Below, in pieces: positions 1 through 64,000 of a stretch of 64,000 nt of DNA. Every line of letters begins with the position of its first letter. Position 1 is the stretch's first letter. The position numbers were made by a program, and so were the translations under genes. This DNA is from Kiritimatiellales bacterium (lineage in GTDB: Bacteria; Verrucomicrobiota; Kiritimatiellia; Kiritimatiellales; Pontiellaceae), in assembly GCA_003246265.1 (NCBI GenBank), contig QKAU01000042.1, forward strand, positions 1 through 64,000, read 5' to 3'. The notes under the pieces are model-generated. The model made no database searches, was not told where the DNA came from, and saw only the letters and a program-made list of their open reading frames with translations.

Positions 1-46
1 CCAATGGAATCAAAGAAACCATGCGACCAATTGAGCGAAACCTGCG

Positions 47-679
47 CTAGTCTTCCAGATGGAGGATGCCGCGCTTGAAGGCGTGGACAACCGCCTGGGT
101 CCGGTCCGCAGCCCCCAGCTTTTCGCGCAGGTTCACCACATGGAGCTTTACAGTGGGCAGGGAGATGTCCAGCCGGTCCATGATCTCCTTGTTGCTGCAT
201 CCGGCGGCAAGCAGCTGGAGCACCTCCAGCTCGCGGGGGGTCAGTTCGGGCTGTTCCTTGCGCCATTCGAGCTTCTGGGCGAGGTTGGCTGGAAAATAGG
301 TGCCGCCGGCGGCCACCTCCTGGATCGCTTCGACGACCTCCTCCACCTCGCCGGCCTTCTTGGTGAGGTAGCCCTTCACCCCGGCTTTCACTGCCCGCCA
401 GATATCCTCCTCGGCATCGAAGACGGAGATCAGGATGATGCCGGTTTCCGGAAACTCCTCGATGATGCGCCGGGCGCACTCCACCCCGTCCATGCCGGGC
501 ATCTGGTAATCCATCGTAACGATATCCGGCCTCAGCCTGCGCACCAGCTCGATCGCCTCGGCCCCGTTGGCCGCCATGCCGACCGGCTCGAGGCCCGGCT
601 CGATGTTCATCGTCTCGGTCAGGCCCATCCGCAGCAGCGCGTTGTCGTCCACGACCAGGACCGTGATGTTATCCTTCAT
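47..679 (-). CDS. NarL/FixJ-family response regulator
   Basis: A 210-residue two-component response regulator. The N-terminal receiver domain has the acidic pair VVDDN, the phospho-acceptor Asp in [11 protein letters not shown], a switch Ser in ILISV and the conserved Lys in YLTKKAG. The C-terminal LuxR-type helix-turn-helix starts at [15 protein letters not shown] and includes SNKEI and TVKLHV. It should bind DNA as a dimer after phosphorylation. An in-frame ATG lies 18 bases further upstream, but I prefer MKDNIT because its ATG overlaps the stop of the upstream kinase gene (ATGA), implying translational coupling. The kinase is the obvious partner. Target genes cannot be read from the sequence. 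Confidence 0.93.
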
Positions 680-2910
680 GATGGCACCGCTTTCCATTTC
701 CCAAGATTTCCGATGGATACCTTTACGACCGTTCCCTGCCCCACCCTGCTCTCGATGCCCACCGACGCTTCGAGATGGCTCGCCCGCTCCCGCATGCCCA
801 TCAGGCCGAAATGCCCCGGTCCGGAGACCGCCGCCGCGTCGAATCCAACCCCGTCGTCGCGCACCTCCAGATCAACCCGGTCTTCGCCATAGGCGATCCC
901 GACCCGCAGGTTTGCCGGCGCCGCATGGCGGGCGGCATTGGTCGCGGCCTCCTTCGCAATCAGGAGCAGGTTGCGCTCGGCCACCTGCTTCAGCCGGACC
1001 GGCGTTCCTTCGACCGCCAGTTCGAAGCGGGCCCCGCACTCGCGGGCCAGGGGTTCGACGGTAGCCTCCAGGGCGGCGGGTAGATCCATCCGCTCAAGCA
1101 GTCCGCCGCGCAGGTCCATGATGGACGTGCGCGCTTCTTCGCTGCAGTGGGCCAGCATGCCCTGGACCACCTGGAGCGCCTTGCGGTTGCGGTCCGCATC
1201 GGAAACGACCTCGTCGAGCGCCTCGCCGAAGAAGGTGCACAGCGCCGGATCCTCGCCGGCCATGCCCCGGGCCTTGCCGATGGCCTGCTTGCGCTTCTCC
1301 AGGTTCAGGTCCAGCAGGCGCAGCGCACCGCGCAGCTGGATGGCCATGCCGGCCAGCCCCTGCTCTAGGTTGTCGTGGAGTTCGCGGGCGATCCGCTGCC
1401 GCTCGTTGAGAACCGATTCGCGCTGGATCTGCTTGCCGATGATGGCGGTCTGGCGTTCCACGGTACGGCGCAGCAGGGCCACCCAGACCAGGGCCAGCGC
1501 AATGACGCCGAATGCGAATCCCAGCAGGCCGGCGAGGCGTTTCGACGTCCACCAGGGAGCGGCGGCCAGGAGGACGATGTCGTCGGGATCGCGCAATTGG
1601 ATCCAGAAACCGCCGATGGAGAGCTTCCACGGGGTCTGGTCGCTGCGCGTCAGGTTGCAGATCCCGGTCAGCCGCAGCCGGGCCCCCGGCTTCAAGGCTT
1701 CATCCAGCGGAACGCCGATCGGCAGCTTGGCCTCCATCAGGTCCGAGCCATGCCGGCAGAGCAGCGTATGCCCTTCGAGGGACGATGCGGGATCGGAGGG
1801 GATGGTGAAGGATTTTCCGATATCGACGAGCTCGACATCGATCCGGACCAGTTCCTGGTCGAGGCTGGTATCCTTTTGCCAGTTCCATTTGTCGCGCTGG
1901 ACCCTGTCCACAACCAGCTCTACCGGAACGGGGGCCGCCCCGCCCTCCTGGGAAGAGACGCTTCGAGCCAGGAAGAGCGGAGTGACGGGATGCGGCCACA
2001 CGAAGCCGTCGAGCTCGACGAGGTCGCCTTCCTGCACCATCGTGCCGGGGCGTATGGTCGCCTTCATGCACGACCGTTCGCCACGCAGGTAGACGTCGTT
2101 GCCGCTGATCCGCGTCACCAGCCCCTGGGTCCGGACGGGAAACCGGTGGTTGCTTCCCGCGCGCATCAGTTCGTGGATGGCCCGCCGCGGAATGTTCCTG
2201 AGGTTGAAGACCTCGTCGATGACCTCGAAGCCGGCCGCGGTGGAGACGAAGAATATCCGGGTCGAGAACTGGCGGTGGATGTTCGAGATGGTTCCTTCGA
2301 CGGCCTGGAAGCGCACGCGCTGGAACATGAGGTCCGCCAGCATCGCCGCCTCGGCTTCGCTGTAGGGGATCTGCGCATCCACCAGCACTCCGTTGGAATC
2401 GATTTGAAGCATGAAGTAACGGATCCCGACATCGTCCATGCTGTCCTTGATCGATACGATCCGTCCCCGGACCTCGACCCAGTCGCAATCGAACATGGCC
2501 GCATGCAGTTCGTGGGAATAGAAGACCCGGGCCTCGGGAAGGGGCTTCCGCCCGACGAACTCGATCTGCCCGGCGTCGATTTTCGGAAGGAACTCCCCGG
2601 CATCGCTGTTCCCCGAAACCTTGACCAGATCGCCGACGGAATAGTGGTCGAGGGTATTGGTGCCCGATACGATGTACCGTACATAGATCCCCTGCCCGTC
2701 GTCGTAGATGAACATTCCGTAGTGGCGGGGATGGATCCACAGGATCTGCCCTTCCACCTCTACCGGTTTCCGCAGGGCCGCCTCGTCCGGGCCGAGTTCC
2801 CGGACGTCGAGAATTCGGGTCAGGGCCGCTTCGCCAGATGCCGCGGCGGCGCCGGCGAGGAGCAACCCCGCAAGCAGCCGGGCATTCGTTTTTAGCGCCA
2901 ATCCCTTCAT
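676..2910 (-). CDS. Membrane sensor histidine kinase (HisKA_3 / NarX-DegS type)
   Basis: A 744-residue sensor kinase. It has a signal peptide (first ~28 residues), a large extracytoplasmic sensor region (~30-455), one membrane helix (~460-485), a HisKA_3 dimerisation helix with the phospho-accepting His at about 512 (RIARELHDN) and an HATPase domain with N-box [11 protein letters not shown] and G-box DDGVGF near 685. The sensor region contains repeated beta-rich stretches ([33 protein letters not shown]) that look like tandem OB-fold modules; this is an inference. The open frame continues far upstream inside the sulfatase gene. I chose MKGLAL because a GAGGGG ribosome site sits just before it and the signal peptide follows. 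It overlaps the response regulator by 4 bases. The ligand is unknown. Confidence 0.9.
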
Positions 2911-2993
2911 TTGGATCCCCTCTACCATGAATCGCAGCGCCATCCAAGCCGCGGAACGGTCGCGACATCCGTTTCGGCCGACTGGAGCGCAAC

Positions 2994-4826
2994 CTACTGC
3001 TTGAATCCCGGACGGTCCTGCTCCAATTCCTGGGGCGGCTTGCGGCCGAGGCGGGGATCGTAGCGCGGAATCCCCATCCCTTCCGAGGTCTGCCATCCCG
3101 GCTGCGGACGGTGCGTGGCATAGACATAGTAGGGCGTCGCGGAAACCCCTCCGCCAGTGAAGAGCGGCGAGAGGGTCGCCACCCCCTTCCGCAGCGGCAC
3201 CCGGAAGGTGACCTCCCTCGCCCCCCTGGGGATCGGCTTGGTCTCGTCCAGCTCCCCGATCCTCAGCCGGGCCTCGGTGAAGTCGAAGCCGTGGTAGCCG
3301 TTCGCATCGTTGATCGGCTTGTCCAGCTCGGCCGGCCAGCGCCGGAGCGAAAATTCGTACACCCCGTCCTGCGCCACCTCGAGCGTCCACCGGCCCTCCT
3401 TCGCGAAGAGGCCATGCATGATCTGCGGCTGGTTCCATGGAACCCCTTCCACCAGCCAGTCGTGGGACGACAGCTTCACGACGGGCGCCATGTCGGCGCC
3501 GATCAGCAGGTGGCTGTCCAGCCCGTGGTCCGCCGATACGCCGGCCCAGAATCCCTCGTAGGCCGCCCGAAGCTTCTGCACCACCTCTGGGTAGCGCCCG
3601 CTCTGGTCGTCTTTCTGCCCGGGGTCGGCCCCCATGTCGTACAGCTCCTCGCCATTCACCAGCCGCCACCGGTCGGTCATGACGGCGCAGTGGCGCCATT
3701 TGACCGGATCCACCACGCGCTGGGATTCAACCACCAGCGCCCGGTCGGGCCACTCCTTCGCCTCGTCCTCCAGCAGGGGGCGCAGGCTCGTGCCGTCGAA
3801 TTCGATGCCGGGCGCCTCCAGGCCGCAGAGATCGATGAAGGTCGGCAGGATGTCGACGTGCGCCGTGAGCCGTTCAACCCGCCGCCCCCCTTCCAGCCCG
3901 CCCGCCGGCCAGCGGACGATGAACGGGACGCGGTGTCCGCCGTCGTATTCGGACCCCTTCATGCCGCGCATGCCGGCATTGAAGCCCCTCCCCCCCGCCA
4001 GGCCGCCGGCGGTGCCGTTGTCGGTCGTGAAGACGAGCATGGTGTTCCGGGCCACGCCCAGCTCGTCCAGCACCTTGACCAGGCGGGCCATGTTGTCGTC
4101 GATGTTCCGTACCATGCCGTAGAATTCGGGCGTCGAAACGCCCGGCTTCCCCTTGAAGGGACGCGCGTACTCCGCCGGGCAGTAGAGCGGGCCATGCGGC
4201 GCGTTGGGGGCGATGTAGGCGAAGAAGGGCTTGCCGGAAGCGGCGCATTCCCGGATGAACCTGATCCCTTCGCGGAACCAGACATCGGTGCAGTATCCCT
4301 CGAAGCGCTCGGGCTTGCCATCCCTGAAGTAGGTGTCGTCGAAATAGTCGTTGCCCCAATAGTCGGGCGCCTGCCCCACCCCGCCTGCGGCATGCCATAC
4401 CGCGCGGTCGAATCCGCGGTCATCGGGACGGTAGGGATAGGCGTCGCCCAGGTGCCACTTGCCGAACAGGCCGGTGGCATAGCCGTTGGCCCGGAAGATT
4501 TCGGCCATGGTGGTCTCCCGCCGTCGCAGCAGGTTGCGTCCCTGCACGGTGTGCCAGACGCCGACCCGGTCCGAATAGCGCCCCGTCAGCAGGGCGGCGC
4601 GCGAGGGGGCGCAGGTGGGATCCACATGGTAGTTCTCCAGCCGGACACCCTCCTTCGCCAGGCGGTCGATGCACGGCGTCTGGATCGCCGGGTTGCCGCT
4701 GCAGCCCAGATCGCCATAGCCCTGGTCGTCGGTGATCACGAATACCACGTTGGGCCGGGGTTCCTCCGCCTGGAGGCCGAGCACCGCCACCCATCCCGCC
4801 AGCAACACAGAAAAAGCCTTGCCCAT
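2994..4826 (-). CDS. Secreted arylsulfatase-type sulfatase
   Basis: A 610-residue type I sulfatase of the alkaline-phosphatase superfamily. It has a signal peptide (1-20), the metal-binding start [17 protein letters not shown] and the formylglycine motif [12 protein letters not shown] with the modified Cys at residue 72. Further active-site pieces are GKWHLG and TTDNG. Such enzymes remove sulfate esters from host or algal glycans; activity needs a formylglycine-generating or anSME maturase, which is not in this window. After the catalytic domain (~430) there is a ~180-residue C-terminal extension of beta-rich character. The start is fixed by AAGGAG seven bases before ATG. The 5' end of this gene is partly copied three times in the next 3 kb. 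The substrate is not readable. Confidence 0.93.
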
Positions 4827-5058
4827 GAACCACTCCTTTTGGCCAACCGAACCCTAAAGTAAAGGCCCGCCGGCACCTTTTCAAGACCACCCAGAACCAA
4901 TGTATAAAATGTTTACGTTTTCAATTACCGGAAGGTTTCGATGGCTACCGACGGCTCCCCGGCAACGCCTCCTGCCCCGAAAACGGCGACATGTAGGCCA
5001 TACCGGAGAAAAAAAACCAAACGATCCTTTTGACAGGAGGAAATGTTTTTGTTCTCAT
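4827..5058. repeat. Leader repeat, copy A (sulfatase/PEP-CTERM divergent spacer)
   Basis: Spacer between the divergent sulfatase and PEP-CTERM genes. From about 4828 to 5058 it is repeated with minor changes at 6176-6400: shared stretches include CGAACCCTAAAG, GGCCCGCCGGCACC, CATGTAGGCCATACCGG and the promoter-like block at its right end. It contains no evident gene. Confidence 0.85.
5030..5058 (+). promoter_or_regulatory. Putative promoter shared by PEP-CTERM genes, copy 1
   Basis: TTGACA, a 17-base spacer, then TCTCAT. The block ATGTTT-TGTTCTCA recurs at the same distance from TTGAC before the broken copy (6372) and the third copy (6901). The -10 element is poor for sigma-70 (4 of 6), so the conserved spacer could be an activator site or belong to another sigma factor. 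Confidence 0.5.
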
Positions 5059-5118
5059 GTTGACACTGCGGGCATGGGCTGTCGTTTCCGTGCTGGCAAT
5101 GGAAAAGGAGAAACAAAC

Positions 5119-5952
5119 ATGATGAATAAAAGAGTAATCGCGGCGGTAGCTGTGATGGTCGGCGGGTCTGCAATGGCATCACTCTACACAACAAGCTTCG
5201 ATGCTGGCGAAGGCTTCACTTCCGGCGACCTGAATGGGCAGAACAATTGGTTTGCCCAAACACAATGGAAGGCTGACGGTGCAGGGAATGCCTACAACTC
5301 CAACGGAGCTTTTGTTCGTGCTCATAACACGGACGTACTCGGCACAACAGCCATTGGCGAAGTGATGACAATTACCTCAGTGATCACATTGGGTGCGTAT
5401 TCCACTCCTTCAGGTGATATTGCGTCGTTTGAAGAAAACATATTCCAACAGGGTATGTCGCATCAGCAGGGAGTCGCTAACTTTGGTTACGGGCTCGCAG
5501 CTGGAGTTTCTTACAGCGTAGCCACGGGCAACATCGAACTTCGCGCAGGTCAGGGTACAGTGCTCTCTGGAACTTCAGTTCAAACCGTTGGAGCCGCTTC
5601 CGGTTTGGGTGGAACCACTTATACACTGACAACAGCCTTCACCAAAACAGCTGCGAATACTTGGAACGTAGCCGTTTCGCTTAATGACGGTGTAAATCCT
5701 GCGTGGATGTTGGCTTATTCTGCCAATAGTGCTCTTGCTGGTTTGGATACCGACAGTGATGGCGGCGGAATTCTCGGTGGATTCCAGGCGAACCCGTCCA
5801 GCGGTGGATCTGCTGGTGTTGCAACAGCTCCCTTCGGCTCAACAACAGTTTCTGCTTATTCGCTCCAAGTGATTCCCGAGCCGGCCACGCTGGGACTGGT
5901 CGCGGCCTTCGGGGGCACGGTGCTCTTCATCCGCCGCCGCTTCATGATGTAG
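5119..5952 (+). CDS. PEP-CTERM sorted exported protein
   Basis: A 277-residue exported protein with a Sec signal (MMNKRVIAAVAVMVGGSAMAS). At the C-terminus it has the PEP-CTERM tripartite signal: IPEPATLG, a hydrophobic helix and the basic tail IRRRFMM. Such proteins are cut and anchored or released by an exosortase (EpsH/XrtA family); none is in this window. The middle is Ser/Thr/Gly-rich, beta-type, with no catalytic motif I can name. AAAGGAG precedes ATG by eight bases. The body is visibly less GC-rich than its neighbours, whereas the last ~80 bases are GC-rich and nearly identical to the other PEP-CTERM gene, which suggests a foreign payload with a locally conserved tail. Confidence 0.88.
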   Translation: MMNKRVIAAVAVMVGGSAMASLYTTSFDAGEGFTSGDLNGQNNWFAQTQWKADGAGNAYNSNGAFVRAHNTDVLGTTAIGEVMTITSVITLGAYSTPSGDIASFEENIFQQGMSHQQGVANFGYGLAAGVSYSVATGNIELRAGQGTVLSGTSVQTVGAASGLGGTTYTLTTAFTKTAANTWNVAVSLNDGVNPAWMLAYSANSALAGLDTDSDGGGILGGFQANPSSGGSAGVATAPFGSTTVSAYSLQVIPEPATLGLVAAFGGTVLFIRRRFMM

Positions 5953-6013
5953 CCGCAGCCGTTCACGAACGACGCAAGCCCCGGCTCTCGCCGGGGCTTT
6001 TTCGTTATCGGCC
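5872..6013 (+). repeat. Conserved 3' cassette, copy 1 (sorting signal plus terminator)
   Basis: This stretch codes the PEP-CTERM tail, the stop codon, a hairpin terminator and TTCGTTATCGGCC. It is nearly identical in bases to 7769-7911, although the coding parts upstream of the two copies are unrelated. Confidence 0.85.
5976..6003 (+). terminator. Rho-independent terminator after PEP-CTERM gene
   Basis: Stem AAGCCCCGG / CCGGGGCTT with a six-base loop CTCTCG, followed by a T run. Confidence 0.9.
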
Positions 6014-6014
6014 A

Positions 6015-6059
6015 ACCGGCGTCCCCCGAGCCCGCCAGCAACACAGAAAACGCCTTGCC
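6015..6059 (-). pseudogene. Remnant of sulfatase 5' end
   Basis: On the minus strand this reads [10 protein letters not shown], the same signal-peptide residues as the intact sulfatase start at 4826, then loses similarity. The start-codon position is displaced by an inserted stretch at 6060-6175. It is a leftover of a duplicated sulfatase gene end. Confidence 0.7.
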
Positions 6060-6082
6060 TAGAACAGATAAATTTATTCGAT

Positions 6083-6152
6083 GGCCGCAGATTAGCACTG
6101 ATCGACACGGATTTCTTCTACTCCCGGTGTTATTCCGTGTTTGTCCGTGGCT
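6083..6152. repeat. Imperfect palindromic intergenic element
   Basis: Starts GGCCGCAGATTAGCACTGATCG and ends TTCCGTGTTTGTCCGTGGCT. The two ends are imperfect inverse complements (CACGGAT / ATTCCGTG, GGCC-CAG / CGTGGCT). It lies in a 116-base insert (6060-6175) that interrupts the duplicated leader exactly where the sulfatase start codon should be. Confidence 0.6.
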
Positions 6153-6175
6153 ACTGTTTTCTTGGGTTGCTCCAG

Positions 6176-6400
6176 GAACCACTCCTATTCGACGAGCGAA
6201 CCCTAAAGGCCCGCCGGCACCTTTCCAAGACCACCCAGAACCAATGCATAAATGTTTACATTTCCAATCACCGGAAGGTTTCGATGGCTACCGACGGCAC
6301 CCCGGCAACGCCTCCTGCCCCGAAAAAGGCAACATGTAGGCCATACCGGATAAAAAAACCAAACTATCCTTTTGACAGGAAGAAATGTTTTTGTTCTCAC
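6176..6400. repeat. Leader repeat, copy B
   Basis: Second copy of the 4827-5058 spacer, roughly 90 percent alike by eye, ending in the same promoter-like block. It leads into a broken PEP-CTERM gene rather than an intact one. Confidence 0.85.
6372..6400 (+). promoter_or_regulatory. Putative promoter shared by PEP-CTERM genes, copy 2
   Basis: TTGACA, 17 bases, TCTCAC, with the same spacer text as copy 1 apart from one base. It would now drive only the truncated signal-peptide ORF at 6472. Confidence 0.45.
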
Positions 6401-6471
6401 GATCTTAATGCCAGTTAGGTATTGGCATGACCAATGTCAGCCGAACCAGGTAGAAACAGGAGAATCAAACC

Positions 6472-6537
6472 ATGAACAAGGTTGCGATGGGGGTGATCGT
6501 GGCGCTCGTGTGCGGCAACGCCGGGGCCACATGGTAG
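6472..6537 (+). pseudogene. Truncated PEP-CTERM gene (signal peptide only)
   Basis: After AGGAGA and an eight-base gap, the frame reads [21 protein letters not shown] and stops. The signal peptide closely resembles that of the gene at 5119. The coding body is missing because the sequence joins inverted sulfatase DNA at about 6526-6531. The junction lies at the short shared string CCACATGG. Confidence 0.75.
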
Positions 6538-6752
6538 TTCTCCAGCCGGACACCCTCCTTCGCCAGGCGGTCGATGCACGGCGTCTGGATCGCCGGGTTG
6601 CCGCTGCACCCCAGGTCCCCATAGCCCTGGTCGTCGGTGATCACGAATACCACGTTGGGCCGGAGGACGGTCGCCGCACCCGTCGGATCCCATGCTCCCG
6701 CCAATAGCCAAGCGCCCAACATACCGGCCCTTGTTGTTCCGTTGCCGATCAT
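6526..6752 (-). pseudogene. Truncated sulfatase gene, N-terminal fragment
   Basis: From ATG at 6752 (GGGGAGG upstream) the frame gives a signal peptide, then [17 protein letters not shown] and on to ENYHV, matching the intact sulfatase at 4826. It breaks off just before the catalytic CAPSR motif, where it fuses to the PEP-CTERM signal-peptide DNA of the other strand. The signal peptide differs from the intact gene's, so it may derive from a second sulfatase paralogue. It cannot be an active enzyme. Confidence 0.8.
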
Positions 6753-6900
6753 TTTCCTATCCTCCCCTTGCCACAAGCCATGTTAACACTAGCAAATCAT
6801 GCTTGGAATCCAGAGCCCATCCCTGCGGAAAAGATCCCCTTTCCATCATCAGAGTGCCGGATTCGGGGTTGTTTTAGGATAAAAATTTTAATTATTCCAT

Positions 6901-6929
6901 TTGACCAGTACACATGTTTGTGTTCTCAT
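6901..6929 (+). promoter_or_regulatory. Putative promoter shared by PEP-CTERM genes, copy 3
   Basis: TTGACC, 17 bases, TCTCAT. Outside this element the upstream DNA (6753-6900, AT-rich) is unlike copies 1 and 2, so retention of ATGTTTGTGTTCTCAT points to a selected site rather than recent duplication alone. Confidence 0.5.
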
Positions 6930-6979
6930 CGAAAATGCGTATAGGAAATGCATATAGCAAAGACGAAGGAGAGTATAAC

Positions 6980-7849
6980 ATGAAGAAATGGATGGGGTTG
7001 GTTTGCCTGACGGCACTGGTCTGCAGTTCGGCGCAGGCAACGATAGTCTTTACGGAAAACTTCAACGACTGGTACGACGGCAAGGCCGTACAGTGGGACG
7101 AAAACTGGATCGGTGTTGCAAACAACAGCGGATTCCTAGGCGACGGCAATGGAAAGGCGGACTCGCTTTTCGCATGGCGCGGAGCAACCTATACTGGAGC
7201 GTCCGTCGGTCCGCTGGCGGTTGGAGACAGCGTCGTCATCAAGCTCGACTTCCGGGCCGACATGAACGCGCGCAGCAACGGTTTCAAGCAGATGTTTGGC
7301 CTGACGACCGTCAGCACCAACCTGACCGGCGTGACCTACATGGCCGACACCTACAACGCCGGCATGCTGGGATTTGATCTCCAGTCGAGCATGTACCCCG
7401 GACCAACCGATGGGCAGTCGACCTCCAACGGGGCCATGAAGGTGCTGGCCTACTACAACGCCCCAAATGGTGACGCCCTGATCAATCCGTCGGAAGATTG
7501 GGGATTGCAGCCGGAAGGAGCCGTGGACACCGTGGGTGATGAAATGCGGCTGACCTATACCGCAACCAAGTCCGCCACGGCCGACACATTCATCATCGCT
7601 CTGAATATCGAAAACCTGACAACGGCTTCGACCTGGTCCAAAACCGGCATTACGTCGGTGAACGCCACGGCCTACAACGCCACTGAAATGTGGTTCTCCA
7701 CAAAGAACCACGCAGCCAATACCGGCTTTTTGTCAACCAGCACGCTTGACAACATCAGTGTGGAAGTTATTCCCGAGCCGGCCACGCTGGGCCTGGTCGC
7801 GGCCTTCGGGGGCATGGTGCTCTTCATCCGCCGCCGCTTCATGATGTAG
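6980..7849 (+). CDS. PEP-CTERM sorted exported protein
   Basis: A 289-residue exported protein with signal peptide MKKWMGLVCLTALVCSSAQA and the C-terminal sorting signal IPEPATLG, hydrophobic helix, IRRRFMM. The body begins TIVFTENFNDWYDG and is a beta-rich, probably lectin- or jelly-roll-like exported domain. This is inferred only from its similarity to many PEP-CTERM proteins that begin with a short strand and an N-F-N-D motif. AAGGAGAG lies six bases before ATG; an upstream in-frame ATG at 6914 overlaps the promoter element and is rejected. It probably acts at the cell surface after exosortase processing. Its role is unknown. Confidence 0.88.
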   Translation: MKKWMGLVCLTALVCSSAQATIVFTENFNDWYDGKAVQWDENWIGVANNSGFLGDGNGKADSLFAWRGATYTGASVGPLAVGDSVVIKLDFRADMNARSNGFKQMFGLTTVSTNLTGVTYMADTYNAGMLGFDLQSSMYPGPTDGQSTSNGAMKVLAYYNAPNGDALINPSEDWGLQPEGAVDTVGDEMRLTYTATKSATADTFIIALNIENLTTASTWSKTGITSVNATAYNATEMWFSTKNHAANTGFLSTSTLDNISVEVIPEPATLGLVAAFGGMVLFIRRRFMM

Positions 7850-7911
7850 CCGCCGTCGTTCAAGAAACATCGCAAGCCCCGGCTCTCGCCGGGGCTTTTT
7901 CGTTATCGGCC
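7769..7911 (+). repeat. Conserved 3' cassette, copy 2 (sorting signal plus terminator)
   Basis: Near-identical to 5872-6013 through the sorting signal, stop, terminator hairpin and TTCGTTATCGGCC. A degraded GCCGGCAAAACAGAACGCC just after it resembles the sulfatase 5' end once more. Confidence 0.85.
7874..7900 (+). terminator. Rho-independent terminator after PEP-CTERM gene
   Basis: Same AAGCCCCGG-CTCTCG-CCGGGGCTT hairpin and T run as at 5976. Confidence 0.9.
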
Positions 7912-7974
7912 CGCCGGCAAAACAGAACGCCCCTTGCGACTCCTTCCCCCGCGACCTCTTCCCGCCATGCCGCA

Positions 7975-9177
7975 TCACGACTCGCTCAGCCGCTTCGCCT
8001 CCTTCTCCTCGTGGAACAGCGCATGCGCCTCCTTGAGGATCCCGGGAATCCGCCCGGCGAAGGGGCTGGCCGAGAGGCAGGACCAGTCGCCCCCGTCCAC
8101 CGCGTCGGCCTTCCGCCCCGGGAACCAGTGGTTGGCGTTGCCCAGCAGGTTGTAGCGCATCCGGGCGAATTCGCCGAGGTCCAGCCCCTTGTGGAAGGTC
8201 CACAGCCGCAGGATTTCGCGGACATTGATGTTGCCGGGGGTGTCCGTCCAGTGCGGCAGTCCCTCGTGCCAATGATGGACCCAGTCGGCCCCCAGCTCCC
8301 GCTCCATCGCTCCGACGATCCGACGCTCTACTTGACCTGCGACCTCCACCCGGCCGTCCCAGTGTACGCAAACCGCCGCCACGTGCTCGTCGAAATCTTC
8401 GGGACGGGCCGCACCGATGCTCAGGGTGTGGACCTCGGGGCGGGAGAGGCAGTAGAGGTCGTTCCACTGCATGGGCGTCAGTGGCGAACAGAGCGCCGCC
8501 ATCTTTTCCGTCGGGCGGTAGAGCATGCCCCCCTTGTCGTTGGGGCTGATGATGAAGACCCCCATGTCCTGCCGGGAAGCGGCCGCGACCATGGGCCAGT
8601 GGAGCTGGTTGTAGATGAAATACCAGTGCAGGTTGACGTAGTCGAACTCCCCGGTCTCGCAGGTCGGCACCACGGTTTCCGGACCCGCGTGGGTCGAGAA
8701 GCCGCAGAACCGCACCCGCCCCTCGCGCTGCAGCTGGCGGATGGCCTCGACACACCCGCCCTTCTTCAGCGCGGTATCGATGTGCTCCGGGAGGTTGATG
8801 CCGTGGATCGCCAGGAAATCGACGTGGTCGAGCCGCAGGTAGCCCATCGACTTCTCGAACGCCTCCAGGAACTCCGCGGCACTCTCCTTCAGCCCGATCT
8901 TGGTCTGGACGAGGAAGCGGTCGCGGTCGAGCTTCGGCAACACCCGGCCCAGCTGCATTTCCGAGGGGCCGTATCCGCGCGCCGTCTCGAAGTGGTGGAT
9001 GCCCAGTTCCAGCGCGCGGTGGATGCATGCCTCCAGGTTCTCCTGCCCCTTCGGATCGATTTCCGAAGGCTCCAGATCCTTCCATCCCTGCTGGAAGCGC
9101 ATCCCGCCGCAGGTGAGCACCGGCATCCGCACTTCGGTTCGCCCGAACCGTTTCGTGGGTACGTTCATTCCATCCAT
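7975..9177 (-). CDS. Aldo/keto reductase-type oxidoreductase
   Basis: About 400 residues, beginning KRFGRTEVRMPVLTCGGMRF, the standard opening of the AKR fold. It contains GIHHFETARGYGPSE (usual DTA changed to ETA, with the catalytic-region Tyr), QTKIGLKES, RLDHVDFLAIHGIN and FCGFSTHA. AKRs reduce carbonyls with NADPH; many bacterial paralogues of this subgroup have unknown substrates. The C-terminal ~100 residues are longer than the classic 320-residue fold but carry no Cys-rich Fe-S motif. It starts 11 bases after uvrC ends and probably shares its transcript. The start is 9177 or 9168 (both ATG). The frame is open through uvrC but that part is shadow. Confidence 0.85.
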   Translation of the reverse strand: MDGMNVPTKRFGRTEVRMPVLTCGGMRFQQGWKDLEPSEIDPKGQENLEACIHRALELGIHHFETARGYGPSEMQLGRVLPKLDRDRFLVQTKIGLKESAAEFLEAFEKSMGYLRLDHVDFLAIHGINLPEHIDTALKKGGCVEAIRQLQREGRVRFCGFSTHAGPETVVPTCETGEFDYVNLHWYFIYNQLHWPMVAAASRQDMGVFIISPNDKGGMLYRPTEKMAALCSPLTPMQWNDLYCLSRPEVHTLSIGAARPEDFDEHVAAVCVHWDGRVEVAGQVERRIVGAMERELGADWVHHWHEGLPHWTDTPGNINVREILRLWTFHKGLDLGEFARMRYNLLGNANHWFPGRKADAVDGGDWSCLSASPFAGRIPGILKEAHALFHEEKEAKRLSES

Positions 9178-9188
9178 TCGTCTACACC

Positions 9189-10670
9189 CTATCGCTTTTC
9201 CAGTTCCCTGCGGATCTGCTCCGCCAGCTTCATCCCCATCCCCGGCACCGCCGCGATCTCCCCGGCCGTCGCCCGCAGCAGCCGGGCCATCGACCCGAAG
9301 TGGCGCAGCAGCGCCTCCTTGCGGGCCGTGCCGATGCCGGGGATCTCGTCGAGGCGCGACTCCATGATCCGCTGCCGGCGCAGTTCCCGGTGGTAGGCGA
9401 TGGCGAAGCGGTGCGCCTCGTCGCGCAGCCGCGTCACCACCCCCAACCCCGCCGACCGCTCCGGCAGCACCAGGTTGCCGGAATTCGCTTCCGCATCCCA
9501 GACGATCTCCTCGTACCGCTTGGCCAGCCCCACCACGGGCAGGTTCCCAAGGCCGAGCAATCCCAGCTCGGCCTTCGCCGCCCGCAGCTGGGTGATGCCG
9601 CCGTCGACCATCACCAGGTCCGGCATCGGCTTCCCTTCGGCCAGCAGCCGGGCATAGCGCCGCCGCACCACTTCGGCCATGGAGCGGGGATCGTCCGCCC
9701 CCTCGACCGTCTTGATGCGGAAACGGCGGTAGCGGCCGGGATACGGGACGCCGTCGACCGCGCAGACCATGCTGGCCACCGAGCTCGTCCCTGAAATGTT
9801 GGAGATGTCGAAGCATTCGATCACCCGCGGCTCGGCGGGCAGGCGCAGCGCGCGCTGGAGCTCCTTCAGGCCCAGGCGGGCCTCGTCCTGCCGCATTTTC
9901 GGCGTCTTGCGCACCCTGGCCTTTTCGCGCACGGCGTTGTGGAGGTACATCAGCAGGTCCCGCAGGGCTCCCGCCTCCTCGAAGCGGAGCTCCCCGGCCA
10001 TCCGCTCCATCTCGGTGCGGATCTCCTTGAGCAGCTCCATCCGTTCGCCGCGCAGGAAGGCGCACGCCTCGTCCACCCGGTGCCGATACTCCTCCGGCGA
10101 CACCTTGCCGACGCACGGCGCGGAACAGTCGGCGATGATGTCGTTGCTGCAATGCCGGTGGGTCTCCGCATCCGGAACCTGCGGGCGGCAGCGGCGCAGG
10201 CCGAACCGCCGTTCCAGGAATTCGATCGCCACCTTCGCCGCCATGCCCGAGCTGTAGGGCCCGAAATAGAGCGCCCCGTCGTTCTTGCGGATCCGGCACT
10301 TGGCCAGGACCGGGAACGGGTGCTGGACGTCGCAGCGGATCATGACGAACCGCTTGTCGTCCTTCCAGAGGGTATTGTAATGCGGCCGGTACTCCTTGAT
10401 CAGCCGCCCCTCCGTCAGGATCGCCTCCGCCTCGCTGTTCAGCACCACGATGTCGAAGTCGGCGATCGAATGGATCAGGCTGCGGATCTTCGGCGGGGCG
10501 GTCCGCCGCGTGTGTTCGCGGAAATAGCTCTGCACCCGCTTGCGCAGCGAGGCCGCCTTGCCCACGTAGATGATCCTGCCGTCGCGGTCGCGCATCAGGT
10601 AGCACCCCGGCGCGTCCGGCAGTTGCTTCAGCTTATCCTTGATCTTCTCGGGCAACGGCATGAAGGGCAC
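9189..10670 (-). CDS. uvrC: Excinuclease ABC subunit C
   Basis: UvrC makes both incisions around DNA lesions in nucleotide excision repair. The 493 residues show the GIY-YIG nuclease (GCYLMRDRDGRIIYVGKA), a UVR motif that binds UvrB (ELRFEEAGALRD, ~225), the RNase H-like endonuclease with VIECFDISNISGT and VMVDGGITQ, and C-terminal helix-hairpin-helices (IPGIGTARKEALLRHF, VPGMGMKLAEQI). It is about 100 residues shorter than E. coli UvrC but all domains are present. The Cys-rich region HCSNDIIADCSAPC near 152-165 matches the family. ATG at 10670 or 10661. It is divergent from nifE. Confidence 0.95.
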   Translation of the reverse strand: MPFMPLPEKIKDKLKQLPDAPGCYLMRDRDGRIIYVGKAASLRKRVQSYFREHTRRTAPPKIRSLIHSIADFDIVVLNSEAEAILTEGRLIKEYRPHYNTLWKDDKRFVMIRCDVQHPFPVLAKCRIRKNDGALYFGPYSSGMAAKVAIEFLERRFGLRRCRPQVPDAETHRHCSNDIIADCSAPCVGKVSPEEYRHRVDEACAFLRGERMELLKEIRTEMERMAGELRFEEAGALRDLLMYLHNAVREKARVRKTPKMRQDEARLGLKELQRALRLPAEPRVIECFDISNISGTSSVASMVCAVDGVPYPGRYRRFRIKTVEGADDPRSMAEVVRRRYARLLAEGKPMPDLVMVDGGITQLRAAKAELGLLGLGNLPVVGLAKRYEEIVWDAEANSGNLVLPERSAGLGVVTRLRDEAHRFAIAYHRELRRQRIMESRLDEIPGIGTARKEALLRHFGSMARLLRATAGEIAAVPGMGMKLAEQIRRELEKR

Positions 10671-11002
10671 TATACATGCTGTCGGCGCGGGCGCAAAACA
10701 TCTTGTACCCTCCTCGCGAAACGGCCTGGCCGGCTGGCGGATGCAGGACTCCGTCCCGTTGGGATGCCCCGTTCCAACAAAACGTGCGCGGGAGCATCGG
10801 CGCCGGAAAAAAATGTCGAAACTCCTCTTAACGCCCTGTTGCCAACGGCCTTGGGGCGGCGGGCCACCCCAACGGGGACGAGGCCGGAAATATATTTCCG
10901 CAAACGCCCACGCCGCGAATCCCAGCCGGAAAATCCGGAGCCTTCTCCTAGCGGCTTGATGGCAACAACTTGCAAACCCGCCCTTCCCGCCCGCTGCGCC
11001 GG
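10671..11002. other. Long uvrC-nifE spacer without a gene
   Basis: The 377-base spacer between divergent uvrC and nifE holds the sigma-54 promoter at its right end. The rest has no supported ORF. I searched for the NifA activator site TGT-N10-ACA and saw no good match. An imperfect hairpin GCCTTGGGGCGG / CCACCCCAACGGGG is present at about 10850-10880. Confidence 0.6.
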
Positions 11003-11018
11003 TGGCACATCTGGTGCA
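11003..11018 (+). promoter_or_regulatory. Sigma-54 (-24/-12) promoter of nifE operon
   Basis: TGGCAC-ATCTGG-TGCA: the invariant GG and GC are separated by exactly 10 bases, and the -24 box is consensus. The predicted start lies about 20 bases before the nifE ATG at 11048. It is consistent with activation by the NifA encoded downstream. Confidence 0.8.
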
Positions 11019-11047
11019 TAAGGAAAGGCAACTTTTGGGACCGCTCC

Positions 11048-12397
11048 ATGCACGACGAAACGATCAATCTGCTCGAGAAGCGCAAGCGCCAGGTGCATAC
11101 CGGCGGCGACTTCGACATGGTGGCGGAAAAGCAGAGCCTCGCGGGAGCGGTCAGCCAGCGATCGTGCAGCTTCTGCGGATCGCGCGTGGTGCTCTACCCC
11201 ATCGCCGACGCGATCCATGTCGTGCACGGCCCGATCGGCTGCGCCTCCTACACCTGGGACATCCGCGGCGCCCTCTCTTCCGGACCCGAGCTGCATCGGC
11301 TCAGCTTCTCCACAGACATGCAGGAGAAGGATGTCATCTATGGCGGCGAGTCCAAGCTCCATCGTGCGCTGGTCGAGCTGATCGACGAATACAGGCCCAA
11401 GGCGGCCTTCGTCTACGCCACCTGCATCGTCGGGGTGATCGGCGACGACGTGGTCGCCATCTGCCGGAAGGTCGAGCGGGAGAAGGGGATCCCGGTCATC
11501 GCCGTCGATTCGGAAGGGTTCAAGGGTTCGAAGAAGGAGGGCTACAAGGCCGCCTGCAACGCGCTGTTCAAGATCGTCGGCACCGACGACGTGCAGGAGA
11601 AGATCCCGAAGTCGATCAACATCCTCGGGGACTTCAACCTTGCCGGGGAGATCTGGATCATCAAGGAGTACTACGAGCGGATGGGCGTGCACGTCGTCTG
11701 CACCATTTCGGGCGACGGGCGGGTGGACGACATCCGCAAGGCGCACCGCGCGCAGGTCAACATCGTCCAGTGCTCCGGCTCGGTCATGAACCTGGCCAGG
11801 ATGCTGGAACACGAGTACGGCACCCCCAGCCTGCGCGCCTCCTACTTCGGGATCGAGGACATGTCCAAGGCGCTCTACGACGTGGCGGACTTCTTCGACG
11901 ATGCCGAGATGCGGAGGAGTGCGCAGCGCGTCATCAAGGAAGAGGTCGCGCGCCTGCTGCCCGCACTGGCGCCCTACCGGAAAGACCTGAAAGGGAAAAA
12001 GGCCGCGGTCTATACCGGCGGCGCCTTCAAGGTCTTTTCGCTGGTGCGCTCGCTGCGGACGCTGGGCATGGAGGTGGTGGTGGCGGGCTCGCAGACCGGC
12101 ACCGTCGACGACTACAGGCTGCTCTCCGAACTCTGCGACCCCGGCACCGTCATCCTCGACGACACCAATCCGCTCGAACTGGCCAAGTTCGTGAAGGAGA
12201 AGGATGTCGACCTCTTCATCGGCGGCGTCAAGGAGCGCCCGATCGCCTACAAGCTCGGTGTCGGCTTCTGCGACCACAACCACGAGCGCAAGGAGGCGCT
12301 GGCCGGCTTCATCGGCATGCTGAATTTTGCAAAGGAAGTCCATTCGTCGGTCATGAGCCCCGTCTGGCAGTTTGCACCGAGGAGGGCTGGACAATGA
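11048..12397 (+). CDS. nifE: Nitrogenase cofactor scaffold subunit NifE
   Basis: A 449-residue paralogue of the nitrogenase alpha chain. With NifN it forms the tetramer on which the NifB-derived cluster matures to FeMo-cofactor. It matches NifE along its length: SLAGAVSQRSCSFCGSR, VVLYPIADAIHVVHGPIGCASYTWDIRG, STDMQEKDVIYGGE, YATCIVGVIGDD and VDSEGFKG. Cys 40, 43 and 65 sit in the cluster-binding region. The lysine-free SFSTDMQEKD block is typical of NifE rather than NifD. The ATG is 30 bases after the -12 element; the ribosome site is weak (GGGA eight bases away), and an upstream in-frame start would overlap the promoter. First gene of the nif operon. Confidence 0.94.
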   Translation: MHDETINLLEKRKRQVHTGGDFDMVAEKQSLAGAVSQRSCSFCGSRVVLYPIADAIHVVHGPIGCASYTWDIRGALSSGPELHRLSFSTDMQEKDVIYGGESKLHRALVELIDEYRPKAAFVYATCIVGVIGDDVVAICRKVEREKGIPVIAVDSEGFKGSKKEGYKAACNALFKIVGTDDVQEKIPKSINILGDFNLAGEIWIIKEYYERMGVHVVCTISGDGRVDDIRKAHRAQVNIVQCSGSVMNLARMLEHEYGTPSLRASYFGIEDMSKALYDVADFFDDAEMRRSAQRVIKEEVARLLPALAPYRKDLKGKKAAVYTGGAFKVFSLVRSLRTLGMEVVVAGSQTGTVDDYRLLSELCDPGTVILDDTNPLELAKFVKEKDVDLFIGGVKERPIAYKLGVGFCDHNHERKEALAGFIGMLNFAKEVHSSVMSPVWQFAPRRAGQ

Positions 12398-12414
12398 ATA
12401 GAAGATCCTACCTA

Positions 12415-12495
12415 GCGCCTAGACGCCAAGACGCCCGGCCTTCGGGAATGGAATTTAACCATCCTGCTCTTCGCGCCTTTGCGTCTTTGCGCGAG
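12415..12495. repeat. Palindromic intergenic element between nifE and nifN
   Basis: Left part GCGCCTAGACGCCAAGACGC and right part CGCGCCTTTGCGTCTTTGCGCG are imperfect inverse complements around a 30-base centre. It resembles the element at 15197-15267. It is unlike the compact spacers elsewhere in the cluster. Confidence 0.6.
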
Positions 12496-12521
12496 ATCCC
12501 CTTCCGCATGGGAGGCGTTTC

Positions 12522-13883
12522 ATGAACTGCGTGACGGGAAAGAACTTCACGGCGACGCGCAACGCCTGCAAGCTGTGCGCGCCGCTCGGGGCCTGCCTGG
12601 CATTCCGGGGCATCGAGGGCTGCCTGCCGTTCCTCCACGGTTCGCAGGGCTGCGCGACCTACATCCGGCGCTACATGATCAGCCACTTCCGCGAACCGAT
12701 GGATATCGCTTCGTCGAGCTTTGGCGAGGACAGCGTGGTGTTCGGCGGCCGCAGGAACCTGTTCGATGGGCTCAGGCACGTGATCGAGGGCTACCGTCCG
12801 CAGGTGATCGGGATCGCCACCACCTGCCTGGCGGAAACCATCGGTGACGACGTCTCCATGTTCGTCAAGGAGTTCGTATCGGCCGAGCGCAAGCAGACCG
12901 CGCTGCCGTACATCCTCCATGCGTCGACCCCGAGCTATTCCGGAAGCCATGCCGACGGCTACCAGTGGGCCGTGCGCGCCATCGTCGACCAGCTGGCCGT
13001 CGACGGCCCCAATGAAAAGTTCATCGGGGTCTTCCCGGGCATGGTTTCACCGGCCGACCTGCGCCACCTGCGGGAGCTCCTCGATGATTTCGGCATGCCC
13101 TTTAGCATCGTTCCGGACTATTCCGATCCACTCGACGGCCCGGTGTGGGGCGACTACCACCGCATTCCCTACGGGGGCACGCCGGTGCGGGAGATCGGCA
13201 AGCTGGGCCGCGCCTCGGCGGTGGTCGAGCTGGCCTCCACCCTTTCCGAAAAGCAGTCCGCCGCCACCCTGCTCGACGAGCGCTTCTCCACCGCGGTCTT
13301 CCGCACCGGCCTACCGATCGGCATCCGGCAGACCGATGCCTTCTTCAGGGTCCTCGAGCAGATCACGGGGCGCCCGACCCCGGCCAGGCATGCCGGCGAG
13401 CGCGGGCGGCTGATCGACGCCTACGTGGATGGCCACAAGTACACCTTTGGGAAAAAGGTGGCCCTCTTCGGCGAAGAGGATTTCGTGGTCGGCCTGGCGG
13501 CGTTCTGCTGCGAGATCGGCCTGCGCCCCGTCCTCTGCGCCTCCGGCGGCAAGAGCGGGCGGCTGCGCGAGTGCATCATGGCCGCCGCGCCGGAGATCGA
13601 TCCGGCCACCCCGATCCTCGAAGGGGCCGACTTCGCCGAAATCGGGGAAACCATCCTTCCACTGAAGCCCGACCTGTTGATCGGCAACAGCAAGGGCTTC
13701 ACCCTCAGCCGCACCACCGGCACCCCGCTGATCCGGGTCGGATTCCCCATCCATGACCGGATCAGCGGGCCTCGCTCCCTCCATCTCGGATACCGGGGCG
13801 CGCAGCGGCTCTTCGATACGGTTTGCGACAAGCTCATGGAGATCAGGCAGGAGAGCAACGACATCGGATACAGCTATATTTGA
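12522..13883 (+). CDS. nifN: Nitrogenase cofactor scaffold subunit NifN
   Basis: A 453-residue paralogue of the nitrogenase beta chain and partner of NifE. Typical motifs are NACKLCAPLGACLAFRGIEGCLPFLHGSQGCATYIRRY, then FREPMDIASSSFGEDSVVFGG, TTCLAETIGDD and TPSYSGSHADGY. The GSQGC and SSFGED blocks match NifN and NifK; the shorter N-terminus and position after nifE favour NifN. GGGAGG lies seven bases before ATG. It is separated from nifE by 124 bases that include a palindromic element, so a separate or attenuated transcript is possible. Confidence 0.93.
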   Translation: MNCVTGKNFTATRNACKLCAPLGACLAFRGIEGCLPFLHGSQGCATYIRRYMISHFREPMDIASSSFGEDSVVFGGRRNLFDGLRHVIEGYRPQVIGIATTCLAETIGDDVSMFVKEFVSAERKQTALPYILHASTPSYSGSHADGYQWAVRAIVDQLAVDGPNEKFIGVFPGMVSPADLRHLRELLDDFGMPFSIVPDYSDPLDGPVWGDYHRIPYGGTPVREIGKLGRASAVVELASTLSEKQSAATLLDERFSTAVFRTGLPIGIRQTDAFFRVLEQITGRPTPARHAGERGRLIDAYVDGHKYTFGKKVALFGEEDFVVGLAAFCCEIGLRPVLCASGGKSGRLRECIMAAAPEIDPATPILEGADFAEIGETILPLKPDLLIGNSKGFTLSRTTGTPLIRVGFPIHDRISGPRSLHLGYRGAQRLFDTVCDKLMEIRQESNDIGYSYI

Positions 13884-13927
13884 ACTGGAATCTTGACCCC
13901 GAAACACAACCGGAAACGAGGAACGCC

Positions 13928-15187
13928 ATGCCCCTTGACTTTTCAAAACACCCCTGCTTCAACCCCGCCGTCAAGGGCAGGCTGGGCCGCGTGCATCTTC
14001 CGGTGGCGCCGAAGTGCAACATCCAGTGCAACTACTGCAACCGGAAATACGACTGCGTCAATGAAAGCCGCCCCGGCGTAACGAGCAATATTCTTTCGCC
14101 GGGCCAGGCGCTCTTCTACGTCAACGAGCTGGTGGAGAGCGGCAAGCCGATCTCCGTGGCCGGCATCGCCGGCCCCGGCGACCCGTTCGCCAATCCCGAG
14201 CAGACCATGGAGACGCTGCGACTGATCCGCAAGCGCCATCCGGACATGCTGCTGTGCGTCTCGACCAATGGCCTGGGCATCGGCCCATATGTCGCCGAGC
14301 TCGCGGAGCTGGAAGTCAGCCACGTCACCATCACGCTCAACGCCATCGATCCGGCGATCGGCGCGGAAATCTACAGCTGGGTGCGCGAGCACAAGCGGCC
14401 GTTGCGCGGCATCGAAGCCGCGGAAGCCCTGCTGCAGCGGCAGACCCAGGCGGTCAAATCCATCAAGGCGCACGGCATCGTGCTCAAGATCAACACCATC
14501 CTGATTCCGGGAGTGAACGATCATCATATCGACGCCGTGGCGGCCTTTGCCAGGTCGGAAGGGGCCGATCTCCACAACATCATTCCGCTCTGTCCGGTCG
14601 ATGACACGCCCTTCGGGCACATGGAGGAACCGACCCCTGCCATGATCCACGAAGCGCGCGCCATGGCCGGCGCCTACCTGCCCCAGATGACCCACTGCCA
14701 GCGCTGCCGCGCCGATGCCTGCGGACTACTGGCCGAGGGCACCACCCAGGAGACGCTCAAAATGATCGAAAAAGCCGCGAACGCCCCGATCCGCCCCGAC
14801 GAGAAAAGACCCTATGTCGCCGTCGCCACCCGCGAAGGCATCCTTGTCAACCAGCATCTCGGCGAAGCCGAATCGCTCAACATCTACCAGGAAGCCGATG
14901 GTGAATTCATCGAAGTGGAAATCCGCGTGACGCCCTATCCCGGCGGGGGCGACCAGCGCTGGACGGATCTGGCCGCGCTCGTCGCCGACTGCCGGGCGCT
15001 CCTTGTCTCGGGAGTCGGACCCAAGCCCACGCGGATCCTGGAAGCCTCCGGGGTGAAGGTGGTCGTCATGGAGGGGCTGATCGACGAAGCGCTCGCGCGC
15101 ATCTTCGCCGGCGGGGAGATCCGCTCGCCCATCCGCAAGACCAAATGCGGCGACCGCTGCTCCGGCGCGGGAAACGGCTGCGGATAA
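13928..15187 (+). CDS. nifB: FeMo-cofactor biosynthesis radical SAM protein NifB (NifX-like tail)
   Basis: NifB fuses two 4Fe-4S clusters and inserts carbide and sulfur to make the 8Fe core (NifB-co/L-cluster). The 419 residues open with HPCFNPAVKGRLGRVHLPVAPKC and the radical SAM triad C30-X3-C34-X2-C37 (CNIQCNYC). AGPGDPFANP is the SAM-binding GGE-like region, and MTHCQRCRADACG holds further cluster Cys. After residue ~300 a NifX/NafY-like cofactor-binding domain follows (PYVAVATREGILVNQHLGEA), ending in a Cys-rich tail TKCGDRCSGAGNGCG. The start MPLDF is favoured because upstream frame overlaps nifN. The two-domain form is the usual one in diazotrophs. Confidence 0.95.
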   Translation: MPLDFSKHPCFNPAVKGRLGRVHLPVAPKCNIQCNYCNRKYDCVNESRPGVTSNILSPGQALFYVNELVESGKPISVAGIAGPGDPFANPEQTMETLRLIRKRHPDMLLCVSTNGLGIGPYVAELAELEVSHVTITLNAIDPAIGAEIYSWVREHKRPLRGIEAAEALLQRQTQAVKSIKAHGIVLKINTILIPGVNDHHIDAVAAFARSEGADLHNIIPLCPVDDTPFGHMEEPTPAMIHEARAMAGAYLPQMTHCQRCRADACGLLAEGTTQETLKMIEKAANAPIRPDEKRPYVAVATREGILVNQHLGEAESLNIYQEADGEFIEVEIRVTPYPGGGDQRWTDLAALVADCRALLVSGVGPKPTRILEASGVKVVVMEGLIDEALARIFAGGEIRSPIRKTKCGDRCSGAGNGCG

Positions 15188-15196
15188 GAATATTTG

Positions 15197-15267
15197 CTCA
15201 CGCAAAGGCGCAAAGGACCCTGAGAAACCAGAACTAAACAACGTGGTGATCTTGGCGGCTTTGCGAG
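15197..15267. repeat. Palindromic intergenic element after nifB
   Basis: CTCACGCAAAGGCGCAAAGGA on the left and CTTGGCGGCTTTGCGAG on the right are imperfect inverse complements. Same family by eye as 12415-12495 (TTTGCGTCTTTGCGCGAG). Confidence 0.6.
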
Positions 15268-15308
15268 AAACATAAAATCAAACAACTGAAACACTGGAGG
15301 AACCAACT

Positions 15309-15617
15309 ATGGCAATAATAAAACCGGAAATGCACTTCTTCATCTGCAACTCCTACCGGGTGGCCGGCGAAGCCAAGGGCGCATGCAATGCAAAGGGCGC
15401 AGGCGACCTGCTCGCCTATCTCGAAACCGAAATCCTCGACCGCGGCCTCGATGCGCAGGTCTCCGGCTGCGGCTGCCTCAAGGTCTGCGAAAAGGGGCCG
15501 GTGATGGTCATGTATCCGGCCGGAAAGTGGTTCGCGGAGGTGGACGAGGAGAAGCTCGACGCCATTCTCGACGCGATCGAAGAGGGCGAGGAGACCACCG
15601 AACATGAGATCGAATAG
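15309..15617 (+). CDS. Thioredoxin-like [2Fe-2S] ferredoxin in nif cluster
   Basis: A 102-residue protein with four Cys in the pattern of thioredoxin-fold 2Fe-2S ferredoxins: FFICNSYR and KGACNAKG near the N-terminus, then VSGCGCLKVCEKGPVMVMYP. Proteins of this fold (FeSII/Shethna-like and NuoE-like) carry one 2Fe-2S cluster. Beside nifB it may give electrons to NifB or to nitrogenase, or protect it; the role is inferred from position. ACTGGAGGAACC precedes ATG. The last 14 bases overlap modA, suggesting coupled translation. The acidic C-terminus (EEGEETTEHE) is unusual but harmless. Confidence 0.85.
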   Translation: MAIIKPEMHFFICNSYRVAGEAKGACNAKGAGDLLAYLETEILDRGLDAQVSGCGCLKVCEKGPVMVMYPAGKWFAEVDEEKLDAILDAIEEGEETTEHEIE

Positions 15618-16335
15618 GATCATCCTGATGGTGCTCGCCGCCACAGCGGTTTCCATTCGGGCAAACCTGACCGTTTTCGCGGCGGCCAGCATGGCCGACG
15701 CCGTGAAGAAACTGGCAGAGGTCTACGAGGCGGACGGCGGAGGGCATGTCCATCTCAATATCGCATCCTCCGGCGCGCTGGCCCGCCAGATCGATGCAGG
15801 AGCACCGGCCGATGTCTTTATTTCCGCCAATGCGGAATGGATGGATTGGCTCGCCGGCCGGGGATGCATCGAAGCATCAAGCCGCTTCACGCTGGCCGGG
15901 AACAGCCTGGTCATGATTGCGCCAACCGGTACGCATCCCGTGTTCGGGCCGGGGTTGGCCGGCAGGTTGGCCGTCGGCGATTTCAAGAGCGTTCCTGCGG
16001 GCAAATATGCGCTGGAGGCGCTGGAATCCCTGGGCTGGCTCGACGAGCTTCGGCCGAAACTGGTGCCGGGAACCAGCGTGCGGACGGTTTTGATGTATGT
16101 CGAGCGAGGGGAGGTCGAGGCCGGGATTGTCTATGCGAGCGATGCCCGGGCCTCCGGCAAGGTTGCGATCGTCGGCACCTTCCCCGCCGAATCCCACAGC
16201 CCCATCGCCTATCCCGTCGCCGCCTGTTCCGCAAACGGCGAAGCGGCATCCTTCCTTGCATTCCTCAAGACCCAAGACGCCAAATCGATCCTGTCGGATT
16301 TGGGATTCAGCGAACCGCGGGGATGCCATGATTAA
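15604..16335 (+). CDS. modA: Molybdate ABC transporter substrate-binding protein
   Basis: A 243-residue periplasmic molybdate-binding protein. A signal peptide (to about ANA-equivalent SIRANLT) precedes LTVFAAASMADAVKKLAE, then IASSGALARQIDAGAPADVFISANAEWMDWLAGRG. These are the oxyanion-binding Ser and Ala motifs of ModA. VERGEVEAGIVYASDA and FPAESHSPIAYPVA are also family blocks. It captures molybdate for FeMo-cofactor and passes it to ModBC. It overlaps the ferredoxin gene by 14 bases and modB by 8. Tungstate binding cannot be excluded. Confidence 0.93.
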   Translation: MRSNRIILMVLAATAVSIRANLTVFAAASMADAVKKLAEVYEADGGGHVHLNIASSGALARQIDAGAPADVFISANAEWMDWLAGRGCIEASSRFTLAGNSLVMIAPTGTHPVFGPGLAGRLAVGDFKSVPAGKYALEALESLGWLDELRPKLVPGTSVRTVLMYVERGEVEAGIVYASDARASGKVAIVGTFPAESHSPIAYPVAACSANGEAASFLAFLKTQDAKSILSDLGFSEPRGCHD

Positions 16336-17026
16336 CCTGACGACCACCGAACTCAGTGCCATCGGACTTTCCCTCAAAGTAGCCGGCGGCGTGGCCGGAG
16401 CGGTCCTGCTGCCCGGCATCCTGCTGGGCTGGTTGCTGGCACGGCGCGATTTCCGCGGCAAAATCCTGGTGGAAAGCCTGGTTCATGCGCCGTTGGTCGT
16501 GCCGCCCGTGGTGACCGGCTACCTGCTGCTGCTGGCCTTTGGATCCCGCGGGTGGATCGGGAGGCATCTCGGGGTGCAGTTGGCCTTTTCCTGGAAGGGG
16601 GCCGTGCTGGCCTCGGCTGTCGTCGCCCTGCCGCTGGCGGTGCGCTCGGTCCGGCTGGCCATCTCGATGGTGGACCGCCGCCTGGAGGAGACAGCCCTGA
16701 CCCTGGGCCGCTCGCCGCTGTGGATCTTTTGGCGCGTAACCCTGCCGCTGGCCTGGCCGGGCATTCTCGGCGGCATCCTGCTGGCCTTTTCGCGCAGCCT
16801 CGGCGAGTTCGGCGCCACCATCACCTTTGCCGGCAACATAGAAGGCGCCACCCAGACACTGCCGCTGGCGATCTATTCCGCCCTGCAGACGCCCAACGGC
16901 GAAACGCAGGCCCTCCGCTTCACGGTCTTTTCGCTGATGCTCTGCCTCCTCTCGCTCCTGCTTTCCGAAGTGCTTACCCGAAAGGCCATCCGCGTCCATG
17001 CGACTGAAAATCGACATTCTTCATAG
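16328..17026 (+). CDS. modB: Molybdate ABC transporter permease
   Basis: A 232-residue inner-membrane permease with about five to six helices and the EAA-type coupling loop EETALTLGRSPLWIFWRVTLPLAWPGIL that docks on ModC. SLGEFGATITFAGN is the ModB/CysT family signature. The ATG lies inside the end of modA (8-base overlap), and the 3' end overlaps modC by 29 bases; the tight packing implies one transcript and assembly of ModABC together. Confidence 0.93.
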   Translation: MINLTTTELSAIGLSLKVAGGVAGAVLLPGILLGWLLARRDFRGKILVESLVHAPLVVPPVVTGYLLLLAFGSRGWIGRHLGVQLAFSWKGAVLASAVVALPLAVRSVRLAISMVDRRLEETALTLGRSPLWIFWRVTLPLAWPGILGGILLAFSRSLGEFGATITFAGNIEGATQTLPLAIYSALQTPNGETQALRFTVFSLMLCLLSLLLSEVLTRKAIRVHATENRHSS

Positions 17027-17774
17027 ACAGGGCTCGTTCGTGCTCGACGCCAACCTGCTGATCGAAGACAGCGCCACCGGCATCTTCGGCCATTCCGGCT
17101 CGGGCAAGAGCACGCTGTTGCGCTGCATCGCCGGCCTGGTGCGTCCGAGCGTCGGCCTGATCGAACTCGACCACGAAACCTTGTTCGACAGCGACCGCCG
17201 CGTATGGATGCCGCCGCACAAGCGGCGCATCGGCGTGGTCTTCCAGGAGCCCCGCCTTTTCCCCCACTGGTCGGCGCTCAAGAACCTCAGGGCCGGAAAA
17301 CCGAGCCGGCGCGAGCGCCCCTATTCCGAAGAACAGATCGTCCATCTGCTGCAGATCGGCGCGCTGCTCGACCGCCCGGTGCACGACCTTTCCGGCGGCG
17401 AAAAGCAGCGCATCGCGCTCGCGCGCACCCTGCTCTGCAATCCGCGCCTGCTGCTGATGGACGAACCCCTGTCGGCGATGGATGCCCGCCTCAAGGCGCG
17501 CATTCTGCCCTTCCTCGACCGCATCCATCGCGGGCTGGGAATCCCGACGCTGATCGTCAGCCACGACCTGACGGAGATCCTGCAGCTCAGCGACCACCTC
17601 ATCCTGCTCAAGGAGGGTAGCATCGCCGCCCACGGTTCCCTGGACGAGGTAGTGCAGAACGACGAGATGGCGGAGCTCATCCAGGAAAAGGATTTGAACC
17701 AGATCATCCGCCACCAGCTCCGTGGCCGCTATGTAGACCCTCCGTCGCACCATGAAAACCGCATACCTTGTTGA
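16998..17774 (+). CDS. modC: Molybdate ABC transporter ATPase, short form
   Basis: A 258-residue ABC ATPase. Walker A GHSGSGKST, Q-loop VVFQEPRLFPH, signature LSGGEKQRIALAR, Walker B LLLMDEPLSAMDA and switch His in VSHDL are all intact. Classical ModC has a ~100-residue C-terminal TOBE/MOP domain that binds molybdate; this protein ends at about the point where that domain would begin, so feedback by molybdate at the ATPase is probably absent. It overlaps modB (29 bases) and nifV (23 bases). Confidence 0.9.
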   Translation: MRLKIDILHRQGSFVLDANLLIEDSATGIFGHSGSGKSTLLRCIAGLVRPSVGLIELDHETLFDSDRRVWMPPHKRRIGVVFQEPRLFPHWSALKNLRAGKPSRRERPYSEEQIVHLLQIGALLDRPVHDLSGGEKQRIALARTLLCNPRLLLMDEPLSAMDARLKARILPFLDRIHRGLGIPTLIVSHDLTEILQLSDHLILLKEGSIAAHGSLDEVVQNDEMAELIQEKDLNQIIRHQLRGRYVDPPSHHENRIPC

Positions 17775-18852
17775 TACCACCCTGCGCGACGGCGAGCAGA
17801 TGCCCGGCACCGTCTTCACGCGCGAGGAGAAGCTGGCCATCGCCACCGCCCTGGCCAACACCGGCGTCGGCGAGATCGAAGCCGGCATTCCGGCAATGGG
17901 TCCGGCCGAACAGGAGGATATGGCCGCGATCATCGGCCTGGGACTGCCCTGCCGCATCACCGGATGGTGCCGCGCCTCCTTGACCGACCTGGATGCCGCC
18001 GCAGCCGCCGGATTGGCGGCCGTGCACCTATCGCTGCCGGTCTCCGGCCACCATTTCCGGGCCCTGGGAAAGGATGCGGGCTGGGTGTTCCGCACCCTCG
18101 AGCAGATCTTGCCCGAAGCCCTGCAGCGTTTTGCATATGTTTCCGTCGGCGCCCAGGATTCGGGGCGGGCCGACCGCGCCCTCCTGTTCGCCTTTGCCCG
18201 GCGCGTAGACGAGCTGGGGGCGCACCGGCTGCGCATTGCCGACACCGTGGGCGTGATGAACCCCTTCCAGACCGCCGAGCTCTTTCGCGACCTGCGCGAG
18301 GCCGTGGGGGACATGGAACTCGCCTTCCACGCCCACAACGACCTGGGCATGGCCACCGCCAATACGCTGGCCGCCTTTCGGGGCGGGGCTTCTGCGGCGG
18401 ACGTCACGGTGGCCGGCATCGGGGAACGGGCCGGCAACGCGGCCCTCGAACAGGTGGCACTGGCCTGCCCGCAGCTCGGCGTGCGGACGCACATGCTGAC
18501 CCCGCTGTGCGATGCGGTACTGAGGGCTGCAGGCATCGAAGCCCCCGTCTGCGCACCGGTGATTGGAAGCAATGTCTTCAGCCACGAATCGGGTATCCAT
18601 GTGCACGCCGTGCTGAACCACCGCGAAGCCTACGAACCCTTCAGTGCCGAAGCGATTGGAAGAAGCGATTCCACGCGCATCGTCCTGGGCCTCCACTCGG
18701 GCGAAGCCGCGCTGCGCCATGCCCTGGGAACGCTGAATATCGATCCGGGCAAGGAACCGCTGGGATGGCTGCTCAACCGCATCCGGCGGCAGGCGCTGGA
18801 CACCAAGCAGCCGGTCGGCCTGCACCAGCTCCGGAGACTATACTATGAATGA
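17752..18852 (+). CDS. nifV: Homocitrate synthase NifV
   Basis: NifV condenses acetyl-CoA and 2-oxoglutarate to R-homocitrate, the organic ligand of FeMo-cofactor. The 366 residues show the DRE-TIM metallolyase signature LVDTTLRDGEQMPGTVF, the metal-binding HAHND in AFHAHNDLGMATANTLAAF and GIGERAGNAALEQV. SNVFSHESGIHVHAVLNHREAYEPF is typical of NifV/LeuA-like enzymes. It lacks the long regulatory LeuA domain, as expected for NifV. The position in the nif operon decides between NifV and a lysine-pathway homocitrate synthase. It overlaps the next small gene by 8 bases. Confidence 0.93.
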   Translation: MKTAYLVDTTLRDGEQMPGTVFTREEKLAIATALANTGVGEIEAGIPAMGPAEQEDMAAIIGLGLPCRITGWCRASLTDLDAAAAAGLAAVHLSLPVSGHHFRALGKDAGWVFRTLEQILPEALQRFAYVSVGAQDSGRADRALLFAFARRVDELGAHRLRIADTVGVMNPFQTAELFRDLREAVGDMELAFHAHNDLGMATANTLAAFRGGASAADVTVAGIGERAGNAALEQVALACPQLGVRTHMLTPLCDAVLRAAGIEAPVCAPVIGSNVFSHESGIHVHAVLNHREAYEPFSAEAIGRSDSTRIVLGLHSGEAALRHALGTLNIDPGKEPLGWLLNRIRRQALDTKQPVGLHQLRRLYYE

Positions 18853-19069
18853 TACCCCTCCCCTCCAGTGCCCCCATTGCGGATCGCCCCGGCTCGTTGC
18901 ATCGCCAGGAAGCCGGCATGTATTCCTCGACCACAAGGGGGATCCGGTTCCGCTGCTGACCGTCAACTTCTGCCTGGACCGGCCGGTCATGGAGAAGCGG
19001 ACGGTGCTCTATTCCTGCGGCTGCTCGTGGTCGGGAACCGCGGATGAAACGGGCATGCTCCAGCCCTAG
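18845..19069 (+). CDS. Small zinc-ribbon protein in nif operon
   Basis: A 74-residue protein with one CPHCG knuckle near the N-terminus (QCPHCGSPRL) and a second Cys pair near the end (LYSCGCSWSG), a zinc-ribbon pattern. A third Cys lies between (NFCLDRP). It is coupled to nifV by an 8-base overlap and is the last gene before nifA. I do not recognise it as a named Nif protein. A metal-binding or regulatory accessory role is possible but unproven. Confidence 0.75.
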   Translation: MNDTPPLQCPHCGSPRLVASPGSRHVFLDHKGDPVPLLTVNFCLDRPVMEKRTVLYSCGCSWSGTADETGMLQP

Positions 19070-19091
19070 CGACGCGGCACCCCCCTGCCGG

Positions 19092-19107
19092 TGGTACGGT
19101 TCGTGCA
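19092..19107 (+). promoter_or_regulatory. Sigma-54-type promoter before nifA
   Basis: TGGTAC-GGTTCG-TGCA: GG and GC are 10 bases apart, and the layout matches the nifE promoter at 11003 (one change in the -24 box). It lies 80 bases before the nifA ATG and would allow self-activation. Confidence 0.65.
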
Positions 19108-19186
19108 ACCATGGGCCCAACGGCCCAGAGATGGCGCCAATAGATGGACATTATTGTAAACATGCACCCGGAACGGTCCGCACCAC

Positions 19187-20773
<1,587 letters not shown>

Positions 20774-20838
20774 GCCCTGCGTTGCGAACCCGCACATTTC
20801 TCCTGTCGGACCGAGGGGTTTCGTGCTTTAGTCGGCAC

Positions 20839-21351
20839 ATGGACACCCTGGCGCCAGAGGAGCGATCGAAGCTGATGGGCAGGATCCGGGGAAAGAATAC
20901 CCGGCCGGAGATGCTGGTGCGGTCGATGCTGCATAGGGCGGGCTATCGATTCAGCCTCCATCGCGCCAACCTGCCGGGCAAGCCCGACATCGTCCTGCGC
21001 AAATACAAGACCATCGTCTTCGTGCACGGCTGTTTCTGGCACCGCCACAAAGGCTGCAAGGTCGCCACGACCCCCAAGAGCAATGTCGAGTTCTGGAAGG
21101 AAAAATTCGCGCGCAACGTCGCCAACGACCGCAAGCATCGCCGCGCCTTGCGGCGGCTCGGATGGAAGGTCGTCACCGTCTGGGAATGCGAGCTCAGGCA
21201 GCCCGACAAGGTGCTCGCGCGGCTGGCGCGGGAACTGGCGCCGGAGCAGGCGCGCAACACCATCCGCTATCCAGCCTCCGGTGGCGCACCGCTGCCCATG
21301 GCGGCGGAGCAGCGAACAAGGTATGGAGCGAAACGGAAAACAGATGGCTGA
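20839..21351 (+). CDS. vsr: Very short patch repair endonuclease (Vsr-like)
   Basis: A 170-residue protein. Vsr nicks 5' of T in T:G mismatches that come from deaminated 5-methylcytosine. The start SKLMGRIRGKNTRPEMLVRSMLHRAGYRF, catalytic Asp50 in GKPDIV, and His63/His68 in VHGCFWHRHKGC align one residue off E. coli D51/H64/H69. Its zinc ligands are also visible. The C-terminal ~30 residues run beyond the usual length. In most genomes vsr sits next to a Dcm-type cytosine methylase; here none is in view and it lies between nifA and trmO. It overlaps trmO by 8 bases. Confidence 0.9.
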   Translation: MDTLAPEERSKLMGRIRGKNTRPEMLVRSMLHRAGYRFSLHRANLPGKPDIVLRKYKTIVFVHGCFWHRHKGCKVATTPKSNVEFWKEKFARNVANDRKHRRALRRLGWKVVTVWECELRQPDKVLARLARELAPEQARNTIRYPASGGAPLPMAAEQRTRYGAKRKTDG

Positions 21352-22060
21352 GATCCTCTTCCATTCCATCGGCACGATCCATTCGTGCTATGGCGAAAAG
21401 TTCGGCATTCCGCGCCAGCCGGGCCTGGTCAAATACGCCACGGCCACGCTGGAGCTGCTGCCGCCGTACAACATGCCCGATGCCGTGCGCGGCCTGGAGG
21501 CGTTCACGCACATCTGGGTGCTGTTCCTCTTCCACGCCACGGCGCGGGACGAATGGAAGGCCACCGTGCGCCCCCCGCGCCTCGGCGGCAACGAGCGGGT
21601 CGGCGTCTTTGCTTCGCGCTCGAACTTCCGTCCCAACCCCATCGGCCTTTCGGTCGTGGAGCTGATGGCCATGGAGGGTACGCGGCTCGTAGTGAGAGGA
21701 GGCGATTTTCTCGATGGCACGCCGGTGCTCGATATCAAGCCCTACATTCCCTACGTGGATTCCGTTCCAAGCGCACATGGGGCATTTGCCGACGCGGCGC
21801 CACAGCCGGACCTGGCCGTATCCTTCGCGCCTGAAGCCGAACAGGCGGTCGCGGCATTGGAATCCGCCTCTCGGCCAGCGCTGCGCCAACTGGTTGCAGA
21901 CATGCTTTCCTACAACCCCCGCCCCGCCTACCAGGGCGACGAGCCGGAGCGGATCTATGGGACGCGCGTCTACGATTTGGAGGTCCGCTGGACCCAGCGC
22001 GCCGGCGAGATCCTCGTGGTCGAGGTCAAGGAGCAAACGGGCAACCCTGGAACCTCGTAG
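21344..22060 (+). CDS. trmO: tRNA-Thr m6t6A37 methyltransferase TrmO (TsaA)
   Basis: TrmO N6-methylates t6A37 in tRNA-Thr using SAM. About 238 residues align with E. coli TrmO: EKFGIPRQPGLVKYA, LLPPYNMPDAVRGLEAFTHIWVLFLFH, VRPPRLGGNERVGVFASRSNFRPNPIGLSVVEL and DGTPVLDIKPYIPYVDS. This is the single-stranded beta-barrel SAM-binding fold. The ATG at 21344 overlaps vsr; an in-frame ATG at 21323 would add seven residues. The C-terminal extension with NPRPAYQ is family-typical. Confidence 0.93.
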   Translation: MAEILFHSIGTIHSCYGEKFGIPRQPGLVKYATATLELLPPYNMPDAVRGLEAFTHIWVLFLFHATARDEWKATVRPPRLGGNERVGVFASRSNFRPNPIGLSVVELMAMEGTRLVVRGGDFLDGTPVLDIKPYIPYVDSVPSAHGAFADAAPQPDLAVSFAPEAEQAVAALESASRPALRQLVADMLSYNPRPAYQGDEPERIYGTRVYDLEVRWTQRAGEILVVEVKEQTGNPGTS

Positions 22061-22065
22061 GAAGT

Positions 22066-22170
22066 GCCTTGGGATATGTTGTTTTCGCGAAGCACGTCGG
22101 CCACGGGGATGCCGGACTCGGCCTGCTGGAGGATGCGGATGATCTGCTCCTCGGCGCGTCGTCCCTTCAT
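22066..22170 (-). pseudogene. IS3-family transposase OrfA fragment
   Basis: From ATG at 22170 (AAGGAGA upstream) the frame reads MKGRRAEEQIIRILQQAESG, then IPVADVLRENNISQGTSY, the typical N-terminal HTH of IS3/IS911-type OrfA. After about 35 residues the similarity stops at the end of trmO. No OrfB and no paired terminal repeats are visible. Dead remnant. Confidence 0.8.
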
Positions 22171-22348
22171 GGTGAGTTCTCCTTGCTGGTTGTTTACCAC
22201 GAAGAACTCTCATATGAAGCCGTCCAGTTTTATGGGCTTAGGTCAGGCGTCGCGACCAGGTTGGGGGAGTATTCGATCATCGAATTCCATCCTTGCACTG
22301 CAACCCGTTCAAGTATAGGGATTAATTTTTCGCAATCGAGGTGTCACA

Positions 22349-22780
22349 GTGACCTGTGCCCATACTACCCGACGCAATAGAGCACTCACTGTTGCATTCC
22401 TAACGGGTTGCGGATTGGCAGCCACTGGAGCCGGACTCCTTGGGATCGCGGACAACGTACCGGGAATCCTTTGCGCATATGCAGCATCCACAGCGCTCGT
22501 CCTTGCCTTTGCCTACCCATGGCGCACACCGAAAAGGTACGCTCTCCTGCTCCTGGGATCGATATCGTGCTTCCTTATCGCCGGAATCCTGCACAATGTC
22601 CTTCATGGCGGTGCAGCAAGCATGCAAGGAGCCCCGATGTTTTCCAAGGTTTTGGAGGGCTTTGGCGTCGTCGCCTTTCTGTTGGCAGTGCTGGTATGCC
22701 CCCCAGCCTTCCTTGTCGGTCTAGTCGGATCGGTCGCAATGCTTGTTCGTAAACATCGTCACCCCGGACGTGATGGCTGA
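22349..22780 (+). CDS. Small membrane protein of unknown function
   Basis: A 143-residue protein with four likely membrane helices (about 14-34, 40-55, 66-86 and 105-133) and a basic C-terminus (RKHRHPGRDG). I do not recognise a family. It starts at GTG with GAGGTG five bases upstream; no ATG alternative fits. It stands alone between an IS remnant and an oppositely oriented secreted protein, in DNA a little poorer in GC than the core genes. Confidence 0.65.
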   Translation: MTCAHTTRRNRALTVAFLTGCGLAATGAGLLGIADNVPGILCAYAASTALVLAFAYPWRTPKRYALLLLGSISCFLIAGILHNVLHGGAASMQGAPMFSKVLEGFGVVAFLLAVLVCPPAFLVGLVGSVAMLVRKHRHPGRDG

Positions 22781-22953
22781 ATTCACACCGTTCCGAGTCG
22801 CCCTGCAATGCGCTGGAAGCCTTCGATAGGTTGGTTTGGATGGGCCAAATACCGCCCCACACCCATGATTTGAGGGAAAACGGGGTCATCCAGTAAACCG
22901 GACCGGGGCTGTGCGCGTGTCTACCAGAGGGGATGGACCACCGACGTCAGCGA

Positions 22954-23502
22954 TTACTTTTTCCGGTTCTTGCCTCCCTTGCGAGAGGGAGTGTAGTCAA
23001 CGGATCCGTATTTGCTGATTTTTCTAAGCGACATCCTGTATTTGCTGGGGTTCGTTGATGAATCACTTTCAGAGTTGGTGAACGTACCTATGCGGGATTG
23101 CTCATCGGTATTGTAATTGAATGCCTTCACAGTCGTACTGCCAATACTGCCCTTGGTGATGATGAACTCCAAATCCTCAGTCTGTTTTTTCAGATAGACG
23201 ATAAACTCCACCTCGATCGCCGTGTCATCATAAGGTTGCCCGTTGATGTTAAGCCCGTTGATCCTTATCAGGTGCTGGTCTTTTTTCGGCTCGATAATCG
23301 TTGCTTCAGCAACATGCCAATCCTTATCCCATGGCGGAAGAATCTCGATATGACTCCAATCAGAGTCCGTCTCGACAACCAAGCGGACGGGATAGTAATC
23401 CCCTTCGCCACCAGCTGCAGACTGCAGGGAAGCAAAACAGGTGAAAAACGCAGGCATCAGGTACATGACTAATGTCTTGGCCTTTGGATGGGCAGTGTTC
23501 AT
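22954..23502 (-). CDS. Secreted protein of unknown function
   Basis: A 182-residue exported protein. After a charged N-terminus comes a hydrophobic signal segment (LVMYLMPAFFTCFASLQSAAGG). The mature part is beta-rich (YYPVRLVVETDSDWSHIEILPPW, IEVEFIVYLKK) and ends in a very basic tail (RKGGKNRKK). No family is recognised. AAGGAG is six bases before ATG. The coding DNA is noticeably AT-richer than its neighbours, suggesting recent acquisition. It follows the SHD1 gene by 73 bases and may share its transcript. Confidence 0.7.
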   Translation of the reverse strand: MNTAHPKAKTLVMYLMPAFFTCFASLQSAAGGEGDYYPVRLVVETDSDWSHIEILPPWDKDWHVAEATIIEPKKDQHLIRINGLNINGQPYDDTAIEVEFIVYLKKQTEDLEFIITKGSIGSTTVKAFNYNTDEQSRIGTFTNSESDSSTNPSKYRMSLRKISKYGSVDYTPSRKGGKNRKK

Positions 23503-23575
23503 TTCATTCTCCTTCCGACACTCGATTACGCCATCATCGTTATACCCATCTGCATTTCCCCCACCCCCCGGACGG

Positions 23576-24289
23576 TTAGTAGAACCGGTGCGGGCGCGTG
23601 GGCATGCAGCGGTTGCACTCTTCGTCGAAGGTCTTCCCGATCGGCACATGCCGCAGGCTGTCGAGGTGGCCGTAGAGGTTTTCGTCCGTCGTCTGGTAGC
23701 CGACGACCTCCCCCCTCGGATCGGTGACGACGATCAGGTAGCCGCCATACTTGGTGCCGCCCTTGTAGCCGCCGATGACATATTCCATCAACTGGACGGT
23801 ATTGCACTGGAGCTCGAACGAACTTCCGCTACCTTCCTCCAGGAGGAAGCTGCCTTGCTGGTAATCGAGCAGGATCTGCTTGCCCCCGTAGATCTCCTCG
23901 CCGATCAGGAACACCTCCGCCAGCAACTGCTGGCCGTAGGGCCGGGTGGAGGTTTGCCGGATCCGCGCCTTGCAGTGGTAGTAGAAGGCCCGCGGCAAGG
24001 GACTGAGGCTGTAGGGGAAGATGCGCTGTTCGGAGACCTTGGAAAAATCCAGCTGCAAGGTAGGGGGTTGCTGGAGATCGACATAGCCGGCATCCTCTGC
24101 CGAGAGCCGGTCGAGGGGAACCTTGATGGTCCTGCCCTGGTCGTTCCTCAGCGAAACGTCGCCCCCGATCAGCGCCACGAATTCGGCCTGGATCACACGG
24201 CCATCCTCCAGGGTCCAATCGCGGAACTCGGCGCGCGCGATTCCGCAAACCCACGCCACCGCCACCATGATGCCCAGCCTTTTGCCCAT
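23576..24289 (-). CDS. Secreted SHD1-domain protein
   Basis: A 237-residue protein with a signal peptide (to ARA at about 20), then an SHD1 (SLA1 homology 1) domain: FRDWTLEDGRVIQAEFVALIGGDVSL through IKVPLDRLSAEDAGYV. SHD1 is frequent in exported PVC proteins and may bind peptide or polysaccharide; its bacterial role is not settled. The remaining ~160 residues have no recognised domain and end with two Cys (CNRC). It starts nine bases after the TonB-like gene ends, so the pair is probably one operon. Confidence 0.8.
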   Translation of the reverse strand: MGKRLGIMVAVAWVCGIARAEFRDWTLEDGRVIQAEFVALIGGDVSLRNDQGRTIKVPLDRLSAEDAGYVDLQQPPTLQLDFSKVSEQRIFPYSLSPLPRAFYYHCKARIRQTSTRPYGQQLLAEVFLIGEEIYGGKQILLDYQQGSFLLEEGSGSSFELQCNTVQLMEYVIGGYKGGTKYGGYLIVVTDPRGEVVGYQTTDENLYGHLDSLRHVPIGKTFDEECNRCMPTRPHRFY

Positions 24290-24298
24290 AGCCTGCCC

Positions 24299-25393
24299 CT
24301 AGAAGTCCCTGAACACGGGCCCGTTGGTCAACGTGCACTCCCCCTCGGGAAGGTGCTTGTAGATCTCCTCGAGCATATCCAGGGAAAAATCCTCGGTCTT
24401 GAATGCGGGAAGAAGCGGTCCACCCTGGCGGGTCTGCGGATATTCCTCCCCATCCACCTCCACCAGCAGCATGGCCGACATGTCCCCGCTTCGCCACTCT
24501 CCGAACAGGACCTCCATCTCGACCGGCTCGCCGGCCTTCAGCTCGATCCAGTCGCCGACGTGCATCGTCTGGTTCCCCAGGTAGAACTTGCCGGAATCGG
24601 CGCTCGAGGTCTGCCACCAGTCGAAGAAGGGCCGATGGAAGTCCCAGCAGTTGATGAGGACGTCGCGCCCGTCGACCCGCACAAAGACGTAGGCATCCCC
24701 CACCCCCCAGAAGCGGAACCGGATGTCCTCCTTGTAGACCAGCTTGCCTCGGTAGAGCAGAAAGAAGTAGTAGCTCTCGGTTTCCGGCGCGCCAAACGCG
24801 TCGGGCGCCAGCGGGGAAACGATCGGGGGAATCATGAAGTGGGTGGTGTAGAGCTTTTGGGGCGACTGGTAGTATTTGGCGATCTTGCGCCGGTTCCAGC
24901 CGTTCACCACAAAATCGCGCAACACCTCGCGGCACTGGTGCTGGTCCATGGGGGCCACGCCGCCGCGGCGGTCGCGCTTCAGGTCGTAGAAGGCTCCTTC
25001 GAAATCGTTGCCGATCGTCTTCATCCCGCCGAAGACGGTGATGGAACCGATGTCGGGCGCCAGTTCGACACCGGAGAGATCCGCACCGATCGATTCGGCC
25101 ATGCTGCCCAGCTCCGGCAGGTCGATGGTCGGCATGTTGGACTTCCTGACCTTGGAGACGATGCGGTTCGACGCCTTGGGCCGGGTCGTTTTCCGGGCCT
25201 GGACCTTCGGCTTCTTCAGCTTCATCTTGGGCCGCTCGACCGGTTTGGGGGCAACGAACTTCGATTCGGGTTCGTCCACAACGGAGAAGATCACGAACAC
25301 CCCGGCCAGGAAAAAGGCGGCGGCATGCACCAGGATGCTGATCATCAACCCGCTGCGCGTCCCCTTCGCAGTTCTCCTGGGTTTTTTCGCCAT
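24299..25393 (-). CDS. TonB-like membrane-anchored protein with PA14-like domain
   Basis: A 364-residue protein. Residues ~17-40 form one membrane helix (GLMISILVHAAAFFLAG), preceded by a basic stretch, as in TonB. A proline/lysine-rich linker follows (APKPVERPKMKLKKPKVQ). The periplasmic part from ~200 has YYFFLLYRGKLVYKEDIRFRFWGVGDAYVFVRVDG, like a PA14/GLEYA sugar-binding fold (inference). It lacks the standard TonB C-terminal motif, so energy transduction is doubtful. MAKKPRR is preferred over the ATG 33 bases upstream. It is divergent from the next gene. Confidence 0.7.
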   Translation of the reverse strand: MAKKPRRTAKGTRSGLMISILVHAAAFFLAGVFVIFSVVDEPESKFVAPKPVERPKMKLKKPKVQARKTTRPKASNRIVSKVRKSNMPTIDLPELGSMAESIGADLSGVELAPDIGSITVFGGMKTIGNDFEGAFYDLKRDRRGGVAPMDQHQCREVLRDFVVNGWNRRKIAKYYQSPQKLYTTHFMIPPIVSPLAPDAFGAPETESYYFFLLYRGKLVYKEDIRFRFWGVGDAYVFVRVDGRDVLINCWDFHRPFFDWWQTSSADSGKFYLGNQTMHVGDWIELKAGEPVEMEVLFGEWRSGDMSAMLLVEVDGEEYPQTRQGGPLLPAFKTEDFSLDMLEEIYKHLPEGECTLTNGPVFRDF

Positions 25394-25574
25394 TGCACCG
25401 TCTCCCCATCCACCCGCCAGGGCCATACCTGACGATCACCTGTCCATCGTTTACTCCAGCATTCACATCCCTGCAAGCCCCAATCCGGCCGTGAGCCTAG
25501 CTGCATGCCCGTCCCCGCCAAAATCGGGCCGCCTTTTGCTTTCAAATGCGCATCGGCATTCTACAATGCGGAGC

Positions 25575-27302
25575 ATGAACACGTTTCCCGACATTCCGGA
25601 AGGCCAGCTCGAAAAGTATTCCTCCGCCATCTCCCTCTCCGACATGGAGATCTTCGTCTTCCCCGAACTGCTCTACAGCCTCGTGCTGGCCAACATCATG
25701 TCGCCGCGCATCTGGGCATGGAAGGAGCACGACTGGTTCCGCAGGCTCGACACCATGTCGCCCTACAAAAAGATCCAGCGGCTCAAGCAGTTCATCATCG
25801 ACCACTACGAGTTCAACCTCGACCTCGACACCTGGGGCCTAACCACCAAGGAGGCCGAAATCGCCCGCTTCGCCCCCTACATGGACGAGAAGACCATCGG
25901 CCAGAGCAACGCGCTCTTCGGCTACGAGGGCGACAAGCACTACTTCTCGCTCGACATCCGCAAGCACTTTGGCCTCGACAAGTACAACTCCAACGTCATC
26001 CCCTACTGGAAGACCGAGACGCTGGAGGCGATGGATGCCTTCCGCTTCAAGGCGAACTACCGCGAAGGGGCCGGTGAATGCGTCTCGCTCTCCACCCTCT
26101 ACGCCGCCGCGCTCTTCATCGTCTGCGACATCCCCCTCGAGGAGATCTTCCTGCTAGCCACGCCGCTGCACTCGCAGAACTTCGTCAACGTCCAGGACGG
26201 CGTCCTCACCAACAACCGCCGGCTCGTCACCAAAAACATGTGGTTCAACGGCACCGACCTCACCGCGAAGGCCCAGCGCGCCCTGCGCCACGAACAGGTG
26301 ACCATCGTGGCCAACAACACCGGCTTCATCCACGCCGTCTATCCCGAAGCCACCATCGAGCCCGCCAGCTTCGACCGCTTCCGTGAAAAGCTGGACGCCT
26401 TCACCACCACCGAAATCACCTTCGAGGTCCTTTCCAACTTCCTGCGCGACCGGTCCGAATACCAGAAATGCTTCCAGATCAAATATGTCCGGCACGGGAA
26501 GGCGCAATACCTGCCGATCGAGCGCGCCTATGCCTACGAGCACGGCTCCCCCTACAAGGTTTCCGACGACGCCACCCGCGACAAGCTGCTCGAGGAGATC
26601 GACGAATACGACTTCTACACCGATCCGATCCCGCACCGCATCCAGCTCAACAAGCTGGCGGACTACCTCCGGAACAACCCCATCTCCCACTTCGACCAGG
26701 AGAGCATGACCGGCCTCGCCAACCGGATCGACTGTACCAACGACATGACCCGCAAGATGTCCGTCATCGAGGGGCTGGTCGACTTCGTGCACCTGGACCC
26801 CGAGTTGCCGGCCGCCGGCGGGAAGCGCTTTGGCGGGCCGGGCCCGATCGCCATCGGCCCGGGCATGCAGCGCGACGAAATCATCGCCTACCTGCGCTCC
26901 ATCCGCGCCACCCACCCGGTCGCCGACCTCGCCTTCTACGCGAGCCGCGATCTCTCCACAACCGATTGGCGTCCTTTCCTCAAGGCGGCGCTGGAACGCA
27001 ATCCCGTCATCGTCGAAGCCACGAAAAGCCTATCCGACGAGGAGCTGCTCCGGACGGTGGAGACCCTGCCCGACGAATCGATCTACGACGGTTCGCGCAT
27101 CGCCCAGCCCGACGAAGTCTGGAACTTCCAGCGCGGCGACGGGATCGAGCGCGCCATCGCGGTCGCGAACGTATGGCGCGCGCGTCATCCCGATGCGGCC
27201 ATCGAGCTGGCTTCGGATGGTGCGGAGGTGGCGTTGCATCTCGATGGGCTCATCGTGCGGTACTCGACCGCCAAGGGGCTGGACAAGCGCTTGACCCTCT
27301 AG
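25575..27302 (+). CDS. Conserved protein, possible transglutaminase-like fold
   Basis: A 575-residue soluble protein without signal peptide or membrane helix. REGAGECVSLSTLYAAALFIV resembles the Cys-bearing helix of transglutaminase-like proteins, and LATPLHSQNFVNVQDGVLTNNRR could supply a His partner, but Asp is not clear. The rest (~300-575) is not recognised. The function is unknown. ATG 25575 chosen; ATG 25566 adds three residues. An open frame extends far upstream but overlaps the divergent TonB-like gene and is shadow. Confidence 0.75.
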   Translation: MNTFPDIPEGQLEKYSSAISLSDMEIFVFPELLYSLVLANIMSPRIWAWKEHDWFRRLDTMSPYKKIQRLKQFIIDHYEFNLDLDTWGLTTKEAEIARFAPYMDEKTIGQSNALFGYEGDKHYFSLDIRKHFGLDKYNSNVIPYWKTETLEAMDAFRFKANYREGAGECVSLSTLYAAALFIVCDIPLEEIFLLATPLHSQNFVNVQDGVLTNNRRLVTKNMWFNGTDLTAKAQRALRHEQVTIVANNTGFIHAVYPEATIEPASFDRFREKLDAFTTTEITFEVLSNFLRDRSEYQKCFQIKYVRHGKAQYLPIERAYAYEHGSPYKVSDDATRDKLLEEIDEYDFYTDPIPHRIQLNKLADYLRNNPISHFDQESMTGLANRIDCTNDMTRKMSVIEGLVDFVHLDPELPAAGGKRFGGPGPIAIGPGMQRDEIIAYLRSIRATHPVADLAFYASRDLSTTDWRPFLKAALERNPVIVEATKSLSDEELLRTVETLPDESIYDGSRIAQPDEVWNFQRGDGIERAIAVANVWRARHPDAAIELASDGAEVALHLDGLIVRYSTAKGLDKRLTL

Positions 27303-27323
27303 CCAAGTCCGGGGCAATACGCC

Positions 27324-28730
27324 CTACTCCGCCGGCGGCTCCGGTGAACGGGCGCGGGCATTGAGCCCGTCGACGAGGATGCCCAGCTTGATTTCGGTAC
27401 GTTGCTTCTCGAACCGGAAGCCCTTGCCCTCGCATGCGCCGCACTGGATCGTAAACCGGCCCTTGCCCTCGCATTCCAAGCATTTTCCGCTCCCCTTGCA
27501 GGTCGTGCAGTGGAGCTCCTGGTTCTTGAACTCCGACGGCCGCGTGCCGCTGCCGCCGCATCGCGCGCACTTCCCGCTTCCCTTGCAGTCGCGGCAGTCC
27601 CGCGTGGCCCATCCCGTACCGTCGCAGGCGGCGCACGGCTTGAGGTAGTCTTCCAGCACGATCAATTCCTGCTCGGGATCGATGGCCTTGATCAGGCTGT
27701 CGAACCGCTTCGCCCCCTCCCCGTTGCCCTTGAGCAGCGCGTGCATCAGGCACGCGGCGAGGATCTCCAGGTCCTTGTCGCCGGCATAGTCGGCCGACCG
27801 GTAGAAGTCCAGCGCCGCCGGCGACAATCCCGGCAGGCCTGCCAGTGCGGAGCCAACGCCCGCCTCCGGATCGGACGGCAAGGGGGGGACGGCGGCCCCT
27901 GCGGCGGCCTGCGCCGTGCGGACCAGGCCAATGCGCAGGGCCTCGCACATCGGCCGGTCGAGCAGCTTGCCCCGCCCGCCGCATGCCCGGCAGCGGGACT
28001 TGATCGAACCCTCCCCGCCGCAATCGGCACATTTGCCGGTGCCCTTGCAGGTCGTGCAGTAGGTCGTCGCCGAACCCATGCCCGTATCGCGTTGGCCGTC
28101 GCCCCCGCACCGAGGACATTTGCCCGAGCCGGCGCAGGTGCGGCAATCGGCCGCGATCGTCCCTTCGCCCGCACAGGCCTTGCAGGGGGTGAAGAGGGCT
28201 TCGACGTCGAGCGGATCGAAATCCTTGCCCAGCTCCTCCCCGATCAGCATGAGGCGCTTGGCCTCGGCCTGGTTGTCGGCCAGGAGGTCGTGCGCCAGGG
28301 CCAGATCCAGCAGGGTATGGACCGCCGCCTCCGGGGCATCGGCACCGAGCAGGTAGGCCATCCCTGCCTCGTCTAGACCGGGCACCCGCTCCAGCGTGGC
28401 CCTGAGGCCGAAGCGGTCGTTGAGCTCGACCGGCGTCGCCGGCGGGACTTCGGGCAATGCGGCCCCGCCCGCTTCGGGGGTGCCCAGGTACGCGGCCTTC
28501 CAGGCGTCGGGCAGGGTCTTGTAGTTGAGGAAGTACTGGCCCCCGTCGTGGACGATCATCAACCCCTCCGAGCTGCGGCGCCACACGAAGGCGTTCCTTA
28601 GCACCGTCCCGTCCGGCAACGTGAACTCCGCCACCGGCGCCTCCGTCAGCACCACGACTTCGGCGGGCACGGATTGAAGTGGTGCCCACGAGAGAATACC
28701 CAGCATAACCAGCAAGAAGATACGGCGCAT
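27324..28730 (-). CDS. Secreted protein with twelve DnaJ-type zinc knuckles
   Basis: A 468-residue exported protein. A signal peptide (MRRIFLLVMLGILSWAPLQS) precedes an SHD1-like segment (VAEFTLPDGTVLRNAFVWRR). There are two clusters of six CxxCxGxG motifs each. The first (~200-270) includes CKACAGEG, CPRCGGDG and CADCGGEG; the second (~385-445) includes CAACDGTG, CARCGGSG and CGACEGKG. DnaJ has only four such motifs and a J domain; none is present here. It may bind unfolded exported proteins or metal; the function is not known. The frame extends past the true start into the upstream spacer. Confidence 0.8.
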   Translation of the reverse strand: MRRIFLLVMLGILSWAPLQSVPAEVVVLTEAPVAEFTLPDGTVLRNAFVWRRSSEGLMIVHDGGQYFLNYKTLPDAWKAAYLGTPEAGGAALPEVPPATPVELNDRFGLRATLERVPGLDEAGMAYLLGADAPEAAVHTLLDLALAHDLLADNQAEAKRLMLIGEELGKDFDPLDVEALFTPCKACAGEGTIAADCRTCAGSGKCPRCGGDGQRDTGMGSATTYCTTCKGTGKCADCGGEGSIKSRCRACGGRGKLLDRPMCEALRIGLVRTAQAAAGAAVPPLPSDPEAGVGSALAGLPGLSPAALDFYRSADYAGDKDLEILAACLMHALLKGNGEGAKRFDSLIKAIDPEQELIVLEDYLKPCAACDGTGWATRDCRDCKGSGKCARCGGSGTRPSEFKNQELHCTTCKGSGKCLECEGKGRFTIQCGACEGKGFRFEKQRTEIKLGILVDGLNARARSPEPPAE

Positions 28731-28844
28731 GATCCTAGCCTCTAATAGGGATTGAACGTATAGCTCCCTATGTACAAGATGAGAACCTGCAAGTCCAAAC
28801 CTAACATCGAGCAGCACCAGCACGGAGCCACCAGGGGGCACTCC

Positions 28845-31583
28845 ATGGCAAGAAATGCATTATGTCCACTACTGCTGGCCGCGGCAGCGGCTTTGGCGGA
28901 ACCGGTTCCCACGCTTGAACTGAATGTGGACATCCACCAATGGACCGCAACCTACCCGGAGACGAACGACTTCACCCGGGCCGCGACCGCCCTGGGGATC
29001 TCCAATGTGGCCCTGAAAGCCTACGCGGATGGCAGCAACCTTTTCGCCATCGCCTGTATCGAGACGACGCTGGCGGATGCGCAGGCCACGTGGCTCGAGC
29101 AGACCAATGACGTGCAACTCGCACCGCTCGCGAACGGTGATTTCGGGTGGGATCCGAAAAGCACGAAGAAATCCATGATTCCAACCATTGATTCATCGAG
29201 TCTGAACATCCGGTTTTCCGGAAACCGGATCCTGTTTGCCCCGCCACGATACATGGAGATGGCCCTGGCCCATGGTCAGGAAGAAAGGCGATCGCCCATG
29301 CTCTCAGGCATGCTTGACGCTTCGCCCATGGCAACCCCTTTGCTTGCCCTGCTGGACCGGTTTGCATCGTCGCAAACCAACCAAATCTCCCTGGCCACCA
29401 TTTCCGCCATGGTCCGGACGGCCAGGGGGGCCGTGGCTTCGATCCGGCACTACCCTTCCATTGCGATCGAAATCGATGCATCGGAAGAGGGCGTACGGAA
29501 CATGGATCTATCCCTTTCCTTCGATTCCTCCGAAACGGCTCTGGTGCTCCAGGCGTTCCTTGCGACGGCCTCCAGGGCATGGATGAATCCGTCGATAAAC
29601 GACCGACAGGTCAAGCTGCTCGGGCTATTGGACAACGCCGCCTTCCAGTCGATGGAACGGGATGGTGGCTCCCTGCACTTCAACTATCGATGGGCCGCCG
29701 CAGACGACAAGAAGATGATGGGCCAGGTTGCCGCTGCGATCGTTGGAAGCCTTCCGTTCCTTCCACGCGACGGCGAGTTTCCAGCCAACGGCACCCAGAC
29801 CATCGATCCACCGGTTCTGCTGCGGGAGGCAGCCATCAACAACGAAGGAATCGCGGAAGCCATTCGCGGCGCAACCTTCCTGGACCACCAATGGGACGCC
29901 AACATCAATCTGGCCATCGACTATCTGGATCTTCCCAACGTCGACCTCGTCGAAGGCACGATTTCATCGGTCCAGCTCCTCGCAGCCGACGGAACCGACA
30001 TTGCGAAGAAACCGCGTTCCGGCGGGTTTTCCTACGACAATAGGCAAAGGAGGGCAACCATCACGCTCAACAAGGATGAGCGGAACCAGGATGCCGCAAC
30101 CGCCTCGTTCATCCTCGACCTCGCCATCCCCGACGGCGTCCAACTTTTCACCCTTTCGGAAGAGCAACGCTTCATCGACTCCGGCGACGGCGGAATCTGC
30201 CTCGTTGCACTGAGCAATTCAGTGGTCACCTTGCGTTCCAAGGGGATATCGTTGCGCGACGCCAAGGTATATGCCCGGAATCGCGAAGGCGAATACCTGG
30301 CCAGCTCCGGCGCCCTCTGGTCCGATTCGTCCTACAGGGGCGAGTTCAACGGCCTTCCCGCATCGGTGGTGGTCGCCATTCCCACCAGCTGCCAGGACGT
30401 CGCGGTTTCCTTCACCAACATCGTGGTTGGAAACGGACCGCTGGAGATGCCGCAAGAGCCCACCTCCGGCATCCCTGCGCGCTACACCTGCGCTCCCACC
30501 AAGTCCTATACCGATCCGGATCTTGACGAATGGGCCACACGTTCTATGACGCTGTCCACCAATGCCGGGTGGCGCAAGGACGAGTGCCAATTGCAGTTCC
30601 CCATGGAAGCCGGATGCGCAATCGACAACGTATCCATGAAGAGCTATCTGGCCGGAGGCGACACCTTTGCCTTCGAAGGGCGAAGCAGTGGCTACTCCTA
30701 CAGCGATACATCGATCAACTGGTCCATCCCGCAAACCGGCCCGCTGCGGGCTGCGGCGGCCTTGTTCGGCCAGATGTCGGCCACGCTCTGGTCGGGTATC
30801 GGTTGCTACGAGACCGAACTTTCAACCAACTTTACGCCATTTGTTGAGGGCTTTGAGCTCCCGGCGGCGGCCGCCGAACAAAACGTGGTATGGGTCCGAA
30901 CCGGTCCGGACGGACATGTCCTCGAGGTCCGTGCCACCGATTCGACCGGAAGGCGGCTGAAACCAAGCAATCGCCAATCCTCCCGCAATGCCCAGCGGGG
31001 ATACCACTTCTGGGGCCAACCCGCCAAGGCGACCATCGTTTACGCATCGACGAACGCCACCCTGGACATACCCTTCGGAATCGCCCTGAAGGAGGGTGGC
31101 ATGGATGCCGTTCCCAAGGCGAGGACACAAGTGGAATCCTTCGAGGCATTCATCGCCGAAATCCGCGGGATCGAGGAAATGAGCAGGCAGTTCGGCGACC
31201 TCCTTTCCGCCAGCCATTACGCAAGCAACCCGCAGAACGAACCTGTCGCAAGAATCCCGCTGGAGGTGGCCCATGCCGACCCGGAGGGGGCTTCCGTTTT
31301 CGGCTACGAAGCCACGCCCTACAAGGGATACCTTTTCCGCCGTGTGCCAACCACGCGGACCGGTCGGCCGGATCTCTCCAGTCATGCATGGGCGGGAGGA
31401 TCATTCGACTCCTGCGGCTATGCCACAAGCTTCCTGCTTGCCGTGCCGATCAGCAGCGAGCGTCCCACCATCCTATGCCAGTGGGACGATGTCTATGTCC
31501 ATTATGGGACATGCCCGGACCCGGAGGCCATCGACACGAGCACCTGGAAAATGAGGGAAGACGGCTGGATCGAGATCTGGTAG
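28845..31583 (+). CDS. Large secreted protein of unknown function
   Basis: A 912-residue exported protein with a short signal peptide (MARNALCPLLLAAAAALAEP). No catalytic motif or sorting signal is seen. The text is rich in polar residues, with two or more related stretches of the form LQLFxL and Cys pairs that could form disulfides (ARYTCAPTKSY, KDECQLQF, GIGCYETEL). AGGGGG is six bases before ATG; an upstream in-frame ATG (28770) would give a non-hydrophobic N-terminus. It ends 13 bases before topB. The role is unknown. Confidence 0.75.
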   Translation: MARNALCPLLLAAAAALAEPVPTLELNVDIHQWTATYPETNDFTRAATALGISNVALKAYADGSNLFAIACIETTLADAQATWLEQTNDVQLAPLANGDFGWDPKSTKKSMIPTIDSSSLNIRFSGNRILFAPPRYMEMALAHGQEERRSPMLSGMLDASPMATPLLALLDRFASSQTNQISLATISAMVRTARGAVASIRHYPSIAIEIDASEEGVRNMDLSLSFDSSETALVLQAFLATASRAWMNPSINDRQVKLLGLLDNAAFQSMERDGGSLHFNYRWAAADDKKMMGQVAAAIVGSLPFLPRDGEFPANGTQTIDPPVLLREAAINNEGIAEAIRGATFLDHQWDANINLAIDYLDLPNVDLVEGTISSVQLLAADGTDIAKKPRSGGFSYDNRQRRATITLNKDERNQDAATASFILDLAIPDGVQLFTLSEEQRFIDSGDGGICLVALSNSVVTLRSKGISLRDAKVYARNREGEYLASSGALWSDSSYRGEFNGLPASVVVAIPTSCQDVAVSFTNIVVGNGPLEMPQEPTSGIPARYTCAPTKSYTDPDLDEWATRSMTLSTNAGWRKDECQLQFPMEAGCAIDNVSMKSYLAGGDTFAFEGRSSGYSYSDTSINWSIPQTGPLRAAAALFGQMSATLWSGIGCYETELSTNFTPFVEGFELPAAAAEQNVVWVRTGPDGHVLEVRATDSTGRRLKPSNRQSSRNAQRGYHFWGQPAKATIVYASTNATLDIPFGIALKEGGMDAVPKARTQVESFEAFIAEIRGIEEMSRQFGDLLSASHYASNPQNEPVARIPLEVAHADPEGASVFGYEATPYKGYLFRRVPTTRTGRPDLSSHAWAGGSFDSCGYATSFLLAVPISSERPTILCQWDDVYVHYGTCPDPEAIDTSTWKMREDGWIEIW

Positions 31584-31596
31584 TACAAACCTGCCC

Positions 31597-33735
31597 ATGA
31601 AAGTCGTCATCACAGAAAAGCCCTCCGTCGCGCGCGACATCGCCGCGGTGCTGAAGATCACGGGCAAGAAGAAGGGCTACATCGAGGGGCGCGGTTGCGC
31701 GATCACCTGGGCCTTCGGGCACCTGGCGACCCTCCTGGAGCCGGGCGAATACGATCCGGCCCTGCTCAAGTGGCGGCTGGACACGCTCCCCTTCATCCCC
31801 GGCGAATTCCGGCTCAAGCTGATCGACGATCCCGGCGTGGCCGAACAGTTCGATACCATCCGGCAGCTCTGCACCGGGGCCGAAGAGATCGTCTGCGCCA
31901 CCGACGCCGGCCGGGAGGGCGAGCTGATCTTCCGCCAGATCGTCCAGCTGGCCGGATGCGAGGACAAGCCGTTCCGCCGGCTGTGGCTCAGCTCCCTCAC
32001 CCCCGATGCCATCCAGGAGGCGTTCGGCAGCCTGCGCGACGGCCATGACTACGATGCGCTCTACGCCGCCGCGCGCTGCCGTTCCGAGGCGGACTGGATC
32101 GTGGGGCTCAATGCCACACGCTTCTTCAGCGTCCGCTTCGGGCGCATCGGCGGCGGCGAGGACCGCGTGCTGTGGAGTGTCGGCCGGGTGCAGACGCCGG
32201 TCCTCGCCATGATCGTCCAGCGCGACGACGAGATCCTCCGTTTCCGCCCCCAGCCCTTCTGGGAGCTGGCCACGAAGTACCGCGAGGTTGTCTTCAAACA
32301 TACCGGCGACCGTTTCGACCAGCCGGGGAAGGCGCAGGCGCTGCTGGAAAGGATTACGGGCCAGCCCTTCGAAATCATGGGGGTGGCCGGCAAGCAGAAG
32401 AAGGAACAGCCCCCGCAGCTCTTCGACCTCACCACGCTCCAGCGCGAGGTCAACAAAAGCCACGGCCTCTCCGCCGCCGACACCCTGGCCGCCACCCAGG
32501 ACCTCTACGAGTCGAAGCTGGTCACCTACCCGCGGACCGATTCGCGCTACCTTGGCTCCGACATGAAGCCGCGCGTCGCGAAGATCCTTGAAAACCTCAA
32601 GGCGATCCGCGCCGGGCAGATCGAGCCGCTCAACCTCGCCAGGCTCCCCTTCACCAAGCGGGTCGTCGACGACAAGAAGGTGACCGACCACCACGCCATC
32701 ATCCCCACCGGCATGCTGCCGAAATCGCTGGGCACCCACGAACAGATCGTCTACGACGCCATCGCCACCCAGTTCATAGCCGCCTTCTATCCCGAATGCC
32801 TCAAGATGCTCACCACGGTCGACGGCGAGAGCGCAGGAGTCCGCTTCCAGGCCAAGGGGACCCAGGTCCTTGAAGCCGGGTGGACCGCGCTCTTCCAAAA
32901 AAAGGGAAGGCCGAAACAGGAGGCCGACGAGGAGGACGAGGAGGAGCAGGTGCTGCCGGAATTCGCGAAAGGGGAAAGCGGTCCCCACGAGCCGGCCCTG
33001 CGCGAGGGCAGGACCAAGCCGCCCAAGCACTTTACCGAAAACTCCCTGCTCGGCGCCATGGAGGCCGCCGGCAAGTGGGTCGACGACGACGCGCTGCGCG
33101 AAGCCCTCAAGGAGCGCGGCATCGGCACGCCCGCCACCCGCGCCGCCATCATCGAAACCCTGCTTCGCCGGCATTATATCCGCCGGGAGAAGAAGCAGAT
33201 CCTTGCCACCGACATGGGCCGCTGCCTCGTGGCCCTGATCCACGACCCGCTGCTGAAATCGCCCGAAATGACCGGCGAGTGGGAGGAGCAGCTCAAGCGG
33301 ATCGAGCGGGGCGAAACCGAAGCCGCCGGCTTCATGGAGGGCATCGGCACCTACACCCGCCGCCTGATCGAAAGCGGCACGACCGCGCAGCTCGACACCG
33401 CCCGCATAGGCGACTGCCCCCTCTGCGGCAAGGAGGTCATCAAGGGCCGCAGCGCCTACGGGTGTTCCGGATGGAAGGAGGGGTGTCTCTTTGTGCTCGA
33501 ACCGGAATACAACGGCCTTCCGCTGACCCCCAACCAGGTCCAGGTGCTCCTGCAGATGCACTTCCTGCCCTATCCCGTCCGCATTGGCGGGCAGTCCCGC
33601 CTGCTCCTGTTCAGCAAGCAGGGCTTCCTGGTGGACGTAGACCTGCCCTCCGCCGACCGGCAGAAAAAGGGTGCCGACGCACGGGCCAGGCCCGTCTCGA
33701 AACCCCGTCCCCGGCAGGGCCGGGATTCTGCCTAG
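31597..33735 (+). CDS. topB: DNA topoisomerase III (type IA)
   Basis: A 712-residue type IA topoisomerase. The Toprim domain has TEKPSVARDIA and the acidic ATDAGREGELIF. The catalytic Tyr is residue 311 in LVTYPRTDSRYL. GIGTPATRAAIIETL and KKVTDHHAIIPTG follow. A C-terminal CPLCGK ... YGCSGWKEGC zinc-like pair replaces the longer zinc region of TopA. It relaxes negative supercoils and decatenates DNA. The last four bases (CTAG) also hold the stop of the convergent NUDIX gene. Confidence 0.94.
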   Translation: MKVVITEKPSVARDIAAVLKITGKKKGYIEGRGCAITWAFGHLATLLEPGEYDPALLKWRLDTLPFIPGEFRLKLIDDPGVAEQFDTIRQLCTGAEEIVCATDAGREGELIFRQIVQLAGCEDKPFRRLWLSSLTPDAIQEAFGSLRDGHDYDALYAAARCRSEADWIVGLNATRFFSVRFGRIGGGEDRVLWSVGRVQTPVLAMIVQRDDEILRFRPQPFWELATKYREVVFKHTGDRFDQPGKAQALLERITGQPFEIMGVAGKQKKEQPPQLFDLTTLQREVNKSHGLSAADTLAATQDLYESKLVTYPRTDSRYLGSDMKPRVAKILENLKAIRAGQIEPLNLARLPFTKRVVDDKKVTDHHAIIPTGMLPKSLGTHEQIVYDAIATQFIAAFYPECLKMLTTVDGESAGVRFQAKGTQVLEAGWTALFQKKGRPKQEADEEDEEEQVLPEFAKGESGPHEPALREGRTKPPKHFTENSLLGAMEAAGKWVDDDALREALKERGIGTPATRAAIIETLLRRHYIRREKKQILATDMGRCLVALIHDPLLKSPEMTGEWEEQLKRIERGETEAAGFMEGIGTYTRRLIESGTTAQLDTARIGDCPLCGKEVIKGRSAYGCSGWKEGCLFVLEPEYNGLPLTPNQVQVLLQMHFLPYPVRIGGQSRLLLFSKQGFLVDVDLPSADRQKKGADARARPVSKPRPRQGRDSA

Positions 33736-34262
33736 CCGCCCTTCTTCGCCTTGTAGAGCATCCAGGCGGCGAGGGTCTTGGCGTCGTCGATCCGGTTGGA
33801 ACGGATCATCCCTTCGAACTCGTCCCCGGAAAGGATGACGGTCTCGATGCGCTCGTCGTCGTCGAACGACGTTGCCCCGCGTCCGGCCACTTCGGCGTAA
33901 TAGACATCGATGCGCTCGGTGCAGTAGCCGACACTGGGAAAGATGGGGCCCAGCAGCTCGACCGTTTCCGCAAGGCAGCCCGTCTCCTCGCGCAGCTCCC
34001 GGATGGCGGTGGAGGCCTCGTCCTCCTCGGGGTCGCAGTTGCCGGCCACCACCTCGAAGCAGATCCGCTCCATCGCCTTGCGAAACTGGCGGATGAAGAC
34101 GAACCGGCCGTCGGGCAGCCGGGGGATGATGGCCACGGCCACGCCATGCCTGACGATCTCGCGGACGGAGCGCTTGCCGTTCTCCAGCTCCACCTGCAGC
34201 ACCTCCACGTCGAGGATGCGCCCCTCGTAGACCGTCTGGCTTGCAATCGTCTTCTCGTACAT
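33732..34262 (-). CDS. NUDIX hydrolase, ADP-ribose pyrophosphatase-like
   Basis: A 176-residue NUDIX protein. The full Nudix box GX5EX7REUXEEXGU is present (starts GNCDPEE, ends RELREETGCL). Upstream DGRFVFIRQFRKAMERICFEVVAGN is the pattern of the ADP-ribose pyrophosphatase (NudF) subgroup, in which an E in the loop and a Gln/Arg pair bind ADP-ribose. It probably cleaves ADP-ribose or a related sugar nucleotide. It shares CTAG at its stop with topB and is divergent from dgt. Confidence 0.9.
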   Translation of the reverse strand: MYEKTIASQTVYEGRILDVEVLQVELENGKRSVREIVRHGVAVAIIPRLPDGRFVFIRQFRKAMERICFEVVAGNCDPEEDEASTAIRELREETGCLAETVELLGPIFPSVGYCTERIDVYYAEVAGRGATSFDDDERIETVILSGDEFEGMIRSNRIDDAKTLAAWMLYKAKKGG

Positions 34263-34315
34263 TCGAACGGCTCCGGTTTGAATTCAGGATCGGCCTGCCT
34301 TATAGTCCATCGCCT

Positions 34316-35461
34316 ATGGAGCACGCGAGAAAAGATTGGGAAGCGGCCGAGGAGGCGCACCTGGCCGCCTACGCCTCGAAAAGCGGGGAGAGCCTCGGGC
34401 GCCGCCACCCCGAACCGCCCCACCCCCTCCGCTCCTGCTTTGCCCGCGACCGCGACCGCATCTTCCATAGCCGCTGCTTCCGGCGGCTGGAGTACAAGAC
34501 GCAGGTCTTCGTCAACGGCACCGCCGACCACTACCGCACGCGCCTGACCCATACCATGGAGATGTCGGCTGTCGGCCGCACCCTCGCGCGGATCCTCCGC
34601 GCCAACGAGGACCTCACCGAATGCATCTGCCTGGCCCACGACATCGGCCACAGCCCCTTCGGGCATGTCGGCGAGGCGGTGCTCGACGAACTGATGAAGG
34701 AGCACGGCGGGTTCGACCACAACCTGCAGAGCCTGCGCTGCGTCGAAATCGTCGAGTCGCCCTACCCCGGATTCCAGGGCCTGAACCTCGGCTGGGAGGT
34801 TCGCGCCGGACTGCTCAAGCACGAGGCGCACGCCGATGGCGCGCAGCTCGACGGCCACCCCATCGGCCCCTTCCAGTCCATCGAGGGCCAGATCGCCGAC
34901 ATCGCCGACGACATGACCTACCATGCGCACGACGTCGACGACGGCCTCGAGGCGGGCATCGTGACGGTCCGGCAGCTGGAAACCACCGAATTCTGGCGCC
35001 GGGCGGCCGCAGTCACGCGGGAACGCTACGCCAACCTGAGCGAGTTCCAGTTCATGCGCGCCACCATCCGCTACCTGCTGGAAATGCAGGTGATCGACGT
35101 CGCCCGCCATGCCTTCGCCGCCTTGGCGGAGTACCAGCCCTCCACCGTCCGCGAGGTGATGGCCGCACCGGGCCGCATCGTCGATTTCGGCGACGAGATG
35201 AAGGCGATCCTGGGCGAATTCAGCCAGTTCATGTTCGACAACCTCTATTTCCACCACGGGGTGGCCGGTGCCACGCGCGAATCGGTGGCGATGATGCGCA
35301 AGCTCTTCCTCCACTACCTCGGGCACCCCGAAACCATGGGGCGCAAAGCCCGCGAGCGGCTGGACCGGGAAGGCCTGTGGCGCACCGTCTGCGACTACGT
35401 GGCCGGCTGCACCGACCGCTACGCCATCGAGGAGTACCAACGCTTCGGCCTCGGCACATGA
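34316..35461 (+). CDS. dgt: dGTP triphosphohydrolase-like HD protein
   Basis: A 381-residue HD-domain enzyme. The metal-binding His and Asp are visible in RLTHTMEMSAVGR, CLAHDIGHSPFGHVGE and the distal DDMTYHAHDVDDGL. RCFRRLEYKTQVF is the dNTPase-family substrate block. It hydrolyses dNTPs to nucleoside and triphosphate; the preferred dNTP cannot be read, so the dgt label is for the family. ATG 34316 lies 54 bases from the divergent NUDIX start. No clear ribosome site is seen, and the open frame extends slightly upstream. Confidence 0.88.
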   Translation: MEHARKDWEAAEEAHLAAYASKSGESLGRRHPEPPHPLRSCFARDRDRIFHSRCFRRLEYKTQVFVNGTADHYRTRLTHTMEMSAVGRTLARILRANEDLTECICLAHDIGHSPFGHVGEAVLDELMKEHGGFDHNLQSLRCVEIVESPYPGFQGLNLGWEVRAGLLKHEAHADGAQLDGHPIGPFQSIEGQIADIADDMTYHAHDVDDGLEAGIVTVRQLETTEFWRRAAAVTRERYANLSEFQFMRATIRYLLEMQVIDVARHAFAALAEYQPSTVREVMAAPGRIVDFGDEMKAILGEFSQFMFDNLYFHHGVAGATRESVAMMRKLFLHYLGHPETMGRKARERLDREGLWRTVCDYVAGCTDRYAIEEYQRFGLGT

Positions 35462-35534
35462 TCTCGAATGGGCGGGAAGAACCACGAAGTACTCGCTGTG
35501 GGTCGGGTGCCTTCCGCCCGGTAAGAGGCTCGTG

Positions 35535-35750
35535 ATGGAGGCGGTCAATTTGGAGCCATATCTCCCGGACAAGATATTCCTGACCCAGCACGAGACCGCC
35601 CATGTTCTTTCGATGTCACGGCAAACGGTCCACAATCTGGTCAAACAGGGTATTTTGCACCCCGTGGACATCAATGGCCAAGGATTACTCCGCTACAGCG
35701 TGGAGGAACTAAAGAGCCTCGGCCCGCCGAAAAAACCACTATACGACTGA
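35535..35750 (+). CDS. Small HTH (excisionase/MerR-like) DNA-binding protein
   Basis: A 71-residue protein with FLTQHETAHVLSMSRQTVHNLVKQGIL, the HTH_17/excisionase-type winged helix, and a short tail ending LGPPKKPLYD. AGAGG is six bases before ATG; a GTG three bases earlier is also possible. It could be a phage-type excisionase or a small regulator. It lies 200 bases from tRNA-Phe, a frequent integration site, but no integrase is next to it. Confidence 0.7.
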   Translation: MEAVNLEPYLPDKIFLTQHETAHVLSMSRQTVHNLVKQGILHPVDINGQGLLRYSVEELKSLGPPKKPLYD

Positions 35751-35910
35751 ACCTCATGATCAGCAGGTAGGGCCGACGAAAATTGACTCTTCACCCAAGA
35801 CAGGCGCAACCGCTTACTTTCGGGAATCTCGTTGCAGACTTGTTGCAAAGTTTTAGCACCCAAAACCGGCAAAACTCGCCTTTTTTGCAAAGTTGGGGCC
35901 CTTACCGATT

Positions 35911-35952
35911 TCCAAAATAAAAAACCTCTAACTCGTTGCGAATTAGAGGTTT
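35911..35952 (-). terminator. Rho-independent terminator of tRNA-Phe
   Basis: On the minus strand: AAACCTCTAA, an 11-base loop, TTAGAGGTTT, then TTTTATTTT. Confidence 0.88.
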
Positions 35953-35956
35953 AAAG

Positions 35957-36032
35957 TGGTGGCGAGACCCAGAGTCGAACTGGGGACACGCGGATTTTCA
36001 ATCCGCTGCTCTACCAACTGAGCTATCTCGCC
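35957..36032 (-). tRNA. tRNA-Phe (GAA)
   Basis: A 76-base minus-strand tRNA with encoded CCA. Acceptor GGCGAGA/TCTCGCC, anticodon loop TTGAAAA between GCGGA and TCCGC, T arm CCCAG-TTCGACT-CTGGG. Anticodon GAA reads Phe codons. Confidence 0.97.
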
Positions 36033-36048
36033 TTAAAAAGAAGAGCGG

Positions 36049-36076
36049 AGTATACGGATCGGCTCCGGTGCGTCAA
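36049..36076 (-). promoter_or_regulatory. Promoter of tRNA-Phe
   Basis: Minus strand TTGACG, 16-base spacer, TATACT, ending 17 bases before the tRNA. Good sigma-70 match. Confidence 0.75.
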
Positions 36077-36161
36077 CCGAATAGATGCCAAATTTCACCT
36101 TCATGCAACCCGCTCGACCCGAGGCTTGATCGGAGGCGCCAATCCGGCAGTATGGACCCGC

Positions 36162-37115
36162 ATGGACCAGGCAGATTTTGGGAAGATCCTCCGCAACTGG
36201 CACATCGACCCCGCCGATGCGCCTCGGTTGGACACGAGCCTTGCGGGCAGCCCCGACCGCGTGGTCTTCCGCAAGGCGATCACAGACCGGGAAGGACGGC
36301 GGTGGGTGCTCGAGGAGGTGGCCGAAAAGCGCTACGCCCGCAAGCTGGCCATCGCAGAAGCGCTCGAAGCCCTGGAGCGCGGCGGGCTGGAATTCATCCA
36401 TCCCTACGTGCGCAACTCGCTCGACCACTTCATCACCAACTATGCGGGGCACCTATTCATGCTCCGGCCGCTTGTCGATGGCATGCCCATCGACCGGGGC
36501 ACTTGGCTCGCGGAACCGTGGCGGGCCGACGCCATGGCCACCTTCCTGCTCAACCTGCGCCTTGCCTCGGAACGCACACCGATCGAATCCCCTGGCCCAG
36601 CCTTTTCGCCCGCCAGCTTCGTCGAGGAGCGGATGGCCGCCCTGAAGCGGAACGCCCCGGACATCGCCTCCAGCCTCGATCCGATCTACCGCCAGCTCAA
36701 GCGCACCCTGCCCACGGCGGCGAATAGGCAGGACATGGCTTTCTGCCACGGGGACTTCCATCCGCTCAACGTGGTCTGGGGCATGCAGTCGATGCGTTCC
36801 GTCATCGATTGGGAGTTTTGCGGCATCAAGCCCGAAGCCTACGACGCCGCGCTACTGGTCGGTTGCATCGGCTTCGAGGATCCCGACGCGCTGATCGGCC
36901 CTTTTTCCCTCCGGTTCATCCGACAACTGCGGAACAATGCCCCCTTTGCGGAGAGCACGTGGAGAAGTTTCTACGACCTGGTCGTGGCCATCCGCTTCGC
37001 ATGGCTTTCCGAGTGGATCCGCACCTGCGACGCGGAGGCGCGCGACCTTGAAATCCTCTACCTGAACCTGCTCGCGACCCAGAAGCGGTACGTGACCGAA
37101 CAGTGGAATTTATGA
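36162..37115 (+). CDS. Phosphotransferase-family (APH-like) protein
   Basis: A 317-residue protein with the aminoglycoside-phosphotransferase/choline-kinase fold: the catalytic loop AFCHGDFHPLNVVWG (HGD-x4-N) and the metal Asp in SVIDWEFCG. The N-terminal VLEEVAEKRYARK may hold the ATP-binding Lys. Such proteins phosphorylate small molecules (aminoglycosides, homoserine, sugars, choline); the substrate is unreadable. A TTG at 36126 gives an alternative start with 12 extra residues. It stands alone between two tRNA genes. Confidence 0.82.
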   Translation: MDQADFGKILRNWHIDPADAPRLDTSLAGSPDRVVFRKAITDREGRRWVLEEVAEKRYARKLAIAEALEALERGGLEFIHPYVRNSLDHFITNYAGHLFMLRPLVDGMPIDRGTWLAEPWRADAMATFLLNLRLASERTPIESPGPAFSPASFVEERMAALKRNAPDIASSLDPIYRQLKRTLPTAANRQDMAFCHGDFHPLNVVWGMQSMRSVIDWEFCGIKPEAYDAALLVGCIGFEDPDALIGPFSLRFIRQLRNNAPFAESTWRSFYDLVVAIRFAWLSEWIRTCDAEARDLEILYLNLLATQKRYVTEQWNL

Positions 37116-37139
37116 CCCGAAATTCGCGCCCATTACGTC

Positions 37140-37167
37140 TTGCCATTTAAGGGCCGGTTCGTACACT
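37140..37167 (+). promoter_or_regulatory. Promoter of tRNA-Pro
   Basis: TTGCCA, 16-base spacer, TACACT, 20 bases before the tRNA. Confidence 0.55.
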
Positions 37168-37187
37168 ACGCATCTTCTTTGGTCAAA

Positions 37188-37264
37188 CGGGGCGTGGCTC
37201 AGTCTGGTAGAGCGCTACGTTCGGGACGTAGAAGTCGCTGGTTCGAATCCAGTCGCCCCGACCA
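37188..37264 (+). tRNA. tRNA-Pro (CGG)
   Basis: A 77-base tRNA with encoded CCA. Acceptor CGGGGCG/CGCCCCG, anticodon loop TTCGGGA between CTACG and CGTAG, T arm CTGG-TTCGAAT-CCAG. Anticodon CGG reads CCG. It is followed by a short T run. Confidence 0.97.
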
Positions 37265-37342
37265 TTTTTCCCTGCGGAAGACCTTGGGCTCCAGGCCTGG
37301 AATTGTTTGTTTACGGCTGGATGAGCAGCAGGAAGATTCCAG

Positions 37343-37495
37343 TTAGCCGTCGTCCACCAGCACCCAGCGGATCGGCAGCGGGCTCGATTTGATATCGCGG
37401 ATGGCGGAAAGGATGATCTCCTCGCCGATGTTTTCCCGGTAGTGCTCCCACGAACACCACCCGAGATACGAATAGGGCTCCGGATACCGCTTCAT
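37343..37495 (-). pseudogene. Fragment of a raffinose-synthase/Sip1-type glycoside hydrolase
   Basis: On the minus strand a 50-codon frame reads YSYLGWCSWEHYRENIGEE, then ending IRWVLVDDG and a stop. LGWCSWE and the RWVLVDDG end are hallmarks of the GH36 raffinose synthase/Sip1 alpha-galactosidase core. Both ends are missing. It meets an unrelated fragment of the other strand at about 37496. Confidence 0.7.
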
Positions 37496-37497
37496 GG

Positions 37498-37611
37498 ACC
37501 ACCAACGGCGTGATCGTGCCGGCCTCCACCAAGCCGAAGAGCTACTCGGCCTACACGAACACCGTCGGAACGCTTCCCGCCAACCTCTTCGTCCGCCTGC
37601 TGCTGGATTGA
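37498..37611 (+). pseudogene. C-terminal fragment of an unidentified gene
   Basis: A 37-codon frame without a start reads TNGVIVPASTKPKSYSAY and ends PANLFVRLLLD, stop. It is followed by a strong terminator. It looks like the 3' end of a secreted protein whose rest has been lost. The family is not recognised. Confidence 0.45.
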
Positions 37612-37661
37612 GCCGCGAGGCCTTCGAACAGGGTCCGGGCCCATGGCGGCCGGACCGTGGA

Positions 37662-37697
37662 ACAACCCCGCCGCATAGGCGGGGTTGTGTCTTTTCC
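37662..37697 (+). terminator. Rho-independent terminator after gene fragment
   Basis: ACAACCCCGCC, loop GCATA, GGCGGGGTTGT, then GTCTTTT. Confidence 0.8.
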
Positions 37698-37710
37698 AGG
37701 CGGTGCCGGG

Positions 37711-38664
37711 CTAGGCCCGCGGATGGGCGAGCTGGTAGACCTCCTTCAGGCGCTCGACGGAGACGTGGGTGTAGATCTGCGTGGTCGAGAGCGAGGCGTG
37801 GCCCAGCAGTTCCTGGACGCTGCGCAGGTCGGCCCCGGCATCGAGCAGGTGCGTGGCGAAGCTGTGGCGCAGGCTATGGGGCGTCAGCTCGGCGTTCAAG
37901 CCGCAGAACAATACGTACTTCTTCATCATGCGTTCGATCGAACGTGCCGTGATGGGACCGCCGTTCTTGTTGAGGAAGACGGGGCTGCGCGCATCCTTCC
38001 GCCCCTCCAGCAGCCAGACGTTCTCGCGCAGCTCCAGGTTCTTCATGAGCGCGCGCACGGCGGGCGAGCCCAGCGGGCAGAGGCGCTCCTTCTTCCCCTT
38101 CCCGCGCACGCGCGCCACGCCGGAGAGCAGGTCGATGCTCGTTTCGGGCAGCTTTACCAGTTCGTTGATGCGCATGCCGGTGCTGTAGAGCATTTCGAGG
38201 ATCGCCTCGTCGCGCGCCACCATGTACTCCTGCCACAGCCGCATCTTCGGGTTTTCGGGGGGATGCTTGCCGGCGTACCGGACGGGCGCGTCGAGCAGCC
38301 GGCCGACTTCGTGGACGGAGAGCACCTGCGGCAGATAGCTTCCCTTCTTCGGCAGGTTGAGGCCGCCGAACGGGTTCTGCTCCACATACTCCTCGCGCAG
38401 CAGGAACTTGTAGAACGAGCGGAGCGCGGAGAGCTTGCGCGCCGTGGTGGTGGGCGCCATCTCCAGCTTCTGGAAGAAGACAAGGAACTTGCGCGCCGCG
38501 AAGCGGTCGGCCTCGCTCCACCGGTAGGGCGGCTGCGCCTCGGCCCCCCAGACGATTTCGCAGAACTGGCGGATGTCGACCAGATAGTTCCCGACCGTAT
38601 GCACGGAGGCGTTCCTCTCGCCTTCGAGATACTGCACGAAATGCTCTATGCACGGATCGTTCAT
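37711..38664 (-). CDS. xerC: Site-specific tyrosine recombinase XerC/XerD type
   Basis: A 317-residue tyrosine recombinase. It has an N-terminal SAM-like core-binding domain and a catalytic domain with Arg in YSTGMRINEL, Lys in VRGKGKKERLCPLG, His-X-X-Arg in LTPHSLRHSFATHLLDAG, His in LGHASLSTTQIYTHV and nucleophile Tyr in IYTH. It resolves chromosome dimers at dif with its partner. The downstream position after topA and dprA matches the dprA-topA-xerC order of many bacteria, which favours the chromosomal role over a phage integrase. MNDPC start chosen; MFSTM 12 bases upstream is possible. Confidence 0.9.
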   Translation of the reverse strand: MNDPCIEHFVQYLEGERNASVHTVGNYLVDIRQFCEIVWGAEAQPPYRWSEADRFAARKFLVFFQKLEMAPTTTARKLSALRSFYKFLLREEYVEQNPFGGLNLPKKGSYLPQVLSVHEVGRLLDAPVRYAGKHPPENPKMRLWQEYMVARDEAILEMLYSTGMRINELVKLPETSIDLLSGVARVRGKGKKERLCPLGSPAVRALMKNLELRENVWLLEGRKDARSPVFLNKNGGPITARSIERMMKKYVLFCGLNAELTPHSLRHSFATHLLDAGADLRSVQELLGHASLSTTQIYTHVSVERLKEVYQLAHPRA

Positions 38665-38731
38665 GGTGGAAAACAATTGCCTGCGAAGAGAGGAAGCGCA
38701 CGAAGTCTCGCGAGCCGATGCCCCTCTCGCC

Positions 38732-41290
38732 CTATTCCTCCGTTGCGGCGTCGACCTGCTTCGCCTTCGCCTTGCGGGGCGCAAAGAGCCCCAACGGCTC
38801 CTGCAGCTGCGCATAGTCCGGAATCTGCTCCGCATAGCGGGCCGCCATCTTCTTGAGCGCCGCCACCTGGCGTTCGGAGAGCGCGCCCTTGGCCTTGAAC
38901 TGGCGGTCGAGCGATTCGTAGAAGGTCTTGTCGTTGAACTCGCGTTTTCCGCGCTGCACCGGCTCCGCCCAATCGGTCACCTGGGCCACCAGGGCCAGCA
39001 CGGGGGCGATCGAGGGGTCGGCCACCCCTCCCGGCTTTTCGCCAAGCTTGAGGTCATGCTTCACGGCATCGAAATCCGGAATCTGGTCGGCGTACTTCGA
39101 GAGCATCGAATCGAGCGCCGCCACCTGGCGTTCGGAGAGCCGCTTGCCCAGGGCGATCTGCTCGCCGAGCGACTTGGCGAATTTCCTGTCGTCGTAGGTG
39201 CGCTTGCCGACCTGGCGCGGCTCGCCGAACTGGACGTTGGCCAGCAGCGCCAGCTTGCGCGGCGTTTCGTCGCGCACGGCCTCCGGCTCGGCCAGCTGCA
39301 GTTCGGCCGCCAACTCCGCGGGGATCTGGCGGATGTAGCGGCAGCACATCTTGTGGAGCATCTCGCCCTGGCGCTTGCTCAGGAGTTTGCCTTCGGCCAC
39401 CGTCGCCTTCAGGTCCTCGACCGTTTTTTGATCGTCGTAGGTGCGGCGTCCCGACTTGGCGGGCGGCGCCCACTCCCGCACATGGCCGAGGGCCTCGAAG
39501 CATCTTCCCACCAATCCCGGATCGGCGGTCTCCTTGGCGTGCTCGATCCATTCGAGCAGCGAAGGGTAGAACTCCTTCATCATCTGCGTCCACTCGACCT
39601 GGCCCTCCTCGACGTTGTCGAGCTTCGTCTCCATGTCGGCGGTGAAGTGGACCTCGAACAGGTCGACCTTGTTGTCGGATTTCAGCTTGGCTTCGGTCTT
39701 GAGCACCAGCTCCACGAGTTCCCTGCCCAGCGCCGTCGGGACGAGCGACCGCCCCTCCTTGCCAACGTATTCGCGTTCATCGAGCTTGGACATGATCGCG
39801 GCATAGGTGCTGGGACGCCCCACCCCGTTCTCCTCCAGCGCGCGGATCAGCGACGCCTCGGTATAGCGCGCCACCGGCCTGGTCTCCTTCGGTTCGGCCA
39901 GCCATTGGAGCACGTCGAGGTGTTCCCCGACCGAGAGCGGGGGCAGCTGCCCGGCCTCGTCGTTCTCCTCGTCGTCGCCGTTCTTGCGGTCGGCGGCGGC
40001 CTCGATGCCGCTCGCCTTCATGTAGCCGGGAAAGGCCACTTCCGACGCCGTCGCCCGGAACAGGAAGCGGTTCTCGACCCCGGCTTCGACCTCCACCGTG
40101 CGGCGGGCGATGCGGGCGGGCACCATCTGGCTGGCGACGAAACGTTCCCAGATCAGCTTGTAGAGCTTCTGTTCCGCCGGTTCCAGCGCCATCCCCTCGC
40201 GCCCCGGCACGACATTGACGTCGGTGGGCCGGATCGCCTCGTGGGCCTCCTGCGCCGCGCCCTTGCTGCGATAGGCATTAGGTTTTTCAGGCAGGTATTC
40301 CGCGCCGTACTGTTCGCTCACGAACATCCGGCACTCCTCCTGCGCGCTCCTGGCGATGTTGAACGAGTCGGTACGCATGTAGGTGATCAAGCCGCTCTCG
40401 TAGAGTTTCTGCGCAATGCCCATGGTCCGGGCGGGCGCATAGCCCAGCGCGCCGGAGGCCGACTGCTGGAGCGTGCTGGTGATGAAGGGCGGACGGGCCG
40501 ACCGCTGGACTTCCTTGGTGGCCACGTCGGATACCCGGGCCGTACTTGCCTCCAGCTCGCGGCGCAGCGCGTCGAGCTGCTCCTGGGTACGCACCGCGCC
40601 CGGCAGCAGCCTGCGGTCCTTGATACCGACCGGCTCGCCGTTGATGCGCGCCAGCTTGACGGTGAACGGATCGAGCGGCGCCTCCCGCCTGCGGACCTCC
40701 GCGGCCACGGCGAAGTAGGTCTCGGGCCGGAAGTTCTCAATCTCCAGCTCGCGCTCCACCACCAGCCGCAACGCCACGGTCTGCACGCGGCCGACGCTCT
40801 GCGCCCCGCGGATCTGCTTGCGCACCACGGGGCTTCCCTCGAAGCCGACCAGGCGGTCGAGCACGCGGCGCGCCTGCTGGGCGTTTACGCGGTCCATGTC
40901 GATCTTGGAGGGGCTTCCGAACGCGGCCAGGATGGCGGGCTTGGTGATTTCGTTGTAGGTGACGCGATAGAAGTTCTCTTCCGGCACCGTCTTCTTCAGC
41001 GCCTCGAAAAGATGCCAGGCAATCGCCTCCCCTTCGCGGTCGGGGTCGGGCGCGAGGAACACCCTTTCGCACTTCTTCGCCTCGGCCTTGATCTCCTTCA
41101 GCACCTTCTTGCCGCGCGCCGTGTCGACATACTCCGGCTCGAAATCCTTTTCCACATCGACGCCCAGCTTCTTTGCCGGCAGGTCGCGCACATGGCCGAC
41201 CGACGCCATCACCACATACTCCTTGCCGAGGAACTGCCCGATCTTCTTCGCCTTCGCCGGCGACTCCACGATTACCAAATTCTTGCCCAT
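38732..41290 (-). CDS. topA: DNA topoisomerase I with unusual C-terminal repeats
   Basis: An 852-residue type IA topoisomerase that relaxes negative supercoils. The Toprim domain is seen in VIVESPAKAKKIG and APDPDREGEAIAWH; catalytic Tyr304 lies in GLITYMRTDSFN. HEAIRPTD and ENGVGRPSTYAAIM follow. E. coli TopA ends in Cys4 zinc fingers; here there are none. Instead residues ~604-830 hold three degenerate ~60-residue repeats, each with a GKR-Y-D-D-like entry and LS-RQ...M...Y..QIP. The last ~20 residues are Lys/Ala-rich. It lies 88 bases after dprA. Confidence 0.93.
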   Translation of the reverse strand: MGKNLVIVESPAKAKKIGQFLGKEYVVMASVGHVRDLPAKKLGVDVEKDFEPEYVDTARGKKVLKEIKAEAKKCERVFLAPDPDREGEAIAWHLFEALKKTVPEENFYRVTYNEITKPAILAAFGSPSKIDMDRVNAQQARRVLDRLVGFEGSPVVRKQIRGAQSVGRVQTVALRLVVERELEIENFRPETYFAVAAEVRRREAPLDPFTVKLARINGEPVGIKDRRLLPGAVRTQEQLDALRRELEASTARVSDVATKEVQRSARPPFITSTLQQSASGALGYAPARTMGIAQKLYESGLITYMRTDSFNIARSAQEECRMFVSEQYGAEYLPEKPNAYRSKGAAQEAHEAIRPTDVNVVPGREGMALEPAEQKLYKLIWERFVASQMVPARIARRTVEVEAGVENRFLFRATASEVAFPGYMKASGIEAAADRKNGDDEENDEAGQLPPLSVGEHLDVLQWLAEPKETRPVARYTEASLIRALEENGVGRPSTYAAIMSKLDEREYVGKEGRSLVPTALGRELVELVLKTEAKLKSDNKVDLFEVHFTADMETKLDNVEEGQVEWTQMMKEFYPSLLEWIEHAKETADPGLVGRCFEALGHVREWAPPAKSGRRTYDDQKTVEDLKATVAEGKLLSKRQGEMLHKMCCRYIRQIPAELAAELQLAEPEAVRDETPRKLALLANVQFGEPRQVGKRTYDDRKFAKSLGEQIALGKRLSERQVAALDSMLSKYADQIPDFDAVKHDLKLGEKPGGVADPSIAPVLALVAQVTDWAEPVQRGKREFNDKTFYESLDRQFKAKGALSERQVAALKKMAARYAEQIPDYAQLQEPLGLFAPRKAKAKQVDAATEE

Positions 41291-41378
41291 CTCTCTTTCC
41301 TTCGATCTTTACCCCGGAGCGTTGGGAAGGTGCCGCAGCGATGTCCCGCCCCGATGCGCGCCAATCCCTGCTCCGGGC

Positions 41379-42509
41379 TCATTTTCCAAATCCTGCCTTC
41401 AAATCCTCCGCCAATTCGACCATGCGGCCCGGGAGGGTACGCACCACGCGCTTCATTTCAAGTCCAAGCAGCAGCCCGCTCAACTCGTGGCTCCTGAGCC
41501 CCGTGGCGCGCGCGAGCGTGTCGACGTCCATCGGTTCCTGCCACAGGGCCTCGACGATCCTCGTTTCGGCCTCGGTCATGGGCACGTCCGGCCGCGCCGC
41601 GGCCTGGCCGGCGGGCAGCTGCCGTTCTGCGGCGGGGATGAGGAACTCGTACTCCTCGAGGATGTCGTCGATCCCCTCCACCAGCTTCGCGCCGTTCTTG
41701 ATCAGCAGGTGCGGCCCGCGCGCGCCCGGCGCGTCGATCCGGCCCGGCAGCGCGAAGACCGTGCGCCCCTGCTCCATCGCCGCCTCGGCCGTATGCATCG
41801 ATCCTCCCTTGACCGCCGACTCCACCAGCAGGACGCCCATGCCCAGCCCGCTGATGATACGGTTGCGGTACGGGAAGGTCATGCGGTCCGCCTGCCGGCC
41901 CATTGGATATTCGCTGATCACCGCTCCCTGCCGCGCGATCCGGTTGGCCAGCTCCTCGTTCTCGGGCGGGTAGAGCCGGTCGAGCGCCCCGCCCAGCACC
42001 GCGATCGTACGGCCCCCGCCCTTGAGCGCACCGCTGTGCGCCGCGGTATCGGTGCCGCGCGCCAGGCCGCTGACCACCGTAAAACCCATCTGCCCCAGCT
42101 GGTAGGCGATCCGGTCGGCCGCATTCAGGCCGTAGGTCGAGGTCGACCGGGAGCCGACGATGGCGATCGCCCTGCCGTCCTGCGGCAGCAGGCGGCCCCG
42201 CACGTAGAGCGCGAGCGGCGGATCGTGGATCGCCTTGAGCGACGCGGGATACTCCTCGTCGAGCGGAGTGATAATCCGCGCGCCCGCATCGGCCGCCTTG
42301 CCGACCTCTTCCTCGGCATCGATGGAATCCCGCTGCGCAACGATCTTCAGCGCCAGCTTCTCCCCCACGCCCCGCGCCTCCATCAGCGCCTCGCGGTCGG
42401 TACGGAGGATCGCCTGCGGGGAACCCAGCGCATCGACCAGCCGGCGGACGCTTACCGGGCCCAGCCCTTCGATCATGTTCAAGACGATATATGCTTCGCG
42501 ATCCTGCAT
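41379..42509 (-). CDS. dprA: DNA-processing protein DprA
   Basis: DprA loads RecA on incoming single-stranded DNA during natural transformation. The 376 residues have an N-terminal SAM/HhH region (IEGLGPVSVRRLVDALGS, RGVGEKLALKI), the Rossmann-like core with AIVGSRSTSTYG, GLARGTDTAAHSGAL, VLGGALDRLYPPEN and FPYRNRIISGL, and a C-terminal winged helix (MTEAETRIVEAL). It lies downstream of aroB after a palindromic spacer. Presence with comF hints at competence potential. Confidence 0.94.
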   Translation of the reverse strand: MQDREAYIVLNMIEGLGPVSVRRLVDALGSPQAILRTDREALMEARGVGEKLALKIVAQRDSIDAEEEVGKAADAGARIITPLDEEYPASLKAIHDPPLALYVRGRLLPQDGRAIAIVGSRSTSTYGLNAADRIAYQLGQMGFTVVSGLARGTDTAAHSGALKGGGRTIAVLGGALDRLYPPENEELANRIARQGAVISEYPMGRQADRMTFPYRNRIISGLGMGVLLVESAVKGGSMHTAEAAMEQGRTVFALPGRIDAPGARGPHLLIKNGAKLVEGIDDILEEYEFLIPAAERQLPAGQAAARPDVPMTEAETRIVEALWQEPMDVDTLARATGLRSHELSGLLLGLEMKRVVRTLPGRMVELAEDLKAGFGK

Positions 42510-42515
42510 CGACTT

Positions 42516-42577
42516 AACCACGGAATACACAGAAACACACAAGGCTGGTTTCGGTGTATCCCGCGTCTTCCGTGGTT
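42516..42577. repeat. Palindromic intergenic element between aroB and dprA
   Basis: Perfect 10-base arms AACCACGGAA and TTCCGTGGTT surround ACACAGAAACACAC / GGTGTATCC. It fills almost the whole 67-base spacer and resembles the insert at 6083-6152 (GTCCGTGGCT). Confidence 0.75.
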
Positions 42578-43662
42578 CACAAACTCTTCCAGACCTGTTC
42601 CATGAGGGCTTCGGGAACGTCGTTGCCAAAGGAGACCAATCCGATGGCCGATGCCAGCACGAACTTCGGCATCCCGCCGATCGTCTTCTTGTCCACTGCG
42701 AGTGCCGCGCGCAGGTCCGCCCATGGACAGCCGGGGGCGCGCACCGGCAAGGCCAGATCGACAAACATCTTCTCGATGCGGTCGCATTCGGCCTGCGAAA
42801 GGCCGGATTGCTCGACGGATACGCGGGCGGCGAAGACGGAGCCGATGGCGACGGCCTCCCCGTGGACGAATTCGCCATAGCCCGCCACCTTTTCGATGGC
42901 ATGGCCTACGGTGTGGCCGAAGTTCAGGATGGCCCGCAGCCCTCCTTCGCGCTCGTCCTGGCCGACCACGTCGGCCTTGATTTCGCAGCAGCGCCCTACG
43001 ACCCTGGCCAGCAGCCCCACGTCGCTACGGTCCGCCAGTGCCGGCCATTGCCCTTCCAGGCATTCGAAGAAGGAGGCGTCGTAGATGATGCCGTACTTGA
43101 CCACTTCGGCCAAGCCGGCCCGGTATTCGCGCACCGGAAGGGTTTCCAGCGTCTGCAGGTCGGCCAGGACCAGCTCCGGCTGGTGGAATGCGCCGACCAG
43201 GTTCTTGCCTTCGGGCAGGTTGATCCCGGTTTTGCCTCCCACCGAGCTGTCGACCATCGCCAGGAGCGAGGTCGGCACCTGCACGAAGGGGATGCCGCGC
43301 AGATAGGAGGCGGCCACGTAGCCCGCAAGGTCGCCGATCACTCCGCCACCCAGCGCGACGACGAAGCCCTTCCGGTCGAGCCCCGCCTCGATGCAGCGGC
43401 TGTAGAGCGCAAAAAGCTGGTCGCCGCACTTGGTCTGTTCGCCGGCCGGAATCGTGGCCAGGGTGGCCTTGAAACCCGCCTTCCCCAACGATTCCATGGC
43501 CGTTGCGGCATAGAGGGAGCCCACGTTGGCGTCGGTAACGACCAGGCATTTGCCTTTCAGGCCCGCCGATACGCACCGTTCGCCCAACTCTTCCAGCAAC
43601 TCCGCCCCGATATGGATGCCGTAGGAGCGCTCGCCCAGATTCACAGTAACGTCGTATAACAT
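42577..43662 (-). CDS. aroB: 3-dehydroquinate synthase
   Basis: AroB makes 3-dehydroquinate from DAHP with NAD+ and a divalent metal (shikimate pathway step 2). The 361 residues show the NAD-binding IPAGEQTKCG and ALGGGVIGDLAGYVAASYLRGIPFVQVPTSLLAMVDSSVGGKTGIN, the metal ligands in EVVKYGIIYD and NFGHTVGHAIE and HGEAVAIG. The ATG at 43662 is set back from an upstream open frame that has no family similarity. Confidence 0.95.
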   Translation of the reverse strand: MLYDVTVNLGERSYGIHIGAELLEELGERCVSAGLKGKCLVVTDANVGSLYAATAMESLGKAGFKATLATIPAGEQTKCGDQLFALYSRCIEAGLDRKGFVVALGGGVIGDLAGYVAASYLRGIPFVQVPTSLLAMVDSSVGGKTGINLPEGKNLVGAFHQPELVLADLQTLETLPVREYRAGLAEVVKYGIIYDASFFECLEGQWPALADRSDVGLLARVVGRCCEIKADVVGQDEREGGLRAILNFGHTVGHAIEKVAGYGEFVHGEAVAIGSVFAARVSVEQSGLSQAECDRIEKMFVDLALPVRAPGCPWADLRAALAVDKKTIGGMPKFVLASAIGLVSFGNDVPEALMEQVWKSL

Positions 43663-43774
43663 AGCCCGCTGTGTGTAGGTGCTCGCACGGGGGCAAGTCA
43701 AACGAATTCTCGGACGAGCACCCCGCTGCATGGCCGGTTTTGCACCCCGCAGGCCATTTAACACCATTTCGGCA

Positions 43775-43802
43775 TTGATATACCGATTAGTCCGCCTATA
43801 TT
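43775..43802 (+). promoter_or_regulatory. Sigma-70 promoter of 54-aa gene
   Basis: TTGATA, 16-base spacer, TATATT, about 33 bases before the ribosome site of the small gene at 43843. Confidence 0.7.
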
Positions 43803-43842
43803 GGACCGTATTCGTATTCTTTAACAACCCAAGGAGAAGGAG

Positions 43843-44007
43843 ATGAACGTAGACCAGCACCTGAAGGTAGCCCAGTGGCACATCGAACAGGCCCGCCTGC
43901 ATGCCACCGTCGAAGGTGGACACAAGTGCGGCTGCCCGCTCAACGACGGCTATGCCAAGATCATCGCTGAAGTCGAGTCGGGCAAGATCGTCGACGAAGG
44001 CCACTAG
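43843..44007 (+). CDS. 54-residue Cys-containing protein, strong expression signals
   Basis: A complete 54-codon gene, too short for usual cut-offs: MNVDQHLKVAQWHIEQ at the start, GGHKCGCPLND in the middle (two Cys in CGC) and VDEGH at the end, largely helical and His-rich. It has its own sigma-70 promoter, a near-perfect AAGGAGAAGGAG before ATG and a strong terminator. This suggests a well-expressed, soluble small protein. No family is recognised; a metal or redox role is possible because of the Cys and five His. Confidence 0.78.
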   Translation: MNVDQHLKVAQWHIEQARLHATVEGGHKCGCPLNDGYAKIIAEVESGKIVDEGH

Positions 44008-44046
44008 GCCACATGGTCCCTTGCCGCGACCCAAGGTTTCTGACGA

Positions 44047-44077
44047 AAACCGCCCCGATACGGGCGGTTTTTTTTTG
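44047..44077 (+). terminator. Rho-independent terminator of 54-aa gene
   Basis: AAACCGCCC, loop CGATAC, GGGCGGTTT, then a run of T. Confidence 0.92.
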
Positions 44078-44165
44078 CGTCCATGAAGTCGTGCAATACC
44101 GCTTTTCACTTCTGCAAAAAGCCGGTAGTTTGCGGGGAATTCCATTCCAAACGGAGGAGCATGCA

Positions 44166-44771
44166 ATGAAACGTACCGTTGCGACCTTGTCGATCCTGTG
44201 CATGGCAGGTTTACATTCCGCCCATGGCGACAAATCCCTCGAAGAACGGGTAACCGCGCTTGAAAAGGAAGTGGCTGCACTGAAGGCCGCAACGCAGCCG
44301 GTCGTCGAAACGGCGAACCTTGAAAATCAGGTGGAAGAGCAACGACGGCTCGCCAAGGAGCGGATGCGAAGGGATTCGGCAACCTATTCCCGCGATGAAC
44401 TGCGGGAGATTGAAGAGCTCTACCAAGTGGCCAACAAGCAGTGGCGCAGCGAAGAGGGCAAGCAGAGCCTCCGGAAACTTATCGACAAATACGACAAGGC
44501 CAACCGGACCGGATGCGCCCTGCTTTACCTTGGGCAGATGGGCGAAGGAGCGGAAAAAGAGAACTACCTCAAGCAGGCCATTACGGGTTTCAGCGATTGT
44601 TTCTATGGCGATGGCGTGCAGGTGGGCGCTTACGCCCGCTACTGCCTGGCCCTATATTACAAGGGGACCGGCAACGAGACGCAGATGAACAAACTGTTCA
44701 AGGAGCTCCGCGAGCTCTATCCCGATGCCATCGACCACAAGGGTAATCCACTCTCCCGGCTGATGGACTAG
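44166..44771 (+). CDS. Secreted coiled-coil/TPR-like protein
   Basis: A 201-residue exported protein. After a signal peptide (to SAHG) comes a coiled coil (KSLEERVTALEKEVAALKAATQ), then alpha-helical repeats of TPR-like look (ELREIEELYQVANKQWRSEEGKQSLRKLIDKY and later YARYCLALYYKGTGNETQMNKLFKELRE). This is the outline of YbgF/CpoB-type periplasmic proteins, though the link is loose. GGAGGAG is six bases before ATG. It ends in CTAG, shared with the stop of folC on the other strand. Confidence 0.75.
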   Translation: MKRTVATLSILCMAGLHSAHGDKSLEERVTALEKEVAALKAATQPVVETANLENQVEEQRRLAKERMRRDSATYSRDELREIEELYQVANKQWRSEEGKQSLRKLIDKYDKANRTGCALLYLGQMGEGAEKENYLKQAITGFSDCFYGDGVQVGAYARYCLALYYKGTGNETQMNKLFKELRELYPDAIDHKGNPLSRLMD

Positions 44772-46030
44772 ACCAATCCGGCGTCGGAGAGCATCTGCTT
44801 CATGTAGAGCGAGCCGGCGACCACCACGAGTCGGCCAGGTTCCGACGACGCCCAGGCACAGGCCGCGTCCCACGCCCCGGACACCGTGCAGGGTACCGCC
44901 TCGATGCCCACGGCGCGGGCCTGGACCGCCGCATGCTCCGCCGTGGTCCCGCGCGGCGCGTCGATCGGCAGGGTCCACGCGGCGGAAACCAGCGGCTTGA
45001 GAGCGCGCAGGAATCCGGCGGCATCCTTGTCCTCGAGAAAGCCAAGGATGAACCCGACCTGGTGTTTTGGATGGTTTTCCCTAAGGGTTTTCACCAAGGC
45101 GCGGGCACCCGAAGGATTGTGCGCCCCGTCGAGGATGACCAGCGGATCGTCCCGCAACGTCTGGAACCGTGCCGCCCATTGGACCGATTCCAGCCCCTTC
45201 TTGAAGGCGGGCTCGAATCCAAGCATGTCGGAAAGGATTTCGAGCGAGGCAACGGCCACGGCGCAATTTTCGCGCTGGCATTCGCCGAGCAACGGCAGCT
45301 TGACCGGGGGCAGATTGCGCGAAGGGGTCTCGATCTTCAGCATCTGGGGTTCGCCGATCCTGGCGACGGATACCGCACCAGAACTGTAGACTACCGGCTC
45401 CCCCGCCCTTTCCAGGATCTGCCCGACCACCGCCTGCTGCGGGGCGGAAACCACGGGGCGGCCCGGCTTGATGATGCCGGCCTTTTCCGCGGCGACCTGC
45501 TCGATGGTGTCGCCCAGGTAGTTGGCGTGGTCGAGGTCGATGTGCGTAATGACGGAAACCAGCGGAATCACCACGTTGGTGGCGTCCCACCGTCCGCCCA
45601 TCCCCGTTTCCACAATGGCAATCTCCACCCCCTCGTCGGCGAAGAACTGGAAGGCCATGGCCGTCGAGACTTCGAAAAAGGTGGCCTTGCGCAATCCGGT
45701 TGTCCGCTCGACCTCTTCCGCGGCCCGCTCCACCAGCTCGATGTAGTAGTTGAGCCGATCTTCCGCGATCCGTTGCCCATTGAGCACGAAACGTTCGGCG
45801 AAATCGACGAGGTGCGGCGAGGTGTAGAGCCCGGTCTTGAACCCGGAGGCGCGGAGTACCGATTCCAGCATGGCGCAGACGGAACCCTTTCCGTTGGTGC
45901 CGGCCACGTGGGCGACTGCCAGGCGATGGTGGGGATTCCCCAGGGCATGGAGCAGGGCGGCGATGACCTCCAGCCCCGGTTTGATGCCTTGCGTCGTCCG
46001 AGCGAACAAGGCCTTTACGGCGTCGTTCAT
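44768..46030 (-). CDS. folC: Dihydrofolate/folylpolyglutamate synthase
   Basis: FolC adds glutamate to dihydropteroate and folates. The 420 residues carry the ATP loop AHVAGTNGKGSVCAML (43-50), YTSPHLVDFAERF, VETGMGGRWDATNVV and THIDLDHANYLGDT, and ILDGAHNPSGA in the C-terminal domain. It starts inside the accD stop (ATGA, 4-base overlap), so the pair is translationally coupled, an arrangement also found in E. coli (accD-folC). Confidence 0.95.
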   Translation of the reverse strand: MNDAVKALFARTTQGIKPGLEVIAALLHALGNPHHRLAVAHVAGTNGKGSVCAMLESVLRASGFKTGLYTSPHLVDFAERFVLNGQRIAEDRLNYYIELVERAAEEVERTTGLRKATFFEVSTAMAFQFFADEGVEIAIVETGMGGRWDATNVVIPLVSVITHIDLDHANYLGDTIEQVAAEKAGIIKPGRPVVSAPQQAVVGQILERAGEPVVYSSGAVSVARIGEPQMLKIETPSRNLPPVKLPLLGECQRENCAVAVASLEILSDMLGFEPAFKKGLESVQWAARFQTLRDDPLVILDGAHNPSGARALVKTLRENHPKHQVGFILGFLEDKDAAGFLRALKPLVSAAWTLPIDAPRGTTAEHAAVQARAVGIEAVPCTVSGAWDAACAWASSEPGRLVVVAGSLYMKQMLSDAGLV

Positions 46031-46875
46031 TGCGCGTCGCAGAGATATTGGAGCACAAGGATCATCCGGTCGCGCAATTCGTTGCGCGGCACGACCATGT
46101 CGATCAGTCCGTGCTTCTCCAGGAATTCGGCGCGCTGGAAGCCGGGCGGCAGGTCCTGCTGGGTGGTCTCCTTGATGACGCGCGGCCCCGCAAAGCCGAT
46201 CAGGGCTTCGGGCTCGGCCACGATGATGTCGCCGAGGGTGGCGAAACTGGCCATTACCCCGGCCATCGTCGGATGGGTGAGGATCGGGATATAGGGCAGG
46301 CTGGCGGCGGCATGGCGCGCGAGCGCGGCGCTGGTCTTGGCCATCTGCATCAGGCTGAGCAGTCCTTCGTACATGCGGGCGCCGCCGGATGCGCAGGAGA
46401 GCAGCACCGGCCGCCCCTCCTTCGTGCTGCGCTCGATCAAATAGGTGACGCGCTCGCCGACCACGCTGCCCATGCTGGCCCCCAGGAAGGAGAAGTCCAT
46501 GACGCCCAGGCCGATGTCGCGTCCCCCCAGCGTGCAGCCGCCAATGGTGATGGCGTCGTCCCAACCCGACTTCTTCTGGTTGGCTTCGAGCTTTTCAATG
46601 TAGGATTGCTGGCCGGTAAAACCGAGGCTGTCGGTCGAGCGGATGCCGGAGGCCCACTCCTGGAAGGTTCCCGCGTCGGACAGCAGGTCGATCCGCGCCT
46701 GGCGCGGCAGGGTGAAATGGTGGCCGCACTTGGTGCAGACCTCGAGATTGGCGGTGACTTCCTTCTTGTAGACGATTTCATTGCACGAGGGGCATTTCAT
46801 CCAGAGCCCATCGGGCACTTCCCTCTTCTTGACGGTGATGGTGGAGTAGTTCTTCTTGTTTCCAAACAGCGCCAT
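46027..46875 (-). CDS. accD: Acetyl-CoA carboxylase carboxyltransferase subunit beta
   Basis: AccD with AccA transfers carboxyl from biotin to acetyl-CoA in fatty-acid synthesis. The 282 residues have the N-terminal Cys4 zinc ribbon (MKCPSCNEIVYKKEV ... VCTKCGHHF) and the crotonase-fold acyl-CoA part with SFLGASMGSVVGER, SCASGGARMYEGLLSLMQMAK and PRVIKETTQQDLP. It lies 14 bases after comF and overlaps folC. Confidence 0.96.
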   Translation of the reverse strand: MALFGNKKNYSTITVKKREVPDGLWMKCPSCNEIVYKKEVTANLEVCTKCGHHFTLPRQARIDLLSDAGTFQEWASGIRSTDSLGFTGQQSYIEKLEANQKKSGWDDAITIGGCTLGGRDIGLGVMDFSFLGASMGSVVGERVTYLIERSTKEGRPVLLSCASGGARMYEGLLSLMQMAKTSAALARHAAASLPYIPILTHPTMAGVMASFATLGDIIVAEPEALIGFAGPRVIKETTQQDLPPGFQRAEFLEKHGLIDMVVPRNELRDRMILVLQYLCDAQ

Positions 46876-46889
46876 GTCGAATCCTCTCG

Positions 46890-47594
46890 TTAACCCCGCG
46901 CCACCGTCAGCACGTGGACGGATTGTGCCCCGCCCTTCTTCAGGGCCTTGGCACAGGCGTTCACAGTGGCTCCGGTGGTCATCACATCATCGACCAGCAG
47001 CACCCGCCGCCCGTCCAGCCGCCCCGTCCTTCCTGACTGAAAAGCGTTCTGGACGTTACTAAGGCGCTGCTTGGCTGTCAAATTCGTTTGCGTGGCGGTC
47101 GGGTGAATTCGCCGGAGCACTCCGGAGGGCGCAGGCCGGCCGATCCGGCGCCCGAGCGCCTTGGCGAGCGCCGCGGACTGGTTGTAGCCTCGGCTGCGGC
47201 GGCGGACCGGGTGGAGCGGCACCGGCACGACCAGGTCGAAGGCCAACGCGGGATATTCGGCGCGGAGGCAACGGTCGAGGATTTCGGCCATGTCGGGCGC
47301 CAGCCAGAGCCCGTTACCATACTTGAGCCGCCGCAGCGCCTCTCCCACCACCCCGTCGTAGCGGGCCGCCGACCGAGCCCCGTCGAAGGCCGGCTCCTCG
47401 GCGGAGCAGGCATAGCAGATAAACCCGTGGTCGACGGCCCCCGCCACCGGGTCGCCGCACCGGTCGCAGAACGGGGGCTCGACCTTCCGGGCATCGGACC
47501 AGCAGTCCCAGCAGATGAACCGGTAGGGCTCCGCGGGCGGACCTCCGCATCCGATGCAGCGGCGCGGATAGAGCATGTCCAGCAACCCTTGCAT
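46890..47594 (-). CDS. comF: ComF-family phosphoribosyltransferase-like protein
   Basis: A 234-residue ComF/GntX protein. It has an N-terminal zinc finger with paired Cys (CIGCG, ICWDC, FCDRCG, CYAC), then the PRTase fold with VVPVPLHPVRRRSRGYNQSAALAKAL and the PRPP loop VLLVDDVMTTGATVNACA. ComF is needed for DNA uptake in competent bacteria. The upstream open frame overlaps the SH3 gene; the start at MQGLLD fits the zinc finger. Part of the tatD-SH3-comF-accD-folC operon. Confidence 0.93.
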   Translation of the reverse strand: MQGLLDMLYPRRCIGCGGPPAEPYRFICWDCWSDARKVEPPFCDRCGDPVAGAVDHGFICYACSAEEPAFDGARSAARYDGVVGEALRRLKYGNGLWLAPDMAEILDRCLRAEYPALAFDLVVPVPLHPVRRRSRGYNQSAALAKALGRRIGRPAPSGVLRRIHPTATQTNLTAKQRLSNVQNAFQSGRTGRLDGRRVLLVDDVMTTGATVNACAKALKKGGAQSVHVLTVARG

Positions 47595-47635
47595 GGTGGA
47601 ACTTCCGGGCGGCCTGCGCCACAGGCCGGGGCGGT

Positions 47636-48460
47636 TCAGTCCTTGAGGATCGGATCCAGGTTGATCTTCTGCGGCTGGATGATCGGGAGGTCGACATCCT
47701 TGGCCCAGTAGAGCGGCCCCTTGATGAGCATCGAGCGGTTGAGGTAGCGTTCCAGCTGCGGCTCCTGGCCCCGCACGAGGCAGATCGGTTCCTCGAATCC
47801 GTCGGCGATCAGCACCAGCTTGTAGAGGCCCGGATTCGCCCGGCGGAGGACCCCCGGAATCTCCTCGACCTGGCCCTGCGGCTTCGAAGCGTCGAGGATC
47901 AGGAGCAACGGGGGCAGTTCCTCCTCCGCAACCGCCGGGGCCGACGCCACCGGCGCCGCCGCGGCGTGCGTCTCCTCGATGACGGCCACGGGCGCCGCCT
48001 CGGGCTCGGGGACGGGTTCCGGCACCGGCGGGGCGACCTTCTCGACGAAGTCGGAACTGATCCAGACCTTGCTTTGGGGCGGCGGGGCGATCTTGACCCA
48101 GTCCTGGAATTCGCCGCGCACCGTTACCGGGTCGCCCTGGGCGACGACGGCCACCACGGAATAGTTGAGGTTGGGACCCGACCGGACATTGAGCTTGGCC
48201 GGAAGCACGACCCCGTTGCCGATGAACTCCTTCGCCACCCACAGGTCGAGGTGCTCCGGCGGCACGACCGCCACCCACCCGTTGGTCTCCCCGAGATAGG
48301 CCAGCTCGTCCCCGCGCATGGTCCGGTCGAGCAGCTCGCCTTCCATGCCAGGCGCCGCGCGCAGGCTTACCCGGTCGCCGGTCACCCGCACCTTGATCGA
48401 TTCATTGGACTGGGCGGCCGCGGTCGCGGCGACCGCGAAAAGCAGGATCAACGATTTCAT
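47636..48460 (-). CDS. Secreted SH3-domain protein
   Basis: A 274-residue exported protein. After a signal peptide (MKSLILLFAVAATAAAQ) there are two bacterial SH3 (SH3_3-type) domains: VRVTGDRVSLRAAPGMEGELL and LNVRSGPNLNYSVVAVV. A long Pro/Ala/Glu linker (PVPEPVPEPEAAPVA) leads to a C-terminal ~80-residue region with no recognised domain. The SH3 domains suggest cell-wall binding. It lies 13 bases downstream of tatD. Confidence 0.85.
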   Translation of the reverse strand: MKSLILLFAVAATAAAQSNESIKVRVTGDRVSLRAAPGMEGELLDRTMRGDELAYLGETNGWVAVVPPEHLDLWVAKEFIGNGVVLPAKLNVRSGPNLNYSVVAVVAQGDPVTVRGEFQDWVKIAPPPQSKVWISSDFVEKVAPPVPEPVPEPEAAPVAVIEETHAAAAPVASAPAVAEEELPPLLLILDASKPQGQVEEIPGVLRRANPGLYKLVLIADGFEEPICLVRGQEPQLERYLNRSMLIKGPLYWAKDVDLPIIQPQKINLDPILKD

Positions 48461-48473
48461 GGCATTCCCCTAT

Positions 48474-49250
48474 TCAGAGCGCGAAGAGCCTCCGCGCGTT
48501 GCTGGCAGTCGATTCGGCGATGGATTCTAGCGAAGCGCCCTTGAGTTCGGCAAGTTGTTTGGCCACATGAACCACGAAGGCGGGCTCGTTGCGCTGGCCG
48601 CGCATCGGCACGGGGGCGAGATAGGGCGAATCGGTCTCGATCAGCAGGCGGTCGTCGGGCACATGCCTCGCCACCTCGCGCAGCGGCTCGGCGTTGGCGA
48701 AGGTGACGATCCCGCTGAAGCTGACCATCAGGCCGAGGTCGAGCACCTGCCGGGCAAACCGTGCATCGCGGGTGAAGCAGTGCAGCACGCCCAGGCGGCC
48801 GGGATCGCCCTTCCATGCGGCGGCATAGTCTCCAAGCAGGGCCAGCGTATCCTCGTCGGCGTCGCGGGAATGCACCACCACCGGCTTGCCGAACTCCGCA
48901 GCCAAGGCCAGGTTTTCGGCGAAGAGCCTTTTCTGCTGCGCCGCGGTATCGGCGCTGTAGTAGTAGTCGAGCCCGGTTTCGCCGACGGCCTTCACCAGCG
49001 GATCGGCCACCCATTCCCGCAAGGCGGCGAGGTCGGGCCGGTGCACCGCCTCGTCGCGGTCGTAGCCGGCGCAGCCGAAAATCCGGCCCGGATGCTCTTC
49101 CGCGAGCTTCAGGACGCATTCGTTGGCCGGGGCGCTCCCGCCGATGGCCACCATTTCGCGGACCTCTGCATCCCGGGCGCGGGCCAGCATCGCCTCCAGG
49201 GCACCTTCCTTGACGAATCGTTCGAAATGGACATGGGTATCGATGAACAT
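48474..49250 (-). CDS. tatD: TatD-family metal-dependent DNase
   Basis: A 258-residue TIM-barrel hydrolase of the TatD/YcfH type. Metal ligands are in [46 protein letters not shown] and [12 protein letters not shown]. TatD proteins are 3'-5' exonucleases or deoxyribonucleases with broad use. First gene of the operon running to folC; divergent from fusA. The open frame extends across fusA on the other strand and is not coding there. Confidence 0.92.
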
Positions 49251-49366
49251 GACGTGGGGCAGTAAAGCGAAAGCGGTCGGCGGGGAGCGAGCAGTATTGG
49301 CGGAAAAAGGGCGGCGCGGACCCGCGCCACCCCCATTCATTACACCAACTTTTAACGAATTCATCC

Positions 49367-49395
49367 TTGAAGGCGATGGGAGCGGTCGGCATATT
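49367..49395 (+). promoter_or_regulatory. Possible promoter of fusA
   Basis: TTGAAG, 17-base spacer, CATATT, 47 bases before the fusA ATG. Moderate match to sigma-70. Confidence 0.4.
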
Positions 49396-49442
49396 TGCGC
49401 GCCTTTATGGGTTAAAGACAAACCATTTAACGAGGTAAACCA

Positions 49443-51527
49443 ATGGCTAGAACAGTCCCCTTGCAGAAGGTCCGCAACATCGGCATCATGGCGCACATCG
49501 ACGCCGGCAAGACCACCGTCTCCGAACGTATCCTTTATTACACCGGCCGTTCCCACAAGATCGGCGAGGTGCACGACGGCGCCGCCACCATGGACTGGAT
49601 GGTCCAGGAGCAGGAGCGCGGCATCACCATCACCTCCGCCGCCACCACCTGCATGTGGAAAGACCACCTGATCTCCCTGATCGACACCCCCGGCCACGTG
49701 GACTTCACGATGGAAGTGGAGCGTTCCCTGCGCGTGCTCGACGGGGCCATCGCCCTCTACTGCGCGGTCGGCGGCGTGCAGCCCCAGTCCGAAACCGTAT
49801 GGCACCAATCCGAGAAGTACGAAGTGCCGAAGATCGCCTTCGTCAACAAGATGGACCGTATTGGCGCCGATTTCTTCAGCGTCGTAGACGGCATCCAGAA
49901 CATGCTCGGCGCCAATGCCGTTCCGGTGGTGATACCGATCGGTGCGTCCGACACGTTCAGGGGCCACATCGATCTGATCACCATGAAGGCCCGCATCTTC
50001 AAGGACGAGACCCAGGGGGCGGAATGGGACGATGTTGACATCCCGGACGAGCTGAAGGAAACCGCCGAAATGTGGCGCAACAACCTCGTCGAGAAATGCG
50101 CGGAGCAGGACGAGGCCATGCTCGAGAAGTATTTCGAGGAGGGCGACCTGACCGAAGCGGAAATCTGGAAGATCCTGCGCAAGGCTACCTGTTCGCGCCA
50201 TGTCGTTCCGGTCTATTGCGGTTCGGCCTTCAAGAACAAGGGTGTTCAGGCACTCCTCGACGGCGTCGTCAACATCCTGCCGGCCCCCAATGAAATCCCG
50301 CCGATCATCTGCACCAAGAAACCGGAAAACCAGCGCAAGGTCGACGACAATGAAGTGCTCTCCGCCCTCGCGTTCAAGATCATGTCCGACAAGCACATGG
50401 GCAAGCTGACCTATATCCGCATCTACTCCGGCACCCTGGAGGCGGGCACGACGATCTGGAACAGCACCCAGCAGAAGAAGCAGCGTGTCGGCCGCATCCT
50501 CCGCATGCACGCCAACCGCCAGGAAGCGATCAACGCCGCAGTCGCCGGCGACATCGTGGCCGTGGTCGGCCTGCAGGAGACCAAGACCGGCGATACCCTC
50601 TGCACCCAGGACAACGAGATCCACCTCGAGGCCATGGAGTTCCCCTCGCCCGTCATCAGCATCTCGATCAAGCCCGAATCCAATGCCGACAACGAGAAGC
50701 TCGGCGAGGCCCTGCACCGCCTGGCCGACGAGGATCCCACCTTCACCGTCGCCTTCGACAAGGAGACCAGCGAGACCATCATCTCGGGCATGGGCGAGCT
50801 CCACCTCGAGATCATCGTGGACCGCCTCAAACGCGAATTTGGCGTAATCGCCGCCGTCGGACGCCCGGAAGTGGCCTACCGCGAAACCGCCACCACCTCC
50901 TCCGAAGGCTCCTACAAGCACTCGAAGCAGTCCGGCGGACGCGGCCAGTACGGCCATGTTGTGATGGCCCTCGAACCGCGCAACCCCGGCGAAGGCTTCG
51001 AATTCGTCAACGCCGTCGTGGGCGGGCGCATTCCGCAGGAATACATCCCCTCCTGCGAAAAGGGCGTCATCCAGGCCCTGGAGCACGGACCCTACGCCGG
51101 CTACCCGGTGGTGGACATGAAGGTCATCCTGACCGACGGTTCCTACCACGATGTCGACTCCTCGGATTTCGCCTTCCAGATCGCCGCGCGCCAGGGCTTC
51201 AAGGAGCTCTTCATGAAGGGTAATCCGGAGTTGCTCGAGCCGATCATGAGCATCGAGGTAACCACCCCGGACGAATACATGGGCGCCGTCAACGGCACCA
51301 TCGCCCAGCGCCGCGGCCGCATCGAGTCGATGGACGAACGCGGCGGCATGAAGATCGTCAAGGGCATGGTGCCGCTGAGCGAAATGTTCGGCTACTCCAA
51401 CACGCTCCGCTCCCTCACGCAGGGCCGCGCGTCGTTCTCGATGCACTTCGAGCACTACGAGGCGGTCCCCTTCTCGATCGCCGAGGAAGTGGTCAAGAAG
51501 CGCCGCGCCGAAGGCAAGGTCCGCTAA
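49443..51527 (+). CDS. fusA: Elongation factor G
   Basis: A 694-residue translation GTPase. G1 AHIDAGKT (17-24), G2 [12 protein letters not shown]3 DTPGH, G4 NKMD and G5 GSAF are intact; domains II-V follow with [11 protein letters not shown] and [10 protein letters not shown]. It moves tRNA and mRNA during translocation. It stands alone, away from the usual rpsL-rpsG-fusA-tuf cluster, so a second EF-G may exist elsewhere. GAGG precedes ATG. A strong terminator follows. Confidence 0.97.
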
Positions 51528-51549
51528 CCGGTCCCGGAGCCCGAACGGA

Positions 51550-51579
51550 AAGGCCACCCATCGTGGGTGGCCTTTTCTT
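51550..51579 (+). terminator. Rho-independent terminator of fusA
   Basis: AAGGCCACCCA, loop TCG, TGGGTGGCCTT, then TTCTTTT. Confidence 0.93.
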
Positions 51580-51648
51580 TTGCCCGCGCGCAATGACGGA
51601 ACGTTGGCGCAATCCACGAATGATATGCCGTTGCCGATTCCACTGGCA

Positions 51649-51720
51649 GGGACGGCTGTCCCCAGCCATCCACGGCGGTGCGGGACACCGCCCTACCCAT
51701 CAACGGCAACTCAACCGTTG
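51649..51720. repeat. Cluster of short hairpins between fusA and tRNA-Val
   Basis: Three adjacent inverted repeats: GGGAC-GGCT-GTCCC, GGCGGTG-CGGGA-CACCGCC and CAACGG-CAACTCAA-CCGTTG. No gene or T run; it may be a small structured RNA or a dispersed repeat. Confidence 0.5.
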
Positions 51721-51755
51721 CCTGCCCTAGAGCCAGCCCCCGGCCCCAAGCAATG

Positions 51756-51786
51756 AAAAAGGGGCTGGAAACGAATTTCCAGCCCC
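51756..51786 (-). terminator. Rho-independent terminator of tRNA-Val
   Basis: On the minus strand: GGGGCTGGAAA, loop TTCG, TTTCCAGCCCC, TTTTT. Confidence 0.92.
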
Positions 51787-51791
51787 GAAGA

Positions 51792-51868
51792 TGGTGGGCG
51801 GTGAGGGGCTCGAACCCGCGACCCTCTGGGTGTAAACCAGATGCTCTAGCCAACTGAGCTAACCGCCC
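51792..51868 (-). tRNA. tRNA-Val (TAC)
   Basis: A 77-base minus-strand tRNA with encoded CCA. Acceptor GGGCGGT/ACCGCCC, anticodon loop TTTACAC between TCTGG and CCAGA, T arm GCGGG-TTCGAGC-CCCTC. Anticodon TAC reads Val GTA/GTG. Confidence 0.97.
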
Positions 51869-51888
51869 TTTTGTTCAAAGGAGCGCAC

Positions 51889-51916
51889 AGAATACCCATT
51901 CCCTTTTTCGAGTCAA
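51889..51916 (-). promoter_or_regulatory. Promoter of tRNA-Val
   Basis: Minus strand TTGACT, 16-base spacer, TATTCT, 20 bases before the tRNA. Confidence 0.6.
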
Positions 51917-51942
51917 GGGGCGATCGGGAAAAAAAGCGCATA

Positions 51943-52572
51943 TTAAGCGATCAGGACATCCAGCCAGGTCTCCGCCATCAGCGCGTGGCCCGCAGGCGTG
52001 GGGTGGACGCCGTCGGCGGCCCAATACGAGGGGATGTGGCGCTGCTGCGCCGCGAGGAAGGCGGCGTCGAAATCGATCCATGCCGCGCCGGATCCCTCCG
52101 CGAGCCGGCGGATGATCGCGATCTTGGGATCGAGGTCTCCTCGCATGGCGGCCACCTGCGGGTCCACATGCAGCAGGAAGGGGGAACAGACCGCGATCCT
52201 GGCGGAGGTCTCCTCCCGGATGCGCCGTATCAGTTCCCCGTATTCCGCCTCGAACCGGTCATCGGGTGTCGGATCGTTGCGGTCGTACCGGCGCCACGTA
52301 TTGTTGACCCCGACGAGGAGCGACACCCAGGCGGGGCCAAGGGCCGCGCAGTCGCGATCCAGGCGCGCCAGCAGGTCGCCCGTCCGGTCGCCGCTGATTC
52401 CGGTATTGCGGAACCGCAGCCCCAAGCCCCGGTACCGGCTGCGAAGCCGTTCCGCGATCATCCCGACGTAGCCACTCCCCATCGACGAGGAGTCGTTCCG
52501 GTTGCGCCCGCAGTCGGTTACGCTGTCCCCGGTAAAGAGGATCAGATCGTTCGCGCGGAACGGCAGGTTCAC
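51943..52572 (-). CDS. GDSL/SGNH-family hydrolase
   Basis: A 209-residue SGNH hydrolase. Block I nucleophile Ser is in LFTGDSVTDCGRN, block II Gly in NTGISGD, block III Asn in VGVNNTW and block V Asp/His in DGVHPTPAGH. Such enzymes are esterases or carbohydrate deacetylases; the short cytosolic form without signal peptide resembles rhamnogalacturonan acetylesterase-like or TesA-like lysophospholipase groups, not decidable here. It overlaps hisC by 4 bases (ATGA) at the end of the nadA-nifU-nifS-hisC operon. Confidence 0.9.
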   Translation of the reverse strand: MNLPFRANDLILFTGDSVTDCGRNRNDSSSMGSGYVGMIAERLRSRYRGLGLRFRNTGISGDRTGDLLARLDRDCAALGPAWVSLLVGVNNTWRRYDRNDPTPDDRFEAEYGELIRRIREETSARIAVCSPFLLHVDPQVAAMRGDLDPKIAIIRRLAEGSGAAWIDFDAAFLAAQQRHIPSYWAADGVHPTPAGHALMAETWLDVLIA

Positions 52573-53660
52573 GGCAGCACATCCCGCAGGGCGTCGACCA
52601 CCCGCCGGTTTTGTTCCGGCGTGCCGAGGGTGATGCGGATATGATCGGGCAGTCCGTAGGGGTCCATCGGGCGGACGATGACCTTGCGTTTCTGGAGTTC
52701 GGCAAAGACCTCGCGCCCCCGCCCGGTCCGGCAGAGGATGAAGTTGGCGGCGGACGGTACGGTTTGCACCCCGATCCTCGGCAGCTCCCGCTCGAAGAAG
52801 GCCAGCCCCTCGGCCACCATCTCCCGCGTTTCGACCAGATGGGTCGTGTCGTCGAGTGCCGCCATGGCCGCGACCTGCGCCATGGCGCTGACGTTGAACG
52901 GCTGGCGCACCTTGTTGAGCAGACCGATGAGCCCGGCATGGCCGATGCCGTAGCCGATGCGCAGGCCGGCGAGACCGTAGGCCTTGGAAAAGGTGCGCAG
53001 CACGATGACGTTTTCCCGTCCTTCACGGACATGACGCAGCACATTGGGCTTCAACGCCTCGGGCATGACTTCGAAATAGGCTTCGTCGATGATGGCCACG
53101 ACATGGCCGGGCAGCCGTTCAATGAAATCGTCGAGCGCCGCCGGTTCCACCGCGGTGCCGGTCGGGTTGTTGGGGTTGCAGACGGCCACGAGCCGCGTTT
53201 TCGGCGAGATCGCCGCGAGCATGGCATCGAGATCGTGCAGGTGGCCGGGCATGGGTACGCGCACGACATCGGCCTCGTACATGGCTGCCGCCAGGAAATA
53301 GACCGCAAACGCCTCGGTCCCCATGACGATGTTCGTCCCCTTCCCCAAAAAGACGTGGCTCAGGAATACGATCAGCTCGTTGCTGCCGCATCCGAACAGG
53401 ATCTGGGTGGGATCGACATCGAGGAACGCCGCCAGCTTGTGCTTGAGGTGGAAGGCGCCGCCGTCGGGATAGCGGTGCATTTCGGGAATCGCTGCGCGCA
53501 TCGCCTCGACCGCCATGGGGGACGGTCCCAGCTCGTTTTCGTTGGAGGCCACCTTGATGATCTCCGCCATGTCCGGAAATCCCAGTTCGCGCGCCACTTC
53601 GTCGATCGGCCGGCCCGGCTCATAGACGCGCAGGGCGTTGATGTAGTCCTTGGCTTTCAT
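52569..53660 (-). CDS. hisC: Histidinol-phosphate aminotransferase
   Basis: A 363-residue fold-type I PLP aminotransferase of the HisC family. IKVASNENELGPSP, RYPDGGAFHLKHKLAAFL, VCNPNNPTGT and VAIIDEAYFEV are present. The PLP Lys is in LRTFSKAYGLAGLRIGYGIG. HisC makes histidinol phosphate in histidine synthesis and may also act on aromatic acids. MKAKDY chosen over an upstream frame start with no family match. It lies 48 bases after nifS. Confidence 0.92.
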   Translation of the reverse strand: MKAKDYINALRVYEPGRPIDEVARELGFPDMAEIIKVASNENELGPSPMAVEAMRAAIPEMHRYPDGGAFHLKHKLAAFLDVDPTQILFGCGSNELIVFLSHVFLGKGTNIVMGTEAFAVYFLAAAMYEADVVRVPMPGHLHDLDAMLAAISPKTRLVAVCNPNNPTGTAVEPAALDDFIERLPGHVVAIIDEAYFEVMPEALKPNVLRHVREGRENVIVLRTFSKAYGLAGLRIGYGIGHAGLIGLLNKVRQPFNVSAMAQVAAMAALDDTTHLVETREMVAEGLAFFERELPRIGVQTVPSAANFILCRTGRGREVFAELQKRKVIVRPMDPYGLPDHIRITLGTPEQNRRVVDALRDVLP

Positions 53661-53708
53661 GGCGCGAGTATCTACCGGCGGCGGTTGCGATGCAACCACG
53701 GGCAACGC

Positions 53709-54869
53709 CTAAACGAACGGAGAGAGCTCGCGCAGGCGGTCGATGATGCGCGGCATCTGCTCCAGCACATAGTCCACGTCCTTGTCGGTGTTGTAGCGCC
53801 CGAGGCTGAAACGGATCGATCCGTGGATCATCGAGCGCGGGACATCCATCGCGCGCAGCACGTGGGAGGGTTCCAGGGAACCGGAGGCGCAGGCGGAACC
53901 GGTCGAGGCGCAGATGCCGACATCGTCGAGCATCAGCAGGATGGCCTCGCCCTCGACAAATTCGAAGCTGATGTTGGAGGTGTTCGGCAGGCGGTTGGCG
54001 GAATCGCCGTTAACGCGCGCCCCCTTGCAGGTCGCCAGGATGCCGGCCTCCAGCCGGTCGCGCAGCCGGCGCTCGTTTGCGGCATCGGTCTCCATGCGCC
54101 GCATCGCCAGTTCGCAGGCCTTGCCGAGGCCGACGATGTAGGGGACGTTCTCGGTACCCGCCCGGCGGCCGCGTTCCTGGTGTCCGCCCAGGATGTGCGG
54201 GGTGATCTTGGTCCCGCGGCGCACGTAGAGCGCGCCGACGCCCTTGGGCGCATGCAGCTTGTGCCCGGAAATGGAGAGCAGGTCGACCGGCATCCCCTGC
54301 ACGGCGATCGGCAGCTTGCCCGCCACCTGCACCGCGTCGGTATGGAAGAGTCCGCCGCCCTCCTTGACCAGCCCCCCCACCGTTTCGACAGGGAAGATCA
54401 CGCCGGTTTCGTTGTTGGCCCACATGACCGATGCGACCGTCTTCTTGCCGCTCGCCGATGCCTCGCGCACCTTGTCGAGGTCGAGGCCGCCCCGTCCGTC
54501 CACTTCGAGCGTGGTCAGGCGGTAGCCGCGATCCTCCAGGTGGTGGCACGGCCCCAGCACGGCGGCATGCTCGACGCGCGTGGTGATGACGTGCGGATGC
54601 CCGCCCATGGCATCGACCGTCCCGCGGATGGCCATGTTGTTGCTCTCCGAACCGCAGCTGGTGAAGATGATTTCGCTGGGATGCGCCGCCCCCAGGAGCG
54701 CAGCCACCTTGTCACGCGCGTCGTCGATATGCCGCTTCACGTTGCCGCCGAAGGCATGCATGCTGGAGGGGTTGCCCCAGTGCTCGTGGAAGAAGGGGAG
54801 CATCGCCTCGACCACCTCGGGGGCGACCGCCGTCGTGGCGTTGTTGTCGACATAGACCGTGCTGTCCAC
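53709..54869 (-). CDS. nifS: Cysteine desulfurase NifS
   Basis: A 386-residue class V PLP enzyme that takes sulfur from cysteine for Fe-S clusters. VYVDNNATTAVAPEVVEAM begins the fold; SGHKLHAPKGVGALYVRRG contains the PLP Lys; the catalytic Cys is in CASTGSACASGS. The start is GTG at 54869, whose G is also the last base of the nifU stop (TAGTG). The arrangement with a three-domain NifU supports NifS over IscS. Sulfur may also serve NadA, the next gene upstream. Confidence 0.94.
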   Translation of the reverse strand: MDSTVYVDNNATTAVAPEVVEAMLPFFHEHWGNPSSMHAFGGNVKRHIDDARDKVAALLGAAHPSEIIFTSCGSESNNMAIRGTVDAMGGHPHVITTRVEHAAVLGPCHHLEDRGYRLTTLEVDGRGGLDLDKVREASASGKKTVASVMWANNETGVIFPVETVGGLVKEGGGLFHTDAVQVAGKLPIAVQGMPVDLLSISGHKLHAPKGVGALYVRRGTKITPHILGGHQERGRRAGTENVPYIVGLGKACELAMRRMETDAANERRLRDRLEAGILATCKGARVNGDSANRLPNTSNISFEFVEGEAILLMLDDVGICASTGSACASGSLEPSHVLRAMDVPRSMIHGSIRFSLGRYNTDKDVDYVLEQMPRIIDRLRELSPFV

Positions 54870-55699
54870 TATACCGCCTCCACCACGAGATCCGCCGACA
54901 CCGCCTCGCGCAACTGGGTTTCGACCACATCCTTGAGCGTGACGGAGGAGACGGGGCAGCTCGTGCAGGCCCCCACGAACTTCACGACCACGTGGTCGCC
55001 GTCGACGTCGTGCAGTTCGAGGTCGCCGCCGTCGCGCCGCAGGATGGGACGGACCTCGCGGTCGATGGTCTCCTCGATCATGCGGATCTTCTGCAGCTGG
55101 GTCAACCGGGGCTTCGTTTCGGCCGCGGGCCGTGCTTCGGCCAGTATCCGGCCGATGATGGCCTCGATTTCGGGGATGCACTGTCCGCATCCGCCGCCGG
55201 CCTTGCAGGCGTGGGTCACCGCTTCGGCAGACACCAGCTTCTGCTCGCGGGCGATCCTTTCGATCTCCTTGTCCGTGGCGCCGAAGCAGTGGCAGACGAC
55301 CTCGCCGTCGAGCTTGCGGTCGAGCGTCTTTCCGGTGCGGTAGTTGTAGATGGCCGCCTCCAGTGCCTCGCGCCCCATGACGGAGCAGTGCACCTTCTGT
55401 TTCGGCAGCTCGCCCAGATAGGCGATGATGTCGGCGTTGGTGATCCGTTCGGCCTCCTCGATGGTCTTGCCGATAAGCATTTCGGTGAGGGCCGAGGAGG
55501 AGGCGATGGCGCTGGCGCACCCGAAGGTCTGGAACTTCGCCTCGGCAATGCGTCCCTCGGCATCGAGCCTGAAGGTCAGGCGCAGCGCGTCGCCGCAGGC
55601 CAGCGAGCCCGCCAGACCGTCCCCGTCGGGATGCTCCACCGCGCCGACGTTGCGCGGATTCCTGAAGTGGTCCGTCACCTTGTCCGTGTATTCCCACAT
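54869..55699 (-). CDS. nifU: Fe-S cluster scaffold NifU, three-domain form
   Basis: A 276-residue full-length NifU. An IscU-like domain (MWEYTDKVTDHFRNPRNVG; Cys in LACGDAL, FGCASAIASSSALTEML and VHCSVMG) is followed by a BFD-type 2Fe-2S domain (VVCHCFGATDKEIER ... GGGCGQCIPEIEA) and the NifU C-terminal CxxC domain (GACTSCPVSSVTLKD). This three-domain architecture is typical of diazotrophs and some anaerobes that use NIF for general cluster assembly. It is 14 bases from nadA. Confidence 0.95.
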   Translation of the reverse strand: MWEYTDKVTDHFRNPRNVGAVEHPDGDGLAGSLACGDALRLTFRLDAEGRIAEAKFQTFGCASAIASSSALTEMLIGKTIEEAERITNADIIAYLGELPKQKVHCSVMGREALEAAIYNYRTGKTLDRKLDGEVVCHCFGATDKEIERIAREQKLVSAEAVTHACKAGGGCGQCIPEIEAIIGRILAEARPAAETKPRLTQLQKIRMIEETIDREVRPILRRDGGDLELHDVDGDHVVVKFVGACTSCPVSSVTLKDVVETQLREAVSADLVVEAV

Positions 55700-55712
55700 A
55701 TCGGCGTTGTCC

Positions 55713-56618
55713 TCAGCTGAGTTCGAGCATCCGTTCGATCGACCGGCGCGCCTTGTTGGCGATCTCCTCGGGAACGGTGATGCGGTATTGCATGTCTTCC
55801 AGCGACCAGAGCACCTTTTCGAGGTCGATCTTCTTCATGTTCGGGCAGAGGGCCCGGTCGCTGACGGAATAGAACTTCTTGCCCGGATTTTCGTTGCGCA
55901 AACGGTAGAGCAGGCCCATCTCCGTGGCCACGATGAACTCCTTGTGGTCCGATGCCCGGGCAAAGGTGCACATCTGGCCGGTGGAGAGCAGCTGGTCGGC
56001 AATGGCGCGGATGCCGTCGGGACACTCCGGATGGGCCATGACAACCGCGTTGGGATGGTCCTCCTTCTCGCGCAGGATATCGATGTCTCGAATGCGTGAA
56101 TGGGTCGGGCAGTAGCCGTCCCAAATGATCATCCCGCGCCCCAGTTCCTTCTGCACATAGTGGCCGAGATGCGTGTCGGGCACAAAGATGATCTCCCGGT
56201 CGGCCGGCACGGAAGAGACGATTTTCATGGCGTTGGACGAGGTGCAGCAGAGGTCGCACTCCGCCTTGACGGCCGCGGAGCTGTTGACGTAGCAGACGAC
56301 CACCGCGCCGGGATGTTCCGCCTTCTTGGCGCGCAGCTGTTCGGCGGTGATCATGTCGGCCATCGGGCAGCCGGCGAAACGGTCGGGCAACAGAATGGTC
56401 TTTTGGGGGCTGAGGATCGCGGCGGTTTCAGCCATGAAATGGACACCGCAGAAGACGATCACCTCCTCTTCGAGCTGGGCCGCCTTGCGGCTGAGCTCGA
56501 GCGAGTCTCCGGTGAAGTCGGCGATGGCCTGCACCTCGTCGGGCTGGTAGTTGTGGGCGATGATGACCGCCCCGCGCTCCCTCTTCAGTTCCTGGATTTT
56601 TTCCTGGATGGTCTGCAT
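55713..56618 (-). CDS. nadA: Quinolinate synthase A
   Basis: NadA condenses iminoaspartate and DHAP to quinolinate, using a 4Fe-4S cluster. The 301 residues show IIAHNYQPDEVQAIADFTGDSLELS, FCGVHFMAETA, CPMADMI, the cluster Cys in YVNSSAAVKAECDLCCTSSNA, AHPECPDGIRAIAD and SDRALCPNMKKI. GAGGG is five bases before ATG. Leading the nifU-nifS operon is sensible because NadA is an Fe-S enzyme. Confidence 0.95.
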   Translation of the reverse strand: MQTIQEKIQELKRERGAVIIAHNYQPDEVQAIADFTGDSLELSRKAAQLEEEVIVFCGVHFMAETAAILSPQKTILLPDRFAGCPMADMITAEQLRAKKAEHPGAVVVCYVNSSAAVKAECDLCCTSSNAMKIVSSVPADREIIFVPDTHLGHYVQKELGRGMIIWDGYCPTHSRIRDIDILREKEDHPNAVVMAHPECPDGIRAIADQLLSTGQMCTFARASDHKEFIVATEMGLLYRLRNENPGKKFYSVSDRALCPNMKKIDLEKVLWSLEDMQYRITVPEEIANKARRSIERMLELS

Positions 56619-56659
56619 GGGTTTCCCTCGAAAAGGCGCGTATTAAAAACGACCCCCCG

Positions 56660-57286
56660 TCAAAAACAAAACAAAAAGGGTAGTATTTCGCCCCCTTGTG
56701 GCTCGCGGAAATAAAAACGGGGGGCCCTATCCATGAACGCTTCGGTATCCAGGAAGTCGGCATCGACCACGCACGAAAAAAGTATGCGGATGAAAAAGGC
56801 AGGATCGGCTCCTTTCGGAACCGGCGAGGTGGGTAGCGGCTGGTTTTTCAACCATTCAGGAACGAGTTCCAAAATGGCTGCGGACCTTTCCGGATTGCGC
56901 ATGCGCGGTTCGAGGGCCCGGCCCCCCTCTTCGTCGGATTCGTAGTCGGCCAGCCCGGCATGGTGGCCCATGATGAGCCAGGACAGCAACCGGTCAACGC
57001 CCCTCCAACCGCACAACGTGGCCCAATGGCCGCCCGCCTCGGAATGGACAACCCGCCCCGGCTTGGTTTCCAGATGGCACTCGATGCCGTTGGCTTCGCA
57101 GAGCTTTTTCTGGAATTCGTTGGAATACTTGCCGAGGTCGTGCCAGAGCCCGGCGAGGCGCGCCCATTCCTGCCCGCCGAAGGGGACGGCGAATTTGGCG
57201 GCTTTTTCAGACACATTTTGCAGATGCTCTTCGAGCGGCTGCCAGCCGGAGGGCGGGCCGTCGTTGCTGTGGGCATGACGCGTCAT
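56660..57286 (-). CDS. Orphan Cas3''-like HD nuclease domain protein
   Basis: A 208-residue protein matching the HD nuclease domain of Cas3 (Cas3''). H21 in LEEHLQNVSEKA, H49-D50 in LWHDLGKYSNEFQKKL, H81 in VVHSEAGGHWA, H108-H109 in MGHHAGLAD and the distal Asp in SCVVDADFLDTE are all present. In type I CRISPR systems this nuclease degrades target DNA and is fused to or works with the Cas3 helicase. Here no helicase, other cas gene or array is seen. The last ~20 residues (FYFREPQGGE on) look like read-through. It is either a degraded Cas3 or a stand-alone HD enzyme. ATG 57286; the longer open frame crosses the mutS start region. Confidence 0.78.
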   Translation of the reverse strand: MTRHAHSNDGPPSGWQPLEEHLQNVSEKAAKFAVPFGGQEWARLAGLWHDLGKYSNEFQKKLCEANGIECHLETKPGRVVHSEAGGHWATLCGWRGVDRLLSWLIMGHHAGLADYESDEEGGRALEPRMRNPERSAAILELVPEWLKNQPLPTSPVPKGADPAFFIRILFSCVVDADFLDTEAFMDRAPRFYFREPQGGEILPFLFCF

Positions 57287-57461
57287 GGTAAACGAAATTC
57301 TAAGGGTTGCTTTTCCAGACTCAAGTCTTTCCTTTCTTAACCCTTTGTTAATCCGTTCCCGGCTGCCCCTGCCGCGCGGCGGGTGCGGGAAGCGCGCTTT
57401 TCGGGGTTGATTCGACCCCGGGGGCGGATACACTGGCCCCTCTGTTTTTAAGGGGGCGGCT

Positions 57462-59963
57462 ATGGCGGAAAAGGAGACACCGATGATGGCGCAGTACCGG
57501 GCGATCCGGCGCGAGCTGCCGGGGGATACCATCCTCTTCTTCCGCCTGGGCGACTTCTACGAGATGTTCTTCGACGATGCGAAGACGGCGGCCGGGATCC
57601 TCGATATCACGCTCACCAAGCGGCACAACACGCCGATGTGCGGCGTCCCCTACCATTCGGCCTCGGGCTACCTCGAACGGCTGGTGAAGGCGGGCAAGAA
57701 GGTGGCGATCTGCGAGCAGATCGAGGATCCGGCGATGGCCAAGGGGGTCGTGAAGCGCGACGTCACCCGCATCGTTACGCCGGGCACGATCCTCGACGAG
57801 GTGCAGCTCGACGGGAACCAGAACAACTTCCTGGCGGGACTCTTCCGGATCGGCGAACGGTTCGGGCTGGCGATGCTCGACCTCTCGACCGGCGAATTCT
57901 GGATCGAGGAGAGCGACCAGCTTGCGCACATGGGGGCCAACCTTTCGCGCTATGCCCCGGCCGAGTGCGTCGTGGCCGAGGAGCAGCTCGGCGATCCGGC
58001 CTTCGGCGAGCTGGGGCTGGAGGCCACCGGCACCCTGCTTACGGCCTGCGAGGAGTGGACCTTCGAGGCGGCCACGGCCAACGACTTCCTGCTGCGCCAC
58101 TTCGCCATCCACTCCCTGGAGGGCTTCGGCTGCGCCGGCATGCGGGCGGCGCTGGGGGCGGCGGGCGCGGTGCTCTACTACGTCAAGACCGGGCTGCGCC
58201 GCAACCTCGACCACGTGCGCACGCTGAGAGTTAAGAATCCGGCGGACTACATGCTGCTGGATGAAACGACCGCCACCAACCTGGAGCTGGTCGCCCCGAT
58301 CCACTCGAACCGGACGGCGCAGAAGGCGACGCTGCTCCACGTGCTCGACGCGACCTGCACCGCCATGGGCGGCCGGCTGCTGCGCGAATGGCTCCTGCGC
58401 CCCCTCAACAACCTGGCGCAGATCGACGAACGGCTCGACGCCGTGGAACTGATGGTGAAAAACCAATCCTACCTCCGCTCCCTGCGCGACATCCTCGGAG
58501 GCATCAAGGATATCGAGCGCCTGGTCTCCCGCATCGGCTCGACTTCCGGCAACCCGCGCGACGTGCGGGCCATGGGGCTCTCGCTGGAACAGATGCCGAT
58601 GGTCAAGGCGCTGCTCCACGGCAAGGGAACGATGCTTGCAACCCTTGGAGCGCGGGTCGAAGCGCTCCCCGGCCTGGTGGCGCGGATCGATGAATCGCTG
58701 GTCGACGAGCCGCCGCTCACCCTCAAGGACGGCGGCGTCATCCGGCCCGGCCACCATGCCGAACTCGACGAACTGCGCGCGGCGGCCACGCAGGGCCGCA
58801 AGTGGCTGGCCGATTTCCAGGCGGCGGAGATCGAGCGGACCGGCATCAAATCGCTCAAGGTGCGCCACAACAAGGTGTTCGGCTACTACATCGAGATCAG
58901 CAAGGCCAACCTGGACCTGGTGCCCGAATCGTACATGCGCAAACAGACGCTGGTGAACGCCGAACGGTTCATCACGCCGGAACTGAAGGAATACGAAAAC
59001 AGGATCCTCGGCGCGCAGGAACGCTCCGTCGCCCTCGAACAGGAGCTCTTCGCCGAGATCCGCCAGCAGGTGGTCGCCGAGCTCGACGCCATCCAGCGCA
59101 ACGCGGCCGCCATCGCGCAGGTCGATGTGCTCGCGACCTTCGCCGAACGGGCGCTCGCCAACAACTATGCGCGCCCCGCCATGGCCGACGACGGCCGCCT
59201 CGCCATCCGCGACGGCCGCCATCCGGTGGTGGAGCGGATGCCCGACGCCGAGCGCTTCGTGCCGAACGACACGCGGCTGGACCGCGACACGCACCAGCTG
59301 ATCATCATCACCGGTCCCAACATGGCGGGAAAATCGACCTACATCCGCCAGGTGGCGCTGATCGCCATCATGGCGCACATGGGCTGCTTCGTGCCGGCCG
59401 CCGCGGCCGAGATCGGGCTGGTGGACCGCGTCTTCACGCGCGTCGGGGCCAGCGACGACCTGGCCCGGGGTCGCTCGACCTTCATGGTGGAGATGCAGGA
59501 GACGGCCAACATCCTCAACAACGCGACCCCGAAGAGCCTGATCGTGCTCGACGAGATCGGGCGCGGAACCAGCACCTTCGACGGCATCAGCATCGCCTGG
59601 TCGGTGGCCGAATTCCTCTGCAGGAATCCGGACATGCGGGCCAAGACCCTGTTTGCCACCCACTACCACGAACTGACCGACCTGGCGCTCACGCTGCCGA
59701 ATGTGCAGAACTTCAGCGTGCTGGTGAAGGAGAAGGGCCACGCCATCACCTTCCTGCGAAAGATCGTCCCCGGGGCGGCGGACAAGAGCTACGGCATCCA
59801 GGTCGCCCGCCTGGCCGGCCTGCCCGACGAGGTGATCGAGCGCGCATCGGACATCCTCAAGAACCTGGAGGAAGGGGAGTTCGGGGAGAGCGGCCAGCCC
59901 AAGCTGGCCAGAAAGCGCCCGCACAAGCTGAAGGCCAATGTTTCGCAGCTGGACCTGTTCTGA
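57462..59963 (+). CDS. mutS: DNA mismatch repair protein MutS
   Basis: A full-length 833-residue MutS. The mismatch-contact Phe-X-Glu lies at 32-34 (GDFYEMF), the connector and lever follow, and the ATPase has Walker A TGPNMAGKSTYIRQVA, ASDDLARGRSTFMVEM, Walker B LIVLDEIGRGTSTFDG and THYHEL. It binds mismatches and starts methyl- or strand-directed repair with MutL (not in view). GGGGGCGG precedes ATG. The orphan HD gene is divergent across a 175-base spacer. Confidence 0.97.
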   Translation: MAEKETPMMAQYRAIRRELPGDTILFFRLGDFYEMFFDDAKTAAGILDITLTKRHNTPMCGVPYHSASGYLERLVKAGKKVAICEQIEDPAMAKGVVKRDVTRIVTPGTILDEVQLDGNQNNFLAGLFRIGERFGLAMLDLSTGEFWIEESDQLAHMGANLSRYAPAECVVAEEQLGDPAFGELGLEATGTLLTACEEWTFEAATANDFLLRHFAIHSLEGFGCAGMRAALGAAGAVLYYVKTGLRRNLDHVRTLRVKNPADYMLLDETTATNLELVAPIHSNRTAQKATLLHVLDATCTAMGGRLLREWLLRPLNNLAQIDERLDAVELMVKNQSYLRSLRDILGGIKDIERLVSRIGSTSGNPRDVRAMGLSLEQMPMVKALLHGKGTMLATLGARVEALPGLVARIDESLVDEPPLTLKDGGVIRPGHHAELDELRAAATQGRKWLADFQAAEIERTGIKSLKVRHNKVFGYYIEISKANLDLVPESYMRKQTLVNAERFITPELKEYENRILGAQERSVALEQELFAEIRQQVVAELDAIQRNAAAIAQVDVLATFAERALANNYARPAMADDGRLAIRDGRHPVVERMPDAERFVPNDTRLDRDTHQLIIITGPNMAGKSTYIRQVALIAIMAHMGCFVPAAAAEIGLVDRVFTRVGASDDLARGRSTFMVEMQETANILNNATPKSLIVLDEIGRGTSTFDGISIAWSVAEFLCRNPDMRAKTLFATHYHELTDLALTLPNVQNFSVLVKEKGHAITFLRKIVPGAADKSYGIQVARLAGLPDEVIERASDILKNLEEGEFGESGQPKLARKRPHKLKANVSQLDLF

Positions 59964-60038
59964 TTTAGAGCCAATCCCCTCTTGCATTGCAATTATGGTT
60001 CGTTCTAGCCTATTTTTCGTATAACCAAGGGAGTAGTT

Positions 60039-62015
60039 ATGAGCAGGAAGCCGTTTAACCCCTCCATCGTATTCGTCATCATCGGTCTTCTCTTCATCGC
60101 CATCATCGGACTCCGAACCATAAGTACTCCGGAAATCTGGACGCATCTGGCGCAGGGCAAGGACGGCGCACCGCTCTCCTTCGTCGCCACCGACCACGCC
60201 GTCAACACCACGCACCTCTACGACAAGCTGGCCTATTCCGCATGGAACGTCGGCGGGGCCCGACTGCTCGTCCTGCTGAACGTCGCGGGCCTGCTGTCCA
60301 CCTTCATCCTGCTCCTGCCGGTCGCCCGCAAATGGGGTGGGCCGCTCAGCCAGGGCTTCGCCTTGCTGATGGCCGGGCACCTGATGTTCCAGTCGCTGGA
60401 TACGGGCCCGCAGGTCGTCATGATGCTCTTTATCGCGCTCTTCCTCAACCTGCTCACGACGGTGCAGAAACCGGCGATCCTCTTTGCCGCACTCATCCCG
60501 CTGCAGGTCCTGTGGACCAACATGCATGATTCGTTCCTCTGGGGTCCGATACTCGCGGCACTGATGGGCGTCCAGCTCCGGCAGGCGGCCAAGGCCGCCG
60601 GGCGGCGGAAGACCATGGACGTCCAGGGCGGGACGCTCTTCGTCCTCGCCGCGGTCCTGTTCGCCGCCACCCTTGCGAATCCCCACCTCTTCAAGCTGCA
60701 TGCGCAGGTGATCGCCAACATCAAGTCGCCAGCCCCCGTCTACTGGTCGTCGCTCTTCACCGACTACTTCCAGATCCCCGCGCTCAAGCCGCTGATCTTC
60801 TTCTCCATGCTGCTGGGCGCCGGCGGACTCATCACGCTGAAGAAGCGGCTTCCCTTCGCCCTGACCACGATCGCCATCATCGGCGCCTTCCTGGTCTGGA
60901 CCTCGGTCCGCTCCGCGCTGCTGTTCGCCGTGCTCTCCTTCCCCTTCATGGTGCTCAGCTTCACGGCGATCAGCGAATACCTGCGCGGATCGCTGGGTTC
61001 GGTGCTCGGCAAACAGGACAAACTGCTCGGCCCGGCGACGCAGACGGTCTTCGTGCTGCTGGTCGTCCTTTCCATCGTACCGGTCGTGGGCAACTGCGCC
61101 TACGTCGACACGGGCAGCGCCTCCAACTTCGGCCTCGGCATCGAGGAGAGCCCCTTCCCGGCCGGCGCCGAAGCGATCCTCAACCACCCCGCCTTCCCAG
61201 AGAAGGCGCTCAACCTGCCCGCCGACGGCGGGTATCTGGCCTTCCACTACGGCCGCAAGATCTTCGTCGATTTCCGGCCGGGCCGGTACAGCCGCGAGCT
61301 GCTGGCCAACCTCGACGGCATGCTGGTCGGCGACCCGAAGGCCTACGACGACCTCTACGAGGCCTACCGGCCGGAAGCGATCATCATCAACACGCTGGAA
61401 CCGAACGCCGCGCAGGGCATCGTCACCCTGCTCGCCCGCCGCCTCTGGAAGCTGGCCTATTTCGACGGAAGCACCGCGATCCTGCTCGCCGACAAGGAGA
61501 AGTTCGCGCCCATTTTCGCCGACAAGCAGATCCAGCAGGCGGGCCTCGACAACCTGGAAAAGGCCCGGGCCGAATACGCCGCGAAGGTGGGCAAGCCCTG
61601 CCGTGCCGGCAACCCCCCTGTCCTTATCGGCTCCGGCAAGGTCTTCCTGGCCTTCAACCGGCCGGTCGAAGCCAAGGCGATCTTCTCGCTGCTGCTCCAG
61701 GGCAACCACCGGATCCCCGGCGCATGGATCGGACTCGGCAACAGCCAGATGCTGCTCAAGGAGTTCGATGCCGCGATGGCCTCGCTAAAGACCGCCACCG
61801 AGATGGCTCCGAACAACTGGCTGGCGTGGGCAAGCTACGCCGCCGCCTGCAAGCGGGCCGGCAACAACGAAGCGTTCGAAGAGGCCGCCGCGAAGGCCCG
61901 GCTGATCGCGGAGCGAAACCAGAAGGCCCGGAAGGCTGAGCCGACACCCGTCGAGGAGGCAGCCCCGGCCCCGAAGGACGTTCCGCTCGAAGAGATGGCC
62001 ATTCCCGAGAAGTAG
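60039..62015 (+). CDS. Polytopic membrane protein with C-terminal TPR region
   Basis: A 658-residue protein with about eight to nine membrane helices in the first ~355 residues, including an early ISTPEIWTHLAQG loop and WTNMHDSFLWGP in the middle. This resembles the GT-C-like or O-antigen ligase-like membrane proteins with a soluble tail. Residues ~360-480 look like a periplasmic domain (NLPADGGYLAFHYGRKIFVDFRPG), and ~540-620 are TPR-like (AWIGLGNSQMLLKEFDAAMASLKTATEMAPNNWLAW). The C-terminal 35 residues are Glu/Pro/Ala-rich. The catalytic role is not shown. GGGAG precedes ATG. Confidence 0.78.
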   Translation: MSRKPFNPSIVFVIIGLLFIAIIGLRTISTPEIWTHLAQGKDGAPLSFVATDHAVNTTHLYDKLAYSAWNVGGARLLVLLNVAGLLSTFILLLPVARKWGGPLSQGFALLMAGHLMFQSLDTGPQVVMMLFIALFLNLLTTVQKPAILFAALIPLQVLWTNMHDSFLWGPILAALMGVQLRQAAKAAGRRKTMDVQGGTLFVLAAVLFAATLANPHLFKLHAQVIANIKSPAPVYWSSLFTDYFQIPALKPLIFFSMLLGAGGLITLKKRLPFALTTIAIIGAFLVWTSVRSALLFAVLSFPFMVLSFTAISEYLRGSLGSVLGKQDKLLGPATQTVFVLLVVLSIVPVVGNCAYVDTGSASNFGLGIEESPFPAGAEAILNHPAFPEKALNLPADGGYLAFHYGRKIFVDFRPGRYSRELLANLDGMLVGDPKAYDDLYEAYRPEAIIINTLEPNAAQGIVTLLARRLWKLAYFDGSTAILLADKEKFAPIFADKQIQQAGLDNLEKARAEYAAKVGKPCRAGNPPVLIGSGKVFLAFNRPVEAKAIFSLLLQGNHRIPGAWIGLGNSQMLLKEFDAAMASLKTATEMAPNNWLAWASYAAACKRAGNNEAFEEAAAKARLIAERNQKARKAEPTPVEEAAPAPKDVPLEEMAIPEK

Positions 62016-62104
62016 GCCTGCCCCGCGCCTGCGCGGACGTCATTACTCTTGATCATTTCCGGCGGTTCGGGAATATTGCGCCCTTTCCAACCCCGGAGAC
62101 CTCC

Positions 62105-62671
62105 ATGATCAAGGCTTGCGATTTGAAGAAGACGTCGGTCATCGACTTCGACGGCACCCCGCACAGCATCGAGTCCATTTCCCAGCAGGCCCCCACGGCG
62201 CGCGGCGGCAACACCCTCTACAAGGTGCGTTTCCGCAACATCTCGAACGGGCAGAAGGTCGACAAGACCTTCCGGGGCGACGATGCCCTCCAGGAGACCT
62301 ACTACGAAACCAGGCAGGTCCAGTACCTCTACCAGGACGGCGACCGCTACGCCTTCATGGATCTCGAAAGCTACGAACAGTTCGAACTGACGGCCGACGA
62401 CGTGTCGGACTGCCTCCCTTTCATGGTCGAGGAGATGGAGGGGATCGTTGCGCTCGTTTCGAACGACAAGGTGCTGACGCTGCGCATGCCCGACACGGTC
62501 GTGCTGGAGATCGTCGAATGCGCCCCGAGCGTGGCCGGAGCATCCGTCACCGCCCGCACCAAGCCGGCCACGCTCAGCACCGGGCTGGTGGTCCAGATTC
62601 CCGAATACATCGAGCAGGGCGAGACTATCCGCGTCGACACCCGCGAGCGCAAGTACCTCTCCCGTGCATAG
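62105..62671 (+). CDS. efpL: Elongation factor P-like protein EfpL (YeiP)
   Basis: A 188-residue EF-P paralogue. It aligns with E. coli YeiP: QQAPTARGGNTLYKVRF places Arg33 at the tip of the loop where EF-P has the modified Lys. FRGDD, FMDLESYEQF, TVVLEIVECAP and ARTKPATLSTGLVVQIPEYI are family blocks of domains II and III. It relieves ribosome stalling at proline motifs without Lys modification. No epmA/epmB is near. GGAG is six bases before ATG. Confidence 0.93.
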   Translation: MIKACDLKKTSVIDFDGTPHSIESISQQAPTARGGNTLYKVRFRNISNGQKVDKTFRGDDALQETYYETRQVQYLYQDGDRYAFMDLESYEQFELTADDVSDCLPFMVEEMEGIVALVSNDKVLTLRMPDTVVLEIVECAPSVAGASVTARTKPATLSTGLVVQIPEYIEQGETIRVDTRERKYLSRA

Positions 62672-62752
62672 CGCAAGCGCCCACGTCCTTCGAGCCCGCC
62701 CGCAATCCCGCTTTCCGGGCGCGCGAGGGGAGGACGACTTCGCGGACGGCAT

Positions 62753-63763
62753 ATGAGCGGTTCGGTTCCATTCTTGATTCTTGCCCCGATGCGCGGAATT
62801 ACGACCGCGCCCTACCGGACCGCGTTTATCCGCCATTTCAGCGGACTGGACGCCGCCATGGCGCCGTTCGTGCCGACCGTATCGGCGGAACGGATCCACC
62901 CCAGGCTGGTCAAGGACCTCCTGCCGGAACACAACGGTGGCCTTCCGCTCGTCCCCCAGCTGATCGGGAACAACGCCGCCGATTTCGTTCAGATGGCCAG
63001 GGTGCTCCACGACCTGGGATACGAAGAGGTCAACTGGAACATGGGCTGCCCGCACAAGCCGATCCGCAAGAAGCGACGCGGTTCGGGCCTGTTGCCGCAC
63101 CCCGACCTGGTCGACCGGCTGCTCGACCACGCCTGCGCGCACAGCCCCTGCCGGATCACCGTGAAGGTGCGACTCGGCGTGGCGGACAAGGCGGAGTTGG
63201 CAGCTCTGGCGCCGGTACTGAATCGGCACCCGCTGGGTGAAGTCGTCATCCATCCGCGCACCGCCGAACAGATGTACTACGGCTCCGTGGACCTTGACGC
63301 CTTCGCCGAAGCCTATGCCGCATTGGCGCATCCCGTCTGCTACAACGGCGACATCGGCGACCTTTCTTTCTTCATCGCGGTGCGGGACCGCTTTCCGGGC
63401 ATCGGACGCTTCATGCTGGGCCGCGGCCTGCTTGCCGACCCCTTCCTTTGCGAATCCATCAAGGCTCCATCATTATCACACTTCATGAAGTGTGATAATG
63501 CCGTTTCCCGCATCGCCGCCTTCCATGCCGACCTGCTTGCCCGCTACGAAGAGATCCTGCACGGGGACCGCCCCGTCCTCGGCAAGATGAAGGAGTGCTG
63601 GACCTACCTCGCCCTCCACCTTTCGAACGGCGACCGCATGTTCAAGAAGGTCAAGAAGACGCAGACGCTCGCCGCCTACAAGGCCATCGTCGACGAATGC
63701 CTGGCTGAAGCGCAATGGAGACCGGACACAAATGCCTTTATGCCCCCCGAACCGTGTGCATAA
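62753..63763 (+). CDS. dus: tRNA-dihydrouridine synthase
   Basis: A 336-residue Dus family flavoprotein that reduces uridine in tRNA D-loops. FLILAPMRGITTAPYR opens the TIM barrel, the catalytic Cys99 is in NWNMGCPHKPIRKKRRGSGLL, TVKVRLG and VVIHPRTAEQMYYG bind substrate and FMN, and FMLGRGLLADPFLCE closes the barrel. The subgroup (A, B or C) is not decided. Codons ~240-249 (SLSHFMKCDN) are made by a perfect 28-bp palindrome, which probably lengthens a surface loop. Confidence 0.9.
   Translation: MSGSVPFLILAPMRGITTAPYRTAFIRHFSGLDAAMAPFVPTVSAERIHPRLVKDLLPEHNGGLPLVPQLIGNNAADFVQMARVLHDLGYEEVNWNMGCPHKPIRKKRRGSGLLPHPDLVDRLLDHACAHSPCRITVKVRLGVADKAELAALAPVLNRHPLGEVVIHPRTAEQMYYGSVDLDAFAEAYAALAHPVCYNGDIGDLSFFIAVRDRFPGIGRFMLGRGLLADPFLCESIKAPSLSHFMKCDNAVSRIAAFHADLLARYEEILHGDRPVLGKMKECWTYLALHLSNGDRMFKKVKKTQTLAAYKAIVDECLAEAQWRPDTNAFMPPEPCA
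63472..63499. repeat. Perfect 28-bp palindrome inside dus
   Basis: ATTATCACACTTCA followed at once by TGAAGTGTGATAAT, an exact inverse complement with no loop. It is AT-rich in a GC-rich gene and keeps the reading frame. Confidence 0.95.
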
Positions 63764-63770
63764 TGGCACC

Positions 63771-64000
63771 ATGATACGGATCGGTCTGGCATTGGGCGGC
63801 GGAGGGGCAAAGGGATTTGCGCACCTGCCCATCCTGGAGGTTTTCGACGAACTGGGCATCAGGCCGGCCTGCATCACCGGCACCAGCATCGGAGCCATCC
63901 TGGGCGCGCTCTACGCCTCCGGCCACTCCGCCCGCAACATCGCGGAGATGTTCCACAGGCTCATCGCCCCGCCCGAGGCCTCCTTCCGCGACCTGATCCG
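63771..64000 (+). CDS. Patatin-like phospholipase (5' part)
   Basis: The first 76 codons of a gene cut by the window end. IRIGLALGGGGAKGFAHLPIL is the oxyanion-hole Gly-rich loop and ITGTSIGAILGALYASG carries the nucleophile Ser in G-X-S-X-G. It is probably a RssA/YchK- or patatin-type serine lipase. It starts eight bases after dus ends, so the two probably share a transcript. Confidence 0.88.
   Translation, partial: MIRIGLALGGGGAKGFAHLPILEVFDELGIRPACITGTSIGAILGALYASGHSARNIAEMFHRLIAPPEASFRDLI

Follow-up and report, generated by a model that had tools for sequence, protein, structure and literature searches.

A solitary Cas3''-type HD reading frame between nadA and mutS in Pontiellaceae is very probably the remaining front quarter of a type I-C cas3

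The window analysed here, a stretch of 64,000 nucleotides from a Kiritimatiellales bacterium of the family Pontiellaceae (assembly GCA_003246265.1, contig QKAU01000042.1), contains between nadA and mutS an open reading frame (ORF) for a Cas3''-type HD nuclease, and the question raised by this locus is whether the ORF is the debris of a type I CRISPR-Cas system or a stand-alone HD nuclease retained for another task. Both possibilities had been put forward in a sequence-only reading of the window, which had placed the gene correctly between its two neighbours (Table 1). The analysis points with high confidence to the leftover front quarter of a type I-C cas3 after loss of the CRISPR system, that is, to debris and not to a new stand-alone enzyme.

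Table 1. Coordinates of the features at the nadA-mutS junction (window positions) and of the related cas3 stubs and IVP-like genes (positions in their own loci)
Feature	Location	Strand	Remarks
nadA, quinolinate synthase	55713..56618	(-)	resident gene at one side of the junction
Conserved T-rich element upstream of nadA	56638..56678	(-)	CTTTTTGTTTTGTTTTT ... GTTTTTAATACGC
cas3-like HD ORF	57286->56660	(-)	208 codons; stop 56662-56660
Non-homologous read-through tail	56660..56728	(-)	codons 187-208 and stop; from alignment, GC and AlphaFold
5' part of type I-C cas3	56729..57286	(-)	codons 1-186, complete HD domain
Divergent intergenic region	57287..57461	(+)	conserved mutS upstream motif (TTGATTC...GGATACACTG)
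mutS	57462..59963	(+)	resident gene at the other side; divergent orientation to the cas3 fragment, also seen in G028 and G003
cas3 5' stub	L122:6631-9290		G005
cas3 5' stub	L115:8535-8760		G003
cas3 5' stub	L116		G015
cas3 5' stub	L119:5912-6127		G087
cas3 5' stub	L121:6935-7045		G094
IVP-like gene	L113:2403-2909		
IVP-like gene	L119:11888-12397		
IVP-like gene	L121:12921-13427		
IVP-like gene	L122:2460-2966		

Judged by sequence comparison, the ORF is real and its Cas3'' identity is far above chance. The cas3_HD model TIGR01596 matches it with 93.4 bits (E 1.7e-26) over model positions 1–177 of 178, its top class in a PADLOC search is Cas3c of type I-C (127 bits), and the nearest solved structures, by sequence (E ~1e-22) as well as by fold, are the type I-C Cas3 entries 8g9u and 8zns of the PDB. 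The N-terminal HD with metal-binding histidines and aspartate, as found in type I-C Cas3, is present. In Cas3 of Neisseria lactamica, residues H8, H25, H52, D53, H118, H119 and S192 coordinate the metal or are needed for activity (PMC11417383); the alignments place their equivalents in the HD part of the ORF at H6, H21, H49, D50, H108, H109 and S171, respectively, with all seven kept, which bears out the initial statement that every HD metal-binding residue is present. The frame is open through all 186 cas3 codons of the fragment (0 stops, 0 frameshifts) and a promoter-like match lies directly 5' of the start. In the AlphaFold model of the ORF product (mean pLDDT 84) the core is well folded as far as the helix that ends at residue 186 and is followed by a disordered tail, with pLDDT values of about 42–51 for the last 19 residues.

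A closer look at the end of the ORF reveals where the cas3 gene was cut. In an alignment with 21 helicase-bearing Cas3 sequences the homology reaches ...VVDADFLDTEAFMD (residue 186) and stops abruptly; the 21 sequences continue past that point to the PTGGGKT helicase motif whereas the ORF does not, and the SF2 helicase domains (Walker A) expected in a full type I-C Cas3 are missing from it. In the 22 codons of the tail GC is 0.52/0.48/0.44 at the three codon positions, without the pattern shown by the HD part. The element upstream of nadA is laid out as CTTTTTGTTTTGTTTTT, about 11 variable bases and GTTTTATATACGC, followed by nadA, and this CTTTTTGTTTTGTTTTT...TATATACGC element is common to most relatives of the same genus, all of them without an HD gene there. 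The last five codons of the ORF (TTT TTG TTT TGT TTT) and most of its TGA stop fall inside the element, about 50 bases from the end of cas3 homology. Since the element is conserved in relatives that have no HD gene, the end of the ORF is nadA's own DNA, read accidentally in the cas3 frame. The earlier impression that the C-terminal end looks like read-through was therefore correct and can now be placed, the homology ending at residue 186. The locus thus has what is expected of a cas3 remnant, with the rest of the gene and of the system lost and a junction into unrelated DNA.

An inverted repeat is seen at the junction (window 56650-56728), formed by GGCCCCCCGTTTTT / CGGGGGGTC, also written GGCCCCCCG...CGGGGGGTC. 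Whether its nadA-side arm could be what is left of an I-C repeat was considered, using for comparison that of Pontiella sulfatireligans (GTCGCCCCCCGCACGGGGGGCGCGGATTGAAAC), and this was rejected: the arm is native to nadA, since GACGGGGGG is also present at this place in G013, a genome in which the HD search gave no match.

The search for other parts of the system in this genome (3.0 Mb, 81 contigs, 96% complete) covered the HD domain, the helicase, cas1, cas2, cas7 and the repeat genome-wide, and cas4, cas5 and cas8 in the window. The Cas3 HD search gave a single match, the ORF itself. No cas1, cas2 or cas7 was found in the whole genome, the search for the Cas3 helicase returned only helicases below the cutoff, and even with three mismatches tolerated the I-C repeat pattern of relatives was not matched. 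A tblastn search of the window with seven I-C cas proteins as queries found nothing but the HD, with no helicase DNA, and no CRISPR array was detected. The claim that no helicase, Cascade gene or array is near holds for the window, and the genome-wide search that had been proposed alongside it extends the absence to the items tested (helicase above cutoff, cas1, cas2, cas7 and I-C repeat). The possibility that the genome encodes a further, complete Cas3 at another place was rejected, there being one HD match and no helicase above the cutoff.

Comparison of the same site in relatives revealed an intact counterpart. In G028, a member of the same family, a complete I-C operon lies directly divergent from mutS, in the order cas3-cas5c-cas8c-cas7-IVP-like (23S rRNA IVP-like)-cas4-cas1c-cas2-array, the contig starting within the CRISPR array; its cas3 appears to be a mosaic and is only about 41% identical overall to the window HD. 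In G003, of the same genus, a stub of 74 codons with 66% identity to the window HD comes after mutS and precedes another, different cas3 of full length. A full cas locus at this site in a sister strain had been named beforehand as the finding that would mark the ORF as debris; G028 provides it at the family level, and G003 represents a half-way state. Position and orientation make it likely that the cas3-beside-mutS locus is of shared ancestry, which is not proved because the three genomes that have it do not form one clade on the MutS tree. The conserved nadA-HD-mutS order that the sequence-only reading had suggested looking for was seen in none of the 40 relatives examined, and a conserved operon of that order was consequently rejected.

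In eight other members of the genus (G001, G005, G006, G009, G017, G019, G022 and G024) nadA and mutS have the same divergent arrangement, with 0.4–23 kb between them. This variable interval often holds pfp, ppk and ppx, names that were read from the sequences and not obtained via a family search, with ppk and an orthologous pfp between the two genes in G001, G009, G019 and G024. Neither ppk nor an orthologous pfp was found in the genome of the window; as a positive control, the same query finds ppk in 13 of the 40 relatives.

From the truncation, the position of the junction, the loss of the tested cas genes and the full or partly replaced operon in relatives, we infer that a single and recent deletion was the cause. 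The starting state would have been a type I-C CRISPR-Cas locus beside mutS. The deletion would have run from about codon 186 of cas3 to the DNA just upstream of nadA, taking with it the helicase portion of cas3, the remaining cas genes and the array; it would thereby have fused the cas3 frame to the nadA upstream region, in which the ORF ends at the first stop in frame. The polyphosphate genes (pfp-ppk-ppx) may have gone in the same deletion, a joint loss that is not established because ppk is also missing from several other genus members without HD at this site.

The substitutions in the fragment show, as far as sequences can tell, neither relaxation nor special retention, and decay is not visible. 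It departs from 2 of 71 columns that are 90% conserved in its subgroup, about as frequently as functional Cas3, and its end branch is 0.17 against a median of 0.18. The dN/dS comparison proposed for the HD domain was obtained (NG86 median 0.11 where a pair includes the HD, 0.10 where it does not), but is not usable and was given no weight, synonymous sites being saturated and most pairs failing. No different picture would be expected if the truncation were much younger than the branch, so that a normal branch proves neither decay nor retention, and the truncation may be too recent for relaxed selection to show. The earlier argument that the intact catalytic set favours retention is accordingly weak: an ordinary branch and departure rate are also expected from a recent truncation, which explains the intact active site equally well.

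A retained stand-alone HD nuclease with another task (repair beside mutS, or defence) would be in keeping with the intact catalytic set, the folded HD core of the AlphaFold model, the conserved columns and branch in which relaxed constraint is not seen, and the promoter-like match directly 5' of the start. This reading is nevertheless very unlikely, since neither the nadA-HD-mutS order nor a stand-alone HD of this lineage occurs in any relative, the end and stop of the ORF are nadA upstream DNA, and the CRISPR operon that G028 and G003 have at this site accounts for the adjacency to mutS. Among the 80 nearest GTDB loci the helicase is in the same ORF in 77, the other three being one that runs off its contig, one that is frameshifted and one truncated copy (G080/L052); no stand-alone HD family of this lineage is found among them, and with 77 of 80 fused the ORF therefore does not belong to a lineage of stand-alone HD proteins. 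It is equally unlikely that the truncated product continues to be made, acts as a small free HD nuclease and was kept as useful, for example in DNA turnover, after the CRISPR loss. A retained function is possible, with no positive support. An HD without helicase or Cascade cannot load onto a target, so that the product, if expressed, would be at most a weak metal-dependent nuclease, and the fragment is probably without function. As regards the two possibilities posed at the outset, debris gains from the operon of G028 and the half-way state of G003, and retention loses by the order missing in relatives, the fused nearest loci and an ORF that ends in the nadA element.

Arrival of the cas3 piece alone by horizontal transfer, a full CRISPR-Cas never having stood at the site in this lineage, is highly improbable. 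The genomes with cas3 beside mutS are indeed scattered on the MutS tree, and the GC3 of the fragment (0.74) is lower than that of nadA (0.85) and mutS (0.91); yet cas3 occupies this place, with this orientation, in two relatives, being part of a complete I-C operon in one, and aberrant GC is frequent in defence genes that are no fragments. An assembly artefact, in which a cas3 contig end was misjoined to nadA and the remaining system was lost in gaps, can be considered extremely improbable. The genome is in 81 contigs and CRISPR arrays often break assemblies, as in G028, but the join is expected from eight relatives in which nadA and mutS are likewise close together and divergent, the contig (C54) is 81 kb long, and cas1, cas2, cas7 or a further part of cas3 were not found anywhere in the assembly. 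The identification of the ORF as a leftover of cas3 removes a candidate 'orphan nuclease', which domain searches would label Cas3'', and it offers a cheap test for such remnants, namely whether the end of an ORF falls in the conserved promoter region of its neighbour.

Short 5' stubs of cas3 (about 35–75 codons), belonging to one I-C lineage and placed directly before another full-length cas3, were observed in several Pontiellaceae (Table 1). In G005 a stub of about 60 codons is followed by a divergent cas3-5-8-7 block. Identity to the counterparts in G021, G028 and G024 is about 25–36% for this block but 78–90% for the IVP-like gene, cas4 and cas1 located downstream. The foreign block beside resident IVP-like gene, cas4 and cas1 suggests that the effector module was probably exchanged in place, the old cas3 start being left as a scar. 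An apparent mosaic in codons 1–60 is seen in the cas3 of L113 (G028), L015 (G001) and L016 (G032): residues 1–53, which run to just past the HD motif LWHDLGK, resemble the resident Pontiella lineage at about 63–91%, and residues 54–150, only about 20–30% like it, were assigned to another lineage. This breakpoint lies near the ends of several stubs. In four I-C operons cas7 is followed by a gene for a four-helix-bundle protein of the 23S rRNA intervening-sequence family (PF05635, TIGR02436), located between cas7 and cas4 where cas4 was identified (G028, G005 and G087). The recurrent stubs from I-C effector swaps are more interesting than the orphan HD ORF, and the repeated loss or swapping of I-C effector modules with the cas3 start remaining makes the Pontiellaceae (Kiritimatiellota) useful for studies of CRISPR turnover.

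Searches of the literature for orphan or solitary cas3 brought up no description of this case, and the ORF can be set beside several known systems. Its HD is 69–70% identical to that of the type I-C Cas3 (Cas3c) of P. sulfatireligans (L032), and it shares HD sequence, fold and the seven active-site residues with the I-C Cas3 of N. lactamica (PDB 8zns, 8g9u). It differs from type I-C Cas3 in having neither the helicase (RecA1/RecA2) nor the C-terminal domains, and no Cascade genes were found in the genome. The likeness to stand-alone Cas3'', the split HD subunit of some type I systems, lies in an HD nuclease as a separate ORF. Split subunits are encoded in cas operons next to a separate Cas3' helicase, whereas here there is neither cas operon nor Cas3' helicase, the sequence is that of a fused I-C Cas3, and no separate HD ORF conserved in relatives with a Cas3' in trans is seen. 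Degenerate CRISPR-Cas loci likewise consist of an isolated 5' cas piece without array or adaptation genes and are also alike in having the junction inside the control region of a neighbour; the window fragment differs from them in its still open frame and complete catalytic set. The remnant in G080 (L052/L114) is another 5' cas3 piece, of 147 codons and with no helicase motif nearby, which differs from the present one in its in-frame fusion with the end of a glycosyltransferase gene.
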